Below, in pieces: positions 1 through 45,288 of a stretch of 45,288 nt of DNA (position 1 is its first letter; every line of letters starts with the position of its first letter). The DNA is from a virus: IMG/VR virus record IMGVR_UViG_3300047157_000142, positions 1 to 45,288 of that record. The stretch is one strand, 5' to 3'. The position numbers and the translations under genes were made by a program. The notes beneath the pieces were generated by a model. It had not been told where the DNA came from. It was given only the letters and a program-made list of their open reading frames with translations, and ran no database searches.

Positions 1-499
1 GCTGTATTATACAGTTTTCAAATGAGAAACTATGCTAAAAGGTATTGGGCAACAAATGAAATGGTCTGTAAGAGATGAATCATTACATAGTAAAATGGGT
101 TGTCAATTATTTAGACACATGTGTTCACAAATACCAGGATTAAAAGAAGAATGTAGAGCCACATATATATTGATGCTGCTTTAGACATGCATAATGCTGA
201 AATGTCTTATATTACTAAGTTGTTTGAAATGCAGGTGATATTGAAGGAATTAACAGCTTATGATCTTACAACACTTCATCTAAAAAAGCGTACAGGTGAC
301 AAACTCGCAGAGCTTGGGTATACGAAAGCAGATAGAAAATGGGTCTGGACAGATTGAAGTCTATGACCAAAAGTCAATTGAAAAAATGGCTTGGTTCGAT
401 CATCTTACTGGGGGTCACACTCACACTGATTTCTTCGCTATTAGGCCGACTGACTATAGTAAAGCAAATGAAGGCGAAGACTTTGAAGATGTTTGGTAA
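1..499 (+). CDS. nrdB: Ribonucleotide reductase small (beta) subunit, 3' part, frameshifted
   Basis: Class I ribonucleotide reductase radical-generating subunit, which with NrdA makes deoxynucleotides. The 5' end lies beyond the window. Fragments in different frames read as one protein: from 32 the frame gives LKGIGQQMKWSVRDESLHSK, containing the RDExLH motif whose Glu and His bind the di-iron centre; another frame from about 170 gives DAALDMHNAEMSYITKLFE; from about 283 KKRTGDKLAELGY; and from about 353 WFDHLTGGHTHTDFFAIRP through to EDFEDVW and the stop at 497-499. The HTDFF and C-terminal tail are family-typical. At least three small indels break the frame. They are probably errors at a contig edge, because such breaks are dense only in the first 1.25 kb, but a decayed gene cannot be excluded. 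It is followed by nrdA on the same strand. Confidence 0.85.
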
Positions 500-516
500 A
501 AATAAAATTAAATAAT

Positions 517-746
517 ATGAAAGAAAATAAATTAATTGAAATGCAAAACAGGATCGCAAACCTAGAGAATATGTTTAGGCAAATGATACCTGAGATGAGT
601 AAGGTAAGTAGATGTAGCTTTTGGTACAATGGATACTTTAAAGCTTAATGCCAGGTTATGAAGAAGCATTAGATAAGTTAGTAGAAAAGCATAATAAAGC
701 TAAAGAACAAATAGAAGAAAAAAAGTTTGAAACTGATGTGGAATAA
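517..746 (+). CDS. Small coiled-coil-like protein between nrdB and nrdA, frameshifted
   Basis: I do not recognise the family. An ATG at 517 opens MKENKLIEMQNRIANLENMF and the frame runs to a stop at 646-648. A second frame continues from about 648 as MPGYEEALDKLVEKHNKAKE and ends at 744-746. A middle frame (VAFGTMDTLKLM, about 612-648) bridges the two. Restoring the frame gives one charged, helical protein of about 76 residues, plausibly coiled coil. The breaks match the indel pattern of the flanking reductase genes. Its end overlaps the nrdA start at 736, so it probably belongs to the same operon. The function is unknown. Confidence 0.5.
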
Positions 747-2471
747 TGAATGGAAAAAAGGTGTTGATTACCCTGCGTGGGGAGATACTGATGTGTATAA
801 AAAAACTATTGGTGGAGGCTATTTGTTATAAAGGTGAAACACCTTGGGCATGCATATCGAAAGAGTTTGTAAAACTGTAGCTAAAGCGTTTAGAACGTCC
901 TGAGATGGCTGATAAATTTTTTGAATACATTTGGTCAAGGTTGGCTATGTCTTAGCATCTCCTGTGTTATCTAATACGGGTACAGATCAGAGGTTTACCA
1001 ATCAGTTGTTTTGGAATAGATGTAGCTGATAGTATATACGATATAGGACTAGTAAAAACTTAGAGATGATGCTACTCGCGAAAGCACGGCGGTGGAGTAG
1101 GGATCGGCATTAATCAAATCAGACCCGCTAGTGCAAAAATTAAAGGAAATGGAACAAGTGACGGAGTTGTGCCTTTTTGTAAGATATACGATTCAACAAT
1201 ACTTGCCACTAATCAAGGATCTGTCCGAAGAGGAGCTGCATCAGTTAATCATTAATATTGAACACCCCGATTTTGAAGAATGGCTTGAAATTAGAGAACC
1301 TAAAGGAGACGTTAATCGTCAGTCACTCAACCTCCACCAGTGCGCTGTGGTCGGCGACAAGTTTATGCGAAGAGTTGAAAGCGGAGATACTTCAGCTAGA
1401 AAACTATGGGGAAAGTTATTACAAAAGCGTAAAGCAACTGGAGAACCTTATATATTATTTAAGGGAAATACAAACAAAAATAACCCAACAGCTTACAAAA
1501 AGCACGGTTTAAAAGTTCATATGACAAACATATGTAGTGAAATTACATTACATACAGACGAGTCACATAGTTTTGTTTGTTGTTTATCTAGTTTAAACTT
1601 AGCTAGATATGATGAATGGAAAGGAACTAATTTAATACATGACTCTATATGGTTTTTAGATGGTGTATTAGAAGAATTTATACAGAGATCCAAAGGTAAA
1701 GTTGGATTTCATAATTCTGTAAGATCTGCTGAAAAAGGTAGAGCTTTAGGATTAGGCGTTTTAGGTTGGCACACGTACTTACAAGAAAAGGGCCTACCAT
1801 TTGAAGGATTATTATCACAATATGAAACTAGAAAAATATTTTCACAAATTAAAATTGAATCTGAACGAGCCTCTATGGCCCTTGCTGAAGAGTTTGGCGA
1901 ACCTCTTTGGTGTGTCGGCACTGGCATGCGGAATACTCATCTTAGGGCTATTGCTCCTACCGTTAGTAACAGTAAGCTTAGCGGTAATGTATCTCCTGGT
2001 ATCGAGCCTTGGGCTGCTAATGTATTTACTGAACAAAGTGCTAAAGGTACTTTCATTCGTAAAAATCCCACATTGGTTAAACTCCTTCGGAAGCTTAAAA
2101 TCAATAATGAAACTACTTGGTCTAAAATCTTAAAAGACGGAGGATCAGTACAAGGGCTAAAAGAACTTAATAAGGTTATGGTTGGTCCTTATAATGATAT
2201 ACCAGCTAAAGATGTATTTAAAACATTTAAAGAGATTAATCAATTAGAATTAATTAATCAAGCAGGTATCAGGCAGCAATATATAGATCAAAGTGTAAGT
2301 TTAAACTTAGCTTTTCCTAGTATTGCTACACCTAAGTGGATAAATAAAGTACATTTTGAAGCTTGGAAGAAAGGTATTAAAACCTTATACTATACTCGGA
2401 CTGAGTCAGTGTTACGTGGAGATATTGCTGAGCAAGCAATGGACGAATCGTGTCTTAGTTGTGACGGATAA
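736..2471 (+). CDS. nrdA: Ribonucleotide reductase large (alpha) subunit, frameshifted 5' part
   Basis: Catalytic subunit of class I ribonucleotide reductase. The start is taken as the ATG at 736 (MWNNEWKKGVDYPAWGDTDV), not the in-frame ATG at 1131: residues read in that frame before about 1250 are out of register, and the true frame there gives GGGVGIGINQIRPASAKIKG and SVRRGAASVNINIEHPDF. Several indels lie between about 830 and 1250, the last an extra base near 1249. Conserved parts: CFGID (first redox Cys), TNICSEI (Asn, radical Cys and Glu of the active-site loop), FVCCLSSLNL (second redox Cys), TLYYTR (tandem radical-transfer Tyr) and a C-terminal CLSC shuttle pair. At about 578 residues it is shorter than the typical bacterial enzyme of about 760 and I see no ATP-cone domain, so dATP feedback may be absent. 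It ends just before a convergent terminator. Confidence 0.92.
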
Positions 2472-2530
2472 TCAACGTTCGTTGGGTTGATCACCAGCGG
2501 AGGAAATGAGTGGTTGGTGGGAGTTGATTA
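2471..2530 (+). other. Short inverted repeats after nrdA, possible RNA structure
   Basis: This stretch is richer in G and C than its surroundings. ATCAAC at 2471-2476 pairs with GTTGAT at 2486-2491, or alternatively CAACG with CGTTG at 2473-2484. CACCA at 2492-2496 can pair with TGGTG near 2515-2519, and a second GTTGAT lies at 2524-2529. It could be part of the 3' end of the nrdA message or a small structured RNA, but the stems are short and may be chance. Confidence 0.2.
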
Positions 2531-2533
2531 TAT

Positions 2534-2567
2534 AAAAAAAGGGGGCTATTTTCATAGCTCCCTTTCT
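2534..2567. terminator. Bidirectional intrinsic terminator between convergent genes
   Basis: GGGGGCTAT (2541-2549), a TTTC loop, then ATAGCTCCC (2554-2562) form a nine-pair stem with one G-T wobble. A run of A precedes it and CTTTCTT follows, so either transcript ends in a U-rich tract. It sits between nrdA (plus strand, ending at 2471) and the last minus-strand gene (ending at 2611), exactly where a shared terminator is expected. Confidence 0.85.
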
Positions 2568-2610
2568 TGTTACAGGAATGTTTGGGTATGGTGCCCATTT
2601 TATTATTCCT

Positions 2611-2940
2611 TTACTGTGTGGTAATCATTATTAACTCAGCTCGAGCGTAATAACTTCCACTTTTCTTTGCCCAATCCATAGCATTATAGCCTTCATCACA
2701 CATATCTACATAAGGCTGTGCTCCTCTCAAACATAATAAGTAAACAATATTAGCTTTATCCGCTATAATAGCATGGATTAGCAATGGTTTACCATCAATA
2801 ATTTCAGTTGCATGGATTCGATTTACTATCAACATTGAATTTACTTTGTTGTAATTTCCTTCATTAATAGCGTTTAACAGTTCTGTTTCAATATCGTTTG
2901 ACATATTGAAAAATAACAAGAAAGATAAAATTAAGTTCAT
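2611..2940 (-). CDS. Ankyrin-repeat-like small protein
   Basis: A 109-residue protein with about two ankyrin-type repeats. The pattern ELLNAINEGNYNKVNSML, then PLLIHAIIADKANIVYLLCL with RGAQPYVDMCDEGYNAMDWA, matches the helix-turn-helix and xGAdpn/GyTaldwA signatures of ankyrin units. The first 12 residues are hydrophobic. Either they are a short N-terminal membrane or signal segment, or the real start is the internal Met at residue 13 (MSNDIETELL). Ankyrin repeats bind other proteins, so a role in contact with a host protein is possible, but no partner can be named. It is the last gene of the minus-strand run before the terminator. Confidence 0.65.
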   Translation of the reverse strand: MNLILSFLLFFNMSNDIETELLNAINEGNYNKVNSMLIVNRIHATEIIDGKPLLIHAIIADKANIVYLLCLRGAQPYVDMCDEGYNAMDWAKKSGSYYARAELIMITTQ

Positions 2941-3021
2941 TTATAATAATTAAAGCGTTACATTATTATAATCACTTGATTCCCTGTTATTTACACCTTT
3001 AAAATCACTTTTGCAGATGTC

Positions 3022-3375
3022 TTAATTTGTTGATCTTCTTCTTGAGGGGTTAGCAGCTTCTTGGGCTATTAATTTATCAATATGATCTTGAACGTCTTGT
3101 TTTGTTATCTTTAATTTTAATGCAATACCTCCATTCCAAAGGCCTCTAGTCTTTTTATTCTTATCTAAAACGAGTATAGTTGGTACAGACTTAATTTGTT
3201 GTTTAAAAGAAGGTGGTTGATCTTCTAAAAATACATATTTTACATTAGCATGTTTAAGCCCACTTAAATCTAAATTATGTCTAGAATTCCATGCGCTATT
3301 GATGTGTAATACTTCGTATTGTGCATTTGAAAAATAACCGCACATTAAAGTAAATATAATTAAAAGCTTTTTCAT
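3022..3375 (-). CDS. Secreted thioredoxin-fold protein without CxxC
   Basis: 117 residues. The N-terminus MKKLLIIFTLMCGYFSNAQ is a clear signal peptide ending in AQ, typical of Bacteroidota, so the mature protein should be periplasmic. The segment KYVFLED, then SVPTILVLDKNKKTRGLWNG, fits a thioredoxin fold: beta strand, cis-Pro loop (VPT), then strand and turn. No CxxC motif is present, so a classical disulfide reductase activity is unlikely. The C-terminus is basic (NPSRRRSTN). It lies in a cluster of small envelope-directed genes downstream of the 2582-residue protein gene. A role in host envelope modification or lysis is a guess. Confidence 0.6.
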   Translation of the reverse strand: MKKLLIIFTLMCGYFSNAQYEVLHINSAWNSRHNLDLSGLKHANVKYVFLEDQPPSFKQQIKSVPTILVLDKNKKTRGLWNGGIALKLKITKQDVQDHIDKLIAQEAANPSRRRSTN

Positions 3376-3379
3376 TTGA

Positions 3380-3661
3380 TTATTTATTTATAATTTCAAA
3401 CAGTTTATCATCTATTTTATCTAGCTTATCACTATTATCTTGCACTTTTTCATCAATGTCCATAATAGTCGATCTAACTAGCTCATCTTTAAGATCATAC
3501 TCTGTTCTACTTACCTCTGGTTTAGGTAGTTCTTTTGCTAAGTCTATATCCTTTTGCAAAGTAAAGTACATAGCCGCTAAACTTACGGCTCCTGCCACAA
3601 GCATACCAATTGTTTTTAAGTCTAGTTGTACCTCTGTGTTCTCTGAAATTTTTTGAGCCAT
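3380..3661 (-). CDS. Small single-span membrane protein with coiled coil (possible inner spanin)
   Basis: 93 residues: a short N-terminal part, one hydrophobic span at about 17-36 (IGMLVAGAVSLAAMYFTL), then a charged helical tail (ELVRSTIMDIDEKVQDNSDK and onward) with heptad-like spacing that would face the periplasm. The upstream lipoprotein gene ends at 3662, the base next to this gene's first base. A membrane protein with a periplasmic coiled coil next to an outer-membrane lipoprotein resembles a two-component spanin, which fuses inner and outer membranes in the last step of lysis. This assignment is inferred from architecture only. The holin and endolysin lie far away, and the gene order here (lipoprotein first) differs from the usual one. 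Confidence 0.5.
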   Translation of the reverse strand: MAQKISENTEVQLDLKTIGMLVAGAVSLAAMYFTLQKDIDLAKELPKPEVSRTEYDLKDELVRSTIMDIDEKVQDNSDKLDKIDDKLFEIINK

Positions 3662-4033
3662 TTAATTTTTCATTTTTACCTTAGTAGCATTAACATCTAG
3701 TCTTGATATGTCTTTAGATTCAACTGAACCTTTACTACTACTGTTATTGTTATTGTTATTAGAACTGTTATTGCTAGGTACATAAATAGGTTCACTCCTA
3801 TGTCTGTAATAGCCTTCATTGTACCAGTTGCTATAATATCTAGGATAACTGGGATACGATACAATATTATAATAAACATTTGGTTTAATCATGTTTATAG
3901 GTAATCTCAAGGTGTCACCTTGCTCTGTTACAGCTAACACGTGGGTTATCTGTATTTTAGGTTTTTTAGTGTGCGTTCCGCAACTAGCTACAGTGGCAGC
4001 TAGAACAATAAGGACAATTTTCCATAATTTCAT
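3662..4033 (-). CDS. Lipoprotein with Asn/Ser-rich stretch (possible outer spanin)
   Basis: 123 residues. MKLWKIVLIVLAATVASCG is a lipoprotein signal peptide with a lipobox (ASC before G) for signal peptidase II, so the mature protein should be anchored by a lipidated Cys. No acidic surface-export signal follows the Cys, so a periplasm-facing location is likely. The middle is Tyr-rich (YYNIVSYPSYPRYYSNWY) and is followed by a low-complexity Asn/Ser tract encoded by ATT/GTT-type triplet repeats at 3735-3775. It overlaps the upstream small basic gene by four bases and adjoins the membrane protein gene downstream. Pairing with that protein as a spanin is possible but unproven. Confidence 0.6.
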   Translation of the reverse strand: MKLWKIVLIVLAATVASCGTHTKKPKIQITHVLAVTEQGDTLRLPINMIKPNVYYNIVSYPSYPRYYSNWYNEGYYRHRSEPIYVPSNNSSNNNNNNSSSKGSVESKDISRLDVNATKVKMKN

Positions 4034-4176
4034 TTTTTCTTTTTAATTTTTACACAATTGTTCACCATTTTGATTTTTCCGTTTTTATCACGTTTTCCAC
4101 TAGGTGATTTCTTTTTACCTTTTGCTACATAACCTTTCCAGCAGCTAGGTTTTTTTCTTTTCGGTTTGATTGCCAT
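4030..4176 (-). CDS. 48-residue lysine-rich protein
   Basis: A short gene starting at the ATG at 4174-4176 and ending with a TGA that overlaps the next ATG (ATGA at 4030-4033), which supports it as a real coupled gene. The product begins MAIKPKRKKPSCWKGYVAKG and ends in KIKKKK; about 40 percent of residues are Lys or Arg, with two Cys. It has no membrane segment. A nucleic-acid-binding or virion DNA-associated role would fit the charge, but I do not recognise the family. It lies between the 2582-residue protein and the lipoprotein gene. Confidence 0.6.
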   Translation of the reverse strand: MAIKPKRKKPSCWKGYVAKGKKKSPSGKRDKNGKIKMVNNCVKIKKKK

Positions 4177-4185
4177 AATTTATAT

Positions 4186-7100
4186 TTAGTTTCTTGTTGT
4201 TCTTCTTGAGCCAGTTCTTGTTGATGAGCTTCTTGTTGATCTTCTTGAGCTAGTTTGTTTTTTAGGTTTTTTCTTTTTATCTTTATCCCATTCAAGTTCC
4301 CATTTTTGCCAACCTAAAGCATTAGCTACTCTCATCCATTCTTCATTTTCAGCATCAGATGCATCTTTTAAGTTTTGTAATTTTCTTATACCTCTATCAA
4401 GTGGTATATTAGTAGCAGCACTAACTACTTGACCACTTGCTAACCAAGCTGGATTATCAAATGACCAACCTTTTTCATATATTTCTTTTTTATTCCAGTC
4501 CCATGTTCTACCAGCAGATCTTAATTTGCCTATTTTTGACGATATAGGAGGTGAAATATCTAACATTTCAATAGCGGCATCTTGAGCTTTACCTCCTTGA
4601 GCTAATTTTATTATAGCATTTTTTATCGAGGATATAGCTGCACCGTGAAAACCAAGTCCTCTTAATAAAGAATCAGCCATACCGTTGACAATACCTGTGT
4701 ATTTTTTATTTTTAGCTTCTTCATTAGGTTCTTCATCTCCAAATGCCATCACAAACAATGCTTGTTGCAAAGCATTAAATATAACATTTTGTATCATACC
4801 ATAGTATAATATCTTAGATATGTTAGTTTTATCATCTCCTCGACGATTCTTAAGATCACTAGCAGCTTTTTGCATAATTCTTGCATACTGAGCTGGTGTA
4901 TTAGCAAAAGCTAATATAATACGTCCCATTGGACCAGCTTGTTGAGCACTAATTCTATCAGGTCTACTAGACTGTTGGTTTTCTTCGGCTATTTCTCTAA
5001 AATCTAAAAAAGCTTGATCTTTAGCTTGCGCGTCTGTTAACCCTAGTTTCTTTAAACTTTTGTATCTGTTTCTATAAAATGTAGCACCACCTGATGCAAT
5101 AGCAAAACTATCCGCTATTTGTGTAGGTAAAAAACCAATTTTTAATAACTTACTTATAAAGGCTTTAGCTTTATTTTTTGACTCAGCGGCTATTTCTGCA
5201 ATATCAGCTTCATTAACATTTATTTTTAAACCATTACGTCTTTCAACTAAATAATCAGAATTCATAAGATCAATAACGTCTCTCCAATATTGTGGTTGAT
5301 TACCAAAAGCCGCCGCCGCTTTAAATAGATTATTGTCAGTAAAATTAACAAAGTTGACAGCTGAGATAGTCTGTAGCACAGCTGATCGCATGTTAAAAAA
5401 CATTATAGCACCTACAGAACCATTTAGCCAGTCAACAAATCTACCTGTAAGCGTATCACCCATAGCACCTCTGTTGCTACCAGTTTTCATACGATTAAGA
5501 ATATTTTGTAAAGCTTTTCTATAACCATTTCCGTAAGCAGCCTCTAGTTTATTCATGTTTTCTGGTGTAAAAACTTGATTAACATTTTCCTGCCATTGTT
5601 CTAAATACTTAGCTCTAACGACTGTATTTAAACCAGACAATAAATCAGTTGTAATAGTACCAGCTAACCAACCATCTTGTGGTTTTGGATAACCATTGTC
5701 TTTATTTATAGAAATTAATTGCTCTGCAAATGTCATTAAGTTTTCATCAGCTTTAACATAATCTTCTAATATTTTTTGATCAGCTTTAGACAATCCTGGA
5801 ATAGTCATACCCTGTTGTCCCCATGTATAAACTCTTACAGCATTTCCCACCGTATAAGGTTCACCAACTATTTTTTTATTAAGCCCTTTGTTGTTTACTT
5901 TAAGTAAATTTTTTAATGCTTTATAATCATTAGCTAAAGCAACTCTAGCATTTGATATATCTATGTTAGCTCTAGCAAATGGATCTAAAAAGTTTTCTTT
6001 AACCCAAGCTATAGTAGCATCTCCATCTTTACCTTTACCGGCAAAATATCTAGTCAAACCTACAAAGTCTTGAGCAGATGGTGGTATACCAAGTAAGTTA
6101 AACTTACCTTTACCAGCGCCAACCGCTCTAGCTTTAGTTTCACCATATACTTTTTCTTTACCTATACCTGTAGCTCTTTCAATTATACTATTAAATTGCC
6201 CACTTAAATCTTCTGTCTCACTTTTTCTTAATCTAGCTTGCTGAGCTTCTGTATCTAGCTTTTGCATTTCATCAAGAACAGTTTGGTTAGTTGCTGATTT
6301 AGAAAATTTTATATTGTTAGGTAAAATATTTTCATTAAATGTTTTTGCCTTTGACTCTGATTTTCTTAATTGCGGAGTTGTTCTTCTACCGTTTGTATCA
6401 ATACCTAACTGATCTCCCATAAGTCTACCATTAGTCATTTCTAATGATTGAGGATTTATACCACCATCAACTGCAGCAACTTGAGTATTAAAATACCTTT
6501 GCCACCAATAGTTTTCACCAAGTCTCCATCCTTTTTGCATACCTCTTTGTAAACCTGCTATTCTTAATTTATCGTCCATAGCTTTGTCTAAAGCTATAAG
6601 TTTATAATTATCCATAACAGCTAGATATGCAGATTCAAAATTATAATCTTTATGTAAAGCAACATCCATCAAGTACATATAAGCAGCAGTGGCAGGCATA
6701 GCATGTTCATATTCATATTTACTTTCGCCTTTTTTTCTTTTAGTAAGTTTAGTAGAAAAAGCTACAAATTCAGCACCGGCTTTATGCCAGTGATTGCTTT
6801 GTGATCCTGTTAGTTTTAAATAATTACCAATTGCTCTAGCTGATTCTTTATCATTTCTTATGGTTTCAGTAATTCTTTTCCATAAAGCTTTATGTATTAA
6901 ACCTACTTTTTTATTGTATTCAGCTATTTTACCGTTTTTTTGATTTCTTCTTATTACTTCAGGGTTTTTAAATATAGTTGAGTATCCAGATCTTTTAAAA
7001 TCTGTAACACCATCAATTTTTGCACCAAAAGCTGAATCAGGTAAATTTCTTAAAAGCTCCATTTGAGGTTTGTAATACTCATTGTATAGGTTATACCAAG

Positions 7101-10100
7101 ATGATTTACTCCTTATACCTGGCGTAAATTCTGTCCCATATTTTCCTGTTTTTTTATTAGGTTTACCAAACCAAAAATCTCTAGGCATTAAAGGTAATAC
7201 AAACTTTTTAAGAGCAGCAACATAATTATCTACATCTTCTGTTGTTTTGAAAGTATATGTTGGACCAACTCCATTTCTTTCTAAAATCTTATCAATACTT
7301 TTATCAATGTCAAAATTAGGATTATCTAATGCATCTATTAAATCACCAACGTTTTCATTTATCTTACTAAACATTAGTTTGCTTTTACCAGCAGAAGCAT
7401 CAGCTATAATCTGTTGTTTAGGTTTAGCTGTTTTAACTGTTGATCCTTCAATGTTTTGTGTAGCAGCTCTTAACGCAATTAAAGCACTATCTAGTTTAGC
7501 TATACCTTTTATAAACGTACCAAACTCAGTTCTAGCTTTACCTTTTATAGGTATATTTAATTCACCTCGATCTGTAATACCCATATCACGCTGCAACTTA
7601 GTTACTGTAGCATCTGTAGGGTTTAAAAACTGTGGTTTTAATTTCCATACACCTGGTTGAGATGTCAAACCTTTAGATCTTTTACCAGTTTTTTCGTAAA
7701 AATAATTTAATACTCTACCTTTTAGGCCTAAACTAATACCTTGAAATTCTCTTGATACATCTTTTATAACACCTTGTTTACCAACTACAGCTGTGTCTTG
7801 ACTTACATTTTCAGGTGGTAGTGTTTTTATAAAGTTTTTAGTTTCTTGTAAATCGTTAAACTTACTTTGTATTTTACTAGCTTCAGAAGCTTGAGGTATA
7901 CCATCAACTACTTTAGTTGCGTATGTCAATGTATCATTAGTTGTTATTTTATTAGCAGGTATATCATATATTATTTCACCTACAGGTCCTGCGTATTTAT
8001 CACTAATGTTTTTAAACGTTAAACCACTTGCTATTTCAGCTGGTTTTAATGTTACAGCTTTTTTTATTTGATCAACCTTACCTTGTGTTCTTTTACTTTT
8101 TAAAACATCTATTCTTTTAACATCGGTTTTAGCTTCACTTTTAGCTCGCTCTTGTAATGCTATTGATGAATCAGCAGCTTCAGTGCTTTTTAATTCTCTA
8201 GCTCTTTCATCACTTAATCTAGTTTCAACAGCTTTACCTTCTAATTCTTGTTGGTAAAACGCTTGTCGTTTAGGTTTTATGTTTGCATTAACCCAAGTGC
8301 TAAATTCTCCTTTTTTATATCTACTTATAATACTAGGCATTTGCGCAGCAACAAACGAAGTTGCATCTGCTTTTGTAATTTTAGGTTTACCCGGTATACC
8401 TTTGCCCTGTAAAAAACCTAAAGCTTTTATAGCAATATCATTATATTGTTTTCTTAAATCTTGTTGTTTAGCAGCGGTTAAATTATCAAAACCTCCAACT
8501 TCAATAACCTCTTTAGCTAAAGTTGTAGCTGGTGTTTTAGATTCAGATACTTTAGTTTCTGTAGTTTCTTCAACCAAGTCAACTACACCTTCTAGCTCAA
8601 CACCTTTTTTAAGTTGTTTTATTTCAGCAATAGTTAGTTTTCCTGTTTTTAATTTATTAGCTAAAGTTGTTAAAAAATCTACAGTATCTACACCTCCTTT
8701 TAAATTAAAATTACTAGATCCACCAGTGGCATCGCTAATAGCGTCAGGTAAACCTTGAGAAAGTATAGCTAATAAACCTTTATTGTTTTTAGCTTCTAAT
8801 TGCATACGTGGAACTTCTTCTAAAAAGTTTGTTAAAACTTCATCATAGTTTGATTCATTTTTAACGCGCTCCATTATTCTAGTGTAAGCTTTTTTATTAT
8901 TAATTTTCAACCAACCTAAAACGTTAAGCGCTACAAGTTTAAAAGCATCTGAGTTTGTACTAATAGTTTCAGCAAATAAGGTATGTCCCATCTCATGTAT
9001 ACCTGTAGATGTTTTACCATTCTTTATAGCATTTGTTCGATCTACAATAATATCATAAACTCTTTTACCATCTTTATCAAAGGTAAGTAAATTAACACCA
9101 TTTAAAGTACCATTATTTATACCAGTCTTAAACTCATTTAAAAGTTTTTTAGCTTCAGCTTCATCCATTGGATGGTTTGTATCAGCAACTCTTGCATCTA
9201 AAGCCTCTTTGAATTTTTGCACACTTTCGCTATTACTATCTGACATAGCATATGATGTGTTAATCCCAGATTTATTAAATCTTTTTATTGTTAACCAATC
9301 TTTTTCTGAATTTTTATCAAATGTTTCTTTTTGCCATATTTTTTCAGCTTCAACCCTTACATCTTGATTTGTAAAGTCTTTGCCTGTAGATTCTAAATTT
9401 AATCTAGCCGCTTGCTCATACTTAACTTGTTCTTCTTGAGATAACAAACCAATATTCATTGTAAAAGATTCTTTAAAATCTCTTCTAGCTAATTCAAGAC
9501 TTTGAAATTCTCCCAACAAAGACTCTAAAGCTGTCTCTCTATTTTCTTTTGTTATTTTTTTAGCTTTATATTTTTCATCTATCTCTTTAGCTTCATTTCT
9601 TATTTGCTCTTGTCTTTTTGTAGCATCTCTAAAAGCGTAAAAACCTTCTTTAGTTAATTTATTAGTAATTTTACTTTCAACATTTTGTAATATAATATCA
9701 TTTTTAGCCTCTAAATTATCTATTTGCTTTTTTATTATTTTGTATTCTGTAGTTCTTTTATCCATTCCTACAGTTTGCTTGTGAAGATTTGTAACTTCTT
9801 TTAGGTTTTTTCTATAACCTTCATAAGAATTATAATCAGAAAATAAACTATAAGTAGCGCCAACAACATACGGTGAAGCACTTATAACAGAACCAATCAT
9901 ACCACCAACCACTGTAGCATGATCTACATTTTCCATTATTTGATTAGGTGTTTTAACACCTCTTACAATATCTATTCCGTTTTGTCCAAGAACAGTTAAT
10001 CCTTCTGTAGGTGCTTCTAAAGCCATACCATATCCAGCAGCTTTAATACCCGTTAGCATAAAATCACCTACACCTTTATTAAATAAAGTTCTTGTTCCAG

Positions 10101-11934
10101 CCTCAAGAACATCATCTACAACTTGTTTTCCTTTGTTTAATATTTTTAAAGTAGGTAATGCACCTAGTGAAACTTCAAGAGCAGCGTACCCAGCAGAAAC
10201 TGCAAGTTTTTCTAAACGAGATGTTTTTTCAGCAAATGGCATTTCATCTTCGTTATACATTGTTCTCATTTGTTGTTGATAAGAATCTAAACCAACACCT
10301 GTCATACCTAGCCCATAACCTCCATAATATAACATAGCTAATGTACCTCCTTGACCTATTAATTCTTGGGTAAAAAACTTACCAAAATTTGTTCCACTAG
10401 AAAAACCTTCTTCTAAAGTAATATCTCCAACATACTTGTCTTGATATTGTTTTTCCATTGAATTGTTTAACCAATTTTTAAAACCTCTTAGTTTTTCTAT
10501 AGCCACAAATGGGTTTCCACGCATACCTATTTGATCCATTTTAGAAATTGCATCTACAGTGCCTTCTTCTACTAAACCAGTTTTTTCTAAACCTAATTCA
10601 GCTAAACCAAGGGTAAAATCAGAAGCTAATCCTAGTCCACCAGTTACTACATTTAAAGGTAGTACTCCAAAAATGTTTCTTATTTTTGTTCCAAACTTTT
10701 CTATTTCAGAATAATTTAATTTTAAATAACCTAATAATTCTTCAGAAGTTTTTATATCTATTGGTAAATCTTCTTTTTCTTTTTCAATATCACTTAAAGT
10801 ATTAAAAACATTTTTGTTTTCATCTTGCAATTCTTTTAGCAAATTAAAAGTGGCAATAGGTATAACCTTACCATTCTCTAATTTTACTGTTTTAACTTGC
10901 TTAATTTCTTCGTTGTATTTATTTATTAAATTATTATAAAGTTTTATGCTAGAATCAGTAAACAACATAGAAGGATCTCCCATGTCTTCAATTCTTTTTT
11001 GCAGTATTTCTACAACCTCTATATCTCCTAACCCTTCTACATCAAACTTGTAATCAGGATCATTTATTTTTTCTGTTATATTTTTTAAATTAATAAAGTT
11101 AGCACTTTTAGTATATTTGTCATAAAGCACATCTTCTTCTTGTTGTAGCTTGTCAAAAGCCGCTTTATTTTTTATATATTTATTAGCTTCGTAAGGAGCT
11201 AAAGCTTCTCTTTCTTTATTTGTTAGTGTTTGTAAATAATCTTGAGTTTTCTTTTTTAATAAAGCACTTTTTTCTTTAGTTTTTACCATGTAAGAAGCTA
11301 AAGCTTGTATTTGCTCCGTGCTAGGTTTTTCTATAGGTTTCCAGGTAAGGCCATATTTATTAGGATTAGTAAGCATGTTAGTAGCTTCATCTAATTCTTT
11401 TTTATAAGGAATTATAGTTTCTGTTTTTGTTCCTTTTGTTATTGGCACGTAGCCTCTTGACGTAAGAACATACTCAACATCTTGTTTAGTTTCTTCGTAT
11501 GGTGTGAAATCTACAGGTATTGTATAGCCACCCGGTATTTTTTTACCATTTTCATCTATAGTGTCTTTTTCTTTTTCAAATAAAAGATTTTCAGCATCTG
11601 AAAATTGTATAGCTTTTTCAAAATCTGTTACAAACTTTTCTCCTTCAGGATCTGTTTCTAGTAAAGCTACAGGTTTTAAATCTAAATCTAACTTATCTCT
11701 TGTAAACTCCGAGGAACCAGCTACCGAATTGGATGCCGTATCTTTTTCTGGTGTTACAGGCGCATCCGTCCCCACAACACCGTCTTCCTTTACTTCAACT
11801 TCTTCAAAAAGTTCAGCTTTAGGATTATCTTTTAAAAACGTATCTACTGTATCTTCAGGTATATCATATATCTTCTCTTCACCATCTTTCATTACCTTAT
11901 ACGCAATTGTTTTAGGGTCTTGTAGTTCTATCAT
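4186..11934 (-). CDS. Giant 2582-residue polyvalent-type internal virion protein with zincin motif
   Basis: Very large multidomain protein of the kind podoviruses package and inject with their DNA (polyvalent proteins). An HExxH zinc-protease motif, GIHEMGHTLFAE, has its residues at H980, E981 and H984. The N-terminal third carries Gly-rich hydrophobic stretches (for example near residues 425-450, 525-550 and 670-700, including VVGGMIGSVISASPYVVGAT) that could enter a membrane. The middle is long and charged, with EHAMPATAAYMYLMD near residue 1740. The C-terminal 450 residues (DTLTGRFVDWLNGSVGAIMF, then ANTPAQYARIMQKA and SKILYYGMIQNVIFNALQQA) resemble the large-polyvalent-protein-associated C-terminal domain as I remember it. 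The last 30 residues are Ser/Arg-rich and basic. No polymerase motif was recognised. It is last in the tail and internal-protein run, as expected for an ejected protein. Confidence 0.8.
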   Translation of the reverse strand: MIELQDPKTIAYKVMKDGEEKIYDIPEDTVDTFLKDNPKAELFEEVEVKEDGVVGTDAPVTPEKDTASNSVAGSSEFTRDKLDLDLKPVALLETDPEGEKFVTDFEKAIQFSDAENLLFEKEKDTIDENGKKIPGGYTIPVDFTPYEETKQDVEYVLTSRGYVPITKGTKTETIIPYKKELDEATNMLTNPNKYGLTWKPIEKPSTEQIQALASYMVKTKEKSALLKKKTQDYLQTLTNKEREALAPYEANKYIKNKAAFDKLQQEEDVLYDKYTKSANFINLKNITEKINDPDYKFDVEGLGDIEVVEILQKRIEDMGDPSMLFTDSSIKLYNNLINKYNEEIKQVKTVKLENGKVIPIATFNLLKELQDENKNVFNTLSDIEKEKEDLPIDIKTSEELLGYLKLNYSEIEKFGTKIRNIFGVLPLNVVTGGLGLASDFTLGLAELGLEKTGLVEEGTVDAISKMDQIGMRGNPFVAIEKLRGFKNWLNNSMEKQYQDKYVGDITLEEGFSSGTNFGKFFTQELIGQGGTLAMLYYGGYGLGMTGVGLDSYQQQMRTMYNEDEMPFAEKTSRLEKLAVSAGYAALEVSLGALPTLKILNKGKQVVDDVLEAGTRTLFNKGVGDFMLTGIKAAGYGMALEAPTEGLTVLGQNGIDIVRGVKTPNQIMENVDHATVVGGMIGSVISASPYVVGATYSLFSDYNSYEGYRKNLKEVTNLHKQTVGMDKRTTEYKIIKKQIDNLEAKNDIILQNVESKITNKLTKEGFYAFRDATKRQEQIRNEAKEIDEKYKAKKITKENRETALESLLGEFQSLELARRDFKESFTMNIGLLSQEEQVKYEQAARLNLESTGKDFTNQDVRVEAEKIWQKETFDKNSEKDWLTIKRFNKSGINTSYAMSDSNSESVQKFKEALDARVADTNHPMDEAEAKKLLNEFKTGINNGTLNGVNLLTFDKDGKRVYDIIVDRTNAIKNGKTSTGIHEMGHTLFAETISTNSDAFKLVALNVLGWLKINNKKAYTRIMERVKNESNYDEVLTNFLEEVPRMQLEAKNNKGLLAILSQGLPDAISDATGGSSNFNLKGGVDTVDFLTTLANKLKTGKLTIAEIKQLKKGVELEGVVDLVEETTETKVSESKTPATTLAKEVIEVGGFDNLTAAKQQDLRKQYNDIAIKALGFLQGKGIPGKPKITKADATSFVAAQMPSIISRYKKGEFSTWVNANIKPKRQAFYQQELEGKAVETRLSDERARELKSTEAADSSIALQERAKSEAKTDVKRIDVLKSKRTQGKVDQIKKAVTLKPAEIASGLTFKNISDKYAGPVGEIIYDIPANKITTNDTLTYATKVVDGIPQASEASKIQSKFNDLQETKNFIKTLPPENVSQDTAVVGKQGVIKDVSREFQGISLGLKGRVLNYFYEKTGKRSKGLTSQPGVWKLKPQFLNPTDATVTKLQRDMGITDRGELNIPIKGKARTEFGTFIKGIAKLDSALIALRAATQNIEGSTVKTAKPKQQIIADASAGKSKLMFSKINENVGDLIDALDNPNFDIDKSIDKILERNGVGPTYTFKTTEDVDNYVAALKKFVLPLMPRDFWFGKPNKKTGKYGTEFTPGIRSKSSWYNLYNEYYKPQMELLRNLPDSAFGAKIDGVTDFKRSGYSTIFKNPEVIRRNQKNGKIAEYNKKVGLIHKALWKRITETIRNDKESARAIGNYLKLTGSQSNHWHKAGAEFVAFSTKLTKRKKGESKYEYEHAMPATAAYMYLMDVALHKDYNFESAYLAVMDNYKLIALDKAMDDKLRIAGLQRGMQKGWRLGENYWWQRYFNTQVAAVDGGINPQSLEMTNGRLMGDQLGIDTNGRRTTPQLRKSESKAKTFNENILPNNIKFSKSATNQTVLDEMQKLDTEAQQARLRKSETEDLSGQFNSIIERATGIGKEKVYGETKARAVGAGKGKFNLLGIPPSAQDFVGLTRYFAGKGKDGDATIAWVKENFLDPFARANIDISNARVALANDYKALKNLLKVNNKGLNKKIVGEPYTVGNAVRVYTWGQQGMTIPGLSKADQKILEDYVKADENLMTFAEQLISINKDNGYPKPQDGWLAGTITTDLLSGLNTVVRAKYLEQWQENVNQVFTPENMNKLEAAYGNGYRKALQNILNRMKTGSNRGAMGDTLTGRFVDWLNGSVGAIMFFNMRSAVLQTISAVNFVNFTDNNLFKAAAAFGNQPQYWRDVIDLMNSDYLVERRNGLKINVNEADIAEIAAESKNKAKAFISKLLKIGFLPTQIADSFAIASGGATFYRNRYKSLKKLGLTDAQAKDQAFLDFREIAEENQQSSRPDRISAQQAGPMGRIILAFANTPAQYARIMQKAASDLKNRRGDDKTNISKILYYGMIQNVIFNALQQALFVMAFGDEEPNEEAKNKKYTGIVNGMADSLLRGLGFHGAAISSIKNAIIKLAQGGKAQDAAIEMLDISPPISSKIGKLRSAGRTWDWNKKEIYEKGWSFDNPAWLASGQVVSAATNIPLDRGIRKLQNLKDASDAENEEWMRVANALGWQKWELEWDKDKKKKPKKQTSSRRSTRSSSTRTGSRRTTRN

Positions 11935-11943
11935 TATTTAAAT

Positions 11944-13569
11944 TTAATTTCTAGCAAATATATCGTACGGATCTTTTACTTCCTTTTTCTCAGTTCCTAG
12001 CTTTTCATAAGCATCATCAGTTTTTTTACCACCAGCTAGTAGATACATTGCTTTCTTTAAAGCAACATCACTTAAGCCAGCTAAAGGTATTTGAACAGCG
12101 TCACTATCAGGAGCACCTATAACTTTTAAAGGAATAAAATCTTTACCACCATCGCTAATTATTTTACTATAAGTAAAGCCAGGTCCAATTTTTAACAACT
12201 CTTGTTGAAACACTTCATCTGGTACAATATCTTGACTTCCTACACCCATATCTATGCCAGGTCTTTTTGTATCAAAGGTTAATAAGTCTTCACCTAAAGT
12301 TTTTAGCATGTCATTTTTATCTTGTCTTTTTTTATCTCCCTCTGACAGTTTTTCAGGTCCTTCTACTTCTCTTCCAACTAAACCACCTTCTATTTCTCTT
12401 TTTTTAACCATTGCAATAGCATATTCTAATCTTTTATAAGATTCTTCTGTTAAACCATATGCTGTAGAAGGATCAGGTTCAAGTGTTCCAACAAAATCAT
12501 CTAGTTCTTCCGGTAAAATATCATCTACATAACTTTGCATTCTGTTTATACCTATACCTAAACTTCCCATTTCAGCATCACCGCTTTTAACTATACCACC
12601 TATTCTAGCCTGTAAAGTTCCACTTAATTTAGCTCTTAATGCTTCTACTGATATTTTAGGTATTTCAAGTTTTATACCTCCTCTATCCACAATTTCAGTT
12701 TCTTTAGTCATTATGCTTAGTAAACCGCTTGAAGGTATTTTACCTTTATAGTTCAAAGAACCATCTTTAGTTATTTCCAAATCATTTAGGGTATTGGTTA
12801 CAACTTTAGATATATTAGGATTTGTAACAACACTTTCCGTGCCAAAATCTTTATTAATATTATATGTTCTTTGTGGTATATTTCTAAAGTCAGCAACTTC
12901 TTCTCCTGTAAAATTTTCAAACTTTTTGCCAAACGATGCAAATATATTATACGCGCCCATTTTTCCACCCTCGCCTTTTAATCTTTTAATACTAAAATTT
13001 CTGTTTACAGGTTTAGTATTTGGTAGAGTTGACAAAACATCTCCGACTAAGCTTGGTTGGGTTTGTGATGCTGATAATCCAAAGTTTATTAATTCATCAC
13101 CGTCATAACTTTGTTCAGACCCTATACTGTTTTGGCCTTGTGAAAAATCTGATCTTATACCTACAAAATTTTCTAAACCTTGTTCTAAACCTACATTAAA
13201 GAAAGTTTCTAAAGCATTAAGCTCATCTTTTAATTCAAAATATTCTGATGAACCGCTAGTCATGTTCATTAATCTAGTCTTAACATCTGCAGCTTTATCT
13301 ATAAGTTCGTTTAACCGAGGGCTTATCTCAGAACTCATATCAAAATCTTTTAAAGACTTGTTTACAAGAGTTAAATATTCAGATCCAAATTTAACTCTAT
13401 TATTAGCGTCTAGTAAATTTTGTTTTTTTCTAGCTTTAGCCTCTGCTCTTCTTCTATCTCCTCCCTGCTGAAGTGCTTTAGCTACATTTTGACCAATGCT
13501 TGCTATAGCTTGAGCATAGTATTTTGCAGATTCTGTATTTACTACAACTTGTGGATTTTCGTATGACAT
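11944..13569 (-). CDS. Internal virion or structural protein
   Basis: 541 residues, no family recognised with certainty. It opens MSYENPQVVVNTESAKYYAQ, followed by a basic patch (DRRRAEAKARKKQ, about residues 38-50) and long alpha-helical segments. A later part contains EELDDFVGTLEPDPSTAYGL and charged linkers. No signal peptide or membrane span is seen. Its position, between a Gly/Ala-rich internal-type protein and the 2582-residue protein, matches the internal core or ejection-protein cluster of podoviruses (three consecutive genes, as in T7 gp14-gp15-gp16). I therefore infer an ejection or core protein; this is context only. Confidence 0.6.
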   Translation of the reverse strand: MSYENPQVVVNTESAKYYAQAIASIGQNVAKALQQGGDRRRAEAKARKKQNLLDANNRVKFGSEYLTLVNKSLKDFDMSSEISPRLNELIDKAADVKTRLMNMTSGSSEYFELKDELNALETFFNVGLEQGLENFVGIRSDFSQGQNSIGSEQSYDGDELINFGLSASQTQPSLVGDVLSTLPNTKPVNRNFSIKRLKGEGGKMGAYNIFASFGKKFENFTGEEVADFRNIPQRTYNINKDFGTESVVTNPNISKVVTNTLNDLEITKDGSLNYKGKIPSSGLLSIMTKETEIVDRGGIKLEIPKISVEALRAKLSGTLQARIGGIVKSGDAEMGSLGIGINRMQSYVDDILPEELDDFVGTLEPDPSTAYGLTEESYKRLEYAIAMVKKREIEGGLVGREVEGPEKLSEGDKKRQDKNDMLKTLGEDLLTFDTKRPGIDMGVGSQDIVPDEVFQQELLKIGPGFTYSKIISDGGKDFIPLKVIGAPDSDAVQIPLAGLSDVALKKAMYLLAGGKKTDDAYEKLGTEKKEVKDPYDIFARN

Positions 13570-13578
13570 AATTATTTT

Positions 13579-14392
13579 TTATCTATTACCTAAGTAAGCA
13601 GCACCTAGTGTTCCTATAGAAGTAAGCCCAGCAGCATACATTGCATCAGCGCCCTGGTTTGCAGCTACAGCAGCTTGAGCTTCTCCAGTAATTTGAGCTT
13701 GTTTTCTATTTAACTGTTCTGTTTCTCTTTTGTCTCTTGCATTAAACATGAATTGCTCACCAGCAACACCTGCTTGCTGCACCCTGGCTGCTTCACTCAT
13801 ACCTATTGTTTGTAATCTTTGAGCTTCTTGCATTTTTAACATTTCTAACTTAGACTCTCCTTGAGCTCTTAGCTTATCGTTTTGAGCCTCTTGTTGTTCA
13901 ATGTTGGCTGCAACTCCTTTTTTACTTTGTAAAGCGGCTTGAGCTAAAGCTGTTGCACCACCAGCACTAGCACCAGTAGCTCTTAATGTATCTAATGTAT
14001 TAGCTAAAGCTATATCAGTTTGTTCTATTTGTATATCAGCTGCTTTAGTTGCTACACCTAAATTTGCGTAAGGATTTGAAACCATATTACTTAAATCTTT
14101 AGCCATGCCAGATAAATTAGTTATACCCGCATAAGGATTTATAATAGTTTGTCTTTTGTTTTCAAGTATATTTAGCTCATTAGTTAAAACTCTTTTTCTT
14201 TCTTCTGCTCTACGAGCTGCTCTTCTTTTAGCTCCACCACCGAATATAGATGTTAAAGCGCTAACAGCCATTAGACCCCATCCAACAGGTCCTAAAGCCG
14301 CTCCTACTGCTCCTAATCCTCCAGCTCCCGCTGCCGCAGCTCCACCACCGGCTCCTCCAGCAATGACACTGCCCGCTTCCACCTAATCCCAT
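13579..14392 (-). CDS. Gly/Ala-rich internal virion protein, likely one-base frameshift at the start
   Basis: The uninterrupted frame starts only with GTG at 14380-14382. An ATG at 14390-14392 opens MGLGGSG in another frame, and removing one base of the GCCC at 14371-14374 joins them as MGLGGSGSVIAGGAGGGAAA, a far more natural N-terminus of a 270-residue protein. Residues up to about 55 are Gly/Ala-rich and hydrophobic (GLMAVSALTSIFGG), then basic (AKRRAARRAEERKR), then a long Ala/Gln-rich helical region (about 80-240), and a hydrophobic end (AAGLTSIGTLGAAYLG). This membrane-active plus helical design is like small ejected core proteins such as T7 gp14. The assignment is by architecture and neighbourhood. 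Confidence 0.65.
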
Positions 14393-14428
14393 AATATATA
14401 TATTGATTTATTAAACATAATGTAAATT

Positions 14429-16180
14429 TTAATATGATGATTCTACAACGTTTGAAGCTATAGAAAATAATTCTTTTTTAATTGATGATGTGTCAAATTG
14501 TGTTGTTGCAGATATTTTTAACTTAACAGTTGAAAAGAAACCTTTAACACCACTAACAGAATTGCCAAATATAATCTCTCCTTGAGCTGGATTAGAAGCA
14601 TTTATAAGATTTGCAAAAAACTTGTTTTCTTTTTTCTTAAAATTGTTAGAAAATAAAGCTCCTTCTAAACCGACTAAAGTTGTTTGTGGTTGATATACAC
14701 CTATTGGTAAAGATGAATCGCTAGAGCTGCCTATAAAGCTGTCTAGTTCCCAGCCAGGACCTCCTTCATAATTTACAGTTTGGAAAACTTTAACAACAGA
14801 TGGTTGCGAATTTAAAACCACAGTAACATCTGATTGATATGTTGTGCCATAAAAATTAGCATAAGTACCTAAATAATGTTGATAAAGTTTACCACTGTTA
14901 AAAGTATAATATAAATTGTTTAAACTAAACGCCCTTGTAGGTTTAAAATCTAAAAATGATGTCCAACCTTTTACACCTTCATCAAATACTAAAGTTTTAT
15001 ATCCTGAACCCTGTATTGATAATATGTAATTTTTTGCGTGATTATCCCATGATCCAATTAATTTTAAATTACCTAGAGCAGAAAGTTGATCTCTAAAAAA
15101 GTCATGCATACCATAAGAGGATATTTCTGTTATACCATCTTTTGACAACCTTAACACGCACCCTCTTTTTTTATCTGTAAAATATTTTCTATAACCATAC
15201 ACAGCAAAACTTTCTGGATTAGTGCTAATACCATACTCACCACCATAAGCAACTATTTGACCTATAACTAGCTGTGTCGATGTTATAGACGCATTTCCTT
15301 CAGCTGAATATATAGCGTCTTTATCTATTAAAGCTCTACTGACTTTATCTTCTTGAAATATAATTAAATTAGTATCTTCAGCATATAGTCTTTGTATAGA
15401 ACCATTTGCTGGATCAGCAGATCTAGTTATATCTTTTCCTACAGAAAATTGATTAGTATTATTTATACCTGTTCTAGAATTAAAAATACCTGAATATATC
15501 AATGTACTTATCCTATTTTGTTGAGCAGAAGTGTCTTCGACTAAGTAAGCTTTTACACCAAAATCAACTGATGTATTGTTATAACCACCTCTTATTCTTG
15601 ATTCCTCTTCATACCAAGACGTTGCATTGTCATTTACATAACCACCAGGTATATTAGGACCAGCTGCTCTGCCGGTAAATGTTAGACTATCACTAGCTGC
15701 AATATTAATACTAGATGTATATGTAAGCGAAGCGTTTAAAGCTAAATTAGCAGCTTGATTTAACACGTAGACCAATCCAGCATTAGTAACAGATTCTATA
15801 TAAGTATTAGCAGTAACACCTGTTCCAGTAACTTTCATTCCAGCAACAACATTTTGGTTAGCTGCTGTTAAAGTTAATGTGGTTCCTGTTGAAGCTGAAT
15901 TAGCGTTGGTAGTTGTAGATAAAGCAGGAGTGCTAACTGTAACCGTAGCACCATCTCTAGCTGTAACAGTAACTACACCAGACGCAAAACCAGTTGTATT
16001 AGTATTATTAGTAACCGTTTGACCAGCGCCTATACCAATAGTATTAGCTGGTATTAATATAATAGTTGTATCAACAGCTGTGTTTGTAGCACCAACATTT
16101 GTAGTCTTTACATCAGTAATACTCTTGATCTTTTTTAACCAGAATGTGTTAAAGTATTTAACTTCTAATGTAGCTGCCAT
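14429..16180 (-). CDS. Tail protein, beta-rich, with embedded GMxV module
   Basis: 583 residues, next to and in the same direction as the nozzle-like tail gene. The N-terminal part (about 35-160) is Thr/Ala/Asn-rich and contains the repeated module NVVAGMKVTGTGVTANTYIE also seen in other virion proteins here. The rest looks like propeller or nozzle repeats: GNASITSTQLVIGQIVAYGG, ESFAVYGYRKYFTDKKRGCV, LRLSKDGITEISSYGMHDFF and KGWTSFLDFKPTRAF. These resemble the C-terminal half of tail nozzle or stabilisation proteins, so it may act with, or be an evolutionary split from, the product of 16213-20702. The role is inferred as a tail component at the distal tube; no enzymatic motif is seen. Confidence 0.65.
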   Translation of the reverse strand: MAATLEVKYFNTFWLKKIKSITDVKTTNVGATNTAVDTTIILIPANTIGIGAGQTVTNNTNTTGFASGVVTVTARDGATVTVSTPALSTTTNANSASTGTTLTLTAANQNVVAGMKVTGTGVTANTYIESVTNAGLVYVLNQAANLALNASLTYTSSINIAASDSLTFTGRAAGPNIPGGYVNDNATSWYEEESRIRGGYNNTSVDFGVKAYLVEDTSAQQNRISTLIYSGIFNSRTGINNTNQFSVGKDITRSADPANGSIQRLYAEDTNLIIFQEDKVSRALIDKDAIYSAEGNASITSTQLVIGQIVAYGGEYGISTNPESFAVYGYRKYFTDKKRGCVLRLSKDGITEISSYGMHDFFRDQLSALGNLKLIGSWDNHAKNYILSIQGSGYKTLVFDEGVKGWTSFLDFKPTRAFSLNNLYYTFNSGKLYQHYLGTYANFYGTTYQSDVTVVLNSQPSVVKVFQTVNYEGGPGWELDSFIGSSSDSSLPIGVYQPQTTLVGLEGALFSNNFKKKENKFFANLINASNPAQGEIIFGNSVSGVKGFFSTVKLKISATTQFDTSSIKKELFSIASNVVESSY

Positions 16181-16212
16181 AATTTATTATCACTCATTTT
16201 TAATTAATATTA

Positions 16213-19200
16213 CTAACTTATAGTAGTTGTGTCTACAGTGTAAGGAAATGTTAAAGCTAAAGCGTTCTTCTGAGATTGAGCATTGGCTAAATTACCACAA
16301 TTGTAAATATAAGAATCAGTACCCCAGCTTGGCGGGTTATAAACTTTTCCAGCTAATCCAGTGCCTGTAGTAAATCTAGCACTAAAAGAGTATTTATAAT
16401 TAACACCACCTTCATTGTAAGGACTTGCTTGTTTCATTCTATATGATAAATAGTTTGTATGAGTTACACCATTACTATCCGTTGCATCTGTGGTAAAATT
16501 ATACGGGTTTGTTAAGGAACTAGTTTGGAAAAAACTGATTAACATATTGACCATAAGGTACATTTGAATAAGCTGTATTAGTACCAAAACTACAAGTGTT
16601 ACCCGTACTAGAAGTTCCACTCATACCATATTGATATGTTGTAGCTGATGGTGAAACATTTGTACCGTCGTCTATAACACACGATGCATAATTTAAATCA
16701 CTAGAGTTACAATAAGCTATTAAAGCTTGATCTGCAGTTTGTGATATAGTAGTTGTCATGTCTTTAGCAACTATTAAATATTCACCAGGTGTATTGTAAG
16801 CCATTACATATTGTAAATAATAACTATCTGTTTGAGAAAAAGTTTGTAATCTTACGGCTTGACCTGCACTTCTTTGTATACCACCAGCTCTTATAGTATG
16901 GTTGTTAATATCTGCTATAACAGCCCAAGCTTGGGTGTTGTTAGTTCTATGATAAACTCTCCAACTATCGATTGTTCCTTCTATTCCACTAGGTGGGTTT
17001 ACTCCTGAAGTATAATTTAACTGCATGTTCATAGATAAAGCAACAGTACCCTGTGTTAAAGCATTACCCAATCTATGTATTGTATAGCAATCAGTGTATG
17101 TTGAATTTGTGTATGCACCAGTTGATGCGTTTGTTGGTTCACAACCTGATGGCCAACCTGTACCTTTTAAATAAGTTTCTCTAGTTGCACCACTTGACGT
17201 GTTGTTTGATAAATACCAAACAGCAGTTATACTGCCGCCAACCGATTGATATGGCGCTATACTTGCTTGGTTAGGATATTGCGCACTCGCATCATTAACT
17301 CTGTCTTTACAAAATGAAGCAACACCTGAATTAGTAGGTGTAGGCCCAATTCTTATTGATTGATTTCCTGTTATAGTTCTTCCACCAGCACCTTGAGTAC
17401 CGCTTGAAACAGCATCTTTTAGTGTTATAGTTAAATTGTATAATCCGTTAGGTGTATTATTAGGTGTTTGTGTTAATTCACCAGTTGTAGCGTTTAATTG
17501 AAAAGCAGGTTGACCGTTAACAGTATTAGTAGGGTTTCCTGCAGTTATAGTCCACTCTAATTGACTTTCTTTTTCAGCTGTAGTATTACTAGCGTTAGTT
17601 CCATTAAATGCAGTAAGTTTTGGTGATATAACAGTTTGATCTACAGTTTTTGTTATCAAACTTAATGCGGGATCAAATAAAGGATCTTTATTTATTAAAG
17701 TACCACTTATAGAAATAGTGTTTGCATTAGCTGGTGTTGCGGTAGGGGTTACTGTTATTGCAAAAGTATAATCATCTAAAACAGCAGAATTATTTTTATA
17801 AGTAAAAAATTTGTTTGATGCGGTTTTGATTTGATATTTATATTGATCAGCTCCGGCAGCTGTTTCTTGATAAAGTGTAAAATAATTAACTACATTGTCG
17901 CTACCATCCGTAACACTCATTGTTGCTGTGCTAGGGTTGTTTAAATCAAAAACCCCACCTTCATTTGTTGTTGGCCAAACTAAATCTGTTATAGCACTAC
18001 CAGGTGCTACGTTTTCTTGAAAACTTGAAAAATCAAAGTTAAAACTAGTTGGTCCTTCAAAACCAGTTGATACATCTTCATTTAAATCAGAAATCATACC
18101 TACAGTTGCAGTTTCCCAAAATATATCTAATAAAGACTCATCAGGCTCTGTTTCATATATAGCTAAAAAAGGAGTCATGTTAGTGTTAACGCTTGTTGTT
18201 GATGTAACACCTATTGAACTTGATGTTGCTAGCCTAGCTATTAAAGGCTTACTATCTATTTGGTATAAATTAGCTTGACCTTCTGTACTTAGATTATCAA
18301 ATTCCATATTTGAATCGTTACTTGTAGCAACGCTTATAGCTGTATCAGTACTAGTTCCAGGATAATATTGTATATTGTTTTGCGTATCTGTTGCGGCTGG
18401 CGGTGTACTAGCTGTTAACACATTTGTAACTCTACCAAACAATTGAACTGAACTTCTAAATTGTTTTTGATCAGGTCCAACCTCAGATAAATCTCTAGGA
18501 ACTTTATTTATGTTATCATTTATTAAAACAATATTTGCAGTTTTATCATCTTCACCAGTAGGAAAAGGTACAATTGGTGTTGCTGTTGCACCTGTTTGAT
18601 CAGGATAACCGTTTAATATACCTGGTAAGTATACGTTATAATAATCTTGTTGAGTTTGCTTAACAACAACTTTATACGAATACCAACCTGTAGGATTTAT
18701 ATTATAAGACCATTTTATATCAGAAGCATTTTGAAAATTATTTAAATAAGAACTGTTTATTTGCCCTGTTGTAGTGACTCTATATATTCCAGCTGAAGGT
18801 GTATTTGGTTGGACATTGCTAACATAAACATAGTCAGTAAACTCTCCTCTTAAATAATTAGTTGTTGCAGGTATTACATTATTAACACCAGCTGAACTAC
18901 TTAACTTAAACTGATAAACATTACCTATAATAGTAGCCTCCTCACCAGCGGTATCAGAAATCATAAAGCCTTTACCCGTGCCTGTTCTTATAGCATAAAG
19001 ACCAGGTTCTCCTGTAGAAAAATTAGGTTGACTATTACCAGCTTGATTTGATTGTATACCCGGTTCGTTAACAACTACTTGTAATGTATCGCCAAACCAA
19101 TTTTTAATATTTAAATTATCCGCAGCTCTATAGTATGGCGAAAAAATAGTAGAACCTAATTCTTGATTAGTTGATGTTAATGTAACTGGAGATAGTATAA

Positions 19201-20702
19201 CAGAAGATTGTCTACCGTATTTATCCGCTAATACAAAACCAACTTGGTAGTTTCTATTTTGTTTTAACGAGTGGTTAGGGATATTCAACCCAACTATCAG
19301 ATGTTGTTGTAGTTTTTTCTATAGATCTAACTGTATAGTCTATATTAGATGGAGGAGTATATATGTCATGAAAATTTCCATATATTATTCTATTACCGGC
19401 AGTTTCTTGAGCTAAAGCTCTTACTGGAACTTTATCATAAACCCTAACTGTTTGATCTTGAGTTAGTGTTTTATAAGGTTTTCTTGATTGATAATTGTAA
19501 ATACACGTGTTGTTTACAGATTTGTTATTTATATCTGATATTGATAATGTTTCTAAAACTTTTACAACTAAAGCATCTGATTCTTTGTATAAAACATCCA
19601 TAGACTGAATTTTATACGAAGTTAATAAGGACGATGCATTATCAGGTAAAGGTATTAAAAGCTCTACATTATCTACGTTGTTTTCCATCCATTGTAAAAC
19701 TGTACTTCTAAAAGCAGCGTCTTCATCACCATTAAAAAAATAACCTTGTTGTTTAGGTATATAAGCTATTTGTGTAAAAGGTGCCATTAAAGAGTATTCA
19801 CCGTCATCAAATCTAAACCTATAGCTAAACCTAACAAATTTACTTTCTAAATAATCAGGATCACCAGGCCAATTAGGCTCAGAGCTTTTGTTAGTCATTG
19901 TTGATGATAAAAAAACAAAGTTATCATTAACAGCAGGATTATTAGCTCCGCTAGTTGGTCCAGAAGATATAGTTATTATAGCCCCATTTACATCGGTAAC
20001 AGTTATAAATTCATCACCTTGTATTTTTGGATTTCCAGTTTTACTAGAACTTACTACAGACATACCAACCTTAATATTAGAATTAGCAGTTGACAAGGTA
20101 AATACAGTAGAAGAAGTAATAGCACTAACTATTCCTGTTTCTTTTTTAACTAAACTTATAGTTTGATAAGGATTATATTTTGCAACACTAATTTGATCTT
20201 CATTAGTATAATAACCAGCACCTTTATCTATTGATATTTTTCTAGGTTGATTTCTATTATCTGTAAAAAATAAAAGATCTTCAATTAAGGTAGCTTGAAT
20301 AGGATTTGTTGTAGAAAAATTAAGAAACAAATCATCTACTAACGTGATAATAGTACCAGGTGTTTTATTACTCCAAGAATATATTATACATTTTTTACCT
20401 GAGTTAGAAGTTGGTCTAGTAAAAGTTGCATTGTTGTCAGTGTAATCTGTAGCAAAAACATAAACAGTATTATTACTTTTATCAACTAAATGACCAATTA
20501 TTTCTAAATTTGAAAAGCTTGAAAATACAGTTGCAGGAATTATAGTATTTCCTAATACAGTTTCTAAAGCACCTATATCATCATTTTCTGATTTACCTAC
20601 AGATATGTTTGTTGCATCTCTATACTCACCGTTAGGAATAAGTCTATCATCCAAGTCTTTATTCATCTTGGATCTTAGAAAACTGTTTTTAATTTCAGCC
20701 AT
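16213..20702 (-). CDS. Large tail nozzle / stabilisation protein, split by two one-base frameshifts
   Basis: Three frames form one gene. Frame 1 (20702 to 19275) ends DSWVEYP and stops. Frame 2 resumes NHSLKQNRNYQVGFVLADKY if one base of GGG at 19278-19280 is removed, and runs to 16520. Frame 3 resumes QTSSLTNPYNFTTDATDSNG if one base of A6 at 16529-16534 is removed. The restored length is 1495 residues. The start, MAEIKNSFLRSKMNKDLDDR and LIPNGEYRDATNISVG, is what I remember from tail stabilisation or tubular proteins of crAss-like and marine podoviruses (T7 gp12-like nozzle). A GMxV module lies near residues 205-260. A cadherin-like unit (FQLNATTGELTQTPNNTPNG, then LYNLTITLKDA) lies in frame 2 and may bind host glycans. 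The ORFs starting at 19288 (a TTG) and 16620 are artefacts of the frameshifts. Confidence 0.82.
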
Positions 20703-20717
20703 TTTTAATTTTAATAA

Positions 20718-20987
20718 CTAGTACGTTAAATTCTTTTTATCACCTGGATTTAAACCTTGTCTTAATTTTGGATTAGCAATTTCTCTAAATCCACCAATAT
20801 TTTTAGGTTTACTTCCTCGTGTCAAAAGATTTTTTATTATTTGAAATGCTCCTTTTACAGCTTTAACACCTGCTCCACCAACAAACCCTAAACCACTGGC
20901 CCCTCCAACTATGCTTCTTTTGTTATCGTTCTGAAGATGTTGTCTAACTTCTTCTTTTGTTGATCCTTGTTTTTTATTATTTATCAT
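20718..20987 (-). CDS. Small protein between connector and nozzle genes
   Basis: 89 residues, family not recognised. It begins MINNKKQGSTKEEVRQHLQN with a charged helix, then a Gly-rich hydrophobic segment (IVGGASGLGFVGGAGVKAVK, about residues 26-45) and a basic tail ending in NLTY. The Gly-rich segment is too polar for a certain membrane span. It sits tightly between two virion genes, 15 bases before the nozzle gene start and 7 bases after the connector-type gene, so a minor virion or tail-assembly protein is the simplest guess. Confidence 0.5.
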   Translation of the reverse strand: MINNKKQGSTKEEVRQHLQNDNKRSIVGGASGLGFVGGAGVKAVKGAFQIIKNLLTRGSKPKNIGGFREIANPKLRQGLNPGDKKNLTY

Positions 20988-20994
20988 GTTTTTA

Positions 20995-22443
20995 TTATTT
21001 AATCCATTTAGATTTACCTCTCATAACTTGAATTATTTGGTCAAGTTTAATGTTTGATAACCTTATTTTAGCATTTCTTAATTTAGCACTTCTTTCTTGT
21101 TTAAATCTTCTTACTATATATTCTTGTATACCTACACTAACTGATAAAATTGCATATATAATATGAGCATATAAAGCTTCTTCTGCTAGCTTAGGTATTC
21201 TTGCATCTAAATCATAAGCATTACCGTCTGATATATATTCAAGTAATATACTTTTATTTTTTAAATTACTTGTAAAACCAAACGTACCATTTCTTTCGTT
21301 TATTTTAAACCAACCATTTTTTTGACTTGTTTGTGGTTCTAAACCATATCTTTGACCTAATGCACCATCATAGTAAAGTCTGTCTAACACATCAGCATTT
21401 TCAGCTAATTCATTTTTAAACGCACCACTTATATTTCTAGGATTATTAGAATTCCATGCAGTATTCATTGGAGACGTAGTTTCTGTATTTTCAAAATTAC
21501 TATCCTGTATTGGGTTACCAAATTCATCTTGAGCCAAAGTTTGATATGGACTTTGATTCAAGTTGTTTGTAGGATATATAGGGTGTAAAACACCTCTTTC
21601 ATCTATCCAAGATATTTTAGTATAATTAACATAATCTTGAGGTATAATTAAGCTTAAACTATTAGGAACTTGTAATTCTTGTGATTTAACACTTTTTAAA
21701 GTATCATAACTAAATTCTTGTAATCCTCTTTTGGCATGAAATATAACGTCAGATCTTTTTACACTAGGTATAAGTTTACCAGCTCCTACATAAGCTATTA
21801 AAAAATTATCTATAACATCATATAATCTAGTATATTCATAACTACCATGCATATCATTCAAGGTAGTTTCATTCATTTGTATTTTTAAATAAGTTCCTGC
21901 AGTTAAGCTTTGAGGAACAGAAATAATATTAGGTGAAGACATTGTCCACGTGACAATTCTTCTAACGCTTAAAACTGTAGCGTTAGGTAATCCACCGGTT
22001 GGTAAAGCTTTATCTATAGTTAACTGTGTATTAGTACCGTTTATGCCTATAATGTTTCCATAAATAAAACCAGTTGATTTATTTATTAAAGAAAATATTG
22101 GGGCGTTATTAGGACCTACTGTTATATTAGCGTTAGCCACTATATTTACAAGCTGAGGATTTGCAACAGGACTTAAACCATTAGTTGTTGCATCAAAATC
22201 AGTGTTTGCCGGTGTTAATTCTGTCCATGTACTAGCATCAGGGCTAGTAAATATTTTAAAATTATTTAAATTATAACCATTAGTTCCAGGATCAGAGTAA
22301 TTACCACCCCCAACAGTTAAAAGTGTATCAAATGTAGAGGTTATAGTTTGATTTACACCTGTAATAATTATGTTTTTCTGCTGTGATCCAGCGTAGTATT
22401 GTGCATTGGTTTCATTTATTAAACCGCCATTAGGTGTAGACAT
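20995..22443 (-). CDS. Head-tail connector / ring-type structural protein
   Basis: 482 residues. The N-terminal 190 are Asn/Thr-rich and beta-like, resembling an inserted decoration domain. The remainder (from about LNDMHGSYEYTRLYDVIDN) contains AYVGAGKLIPSVKRSDVIFH, AKRGLQEFSYDTLKSVKSQE and LQVPNSLSLIIPQDYVNYTK, a pattern I associate with conserved structural proteins that sit between portal and tail in crAss-like and marine Bacteroidota phages. The C-terminus is helical and basic (IVRRFKQERSAKLRNAKIRL). Gene order (portal, scaffold, capsid, this set, nozzle) supports a ring or gatekeeper role. The exact ring cannot be assigned from sequence reading alone. Confidence 0.65.
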   Translation of the reverse strand: MSTPNGGLINETNAQYYAGSQQKNIIITGVNQTITSTFDTLLTVGGGNYSDPGTNGYNLNNFKIFTSPDASTWTELTPANTDFDATTNGLSPVANPQLVNIVANANITVGPNNAPIFSLINKSTGFIYGNIIGINGTNTQLTIDKALPTGGLPNATVLSVRRIVTWTMSSPNIISVPQSLTAGTYLKIQMNETTLNDMHGSYEYTRLYDVIDNFLIAYVGAGKLIPSVKRSDVIFHAKRGLQEFSYDTLKSVKSQELQVPNSLSLIIPQDYVNYTKISWIDERGVLHPIYPTNNLNQSPYQTLAQDEFGNPIQDSNFENTETTSPMNTAWNSNNPRNISGAFKNELAENADVLDRLYYDGALGQRYGLEPQTSQKNGWFKINERNGTFGFTSNLKNKSILLEYISDGNAYDLDARIPKLAEEALYAHIIYAILSVSVGIQEYIVRRFKQERSAKLRNAKIRLSNIKLDQIIQVMRGKSKWIK

Positions 22444-22449
22444 ATTTTA

Positions 22450-23391
22450 TTATCTTTGTTGGTTTATGTTTTCTTGTTGAATTTGTTGTGATGCAACTTT
22501 TATTATTTCTGGACTTTTTACTACAACACCAGCATATAACAATATTTTTAATATTAACTCTGTTTGCTCTGCATCATGTAACTCAAAATTAATCGATGTG
22601 TTAGGACTATACACATATGAATTACTTGTTCCTAATGTAAAATTCCATAAAGGATCTGCAGGTTTTCTTATATAATCTACAGTAATACCACTCGTTATAG
22701 TTTGTGGATATATTGTCAATCTTTTATTTTCATAAATATATACAGGGTAAGTAGTAGAAGGTTTTGTAAGTTTAGAAGAATTTAAATGATACAATTCTGA
22801 TCTTGTTACTCTTTCTAGCTCTTGTGTATTTAAAGCACCTACCTGATAACTTACCGTACCTAATCTATAAAAATCATCTAATGTAACAACTACAAAAACG
22901 CTAGCTGGAGTAACAGGTGGCACATTAACAGGAGCATTTGCTAAGGTTATTATAACACCATTTATAGTGTAAGCTGTTGCTGGTTGAAGTACTCCATCAA
23001 AAAACACTTGAACAGTGCCACTGTTTAACTCATTAGCTGTAATGGTTTGAAAAGTATAAGCTACAGTACCCGCCTGTGTAACAATTGTTTCGGTAGATTG
23101 AGCCAGCCCAGACTCAGATGGTAAAGAAAATGATGGAGCTGTATAGGTAGGAATACCTGTTGTTTTAAATATAGAGATTTTTTCATCAAGATTAAGAACT
23201 CTATCAGCATAATCTGTATTTGTTTGTGGAATACGTATTTGCTGGTTTAAACTCTCAAAATATGTTTCAAATATTTCTAGTTGAGTTTGTGTACCTATTT
23301 TATTAAACTCTAAAGGAGTCATATAACCTCTTTGCTCTTTATTAAGTATTAATAAAACGGTTTGATATACAGTATTTACGTTTATTGCCAT
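22450..23391 (-). CDS. Head-tail adaptor protein
   Basis: 313 residues. It starts MAINVNTVYQTVLLILNKEQ, followed by RGYMTPLEFNKIGTQTQLEI and FETYFESLNQQIRIPQTNTD, a helical N-terminus I recall from structural (adaptor or ring) proteins of crAss-like and related Bacteroidota phages. A beta-rich insert (about 95-170, with VQVFFDGVLQPATAYTINGV) interrupts it, then strands RLTIYPQTITSGITVDYIRK and a C-terminal helix (HDAEQTELILKILLYAGVVV) ending Gln-rich. It probably docks on the portal or first ring to open a path to the tail. Its stop lies 7 bases before the next connector gene, indicating co-expression. Confidence 0.65.
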   Translation of the reverse strand: MAINVNTVYQTVLLILNKEQRGYMTPLEFNKIGTQTQLEIFETYFESLNQQIRIPQTNTDYADRVLNLDEKISIFKTTGIPTYTAPSFSLPSESGLAQSTETIVTQAGTVAYTFQTITANELNSGTVQVFFDGVLQPATAYTINGVIITLANAPVNVPPVTPASVFVVVTLDDFYRLGTVSYQVGALNTQELERVTRSELYHLNSSKLTKPSTTYPVYIYENKRLTIYPQTITSGITVDYIRKPADPLWNFTLGTSNSYVYSPNTSINFELHDAEQTELILKILLYAGVVVKSPEIIKVASQQIQQENINQQR

Positions 23392-23409
23392 TTTAATATT
23401 TTAGTTAAT

Positions 23410-23441
23410 AGTGATTAGGGCCACTAAAGTGACCCTTCACT
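23410..23441 (-). terminator. Hairpin between capsid-side genes and connectors
   Basis: AGTGA (23410-23414) pairs with TCACT (23437-23441), and inside it GGGCCACT pairs with AGTGACCC apart from one mismatch, with a tiny AA loop. On the minus strand it follows the stop of the 254-residue gene and precedes the adaptor gene start by about 20 bases. The downstream tract is A/T-rich but without a clean U run, so it may be a leaky terminator, an RNA-processing site or a message-stabilising 3' hairpin. Confidence 0.5.
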
Positions 23442-23458
23442 ATAATTATAATTACATA

Positions 23459-24223
23459 TTATTGTAATTTTTTATTAATTGATTGAAAAACTTCAACACC
23501 TTCATCAGTTTTAAACCATGCGGCTAACGCTGAGTATGGATTTTCATCAAAAGGTACAGTCATTAATTTTCTATCATTAGACCCCCAATGGAATGTTCTT
23601 TGATCTGGTGACAGCTTAATAATACCACTTTCACTAGCTCTAATTCCTAAATTTCTAAGAGCTACATTTTCATCGTTTGCAATTGCTAAAAATGCTTCTG
23701 GATTTTTTCTAGCCATAAGCATTAAATCTCTTTTTAATTCTTTAGAGCTTAATCCCGTGACAGAAGATCCAATTTCAACTCTTAAAACAGCTTCAGCATG
23801 ATCTATTTCCATTTCTTTAGCTGCTAACATTGCGTCTATTTCTAAATTAATATCTTCTAATTCATCTACGGCTATATTTTCTGGTTGCCATTCATCATAA
23901 GTATGCCCTTTTCTAGGGTGATATAGTGATAATAATTTTTGTAAGTTTTGTTTTTCTCTAGGTACAGATAGTACGCCATCTTCAAATATAATATGACCTA
24001 AAATAGCCTCGCCTTTTTGTTCATCAACAAATGGTGAGTTCATGTTTGTTGCATATCTTAATTCTCTTTGTTCACTTTTTGATGGATCAAACCATAATAA
24101 AGGATGTCTTCTTGAGTTCTTAGAACCTAAAGTATATGTTAACGGTTCTGCACCGTGTAATAGATAGTATCTTCTATCTTTTATCTCCCATTTAGGGGCT
24201 ACTGTTTCTTTTGTTTTTGACAT
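23459..24223 (-). CDS. Conserved capsid-adjacent virion protein
   Basis: 254 residues, soluble, no known catalytic motif. The first half is YYLLHGAEPLTYTLGSKNSR then RHPLLWFDPSKSEQRELRYA; the middle contains an acidic helix (VDELEDINLEIDAMLAAKEM) and ELKRDLMLMARKNPEAFLAI; the C-terminal part (LSPDQRTFHWGSNDRKLMTV) looks like a small beta domain. Its place directly after the capsid gene, past a strong terminator, fits a head completion or head-associated protein conserved in this phage group. The name stays generic because I cannot assign a known function. The leader upstream is a run of ATATA repeats with no ribosome-binding motif. Confidence 0.55.
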   Translation of the reverse strand: MSKTKETVAPKWEIKDRRYYLLHGAEPLTYTLGSKNSRRHPLLWFDPSKSEQRELRYATNMNSPFVDEQKGEAILGHIIFEDGVLSVPREKQNLQKLLSLYHPRKGHTYDEWQPENIAVDELEDINLEIDAMLAAKEMEIDHAEAVLRVEIGSSVTGLSSKELKRDLMLMARKNPEAFLAIANDENVALRNLGIRASESGIIKLSPDQRTFHWGSNDRKLMTVPFDENPYSALAAWFKTDEGVEVFQSINKKLQ

Positions 24224-24245
24224 GATATAATATAATATAATTAAT
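24224..24245 (-). promoter_or_regulatory. Tandem TATAATATA leader before capsid-adjacent gene
   Basis: The bases just before the ATG at 24223 are a short tandem of TATA/ATATA units with no purine-rich ribosome binding site. A near copy precedes the scaffold-type gene at 26971-26992. Unstructured A/T-rich leaders are what Bacteroidota ribosomes accept in place of Shine-Dalgarno motifs. This could set a high translation rate; it is an inference from composition. Confidence 0.35.
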
Positions 24246-24247
24246 AA

Positions 24248-24285
24248 AATAAAGGGCTAGGCGCCGAAGCGCCTAACTCTTTAAA
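24248..24285 (-). terminator. UUCG-loop terminator after the capsid gene
   Basis: On the minus strand TAGGCGC, loop TTCG, GCGCCTA form a seven-pair GC-rich stem with the extra-stable C(UUCG)G loop, extended by an outer AAAG/CTTT pairing. CTTTATTTTATT follows. It begins a few bases after the capsid stop at 24292 and is the strongest hairpin in the window, so it likely ends most capsid transcripts or protects their 3' ends. Confidence 0.85.
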
Positions 24286-24291
24286 GCAATC

Positions 24292-25789
24292 TTAGTTTTG
24301 GAATAATACGAAATTATTCGCAGCTTGAGTAACCAAACATCTTTCAGATAACCAGTTAACTTGCATAGCATCTAAGCTTGTAGTGTAAGCACCACCAGCA
24401 GATCCTGTGATCCAGTTTTTGTATCTTCTGTCTTCTGTTTGAGAAGCTCTATATCTTACGTGTAAGAAAGGTCTTCTAATGTTTGTACCTAATTGTTGGT
24501 CATACACTGTTGAAGTTCCAGCAGGTATTAATACACCATCAATGTTAGCTACAGCTACTCCACCTCTTGTAGAAGCGTCGTTTAAGTATTTCCAGCTAGT
24601 TTTGTAGAAGTCATAAGAACCTCTTCTGAAACCAGAGAAACCTAAATTTAAAGCCATGTCTTCAGAGTTTTCAAATAAACCATAAGCTGTTCCACCTACA
24701 GATCCACCCGAAATTTGACTTAACATGTCATCAAAATCTAAATCAAGAGATCTATTTAAGAAAAGCATGTTTTCTTCAATAGCTCCTTGAGTATCTAAGT
24801 TTTTAAGTACTTGATCAAAATCAGAAATACCAGTACCTCCAGAGAATCCAGACATAATGTTACCTCTTGCTTGAATAGCAGCAAAAAGACCTTGTGAACC
24901 ATGTGGTATTGAACTTCCACCAGCAGCAGTAAAACCAGGAACAGCACCTGCGGCGATTCCAGCAAAACCAGAACCAGCGCCAGCTAATTCACCTTCAACC
25001 ATTGCCATTTCTAAATAGTCATCAAATCTTAATCTTGTTTCAGACTCAGACTTTAAATACCATAAGTATCCTGATGTTCCATCTTCAGTAGCAACTTCTA
25101 CCCAACCTATTTGAGCCATATCAGAACCATTAATTTGGAATGAATCTTTTATGATAATTGGTTGATTAGAAAATTGAGTAAATGAAGGTTGAATAGATTT
25201 TACAGTAGTTCCAGCAGCAGCAGCACCTCCAGTAACGACCTTGCGCAGTACCATGAGATGTACCTTTAGCAAATACAGAACCATATACAAACACTTTAAG
25301 GTTTGTAGCTCCAGCAAATCCTGCTAAGTTAGCAGCTTGAAAAGGATAAGCAGTAATAGTTGCTACTGTACCAAGAGCATTATTATCACTTCTTCCTACT
25401 ACACATTTTAAAGTAACACCTGTTATAGGGTTTAATACTACTATAGTGTCATTTGGAAAAATAGCATTTGATACTGTAGTAGCGCCTCCAGTTGCAAAAG
25501 TAAGTGTAGTGGCTGTAGCTTGAGTAACGTTGTTATAAGCTACGTGTAATCTATTTTGTTCTGACCAAATAACTTGATCAGATGTCATTGGCATTTCAGC
25601 ACCGACCATACGTAAAAAACCGTTTAAAGTTCTGTTTCCGTATCTTTCTACCTCAGCTTCATATACTTCAGGTAGATATTGCTGTACGAAGTCATTCGCA
25701 CCGCCATTAAAAGCTAAATAGTTATTAGCTAATAATAATTGTTGTTGAGAAGGTGTAATACTTCCAAACACAGGAGAAATTTGTCCCAT
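24292..25789 (-). CDS. Major capsid protein, split by one frameshift
   Basis: Two overlapping frames make one protein of 498 residues. The first (25789 down) starts MGQISPVFGSITPSQQQLLL and NNYLAFNGGANDFVQQYLPE, runs to YGSVFAKGTSHGTAQG and then turns into nonsense. The second is nonsense before VVTGGAAAAGTTVKSIQPSF and then continues VEVATEDGTSGYLWYLKSES to the end at 24292. Dropping one base near 25236-25242 joins them. The size, location downstream of portal and scaffold, and the following strong terminator identify the HK97-fold shell protein. The pattern (VERYGNRTLNGFLRMVGAEM near the start, an insertion-like Gly-rich loop in the middle) fits capsids of crAss-like and marine Bacteroidota phages as I remember them. 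A programmed shift is possible but less likely, because the break has no classic slippery site and similar breaks abound here. Confidence 0.85.
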
Positions 25790-25806
25790 AATAATTAATT
25801 TTGTTT

Positions 25807-26970
25807 TTAGTTAAATTTTCTTGTTTTAATCTTCAGTTTAGAAGAATCAAGACCGCTGATCGCTTTAACTTTTAATCCACCAACAAGAACATCAGAGCTA
25901 GGAGTTGTCCTAACATCTTCTGTTATGTTTTTAGATTTAGCAACAATATCTTTAGTAGCATCGGCTTTACCTTGCTCATAAAAATGATGCGCTATTTTGT
26001 CAACATTGTCAGCAGCGTACATAGCTTTATGATAACCTTTAACATCTTTTACATTTCCTTTTTCATCTAAGAACTTCTTAATTATATTAGAAACATCTGA
26101 TTGTTTAGTTGCAACATCATTAGGATTTTTAACGCCATATCTAAATTTTTTTTCACCAACACTAATATCAAAACCTTTGAAATCATTAGTAAAATATTCT
26201 TTAGTATTAGCTTTAAAAGCCTCATGTTGTTGTTGAGCTGTGTTTTGCTCTTCATTGTAGCGATTGAAAAAGTCCATTGCTTTTTGTTGGTCTTGTGTCA
26301 CACCAGGTCTCAACTTGATTTCCTCGTAGTACTGACTTTTTAAACCATCTAAATGCTTTCGGGCTTTAGCAACCTCTTCTTTATACGCAAGTTTCTTTTT
26401 ACGAACCTCACGTTCCTCGTCCACTTCTTCATCATATGAAAAATTATCTTCAATCATAAAGTTAATTTCACCTGAATCTAAGTGTGATTTGGCTTGTTTA
26501 TAATACTCTCTTAATAAAGTATCATTATCTATATTAGAATAATCTGCATTTAATCTTACATAATCTTCTAATGTTCCACCTGTTTCTTTCATAAAGTTTA
26601 CAACTTTTTCTATGTTTTCAGGTAGCTTAGCTACTTCTCTAACCTCTTCAGGGGTTGGTTCAATAACTTTTTGTTCAATTTTCTCACCTATTTCTTGAAT
26701 TTCTTCTTGAATTTTTTCTTCAATAGGTTTTACTTCTTCTTCTTTAATTTCAGAAACTGGGCTGGGCTCTGATACTTGTTCGTCCACTTTAGGGCTATCT
26801 CCGGTTTGTTCTTCCACAACCACCTTCTTTGTTTCTCCGACTTGAATGGCATCTGTTTCTTCTGTTTTAGGTTTTGATAAATCGACTTTGATAATATCGT
26901 CTTTTACCAATTGTTTAGGTTTTTTAAGTTTTACTTTAAAAGACCCTTCTTCTTTTACTTGTTCTGACAT
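25807..26970 (-). CDS. Scaffold-like capsid assembly protein
   Basis: 387 residues, highly charged. Residues 1-120 are Lys/Glu/Pro-rich and probably disordered (EEKIQEEIQEIGEKIEQKVI). The middle is helical (KKLAYKEEVAKARKHLDGLK) with a probable coiled coil. The end has short strands and basic residues (GLDSSKLKIKTRKFN) that could bind capsid protein. Composition, lack of enzymatic motifs and position between portal and capsid genes are typical of scaffolding proteins. No protease domain is seen, so it would leave or be cleaved by another factor. This is inference from architecture and synteny. Confidence 0.65.
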   Translation of the reverse strand: MSEQVKEEGSFKVKLKKPKQLVKDDIIKVDLSKPKTEETDAIQVGETKKVVVEEQTGDSPKVDEQVSEPSPVSEIKEEEVKPIEEKIQEEIQEIGEKIEQKVIEPTPEEVREVAKLPENIEKVVNFMKETGGTLEDYVRLNADYSNIDNDTLLREYYKQAKSHLDSGEINFMIEDNFSYDEEVDEEREVRKKKLAYKEEVAKARKHLDGLKSQYYEEIKLRPGVTQDQQKAMDFFNRYNEEQNTAQQQHEAFKANTKEYFTNDFKGFDISVGEKKFRYGVKNPNDVATKQSDVSNIIKKFLDEKGNVKDVKGYHKAMYAADNVDKIAHHFYEQGKADATKDIVAKSKNITEDVRTTPSSDVLVGGLKVKAISGLDSSKLKIKTRKFN

Positions 26971-26992
26971 AATATAATATAATAAAAATTAA
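26971..26992 (-). promoter_or_regulatory. Tandem TATAATATA-type leader before scaffold gene
   Basis: The leader of the scaffold-type gene carries the same TATTATATT repeat as the leader at 24224-24245, again with no ribosome binding motif. Two similar leaders ahead of two capsid-assembly genes suggest a shared translation or transcription signal, though low-complexity A/T sequence can arise by chance. Confidence 0.3.
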
Positions 26993-27000
26993 TAAATAGT

Positions 27001-29403
27001 TTATCGCGGTGTAAACTGCTCTAAACCTATACCGCCTAAACCATCATTACCAGAAGATTCAAAATCTGTAGGTAATAAATCGTTTTGACGCTGTTCAATC
27101 ATTTTTGATTGTTGTGTTGCTTGTATTTTTGTTCTTTTATCTTTACGATCTTCTATCTCTGCTTCTTTACTAGCTTCTCTAGAGTTTTTCATTTGAGCTA
27201 ATTGAAGTTGGTATTGAAACTCTTCTGCCATTAATTGTTTTTTAATTAATGCTTCTTGCTCCATTCTTTGTATTTCAAATTGAGACTTAGCTTGTTCAAT
27301 TTGTATTTCTGTGTTTGCTAAAGCTTCTTGTTTTTGTACTTCATTTAAAGCAGCTTGTTCAGCAGTTTGTGCGTTTGCTTGTGCCTGCGCTTGTATCTGT
27401 TGTTGTTGAGCTTGTTGATCTTGCTTTTGCTTTTCTATTCTTCTATATTTTAATATTTGATTAGCTAGTGTTAAATTTTTAACTTCTCTAATATCAATAG
27501 CATCTTCAAGATAAATTTGACCAGACTGTAAAGCTACTTGTATGTTTTGTTCTAACATAGCTTTTTCTTCTTCTTCTGGTTCTAATTCTAAATAAATACC
27601 AAATTGATATAAATGAAGAGTAGACATTTCTTCTAAGTTTCTTGCGTTTGTTAATGAAATACTTTGCATTAAAGCTTCTTTTGTTAATTCAAAACCTAAG
27701 GCATCGGCTATTCTAAGAGATATATTTTCACATGTTCTTAGTGTTAAATATAAACTAGCATCTAATATATGTTTTGTAGCAATATTAGAAGCATTAGCTG
27801 CCATTTTTTGTAAACCAACTAAAGCATTAGGATCTGGCATAGAACCATCTCTAGCTTCATTAAGTCCAGTTACATCTCTTATCATCTGTAAATAATACTG
27901 ATAAGTATTAATTAAAGACTGTATTTTTGCATTTGATGCAGATGTTTGTAATTCTTGAATAGGTACTTTACCTCTATTAGGATCACCATCTTGAGTCAAG
28001 CTTCTACCAACTATACTACCAGTCTGGAAATACATGTTTAAAGCTTCTTGAGGATTATAATTAGTTCCATTACCTAAATCAACTTCTGCTAAACCATCAA
28101 CATCCACAAATACACCATCTGGAACCATACGTTGTATAACTTGTTGTAATTTTAACGATGTCAATTGTATCATATCAGCAAAACTTGTTATACGGCTAAC
28201 AAGTGATTCCATACGGCCTTGATATAAACTAGGTGCACATAAAGTATAATTCATATTAACCTTAGTTATATCCGCGTTAGGTCTTGTCATGTTTTCAGAT
28301 AATTTCCACTCTAACATTTGTGGAACACCCATAACTTTAGCACCTGTAAACAACACTTCTATACTTCTTGCTACTCTTTCAAAGCCATCGTTTGGTGGAG
28401 GATTAAAATAATCAGGTTTTTCAATTGCTTTTTCTAACCCTTGTTCTGTTCTTTTTATTTTAAAAACTTGATCAATAAATGTTTTATATTCAAAAAATAA
28501 TATTTGAACTAAATCTTTATCATAATTAGGATTAGCTATGTAACCATCACGACCAGGGTATCTTACCATTTTTTGCAACTCATCATCTGTAAGGTATGGA
28601 AATTTCTTTTTTATTTCAGCTAAAGTCATAGACTTTATTTCACCTACGTAATATATATCTTCAAAATTAGGATCATTACTGTAAGAATAAATTAAATTAG
28701 CTGGATCTACATAATCAACAACTACTCCTTCTGATTTATTGAAAGAGGTTTTAACAGCACCAATACCTATAGTTACTATATCTTCTACTAATCTTCTTTT
28801 AGTTAATTGATACTTGTTAAAAGCTAATGTATTGTTAACAGCTTCTTCTTCAGCTATTTCAATAGCTTGCTTATAATTAAGCTGCATGTGTACTTCAAGC
28901 TCTTCTTTTGATTGTGGCAACTTAGAAGCATCAGAATTATACATATCTAAACCAGTAAGTTCTTTTACTTTATTTAAATAATCTTGAGCCATCATATCTC
29001 TATATATACCACCTACATAATCTGTTCTTTGTTTTAAAGAAAAAGGATCTTGTGCAAAAGCTTTTAAATCATATTTTTTAGCAGCAATACCATTTACAAC
29101 TATATCTACAAACTTAGGTATAATAGGTACTGGTTTCCAGTCTAAATTTAAATAAGACAAATCACCATTAATAGATAATTCGTCTTTATATTTTTGTACG
29201 TTTTGCTCTCCTCTAGCATATAATCTTAAACTATGAAATTGTTGGTAACCATTGTTCCATCTACTACCATTTACTCTACCTCCTCTAAACCATTCATATT
29301 CAATAGCTTGCCCAACTTTCAAACCATATTCTAAAGTTCTCTTTTCTTCCTCAGATACCATCTGACTTGGAAACGCACTATTAACACCAGTGTTTAATTT
29401 CAT
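27001..29403 (-). CDS. Portal protein
   Basis: 800 residues, the size of portals in crAss-like and related podoviruses. The portal forms the dodecameric DNA gate and terminase dock. It follows the large terminase with an ATGA overlap (29400-29403). Recognisable parts include VDPANLIYSYSNDPNFEDIY, WKLSENMTRPNADITKVNMN and the helix-rich core VTGLNEARDGSMPDPNALVG. The last 150 residues (about 650-790) are Gln/Ala/Lys-rich and helical (QQQIQAQAQANAQTAEQAAL), corresponding to the long barrel or coiled coil seen in podovirus portals. No membrane segments or enzymatic motifs. The call rests on size, synteny and overall helical pattern. Confidence 0.82.
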   Translation of the reverse strand: MKLNTGVNSAFPSQMVSEEEKRTLEYGLKVGQAIEYEWFRGGRVNGSRWNNGYQQFHSLRLYARGEQNVQKYKDELSINGDLSYLNLDWKPVPIIPKFVDIVVNGIAAKKYDLKAFAQDPFSLKQRTDYVGGIYRDMMAQDYLNKVKELTGLDMYNSDASKLPQSKEELEVHMQLNYKQAIEIAEEEAVNNTLAFNKYQLTKRRLVEDIVTIGIGAVKTSFNKSEGVVVDYVDPANLIYSYSNDPNFEDIYYVGEIKSMTLAEIKKKFPYLTDDELQKMVRYPGRDGYIANPNYDKDLVQILFFEYKTFIDQVFKIKRTEQGLEKAIEKPDYFNPPPNDGFERVARSIEVLFTGAKVMGVPQMLEWKLSENMTRPNADITKVNMNYTLCAPSLYQGRMESLVSRITSFADMIQLTSLKLQQVIQRMVPDGVFVDVDGLAEVDLGNGTNYNPQEALNMYFQTGSIVGRSLTQDGDPNRGKVPIQELQTSASNAKIQSLINTYQYYLQMIRDVTGLNEARDGSMPDPNALVGLQKMAANASNIATKHILDASLYLTLRTCENISLRIADALGFELTKEALMQSISLTNARNLEEMSTLHLYQFGIYLELEPEEEEKAMLEQNIQVALQSGQIYLEDAIDIREVKNLTLANQILKYRRIEKQKQDQQAQQQQIQAQAQANAQTAEQAALNEVQKQEALANTEIQIEQAKSQFEIQRMEQEALIKKQLMAEEFQYQLQLAQMKNSREASKEAEIEDRKDKRTKIQATQQSKMIEQRQNDLLPTDFESSGNDGLGGIGLEQFTPR

Positions 29404-31607
29404 TTATTAATTATTTTTGATTCATTGCCTCTATTGTCATACTTAGAAAAAGTTAAATTAACAGGTTGTTTTATAACTTCAGCAACGGGTCTATATTTAT
29501 TTTTATTACAAGCCATAACGGCTAAACCAGAACTTATTGATGCATCATGCTTTGTTCTATTGTTTATGTCAAAAGCAGCCCAGTCTTCTAAAGTTCGTTG
29601 AAAATACATAGTTCCATATTGCTCATTATTATAACCTACAAACATTTCAATATAAGCTTCAATAGCAGCGGCGTGAGCCTGTTTAACATCTTCACTTGAA
29701 TTAGGTATACCACCTATTTCTTTTTCAGTTACTGACATTTTATGCATAGTTTTATCAGGTCTATTCATAGAATAACCTCTATAACCTCTTCTTTTAAAAT
29801 GATATAACAACCTAGGTTTGTTATTTTCAGCTAATATAGGCATGCCGTAAAATACACACGCCATAAGTACGTCTTCAAAAAATATCTCTGCAGTTTGTGG
29901 TCTAGCTATATATTCTAAAAAGAATAAATTAAGCGGAGCGTCTTCCATGCTAAACTTAGTTAAGCCATGTAAAGAACCTTTTGATCCTCTACCATCTACA
30001 GTTCCTGATATATCGTAGCTGTCACAACCAAAAGCACCCATGTGATCGTTTCCAGGAAATTTTCTACCGTTTTTTAAAATAACTCTATTTTGTTGACTAA
30101 TATTTGGAACCCATGAAACAAAAAATCTACCTTGTTTACTTGGAACAAACATAACGCTTGTATCTTTAATCCCACCTTCCCAAATAAAATTACCTTGCGT
30201 AATAACATTTGAGTGTTTTAAATCTTCGTTATAATCTATTTGTTCATAGATTTTTGTAAGATTAAATAATGACTGCTTTGTCTCATCTCTAAACGCATGT
30301 TTTTCAGTACGAGGAAACTGCCGATATAATTCATTGAGTGCATCAGGATCGTCCTTAAGACCATCTACTTCATTTTCCCAGTGCTCGATAACACCGATTT
30401 CAATGGAGAAACCATCTGGCCCTTTTTTAGGTTCTTCCGGTGTCTCAAAGACAGGTAATCCATAAGAATCAATGTATCCTTCGTAATTCCACTCCATAGG
30501 AATGAACAAGCTATATAATCCCGAGCTAGTCTGCCCGTTGCGGTTTCTTCTGGTAACGTCTGAGTCATCATATAATTTTTTATAATTTCTACCTCCTTTG
30601 TCTAAAGCATTTGACGTTGAACCCATCATACACTTACCTATAATTCTAGAACCTAATCGTAAACAAGTTTTTGTAACCCTCCAGTTATTTAATATATTGT
30701 CAGGTTTTTCCCATTTACCAGATTCATCGTGTACAAGTAGTTTTAATTTTTCACCATCATAACTGTTGTCTCCTGTATTTTTCCAGTCAATAGTTGTATC
30801 TAATCCTTCTAATTCTTCTAATTGTTCGTTACTATCTAGTTTACGTCTTGTAAATCTGCTAGCAGGAACTCTGTACGCAAGCTCTGTTTTCGGCCGATCC
30901 ATACCGTCTTGAATTGGCTTGAAGAAAAACGGGTAGTTGACGGAAATGGGTACGATTTTATCGGTAAACATTTTCTTCGCATCAGCCCCTGATTTTGAAA
31001 GGACACCGTATCTAGCATCACTAGAGATAGTGGCAAGGTTGACTGCTTCGCCAGATGCCATGAATGAAAAACCAGACCGTCTGTTTTTGAGGTAGCACAT
31101 TCCGTAGCAGCGTGTATCTGCTTTGCAAGCTTCCCAGAATATATAGAATAATCTGTTTGCTTCTCTAAAATCTGCTTGCCCAACATCAATCTTGGACCAC
31201 TGCAGGTACATGTAGTGAGTACCAGTAATGTAAGTAGCTTTACCCTTATTAGTAAACCAATAGCCTTCGTGACGCCTAGCAAATTCTCTATCAATATACC
31301 CATACCATTTTTCTTTAAAATCATCTGGATATTGTTTCCAGTCAAATATTGTTTTAATCTTTTTTAATGTTTTAGGATATTCATGAACTTGCCATTTGTC
31401 ATAATCCTTATTAACATCTTTTTCTTTTGGTAGTGCTATTTTTAAGTTCTGTATTTCATATACTTCACCTATTTCGCCTGTTTTAGATATAACAATAACA
31501 TCATGTTCTTTATTGTAACCATAATCCCACTTTTTAGATTTATTTAATCTTTTTATTACATATGGTTTTATGTGATCGATTATTTTATATAACGTTTGCT
31601 TATACAT
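29400..31607 (-). CDS. terL: Terminase large subunit
   Basis: 735 residues; the ATP-driven DNA packaging motor and headful or end-cutting nuclease. An arginine-containing Walker-A-like motif, LKNRRSGFSFMASGEA, lies at about residues 171-187. Walker B is LLVHDESGKW near 289-298 (Asp then catalytic Glu). The coupling motif KCMMGSTSN follows near 335. The nuclease domain opens with GAFGCDSYDISGT (Asp near 526-530), an RNase H-like first metal ligand. The start overlaps the stop of the small terminase gene by one base (TAATG) and the end overlaps the portal start. The order small subunit, large subunit, portal is standard. Confidence 0.92.
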   Translation of the reverse strand: MYKQTLYKIIDHIKPYVIKRLNKSKKWDYGYNKEHDVIVISKTGEIGEVYEIQNLKIALPKEKDVNKDYDKWQVHEYPKTLKKIKTIFDWKQYPDDFKEKWYGYIDREFARRHEGYWFTNKGKATYITGTHYMYLQWSKIDVGQADFREANRLFYIFWEACKADTRCYGMCYLKNRRSGFSFMASGEAVNLATISSDARYGVLSKSGADAKKMFTDKIVPISVNYPFFFKPIQDGMDRPKTELAYRVPASRFTRRKLDSNEQLEELEGLDTTIDWKNTGDNSYDGEKLKLLVHDESGKWEKPDNILNNWRVTKTCLRLGSRIIGKCMMGSTSNALDKGGRNYKKLYDDSDVTRRNRNGQTSSGLYSLFIPMEWNYEGYIDSYGLPVFETPEEPKKGPDGFSIEIGVIEHWENEVDGLKDDPDALNELYRQFPRTEKHAFRDETKQSLFNLTKIYEQIDYNEDLKHSNVITQGNFIWEGGIKDTSVMFVPSKQGRFFVSWVPNISQQNRVILKNGRKFPGNDHMGAFGCDSYDISGTVDGRGSKGSLHGLTKFSMEDAPLNLFFLEYIARPQTAEIFFEDVLMACVFYGMPILAENNKPRLLYHFKRRGYRGYSMNRPDKTMHKMSVTEKEIGGIPNSSEDVKQAHAAAIEAYIEMFVGYNNEQYGTMYFQRTLEDWAAFDINNRTKHDASISSGLAVMACNKNKYRPVAEVIKQPVNLTFSKYDNRGNESKIINK

Positions 31608-31882
31608 TACTTAGATCTTCTTTCTGCAAAACCTCCAAAAGCTTTAGCTTGAACTTCTTCTTTTGGTTTTTCATTTAACATATCCTCTTCTTCTTTAATA
31701 CGATTAAGTATTTCAAAAGCATCAAATATAGCTAGCTTTTTAGTTGCGGCAGCATTTTTTAATCTATCAGCAGATATATCATCGTCAGAATCTACAATAG
31801 CTTCCTTAGCTACTTTAATTAATTCTTCAACCGCTATGTGCCCAGCGTGGATTATATTCTGTTTCGTTTCCTTGACGTTCAT
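31607..31882 (-). CDS. terS: Probable terminase small subunit
   Basis: 91 residues, helical: NIIHAGHIAVEELIKVAKEA, an acidic turn (DSDDDISADRLKNAAATKKL), then AIFDAFEILNRIKEEEDM and a charged tail. It has the size and all-helical nature of small terminases and sits directly before the large subunit with a one-base stop/start overlap. It also starts 56 bases inside the end of the previous gene, an unusually long overlap. I see no clear helix-turn-helix motif, so the call is from synteny and size. Confidence 0.6.
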   Translation of the reverse strand: MNVKETKQNIIHAGHIAVEELIKVAKEAIVDSDDDISADRLKNAAATKKLAIFDAFEILNRIKEEEDMLNEKPKEEVQAKAFGGFAERRSK

Positions 31883-32432
31883 GTTTAATTACAATATCAT
31901 TAGATTTCATACAATAAAGACGTTTGCCATCAACGACAAAGTCATATTCTCCATTAGGCGTATAACCCACAAGGTCTCCCTCGTTAATTCCTAGCACTTC
32001 TAACGCACTATTACCGTATTTTAATATACCAATAAGATATTGCTCTTGATCAGACACTGTATTGTCATTACTTTTAATAGGACTTATAAAGCATCTATCA
32101 TTAATAGTTTGCCATTTATCCTTTCTTTTATATAAATACACTTGATCTAACTGAACAAAATATAAACCATCTTTAAAATAAGACTTACTATTCTTTTCTT
32201 CACCTCTTACATTATACCATCTTCTAAAAACATTATGGTGAATCATTATTAAATCACCTTTTTTAATGCTAGTTTTAAATGATAAAGGTGTTTCTATAAC
32301 TTTAGCTATATTATTTACGGATTTAAAAGTTTCTACTTGAGTGTTAATTATAAGGCTTTTGTCACCTACTTTAACTTTATTATTATATCGCTGGCCATAA
32401 GGCTCAACGATAAAATCAAATAAACTTTTCAC
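31827..32432 (-). CDS. Double GroES-like barrel protein
   Basis: 201 residues. The N-terminal part (FIVEPYGQRYNNKVKVGDKS, then IAKVIETPLSFKTSIKKGDL and IMIHHNVFRRWYNVRGEE) has the order of a GroES barrel: first strand, a mobile-loop-like stretch, then a V.G-rich strand and KxGD turn with HH. A second unit (YLIGILKYGNSALEVLGINE, GDLVGYTPNGEYDFVVDGKR and LYCMKSNDIVIKH) repeats the GD turn and a closing strand. This looks like a co-chaperonin-type protein, separate from the groES gene at 39948-40208. It might cap the host or phage GroEL, or be a virion protein with that fold. Its 3' end overlaps the small terminase by 56 bases. Confidence 0.55.
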   Translation of the reverse strand: MKSLFDFIVEPYGQRYNNKVKVGDKSLIINTQVETFKSVNNIAKVIETPLSFKTSIKKGDLIMIHHNVFRRWYNVRGEEKNSKSYFKDGLYFVQLDQVYLYKRKDKWQTINDRCFISPIKSNDNTVSDQEQYLIGILKYGNSALEVLGINEGDLVGYTPNGEYDFVVDGKRLYCMKSNDIVIKHERQGNETEYNPRWAHSG

Positions 32433-32659
32433 TAATATTCTAAATCATACTCAACTGATATTGCCATGTTAGAATTAAACTTCTTCCACGGCAATACTTC
32501 GTTTTGTTTTTTGATAAAAATATTATAAGAATTATCTTCTTTATCAGAAAGTATATGTGATATAGTATGACCACCATATACTGACTGCCCTATCGAGTAG
32601 TGCATAGCATCAGTTTTGTAGTCAGAACCAATACTTATCTTTCTAATAATTGAAGACAT
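32432..32659 (-). CDS. Small conserved-looking beta-rich protein
   Basis: 75 residues: MSSIIRKISIGSDYKTDAMH then YSIGQSVYGGHTISHILSDK, and ending KFNSNMAISVEYDLEY. Predicted mainly beta with a central acidic turn. It shares single-base stop/start overlaps with both neighbours (32432 and 32659), so it is translated with them. I have the impression of a family recurrent in marine Bacteroidota phages but can give no function. Confidence 0.6.
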   Translation of the reverse strand: MSSIIRKISIGSDYKTDAMHYSIGQSVYGGHTISHILSDKEDNSYNIFIKKQNEVLPWKKFNSNMAISVEYDLEY

Positions 32660-32898
32660 TATTTCTTATCCTCTTCTTTTTCAATTGGAGTATATGTTCC
32701 ATCTTCTAAGTTGATGTTGATAGATCCATACTCTTCTTCTAACTCTTTTTTAAAGTCTTCAGTCTCTTTGTTTACTTCGTGAAACTTACTTAATACTGAG
32801 GTTTTCTGGGCTTCTAAAAATCCTACCTCGTTTAACAACTTGTTTAAGTCTTTTTGAAAGCCTTGGATTTTTTCTAATTGGTCTTTTTTAATTTCCAT
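32659..32898 (-). CDS. Small coiled-coil protein
   Basis: 79 residues. Residues 1-55 form a long charged amphipathic helix with heptad repeats (KDQLEKIQGFQKDLNKLLNE, then FHEVNKETEDFKKELEEEYG), ending in a short beta-like tail (SININLEDGTYTPIEKEEDK). It is probably a dimeric or trimeric coiled coil. It overlaps the next gene by one base. Preceded by a tandem TTAAA leader similar to that of groEL. The role is unknown; an assembly cofactor or spacer is possible. Confidence 0.6.
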   Translation of the reverse strand: MEIKKDQLEKIQGFQKDLNKLLNEVGFLEAQKTSVLSKFHEVNKETEDFKKELEEEYGSININLEDGTYTPIEKEEDKK

Positions 32899-32920
32899 TT
32901 TTAATTTAATTTAATTGATT
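32899..32920 (-). promoter_or_regulatory. Tandem AAATT leader before the coiled-coil gene
   Basis: The minus strand reads ATCAATTAAATTAAATTAAA directly before the start, close to the groEL leader at 41749-41774 (ATCAAATTAAATTAAATTAA). Neither has a Shine-Dalgarno motif. The shared pentamer repeat suggests a common signal for translation or transcription, but the evidence is only the similarity of two low-complexity stretches. Confidence 0.35.
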
Positions 32921-32951
32921 AATTATTTATTAATATAGTTACAGGTTTTAT

Positions 32952-33413
32952 TTATTTTTTAAATAAACTTGTAGCCTTTTCTGTTGTGCGTCCACCAAAA
33001 TATGCTAGAACAACAGCCATCATTACTTTTTCAAATGTGTCATTCCATAATTCACCTATGTGAAATGGTATAGACTCTACACTATCTAATAATCCTGCTA
33101 TTGAAAATATAACAATACACCACACTAAAACCATAGGGCGTACGTTTTTAGAAAGCCATGAATCTGACATTGAATCAGCTTGCCACCTTGAGGTGACGGC
33201 TTCCATTTCTTTATTTTGTTGTTCAAATATAAGTTGTTGCAATTTTATTTTGTCTTCACCACTTACATCGGATTTACCTATAGCAGCAATAGCTTCAGCT
33301 GGCGACGTTACGCCACTTAGTACACTTCCCAACGTAGGGTTAACTAACGACGCAGCACCAAACAATAGTTTACCTACTGTAGTTTCTGCAAATTTCTTTT
33401 TTGGTTTACTCAT
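32952..33413 (-). CDS. Holin (three-helix type)
   Basis: 153 residues. The C-terminal half carries RWQADSMSDSWLSKNVRPMV, the conserved lead-in of the phage 3TM holin family, followed by hydrophobic spans LVWCIVIFSIAGLL and VMMAVVLAYFGGRTTEK. The N-terminal half is amphipathic (VGKLLFGAASLVNPTLGSVL). Holins make the inner-membrane holes that release or trigger the endolysin. The endolysin (38478-38942) lies 5 kb upstream in the same direction, so both are on the same expected transcript. The start overlaps the previous gene's TAA (TAATG). Confidence 0.82.
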   Translation of the reverse strand: MSKPKKKFAETTVGKLLFGAASLVNPTLGSVLSGVTSPAEAIAAIGKSDVSGEDKIKLQQLIFEQQNKEMEAVTSRWQADSMSDSWLSKNVRPMVLVWCIVIFSIAGLLDSVESIPFHIGELWNDTFEKVMMAVVLAYFGGRTTEKATSLFKK

Positions 33414-34067
33414 TATCTTCCTCTTGTTCTGTTAAATTTCTTAGAGCATATGTTACATGCGCCTTTTCCTCCAGAAGATTTTCTTCCAAGACCAAGTTTT
33501 GGTAATCTAAATTTAGGTAGTCTTATTTGTATATTACCTATTGCTCTTCCTGTTTTTTTAATAAATTTTCCAACATCAGTGTTTTCTAAATTTTTTTCTA
33601 GTTTTTCTTGGTGATGGTGGCGGAATTGTTCCTGTTGGTGGTTTTTTAACTAAAGGTTGTAACCCAGCCATGCTACCTGTTATTTTAGCACCACCCATGG
33701 GTTTTATTCCAGAATAATTCAAAGTTTGCGAAACAGTTCTTCTAGTTGGTTCTGTACCTGGCTTAGTATTTCCTGCTATATACTTATCATCTGCTATTTT
33801 TCTTTCAGATAAAGACATTTTTTTATAAGCTGCATCACCAGCAGGTGTAAATTTAGGTTTAGTATATGAACCAGGTGTTCCAGGTGTTTCGTAAGTTCTT
33901 GTTGTTGTTCGTGAATAACCTGAAAAAGGACTTTTGTTATTAGGCGTCGATACTGTACTGCTAGACACAAGTCTTTCACCAGAAGCTCTATCAGCATACG
34001 CTTTAAAATTTAGATTTTTAGATGGATCAGTCATTTTAGCTGGACCACTTTTACATTTATACGCCAT
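33413..34067 (-). CDS. Basic protein with GAKIT motif and C-terminal Cys pair, split by a frameshift
   Basis: The frame from 34067 (MAYKCKSGPAKMTDPSKNLN) would stop at 33576 after RKTRKKFRKH. Downstream, a frame with no start codon (NTDVGKFIKKTGRAIGNIQI, then LPKFRLPKLGLGRKSSGG and ACNICSKKFNRTRGR) runs to a TAA that overlaps the holin ATG. Removing one base of T7 (33591-33597) joins them into 217 residues; this is the best reading because the second part has no start of its own. The protein is basic, Pro/Thr/Ser-rich and probably disordered. It contains GIKPMGGAKITGSMAGLQPL, shared with the neighbouring Cys/His protein, and a CNIC pair near the end. Function unknown, probably a virion-associated or DNA-binding protein. 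Confidence 0.6.
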
Positions 34068-34069
34068 AA

Positions 34070-34792
34070 TTAATTGTTTTTAAATCTTTTTAAGTCTTTA
34101 ACAGTAAACACGTATTGAGGTGTTACTATATCTTTTGTTTCATGTAGATCATACCACACACTATGTTTTTTAATTGGATTTAATAAAATTTGTTGTTCTT
34201 GCGCTGGCATGTAACTTTGTGCCAACATATATTTTTTATGACCATTTTTATTAATAACAATATCAATTACAGATATTGCATGGCCAGGAAAACCACCTAC
34301 AATAAATAAATCACCTGGTTTTATATCTTTTATATTTACATTAACAGTGTCATAAGTATCTAAAGACCATGTTCCAGACCAAGCCCAGACTTTTGTTATA
34401 TATTTTTTAAAAGTATATTCGTTAAAGTTTTGAAAATTACCAGTGTACGAATATATTTTTGCATTATGTGAAAAAGTAAAAGATATTTTATTATACTGTT
34501 TAGACTCAAATAAATAACGAGCTTTATTATACATAACAGCATCAGCACATTGATGTAAATCTTTATTACCTATATCATAAACAAATTTAGCAACATAAAC
34601 TTTATTAAAACCTTCTTTCATTTGACCACTAAAATACTTTACATGATCTTTTGTATTTATCTTCTTAGATATAATCCAGTTATGATAATCACTTTGAATT
34701 ATTCTCTTATAGTCTTTAGGTATTTTAAAATAAGACTCTATTGTTTGACTGTAAACATTTAAACTTAATAATAATAATAATAGATTTTTCAT
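34070..34792 (-). CDS. Secreted DUF4846 protein
   Basis: 240 residues with signal peptide MKNLLLLLLSLNVYSQ. Diagnostic DUF4846 blocks are DLHQCADAVMYNKARYLF (Cys82, Asp84), the YITKVWAWSGTWSL helix, IKPGDLFIVGGFPGHAISVI (His171) and LAQSYMPAQEQQILLNP. The spacing of a Cys at the start of a helix and a His after a GD turn resembles NlpC/P60-type cysteine hydrolases, so a wall or peptide hydrolase is possible, but the DUF has no function I know. The family is typical of Bacteroidota. As an exported protein in a phage it may act on the host periplasm at lysis or during infection. Adjacent genes encode a second Cys/His protein and an HExxH protein. Confidence 0.85.
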   Translation of the reverse strand: MKNLLLLLLSLNVYSQTIESYFKIPKDYKRIIQSDYHNWIISKKINTKDHVKYFSGQMKEGFNKVYVAKFVYDIGNKDLHQCADAVMYNKARYLFESKQYNKISFTFSHNAKIYSYTGNFQNFNEYTFKKYITKVWAWSGTWSLDTYDTVNVNIKDIKPGDLFIVGGFPGHAISVIDIVINKNGHKKYMLAQSYMPAQEQQILLNPIKKHSVWYDLHETKDIVTPQYVFTVKDLKRFKNN

Positions 34793-34810
34793 ACTATTAT
34801 AATTACATAT

Positions 34811-36033
34811 TTATTTCTTTTTCAACTTTTTAAATAAAGAATTAATACCTTTAGTGTTAGCTGTAATTTTAGCACCAGGCATGGTTTTTACACCAGCTGG
34901 TTGTATAGGTTTTTTAGTATTTTTTACTATAAATGATGCTGTGTTTAGGTTTTCTTTAAGTTTTGGTGTTTTTCCTACATACCTTAAGTAAACACCTTCT
35001 TTGCCCACGTTGATAAACATTATTATTAACTCGTAATCCATCTAATACGCTACCAGGGTTTTCATAAAATGTCGGTTCTCCAAATGCATTTTTATTACCA
35101 ACAGTCATAGAATGGCTAGTTCCAGAATACATACTACCATCAGCATTAAAAGTTGGTAAAAAAACCTGACCTTAAATTATCTCCTGGTAATATTTCATCT
35201 ACTCCTTTTATTGCTTTATCATATCTTTTAGCACCCTCATTTCGTCTGCTTTCATAACTAGACCCATCATAATCTCCACCCAAAACTCTAAGTCCAAACA
35301 TACCTTGTTCTAAATTTTCTTTTTTAGTATTGTGTAAAGATACGTGTTGGTAACCTATTTGAGGATATATATTATCCATATCATTATTGTTAGGTAATGT
35401 TGGTGGTGTGTCTCCTTCTTTTAAATTTATTCGCTTACCGTCAACTCTTCTTTTAAAGCTAAAAGGTTTTGAAACTGTAGCACCACCCATTCGTTGCAAA
35501 GCACAAGCGTGTGTATTACAAGCTGCTCCAGCGTAGCCATAACCTTTTAAATCCTCTTGACCATATTTGTTTATTATTAAATCTTGCTCATTTTTATTTA
35601 ATATTGAATCATAAATTCCAATATTACCTTTTTTAGCATCTTTAAATTTAAACATACTACCAAGATTAGCTCTAGAGACTTGCGTAAGCCCGTCTTTATT
35701 CCATTTGGGAGGGTTTGCTATTAATTCTTTATTAAAAAACCTAGGCATTCCTAAAGTTTTTACTGTATTATTTTCAGCTGCTTTAGCAATGTTATCCCTT
35801 ACGTTTTGCACTCTCATGCTTTCTTTTCTTAAAGCTTCTCTAGCATCAGTTTCTTTTTTTCTAGCTTCAAATGCAAAGTCACTAACCATAGCTTTTGTAT
35901 TAATACCAAAGCCTGGAATACCAGTTTTATTTTCTTGACTTGATTTTTCCCAAGTAAAACCTGGTCCAAGTTTTTTTGAACTTTTAAGTCTTGAAGCATT
36001 TAATTCAGGATAAAATGAAGATTTTGATTTCAT
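34811..36033 (-). CDS. Possible papain-like/NlpC-like protein, split by two one-base frameshifts
   Basis: The frame from 36033 ends DNLRSGFFTNF at 35146. Removing one base of A7 at 35158-35164 gives GFLPTFNADGSMYSGTSHSM, then VNNNVYQRG; removing one base of CCC at 35004-35006 continues KEGVYLRYVGKTPKLKEN to the stop at 34811. The restored length is 406 residues. The central GYGYAGAACNTHACALQRMG (Cys172 or Cys177) followed by EILPGDN and a later SGTSHSMTVGN (His near 307) is the Cys, GD-turn, His order of NlpC/P60-like hydrolases. Basic helical residues 50-120 precede it. The tail repeats the neighbour's motif as GVKTMPGAKITANTKGINSL. Catalysis is inferred only; the His would be lost in the unrepaired frame. 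Confidence 0.6.
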
Positions 36034-36344
36034 TTATTGTTTTTATAAGCTTCTTTTTCCCACGCTAAAGCAGGGGAACCCTCGTTCATTGATGATCTTT
36101 TAAATTTTTTACCTTTCCAATATACATTATTATCATCCCAATCTAAGTCACCTCTTTTTAGTTGATTAATGTGTATATTTTCATGGTTAATAACATTAGC
36201 CAATTTTTTATGATCAGTAATGTCTTTGTTCACTAATATAGTTCCTGGTTTTTCAATTCTACCTAACTCTCTCTCATCGTCCATAGGTACATTAACCACA
36301 GACGCTGGATTGCTTTCATAAAAAGGCTGTATTGTAAATTTCAT
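36030..36344 (-). CDS. Small HExxH metallopeptidase-like protein
   Basis: 104 residues. NVINHENIHINQLKRGDLDW holds an HExxH zinc motif (H54, E55, H58), and the later SPALAWEKEAYKNN supplies a Glu (E96 or E98) in the place of the third ligand found in compact zincins, where a (P)xExEA segment follows the active-site helix. The N-terminus has short strands (KFTIQPFYESNPASVVNVPM). There is no signal peptide. It overlaps the next gene by four bases (ATGA at 36030-36033). A protease that matures virion or host proteins is plausible, but no substrate is indicated. Confidence 0.65.
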   Translation of the reverse strand: MKFTIQPFYESNPASVVNVPMDDERELGRIEKPGTILVNKDITDHKKLANVINHENIHINQLKRGDLDWDDNNVYWKGKKFKRSSMNEGSPALAWEKEAYKNNK

Positions 36345-36493
36345 TATTTTCCAGGAAACATTCTATTAAGTGTTTCTTTTCGTTGTTGGCAACCACAGGG
36401 TATGTTTAAACCCTGTGATAAACCATCAACAACTTTTTTGATACCAGTCGCTTTAGTGAAAGATTCTATTTTATCACCTAAACCTGATTTCAT
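36344..36493 (-). CDS. 49-residue protein with CxC motif
   Basis: Start ATG at 36491-36493; the TAA stop overlaps the next ATG (TAATG). The sequence begins MKSGLGDKIESFTKATGIKK and ends NIPCGCQQRKETLNRMFPGK, with an amphipathic helix, a CGC pair and a helical end. The ending GCxxRKExLNxMFP is one I recall from small proteins in many phages, without function. The tight overlap on one side and 5-base gap on the other support expression. Confidence 0.65.
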   Translation of the reverse strand: MKSGLGDKIESFTKATGIKKVVDGLSQGLNIPCGCQQRKETLNRMFPGK

Positions 36494-36497
36494 TGCT

Positions 36498-36836
36498 CTA
36501 TACTAAAGTATATCCAGAGCATTGAGAAAACGTAAGCGCTTGACCACTTGCAGAAAGAGTTGCAGGAATTCCTGATACTTCAGAAACACCATTACCTGGA
36601 CTAGCAATCCATCCATTTAATACTGAATCTTCTAAACTGTAACCAGCTGCAGCAGCAGCGGTAAACTGAAGTCTAATAGCATCAGAAGCAGCAGCTCCAA
36701 AAGCAGTTTGTTTTAAGAAAACATCTACTGAATTAGCAACAGCACCTCTTTGAACGTAAGCGATGTTGTCTTTTGGAATAATAACGAAGCTTGCTCCGTT
36801 AACAGGTGCGTTAAATCGCACTTTTAAATAACTCAT
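36498..36836 (-). CDS. Small virion-like protein (possible decoration protein)
   Basis: 112 residues: MSYLKVRFNAPVNGASFVII, then VDVFLKQTAFGAAASDAIRL and a C-terminal LSASGQALTFSQCSGYTLV. Ala/Gly/Ser-rich and predicted beta-alpha, without charge clusters or membrane segments. Its higher G/C and Ala content and neat codon use are like those of abundant structural proteins. The gene precedes the CxC protein and follows a 57-base A/T-rich gap with no recognisable element. A capsid decoration or minor structural role is a guess. Confidence 0.5.
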   Translation of the reverse strand: MSYLKVRFNAPVNGASFVIIPKDNIAYVQRGAVANSVDVFLKQTAFGAAASDAIRLQFTAAAAAGYSLEDSVLNGWIASPGNGVSEVSGIPATLSASGQALTFSQCSGYTLV

Positions 36837-36893
36837 AATAATTTGTTTTTGTTAATTAATAAATTGGTATATTTTGTAGTGGTTTTATTGGGT

Positions 36894-37196
36894 TTATTTT
36901 TTCTTATGATCGTACATACTTGGACCACCATATTTTTTATCCATCATTTTAGCCATACCTTCTTTTGATCCGCTTCCTGATACGATTTTACCAAATTTGC
37001 TTTTAGGATCTATTTGGTTTTCACCAGTACCTAAGTTTCCTTTTAAATCTTCTAAAGCCTTAGCTGGAGCAATGTCTTTATTCATGTCTCCCATTTGTTT
37101 GTAGTTTCCTGGCATCATATCTATTTCTCTAGAGTTTGCCGCATTGTTTCCGCCATATTTTATATCGCGCCCTTGTCCTATGTGTGGTATTGCCAT
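36894..37196 (-). CDS. Small protein with two KYGG motifs
   Basis: 100 residues, polar and Lys/Asp/Gly-rich, probably largely disordered. It starts MAIPHIGQGRDIKYGGNNAA and ends MAKMMDKKYGGPSMYDHKKK, so KYGG occurs near both ends. The same motif recurs in the next upstream protein (DDQKYGGKNKDINQ). Contacts with a common partner are suggested. No enzymatic motif. Confidence 0.5.
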   Translation of the reverse strand: MAIPHIGQGRDIKYGGNNAANSREIDMMPGNYKQMGDMNKDIAPAKALEDLKGNLGTGENQIDPKSKFGKIVSGSGSKEGMAKMMDKKYGGPSMYDHKKK

Positions 37197-37198
37197 AA

Positions 37199-37411
37199 TT
37201 AGTGTTTCATGTGTTTAGATATAAACGTATGATCGTGTTTTATATCGCCAGCTAATTTAGAAATGTGTTTTTCATCAGCTGTTTGGTTAATGTCTTTGTT
37301 TTTTCCTCCATATTTTTGATCATCTAAAACATCTCTTTTTAAATAATCAATATGAGCTTTGTCGTCTTTTATAGCAGACTTTGCGTTTTTTTTTGTTATT
37401 TTTGTTTCCAT
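37199..37411 (-). CDS. Small His/Lys-rich protein with KYGG motif
   Basis: 70 residues starting METKITKKNAKSAIKDDKAH, with DDQKYGGKNKDINQTADEKH in the middle and HDHTFISKHMKH at the end. It is highly charged, His-rich and helical. It ends two bases before the next gene begins. Shared KYGG suggests a link to the downstream 100-residue protein. A metal-binding His-rich tail is conceivable. The function is unknown. Confidence 0.5.
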   Translation of the reverse strand: METKITKKNAKSAIKDDKAHIDYLKRDVLDDQKYGGKNKDINQTADEKHISKLAGDIKHDHTFISKHMKH

Positions 37412-37422
37412 TATATATATAT

Positions 37423-38187
37423 TTAGCTAAAAGCTACTAAATTACTTATACCACCAGCCACAGAATTTACTTGAACTACGGTTAAAGGTAGTACAAAACC
37501 TTGAGCAGGATTACTAATTGATATTGTTTCTCCTTCAATTGTTGTTACCGTTATAGATGGAACACTTGAATAAGTAAAAGTTAATTTAGATAAATCAGCA
37601 ATACCACCAATAATATTTGATGTTAAGGTAACTTGTGTGGTTGAATCAACTGACGATATAGTTCCTACTAACACGCCATCATCATAAACAAGCATACCTG
37701 CAACAATTAAAGAATTAGGTTGTTTCCATGTTAATATTGCTTGACCTGCAGCCGCTACATTAGACATAGCTGTTGTAACAATACCACCACTATCTGGTAA
37801 ATAAGAAGCAGGGTATTTACCTACATATAAATTATACTCCTTCCAAGATGATTGATTTTGAACAGTAAAAGTTATATTTTGATTAACTTGAAAAGCGGCA
37901 ATAGTAGAAGATATAGTTATAATTTTTGAATCACTATTGACACCTATAACTCTTGTGCCACTAGGTATTACAACTCCATTACCATCGGTTCCACTTACAA
38001 ACATACCAATTTTTATCTGTGTATGTGAAGCTGCAAAAGTTATTTTATCTGTTGGTGCAGCAATAACAACATTGTCGTTTGCGGTAAAAGTTGATATAAC
38101 TTTAACCGTACCATCTATAAGTTGCGTAGTGCTCACGGGTGGAACAATAGCATCTTTAAAAGACTCTGTGTAATAATTTCTAATCAT
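37423..38187 (-). CDS. Beta-rich virion-like protein with two GMxV modules
   Basis: 254 residues, Thr/Val/Ile/Ser-rich, without signal peptide. The first module, QIKIGMFVSGTDGNGVVIPS (about residues 56-75) then GTRVIGVNSDSKIITISS, and the second, LIVAGMLVYDDGVLVGTISS (about 160-180) then STTQVTLTSN, share a pattern also found in the tail and nozzle proteins. This repeats like a small Ig- or jelly-roll-type surface domain. It is probably a virion surface or tail appendage protein. The position upstream of the KYGG proteins adds no certainty. Confidence 0.55.
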   Translation of the reverse strand: MIRNYYTESFKDAIVPPVSTTQLIDGTVKVISTFTANDNVVIAAPTDKITFAASHTQIKIGMFVSGTDGNGVVIPSGTRVIGVNSDSKIITISSTIAAFQVNQNITFTVQNQSSWKEYNLYVGKYPASYLPDSGGIVTTAMSNVAAAGQAILTWKQPNSLIVAGMLVYDDGVLVGTISSVDSTTQVTLTSNIIGGIADLSKLTFTYSSVPSITVTTIEGETISISNPAQGFVLPLTVVQVNSVAGGISNLVAFS

Positions 38188-38193
38188 TTTTTT

Positions 38194-38478
38194 TTATTTT
38201 TTATTTTTATTTTTATTACAAAAGTTTCTAGCAGCCTCAACACTACCAAATCCCCATTTTTTTAAAGCCATAGCTTTTCTAGTTGGCTCACCATTAGCAC
38301 CTTTCATCGCTCCTTTCATACCAGCAAATCTACAAGCAAAAGAAATTCTACGTTTACCAGTACCAGAAGTTTGTCTACTACCTAGTTTTTTACCAGTTTC
38401 TTTTGTATAATCTGATCGCATTTTGCGATTTTGCTTTTCGTATGCTTTTTCTTTTATTTTAATTGGTGAATTAGCCAT
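38194..38478 (-). CDS. DUF6321-like basic protein
   Basis: 94 residues, very basic. The block ISFACRFAGMKGAMKGANGE, then PTRKAMALKKWGFGSVEAAR and NFC, matches my memory of DUF6321, a small protein found in many marine phages: ACRF.GMKG, an NGxPTRKAxALKKWGF helix and a final EARxFC. Two Cys (in ACRF and NFC) might bind metal or nucleic acid. The function is unknown. Its first base is also the last base of the M15 peptidase gene (38478), so it is translated with it. Confidence 0.7.
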   Translation of the reverse strand: MANSPIKIKEKAYEKQNRKMRSDYTKETGKKLGSRQTSGTGKRRISFACRFAGMKGAMKGANGEPTRKAMALKKWGFGSVEAARNFCNKNKNKK

Positions 38479-38942
38479 TATATTACTTTATATTTAGTTT
38501 TACCGTTTTCTTTATAAGCTTGTAAACATCTTCTTCTGTTAACATCTTCTGAAACATAACTCACATGTACCCAAGCAGGGTTGGTTTCGTCACCAAACTC
38601 CCAAATAATTTGATCATAATCTAAGTTATTCTTAATATAATCATACATCTCTGCATTTGTTTTATAACCGTAGTTATCGTCTATGTCAAGCGCGCAACCA
38701 ATACAATGTTGTGAGGTTGTGCTTCCGCCAATAGCAGAATTTAATTTGGGCGAGCGATAGAAACTATTAATAGCGATTGGACCACCTACCCATTTACGTA
38801 GAGGTTCAAACACTTCTTCTGCGATAGTTTTCATGTTAACTAAATCTAGTTCTCTAGGTATATTGTCAATATTTAACCTAGTAGCTGTGTGAGATTTAAT
38901 CCCTTCTTTAAGCGAGATGTGTTCACTTATTCTATCACTCAT
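38478..38942 (-). CDS. M15-family peptidase endolysin
   Basis: 154 residues, single domain. SQHCIGCALDIDD (residues 77-89) carries the SxHxxGxAxD zinc motif (H79, D86). YDQIIWEFGD gives the catalytic Glu (E115) and WVHVSY the second His (H126). This is the peptidase M15_3 / L,D- or D,D-endopeptidase type widely used as endolysin to cut cross-linked stem peptides of host peptidoglycan. There is no signal peptide, so access to the wall should depend on the holin (32952-33413). SFYRSPKLNSAIGGS (about 60-74) is also family-typical. Confidence 0.9.
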   Translation of the reverse strand: MSDRISEHISLKEGIKSHTATRLNIDNIPRELDLVNMKTIAEEVFEPLRKWVGGPIAINSFYRSPKLNSAIGGSTTSQHCIGCALDIDDNYGYKTNAEMYDYIKNNLDYDQIIWEFGDETNPAWVHVSYVSEDVNRRRCLQAYKENGKTKYKVI

Positions 38943-38954
38943 TTTAGTGATTTT

Positions 38955-39125
38955 TTACTTAGCTAAAGAACTGATAGGTCCTGCTTTATATGGTACATCT
39001 GCTTTCATAACTTGAATGCAACTGTCACCACATCTTGAGTTACCGACAACAAGAGTTCTACCTTCTTTTGGTAAACCTGATACCCATATTGCGTTTTGCC
39101 CGTATTGTCCTGGTTGTTTTGCCAT
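38955..39125 (-). CDS. 56-residue protein with two Cys
   Basis: Start ATG at 39123-39125. The sequence begins MAKQPGQYGQNAIWVSGLPK, continues EGRTLVVGNSRCGDSCIQVM and ends VPYKAGPISSLAK. Beta-rich, with a CGDSC pair that may bind metal or form a disulfide. It has no membrane segment. It lies in the row of small genes between endolysin and chaperonin. I do not recognise the family, but the frame is open, tightly spaced and similar in codon use to its neighbours. Confidence 0.55.
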   Translation of the reverse strand: MAKQPGQYGQNAIWVSGLPKEGRTLVVGNSRCGDSCIQVMKADVPYKAGPISSLAK

Positions 39126-39130
39126 AATAT

Positions 39131-39394
39131 TTATTTTTTATCTTGTTCTAATCCTGGTACAGGATTTGGTAATTGACCTAAAATTGGAGCTTCAGGAACA
39201 GTGGTGTTATCTAAAGCTTGTTCTGATCCCATACTTATATCTGTTTGAGTTCCTAATGGAATAGCTCTACCTCCTCGATCTATTTGATCGTTATTAAACA
39301 TACCATCTGTAATACCGTTAAGCTTGTATGAATTGTCAGTTATTTGACTAATTGGATCCTCTAGATTTTTATTTATTTCTTCAGGAGTAGCCAT
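39131..39394 (-). CDS. Small acidic hypothetical protein
   Basis: 87 residues, polar, Asn/Asp/Pro-rich: MATPEEINKNLEDPISQITD, then YKLNGITDGMFNNDQIDRGG and a Pro-rich end VPEAPILGQLPNPVPGLEQD. Probably disordered in the second half. No motif recognised. The start overlaps the stop of the upstream small gene (TAATG at 39392-39396), and 5 bases separate its stop from the next start. Confidence 0.5.
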   Translation of the reverse strand: MATPEEINKNLEDPISQITDNSYKLNGITDGMFNNDQIDRGGRAIPLGTQTDISMGSEQALDNTTVPEAPILGQLPNPVPGLEQDKK

Positions 39395-39505
39395 TATTTC
39401 TTTTTTGATTCAAGAATTTTAATAACACTTTTTAAATAGTCGATTTTTTTATCAATCTTTAGAGTAGTCTTTTTTTACTTCTTCTTTTTTTTCTTTTTTT
39501 CCCAT
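39394..39505 (-). CDS. About 36-residue Lys-rich coiled-coil peptide, frameshifted
   Basis: An ATG at 39503-39505 reads MGKKEKKEEVKKDYSKD and stops. Removing one base of T7 at 39470-39476 gives VKKTTLKIDKKIDYLKSVIK and ILESKKK with a TAA that overlaps the next ATG. The restored peptide is about 36 residues of Lys-rich amphipathic helix. The perfect coupling with the next gene supports the repaired reading. Function unknown. Confidence 0.45.
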
Positions 39506-39507
39506 GA

Positions 39508-39951
39508 TTATCTGTTTTTATCTTTATTAACATTGTTTATAGACGTAATCATTACTTTGTCTATATAGGTTTTACCTTTCATTATTTTATTTCGATGTGC
39601 ACTTGTAGGTATATTCTCAGTGCCAAGCATGATACGGTACATTCGACTTATTAGTTGTTTACACTTAAAGGAAACTTTATAGATATTATACTTTTGGGTT
39701 GTGCGGTTATGTTTTCTCCATACCAGTATCCAACCTTCTTTAAGTAATCTGTTCCAGCGTCTGTTATCCCAACTATAAGAATATGTACCGATTTTAAAAT
39801 CTTCTCTAGTGAAAAGATCCATGCAATCGAAGTATATAAGTAATTCTAAATCTGCATCGTTTAAATCATTATTTTTACAAGCCCATTTTCTAATGATCCT
39901 GTAATGTTTTAAAAGATTTAGATTTTTAATGTCACTAGCTTCTAATCTCAC
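39508..39951 (-). CDS. Winged-helix-like DNA-binding protein
   Basis: 147 residues; GTG start at 39949-39951 that overlaps the groES stop. The pattern LNDADLELLIYFDCMDLFTR, EDFKIGTYSYSWDNRRWNRL and LKEGWILVWRKHNRTTQKYN (helix, helix, recognition helix, then basic wing) followed by YKVSFKCKQLISRMYRIMLG is that of MarR-like winged-helix proteins. It may be a transcription regulator or a virion-related DNA binder. The neighbouring chaperonin genes suggest a role in middle or late expression, but no operator was identified. Confidence 0.55.
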   Translation of the reverse strand: MRLEASDIKNLNLLKHYRIIRKWACKNNDLNDADLELLIYFDCMDLFTREDFKIGTYSYSWDNRRWNRLLKEGWILVWRKHNRTTQKYNIYKVSFKCKQLISRMYRIMLGTENIPTSAHRNKIMKGKTYIDKVMITSINNVNKDKNR

Positions 39952-40208
39952 AGCACAACTACTACATTAGCCATGTTAACAACTTGATATATCTCTTTAT
40001 TAATTTCTATTTGATGGCAGTTATTTTTGTCAAAATAAATAACATCATTTTCATCAATTCCAATAACATTGCTTCCAGCTGATAACACAGTACCTTCAGC
40101 ATATCTTATATCCTCTCGTTGTTTTTCTGCTAAGAAAAGACCTCCCTTTGTTTCAGAGACGCCTTGCTTAGTCATATTAACTATTAAATTATTCCCTATT
40201 GCCTTCAT
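39948..40208 (-). CDS. groES: GroES-like co-chaperonin
   Basis: 86 residues. MKAIGNNLIVNMTKQGVSET opens like Cpn10 strand 1. KGGLFLAEKQREDIRYAEGT then VLSAGSN matches the mobile loop and the following VxxVG strand. ENDVIYFDKNNCHQIEINKE and YQVVNMANVVVVL complete the barrel. It is slightly shorter than bacterial GroES (about 97). It would cap the chaperonin and may change its cavity for phage substrates, as T4 Gp31 does for the host GroEL. The start lies inside the last 20 bases of groEL, the reverse of the bacterial order groES-groEL. Confidence 0.85.
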   Translation of the reverse strand: MKAIGNNLIVNMTKQGVSETKGGLFLAEKQREDIRYAEGTVLSAGSNVIGIDENDVIYFDKNNCHQIEINKEIYQVVNMANVVVVL

Positions 40209-41748
40209 TAATTCTGAGATTATTGATTACACAATTGGTTGATAAAATAGTTGACGCTACAGATGCTGCATTTTTTAATGCACTTTTTGTGACAAGTAAA
40301 GGATCAATAATCCCTGACTCAATCATATTAACCATATTTCCTGTAACCACATCTAAGCCCTTTCCTTCTGTTAAAGATGTTTTGTAGTTAACTATACCTG
40401 CATTGCTTAAAATAGTCTTAAAAGGCGCTTTAATAGCTCTTAAGAGTATATTTTCATAAGCATTAGAAGTTTTGACTTGTTGCGCAGCATTTAATAATGC
40501 AATACCACCTCCTGGAACAATACCTTCTTTTATAGCAGCTTTAGTTGCACATATCGCATCTTCAACTCTATCTTTTTTTTCTTTTAATTCAACTTCTGAA
40601 TTAGCACCTACTTTTACTACAGCAACTTTGCCCGATAACCTAGCTAATCTTTTTTCAGTATTAACTACTATACCAGGATGCTTAACTGTTTTTAGTTTAG
40701 ATTTTAAATCTTTTATTATTTCTTTAACTTCGTCACATACTTCACCAACATGTAGTATAGTTTCCATTTGGCTTGTTACACTTTTTTGTATTTCACCTAA
40801 ATGTTCTGGGCCTATTAAATCAATGTCATCACCTAAATCTTCGTTTATAACAGTGGCTCCAGTAAGTAAAGCTAAATCTTCTAATGTTTCTTTTTTGTTA
40901 ACACCATAAACAGGTGCTCCAATTAAGTTGACCTTTATATTACCCTTTAACTTGTTCATTGCTAAAGCAGACATAACCTGTTGGTCTACATCAGCTATAA
41001 TAAGTAATGATCTATTTTGTTTTATAGCGTATTCTAAAACACTTTGTATTTTTCTAACATTTTCAACTTCAGATTCAACTATTAATACTAATGGTTTATC
41101 TAACTCAGCTGTATTTGTTTCTTTGTTTGTTACGAAATGTATGTTATTTAATCCTCTATCATATTGTATACCATCAATAGTTTCAAACTTTGTTTCTGGT
41201 AAGTCTGAAACCTCTAGTATAACAACACCTGTTTCATCAACCGATCTAAAAGCGTCTGCAATAATTTTACCAAGTTTAGGATCATTGTTAGTAGATATTG
41301 TAGCTACTTGATCAATCATATCTCCTTTTACTGTAGTAACTATTGAGTTTAAATAATCAACAACTTTATCTGTTGCTGTTCCTATAGCTTTTTTTAAATC
41401 TCTAGAGTTTTCTTTTGTTGCAACTTTATAAGCTTCTTCTAAAATAGCATGGGCTAGAACCGTGGCAGTCGTTGTACCATCACCAGCTTCTCTAACTGTT
41501 TTTCTAGCTGCTTGTCTTAATAATGTTGCTCCCATATTTTCTACAGGATCTAATAGTGTTATAGCGTCAGCCACTGTTACACCGTCTTTTGTTATAATAG
41601 GTTCACCGGTTTGATCTTCTAACATAACACACTTACCACTAGCCCCAAGAGTGGAGCTAACGGCTTGTGTAAGTTTTGTAATACCAGCAAACACATTGTT
41701 TTTAGCATCAGAACCAAAGTTCAGATTCTTTACAATTGCATTTGACAT
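40189..41748 (-). CDS. groEL: GroEL-type chaperonin
   Basis: 519 residues; the ring ATPase that folds proteins. Conserved blocks are TLGASGKCVMLED (about 33-45), IITKDGVTVADAI (51-63), AGDGTTTATVLA (88-99, D90 corresponding to the catalytic Asp of GroEL), KDRVEDAICATKAAIKEGIV then PGGGIALL (catalytic Asp in VEDA), and IDPLLVTKSALKNAASVAS near the end. The equatorial, intermediate and apical parts look complete. The C-terminus ends at NEGNRE without the usual Gly-Gly-Met repeats. Start codon preceded by AAATT repeats with no ribosome-binding site. Phage-encoded GroEL is uncommon, so this gene may assist folding of capsid or tail proteins that are hard for the host chaperonin. Confidence 0.95.
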   Translation of the reverse strand: MSNAIVKNLNFGSDAKNNVFAGITKLTQAVSSTLGASGKCVMLEDQTGEPIITKDGVTVADAITLLDPVENMGATLLRQAARKTVREAGDGTTTATVLAHAILEEAYKVATKENSRDLKKAIGTATDKVVDYLNSIVTTVKGDMIDQVATISTNNDPKLGKIIADAFRSVDETGVVILEVSDLPETKFETIDGIQYDRGLNNIHFVTNKETNTAELDKPLVLIVESEVENVRKIQSVLEYAIKQNRSLLIIADVDQQVMSALAMNKLKGNIKVNLIGAPVYGVNKKETLEDLALLTGATVINEDLGDDIDLIGPEHLGEIQKSVTSQMETILHVGEVCDEVKEIIKDLKSKLKTVKHPGIVVNTEKRLARLSGKVAVVKVGANSEVELKEKKDRVEDAICATKAAIKEGIVPGGGIALLNAAQQVKTSNAYENILLRAIKAPFKTILSNAGIVNYKTSLTEGKGLDVVTGNMVNMIESGIIDPLLVTKSALKNAASVASTILSTNCVINNLRINEGNRE

Positions 41749-41774
41749 AATTTAATTTAATTTAATTTGATTGA
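41749..41774 (-). promoter_or_regulatory. Tandem AAATT leader before groEL
   Basis: The minus strand reads ATCAATCAATCAAATTAAAT then TAAATTAAATT before the ATG: four AAATT pentamers and no Shine-Dalgarno motif. A near copy precedes the small coiled-coil gene (32899-32920). This may be a translation signal suited to Bacteroidota, or a target for a phage factor. It is only inferred from the repeat. Confidence 0.4.
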
Positions 41775-41780
41775 TTGATA

Positions 41781-42080
41781 TTATTTAAACGTCTTAACTA
41801 CTTTAGGTCCTTTTAAGAAATCTACTTTCTTTGCATAGTGATCAACACTACCATCAATTGCAGTTTCTGCGGCTTCCATAGTTTCACGTCTTGTTACATC
41901 GTACCATTTGTCTTTTTCTACAAGGTCACGGTGTTCGGTTTGAAAATAACCATTAGGCAACTGTACTATTCTCCAATGTTTCTTTTTGGATAAATGTTTC
42001 CAGATTTTAATAGTTTCTTCGGTGATCTGCGGTGTTTGTGGTTGGCCCATACTTGAGCTCAACGAATAAAAATAAGTCAT
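41781..42080 (-). CDS. Small phage protein upstream of groEL
   Basis: 99 residues. HLSKKKHWRIVQLPNGYFQT then EHRDLVEKDKWYDVTRRETM and EAAETAIDGSVDHYAKKVDF resembles a small conserved phage protein I recall from marine phages, with no known function. The end, FLKGPKVVKTFK, is also in that pattern. The true start may be the internal Met at residue 11 (MGQPQTPQITEET). The gene follows a 101-base gap that holds a hairpin and a possible promoter, so it may open the chaperonin transcript. Confidence 0.6.
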   Translation of the reverse strand: MTYFYSLSSSMGQPQTPQITEETIKIWKHLSKKKHWRIVQLPNGYFQTEHRDLVEKDKWYDVTRRETMEAAETAIDGSVDHYAKKVDFLKGPKVVKTFK

Positions 42081-42119
42081 CGTGTTTTGGTTTTAAGGGT
42101 TAAACTTTATTTTTGGTTA

Positions 42120-42140
42120 ATATTGCCTCGCTAGCAATAT
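42120..42140 (-). terminator. Hairpin in the gap before the chaperonin operon
   Basis: ATATTGC (42120-42126) and GCAATAT (42134-42140) pair perfectly around a seven-base loop. The minus-strand flank downstream is A-rich, not U-rich, so it is either a weak terminator for the tail-fibre transcript or a 5' leader stem of the next message. Confidence 0.4.
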
Positions 42141-42147
42141 AGGTTTA

Positions 42148-42175
42148 GTTATACTATCACTTGTTTTTTACAAAA
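42148..42175 (-). promoter_or_regulatory. Possible promoter for the chaperonin operon
   Basis: On the minus strand TTTTGT (42170-42175) and TATAAC (42148-42153) are separated by 16 bases. TTTTG near -33 agrees with the Bacteroidota pattern and the second box with a -7/-10 element. The stretch lies in the only sizeable gap between the tail genes and groEL. Weak evidence in such A/T-rich DNA. Confidence 0.25.
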
Positions 42176-42181
42176 CTTACA

Positions 42182-42541
42182 CTATTCAATCGGTGGTACA
42201 GGTGGGTTTTGCCATGTGAAGTATAAATCTTCATTTACTGGTGTTATTTCTGTTTGTATCTGAGCTTCAATACTAGCTGACATAGAAGGTACATCTAATG
42301 CTCCCTCAAGCCAACCAATAACTACAGCTTCAAAAGCTTCAGTATCTGCATAAGGCACAAAAGGATCTCCTGATGTGTATTGAAAACCTTGAGCACCTAT
42401 TTGTGATGCTGAATAGGTTTTTCCTCCAGATTCTTCAGAACCTGAGTAAGTCCAATGAACAGTAAAGATTACGTTATCTTCACCTTGAGCCTGGATGTGA
42501 GCGTTCATTTGGTTAATTGTCCATTTGTAAGTAATTGCCAT
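42182..42541 (-). CDS. DUF7936-like tail-associated protein
   Basis: 119 residues. MAITYKWTINQMNAHIQAQG then DNVIFTVHWTYSGSEESGGK, TYSASQIGAQGFQYTSGDPF and FEAVVIGWLEGAL match my memory of DUF7936: a Trp-containing strand, the variable insert, VxxVxW, then a VIGWV/LK..L helix and a Pro-rich tail (NPPVPPIE). These often lie next to phage tail-fibre genes and probably help their assembly or attachment, which fits the fibre gene 24 bases upstream. The function is not established. Confidence 0.65.
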   Translation of the reverse strand: MAITYKWTINQMNAHIQAQGEDNVIFTVHWTYSGSEESGGKTYSASQIGAQGFQYTSGDPFVPYADTEAFEAVVIGWLEGALDVPSMSASIEAQIQTEITPVNEDLYFTWQNPPVPPIE

Positions 42542-42565
42542 TTTTATTGTTTTAATTTATTTATT

Positions 42566-45288
42566 TTAAGGTAAGCATGATTCAAAAGTTACTAAGCATT
42601 GTACGCTTATTGAAGTTGCTGTTGTTGTATTTATTATTGATTGTAATTGTGTACCACTAAATGTAATGCCATATTGAAAAGAAGTTACGGTATTAATAAC
42701 TGTACCAGCAGTTCCACTCCACTTTACTTGAGCTATTATGTATGCACTTGCATTACTTTGTTTACATATATTAACTTGATATAATCCGGCTGGATAACCA
42801 CTAAAGTTTAATGCGTTTGACCAAGTATTTGCTACAGAGCTATAGTTATTATAACCATAGCTAACATTTCCTTTAACAACTAAACTTGCATTTGGTGAGG
42901 TTGTTTTTATACCAACATTACCACAAGTTGTACTTGTAACAAACAATGCATTAACACTACCATCTTTCACGTGAAGTTTACCAGCAGGTGAAGTCTCTCC
43001 AATCCCGACGTTGCCTGCGCTTGTAATACGCATTCTTTCTGTACTTGCACTATCAGAACCAGTACTTTTTGTTGAAAAAATCATATCACCTAATCCAACA
43101 CCAGTTCCACTAGTCATTATCATACCTATAGAACCATAACCGTAACTAGGAGCAGCATCATTATTAAAAACAATTTGGCCTACTTGCCCTATAGCATTAG
43201 CCATTCTAATACCTAATGCAGCAGTTACACTTTGACCAAGTGTGTTTGCAGATGAATCTGGTTGAAGTAAATCTAATTTGCTTTGAGGCGAAGTCGTCCC
43301 GATACCTACGTTTCCGTTTGAGGCAATACGCATTCTTTCTGTTGTGTTACTAGTAAGAAATACATGGCCGTATGCTCCTGCGTTTTGATATAAAAAATTT
43401 GACGATTCGTAATAATGATAAGCTACAGTTGTTCCATTTGATTGATACAATATCCCTCCAGATAAACTAGAGCTAGTAGAACCAAGATTTAATGTTCCAC
43501 AAGCACCAGATATAACACCAAGACTTGTAGTTTTAATTCCAACAGCACCAGAACTGTCTATACGCATTCTTTCAACAGCTGCGGTTTCAAATGATAATTT
43601 TCCTGATGAATCACTAGTATGTCTAAGTCCTTTAATACTTGCGAGCGGAGTGGTATCGCTTTGACTCATAAAGTTTACAACCCCAACTTGGTCATTGTCA
43701 GCATTACCTAATCCTATTAATTCTAAAACAGATTCTCCACCTGAAGTATTTGCTTTTAATGATAATACTTTTGCAGAAGCTCCATAACCAACTTGATTAG
43801 GCGAACTCGTCCCGATCCCGACGTTGCCTTGATTAAAAACTAATACATTATCATAATTAGTACCCGCATTTCTTTGATTAAAACAAAATCTAACATTTCC
43901 AGACGTTACAGTTTCAGATAAAGATAAAAAATAATTATTTGCTCCTGGATTATCATAACTCCATCGTTGATAAATAGATCCGCTATCATTTCCAATATCT
44001 AAATTAGCTAAAGGCGTAGTCGTACCGATCCCTACGTTGCCTCCTGATAAAATAGTAGCTTTAGTGCTTCCGTTTGTTTCAAAAACAATATTGTGATTTG
44101 ATTGTGTTCCAATAGATAGTGTTCCACCTTCAGACTCTATATTAGTTTGCCCTGAAATCCAATGACCTATATCTATATTTCTAGCAGCTGCACTAGTGTC
44201 TGTAACACTAAAATAAACGCTATTACCAGATACTCTAACATTACCAGTGCTAGGTTGAGTAATTATACTATTACCTAATGTATCACCATCTGGTGTCCAC
44301 AAAGGAATTGTGTTTAAAGTACCTGATCCACCTGGTACACCTGGTATATCACTACCTAAAACTTTTACTACATTACCTGAGGCATCTGTACCTAACATAT
44401 AAGTTGGAGTACCTGTTTGTTTGGTAGAATTATAATCATTAAATTTAATAGCTCCAGCAGAGGAAATTTCTAATCTGGACTGATAGGTTACTGAGCTACC
44501 AATTGTACCGTAAGTGCTAAACCTCATTGTTGAATCAGTAGCATTGGCTGTTAAGTCTTCAGTTACTACTTCTATACATCCAGTAGGAGAATAATTAGAA
44601 GATAAATGAAAATTAATTCTTGTTCCATATCCTGTAGCAGCTGCTCCAGTCGTATTAACTAAAGATAAAGCATTTAAAATCCCTGACTCCGCGGCACCAA
44701 ACATTGCTAACGTTGATCTATTACCTGCGTTACTTGTTGAAAGCCCAACCTGTAGTTCAGCCAAAGGACTAGCCGTTCCGATTCCTACTTTTACCGTTTC
44801 CTTTTACAATTAAATCAGTGTTTCCAGAAGCATCTCTAACTTCAAACGTTCGACCATTTGAACTATTTCCACCACCTATAACTAACAAACCATAAGATGT
44901 AGCAGTTGAACCACTATTGTTTTCTATTGTGACTAATGCAGCACCTGATGCCGCTGTGCCAATAAACGATGCTCCAACTCCTGTTATATTACCCGCAAAA
45001 GTTGAGTTTCCTGCGCCTACTGTTATATTTCCTGCAAACTTTGCACTACCACTTGTTGACTTACCAAATGATGCAACATAATTTCCATCTTCTGATGATG
45101 CTGCAATGGAATTTGCTCCATAAAAATTATTACCATCTTCTACTGCTATATGTCCTATAAAAGCTGAATTATTACCTGAAAACGTTATTGGGCCATCACC
45201 TATAGTTTTAGCACCTGTAAATTTAGTTACAGTATTAGCTGTACCAGAACCTGAAACAGCTCCATTACCATCAAATGCCCAAGCTAAT
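42566..45288 (-). CDS. Tail fibre protein with GxVGIGTTSP repeats, 5' end missing, one frameshift
   Basis: The gene enters at the right edge and its start is beyond the window. Upstream bases read AFDGNGAVSGSGTANTVTKF then FAGNITVGAGNSTFAGNI and NTDLIVKGNG. Removing one base of T4 at 44789-44792 joins this to KVGIGTASPLAELQVGLS and on to the end at 42566. The shaft contains seven copies of a GNVGIGTTSPxxKLxV-type unit (for example GNVGIGTTSPQSKLDLLQPD) alternating with TERMRIxSxG strands, as in repetitive beta-helical fibres. The C-terminal 90 residues (YQVNICKQSNASAYIIAQVK, then TATSISVQCLVTFESCLP) are likely the receptor-binding tip or trimerisation end. No intramolecular chaperone domain was seen. 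Probably determines host binding. Confidence 0.82.
42986..44796 (-). repeat. Dispersed repeats encoding VGIGTTSP in the fibre gene
   Basis: Five well-matched DNA copies occur near 42986-43018, 43286-43318, 43799-43830, 44012-44042 and 44770-44795. Each reads close to GGCGAACTCGTCCCGATCCC followed by GACGTTGCC on the plus strand, with a G/C content clearly above the surrounding fibre DNA. They encode the repeated VGIGTTSP turn. Conservation at DNA level, not only protein level, could allow recombination between copies or with other phages. Confidence 0.7.

Follow-up and report, generated by a model that had tools for sequence, protein, structure and literature searches.

A linked pair of putative cysteine hydrolase genes in a variable slot beside the holin of uncultured marine podoviruses

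Background

Like the locus described here, the canonical holin and endolysin cassette of flavobacterial phages (PMC8776804) combines a holin with an M15-type peptidase within the late region. Proteins of the DUF4846 family (PF16138) were proposed earlier to be NlpC/P60-like cell-wall enzymes on the strength of their GD motif, in a 2023 survey of papain-like enzymes (PMC10318531). For DUF4846 enzymes and for the Cys/His protein discussed below, the literature gave one computational mention, and no tested activity was found.

The window, which is the whole of the 45,288-base viral record IMGVR_UViG_3300047157_000142, contains three contiguous genes that a preliminary description took for a single module: one encoding a protein with an HExxH motif, one encoding a Cys/His protein whose reading frame had to be repaired, and one encoding a DUF4846 protein. 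The three genes are real, as seen from their open reading frames, the conservation of the HExxH motif, the PF16138 match, the overlap of the HExxH and Cys/His genes at ATGA and the start of the DUF4846 gene 18 nucleotides past the Cys/His stop; the nearby holin and M15 peptidase were likewise confirmed (Table 1).

Table 1. Features of the region around the holin of the window
Feature	Position	Strand	Remarks
M15 peptidase, likely endolysin	38478..38942	(-)	phrog_894
HExxH protein, 104 aa	36030..36344	(-)	HENIH at residues 54-58; Glu96 is the third-ligand candidate
Cys/His protein gene, two frameshifts in window	34811..36033	(-)	intact 410-codon orthologue in L002
Hypervariable part of Cys/His gene	35000..35400	(-)	most of 129 substitutions relative to L002
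DUF4846 (PF16138) protein, 240 aa	34070..34792	(-)	signal-peptide-like N-terminus; Cys82, GD160-161, His171
Basic protein between DUF4846 and holin	33576..34067	(-)	163-aa frame in window, 216 aa in L002
Holin	32952..33413	(-)	phrog_3427, weak GTA_holin_3TM; downstream border of cargo slot

Phage affiliation

The terminase of the window is 62% identical to that of the uncultured 60.9-kb podovirus MW202828, 44% identical to those of the Flavobacterium phages of Elemovirus, and approximately 40% and 36% identical to those of Pachyviridae and Pervagoviridae, respectively. The window also encodes GroEL and a GroES-like protein, as do the Elemovirus phages. By sequence comparison, the phage is a podovirus related to the Elemovirus, Pachyviridae and Pervagoviridae phages of Flavobacteriia, and because of these terminase relatives and the GroEL and GroES-like genes shared with Elemovirus, its hosts are probably Flavobacteriia, as judged purely from relatedness. 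Relatives were sampled as the best 80 by terminase, many of them short contig fragments. Elsewhere in the window, a late protein (14429-16180) contains the crAss muzzle C-terminal domain (PF25729, E=1.2e-9), here outside the classic crassviruses, and a protein of 2,582 amino acids (4186-11934) has no PHROG match.

A conserved HExxH gene beside the holin

The HExxH gene was found in slightly fewer than half of the contigs of the best 80 terminase relatives, and in all 20 of the 20 contigs that span the interval from groES to the holin, the window counted. It adjoins the holin in 12 of 33 relatives, leaving no space for a further gene, and is separated from it in the remainder by 0.1-2.6 kb of other genes. 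The gene belongs to the layout that these phages generally share, and because it is constant beside the holin, a late-stage role, either in lysis or in the virion, is suggested. The M15 peptidase was detected in only four of the 20 contigs spanning groES to holin (one of them weakly), and is likely a dispensable endolysin.

Among 36 relatives, His54 is kept in 35 and Glu55 and His58 in 36, and Glu96 of a downstream W-E-x-E-A motif is kept in 36/36; this conservation rules out a chance origin of the HExxH motif. Some zincins use glutamate as the third metal ligand. The protein is a candidate zincin-like metallopeptidase by its HENIH motif and Glu96. Its Pfam matches (M76, E=0.021; DUF6782, E=0.0006; M78, weak) all fall under the curated cut-offs, with no zincin family above them, and its PHROG matches (phrog_16532 and phrog_10499) are both families of unknown function. 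Among annotated phage records, the top hit is partial and falls on a gene annotated as an ImmA/IrrE metallopeptidase.

A short N-terminal [S/P/T]P[F/L/Y/M] stretch is common to the HExxH protein and many small basic proteins (for example L063 3131 and 3394, L027 3312 and 3570), and is possibly a shared targeting tag. It was seen first and tested afterwards, and occurs in 14 of 145 genes of the groES-to-holin interval versus two of 160 post-holin genes (P about 0.001, ignoring relatedness).

A two-gene cargo between the HExxH gene and the holin

The Cys/His and DUF4846 genes are always paired and in the same order, in the window and in five related contigs (L002, L003, L010, L011 and L172). The full order HExxH-Cys/His-DUF4846 is kept in L010, L011 and L172, as a synteny check proposed in the preliminary description had sought; the L003 contig starts too late to reveal the HExxH gene. 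The pair occupies the slot between the HExxH gene and the holin, which other relatives fill with other genes, including small signal-peptide-like proteins (L022, L028, L082) that have no Pfam match. A single three-gene module is ruled out: most relatives possess the HExxH gene, usually beside the holin, without Cys/His or DUF4846. If co-occurrence with the holin is taken as the mark of a lysis module, the HExxH gene bears that mark; the Cys/His-DUF4846 pair was seen with the holin in just six contigs. The HExxH gene is a common gene of the group, and the other two make up a linked two-gene cargo.

The pair was found in no phage isolate record, and a search for the arrangement in 50,697 phage records gave no match. 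Novelty, which had been claimed for the whole, therefore holds for the uncatalogued gene arrangement but not for DUF4846, which was already predicted as a wall-enzyme family.

The basic protein gene between DUF4846 and the holin is shortened in the window by a further length difference from L002, and its product has no family match in Pfam, PHROG or a further family library. A GAKIT....G(L/I)..L.KK stretch is common to the C-termini of this protein and of the Cys/His protein (34811-35041). In another relative, a PAP2-like gene of the phosphatase superfamily (L085 3110-3643) lies in the groES-to-holin interval, just below the Pfam cut-off.

The Cys/His protein

In the window the Cys/His gene is broken into three overlapping frames. 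The L002 contig (11.1 kb, 98.3% identical to the window) has a single intact 410-codon frame, and the window departs from it by one base of length at each of two sites (near 35.16 kb and near 35.00 kb), so the repaired frame was correct. Both changes adjoin short single-base runs inside a patch that is strongly divergent between the two sequences. Assembly and sequencing errors often fall at short single-base runs, and because both breaks lie beside such runs, errors are the more likely cause, rather than decay. The two frameshifts, together with the altered length of the neighbouring basic gene, would also fit a set of unrelated adjacent genes without a common role, some of them decaying, with Cys/His a pseudogene in the window lineage. 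The frame is intact, however, in L002, L003, L010, L011 and L172, and catalytic-type residues are kept at 25-58% identity; the intact relatives largely refute decay, which is very improbable.

The five intact frames are distinct sequences, 25-58% identical to L010 (25% being the most distant pair), and all keep YG..Cys, GD, His and NSG (Cys172, GD288-289, His311 and Asn329 in L002 numbering). In the structure model (five sequences, pLDDT 59 overall, with a better core), Cys172 opens a helix, GD precedes a strand, His311 is on a strand and Asn329 follows the next strand. This is the residue order of NlpC/P60-type enzymes (Cys, GD, His, third polar residue), found in the five sequences and in the model. 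The protein has no match in Pfam, PHROG, NCBIfam, PADLOC or PDB; Foldseek gave no significant PDB match for the model and one viral match (A0A516MIV4, probability 0.96, E=0.002, with a low TM), and the profile does not match NlpC/P60 (hhalign probability 0.6%). Direct homology to the DUF4846 protein was rejected as non-significant (profile comparison probability 1.2%). The Cys/His protein is probably an orphan cysteine hydrolase, as suggested by its conserved residues and model; it is at most a papain-like hydrolase by likeness, and is not classed as a family member.

The model also contains a confident long N-terminal helix (residues 46-94), the C-terminal block is conserved and a signal peptide is absent. 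These properties would suit a virion or internal cargo protein, delivered with the genome, in which case DUF4846 alone would concern the envelope. The muzzle domain, from which a crassvirus-like tail is expected, is consistent with such delivery, and the N-terminal stretch shared by the HExxH protein and several basic proteins might extend it to HExxH, but that stretch is short, was noticed before it was tested, and has a P value that disregards relatedness. Delivery of this kind is unlikely.

A hypervariable lobe

The Cys/His gene carries 129 of the 171 substitutions between the window and L002 within 11% of the compared length; the two sequences are 99.9% identical otherwise. The substitutions cluster in the lobe that separates Cys from His and leave the Cys region unchanged: residues 101-215 (115 residues, including Cys172) have one change, and residues 216-295 have 40 changed codons, of which 30 replace an amino acid. 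One recombination with a divergent allele, or selection on the lobe, would explain the patch. A diversity-generating element was rejected as its source, given the in-frame length changes of the patch and its single copy in the window. A second, smaller hotspot (window 36498-36836 versus L002 4930-5265, 22 substitutions) falls in the gene of a 112-aa protein, where most of the changes affect the N-terminal half.

It would be a long way from these observations to a new phage family of papain-like hydrolases, with a lobe swapped rapidly between near-identical phages and an exported wall enzyme as partner on the same host, and this proposal is doubtful. The fixed nucleophile region and fixed ends of the protein would then be as expected of an effector that is injected or works inside the cell during an arms race, a role that is equally hard to credit. 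The clustered variation marks this uncharacterised protein as being under unusual pressure.

The DUF4846 protein

Membership in the DUF4846 family is certain from the PF16138 match (E=1.7e-51, 175.5 bits versus a cut-off of 37, covering profile positions 1-239 of 239). The N-terminus, MKNLLLLLLSLNVYSQ, resembles a Sec signal peptide by inspection only, in agreement with the preliminary view that one of the two papain/NlpC-type proteins is secreted; export is thus predicted. Among 119 phage and bacterial homologues, Cys82, Ala83, Asp84, Gly160, Pro169, Gly170 and His171 are invariant and Asp161 is 99% conserved; a QSYMPAQE block is likewise invariant, a biased count as the block doubled as the search pattern. 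In the AlphaFold model (pLDDT 90, pTM 0.87), Cys82 opens helix 82-96, GD precedes strand 162-166, His171 is within strand 170-181, and Gln192/Ser193 close strand 186-193, which reproduces the NlpC/P60 layout, in which the Cys helix is followed by the GD strand, the His strand and then a polar residue (here near 192). The papain/NlpC-type layouts attributed to the two proteins (Cys, GD, His and a conserved third polar residue) are thus borne out by conservation and models.

When aligned by hhalign with 19 bacterial NlpC/P60 domains, DUF4846 places GD...H on GD...H (P=0.0016, with a probability of only 16%), and the holin and M15 controls give P of 0.44-0.51. Foldseek found nothing significant in PDB for the model, the best papain-like match being staphopain C (E=0.34), and no sequence-related solved structure was found. 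The fold class is likely NlpC/P60-like, as motif and model indicate, and the substrate would be peptidoglycan.

In a quick tree of 104 sequences, the DUF4846 proteins of two unrelated phage groups cluster with 99% SH-aLRT. The bacterial genes are chromosomal, mostly in Bacteroidota in a best-80 sample, and no conserved neighbours were evident by eye at 80 loci. A DUF4846 sequence from a 3,456-base single-cell Marinoscillum contig (L093) falls inside the phage clade; the contig may be a phage fragment. The second, unrelated group of marine phages (L173-L203) has DUF4846 directly after genes for a lipoprotein and a small membrane protein (for example L176 7039-8795, L203 7490-8753), close to helicase-like and other replication-type genes, away from an Amidase_2 endolysin and on the opposite strand to it. 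This placement fits envelope modification better than lysis.

Possible functions of the pair

The explanation tentatively preferred here is that the slot linked to the holin holds cargo, from which an exported DUF4846 enzyme would cut peptidoglycan around lysis while the Cys/His protein acts elsewhere. In the window lineage, two coupled genes lie between the common HExxH gene and the holin. The DUF4846 protein would be made with a signal peptide and exported by Sec, and would act as an NlpC/P60-type cysteine hydrolase with Cys82 as nucleophile, His171 as base and the polar residue near 192; by cleaving peptidoglycan peptides it would weaken the wall around the time of lysis, working alongside the M15 endolysin or replacing it. 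In L011, which has the pair and the holin, neither M15 nor any recognisable wall hydrolase besides DUF4846 was found in the groES-to-holin interval. Against wall lysis, the window already has an M15 peptidase, and a second wall enzyme has no obvious need. The Cys/His protein, which lacks a signal peptide, would most likely be a papain-like cysteine hydrolase active within the cell or the virion, with its fast-changing lobe facing the target. The expanded envelope-degrading module of the preliminary description is only partly supported: envelope degradation is plausible for DUF4846 alone, and Cys/His and HExxH show no sign of reaching the envelope.

Rather less probable is a cassette for host subversion or exclusion, in which exported DUF4846 would remodel the wall or surface at an early or middle stage of infection, for instance to prevent superinfection, and Cys/His would be a cytoplasmic protease or deamidase; that its target would be a fast-evolving one of the host or of a competitor is a similarly speculative part of the proposal. 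The lipoprotein and small membrane protein that precede DUF4846 near replication-type genes in the second phage group are consistent with this, as are the concentration of substitutions in the Cys/His lobe beside an unchanged Cys region, and the small signal-peptide-like proteins that other phages place in the variable slot. In the group of the window, however, the pair is surrounded by late genes, with the endolysin on one side and the holin on the other, and one recombination event, without repeated selection, could account for the substitution cluster. PADLOC gave no match, and a defence or counter-defence family was rejected on that result.

The slot adjacent to the holin in these uncultured marine phages is an exchange site for small exported or enzymatic genes, and a promising region in which to look for new proteins active on the wall or against the host. 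For the DUF4846 family, whose role as a wall enzyme is so far a prediction, the arrangement offers a concrete phage setting amenable to experiment.

Comparison with known systems

The HExxH protein resembles HExxH zincins in its motif, its invariant downstream Glu and its small size, and differs in that its Pfam matches are sub-threshold and its PHROG matches carry no function. The DUF4846 protein has, over its full length, the same invariant Cys-Ala-Asp, GD and Pro-Gly-His blocks as the rest of PF16138, but the copy in the window is phage-borne, falls in the phage clade, is coupled to the Cys/His orphan and lies beside a holin. The NlpC/P60 endopeptidases (PF00877) have in common with the models a Cys helix followed by the GD strand, the His strand and a third polar residue, and the predicted export of DUF4846 is a further likeness, but neither protein of the window matches them significantly, and DUF4846, at 240 aa, is the longer and contains insertions. 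Relative to the canonical flavobacterial cassette (PMC8776804), the window has, in its variable slot, an additional cysteine hydrolase with predicted export, and M15 is missing from the corresponding interval of most relatives.
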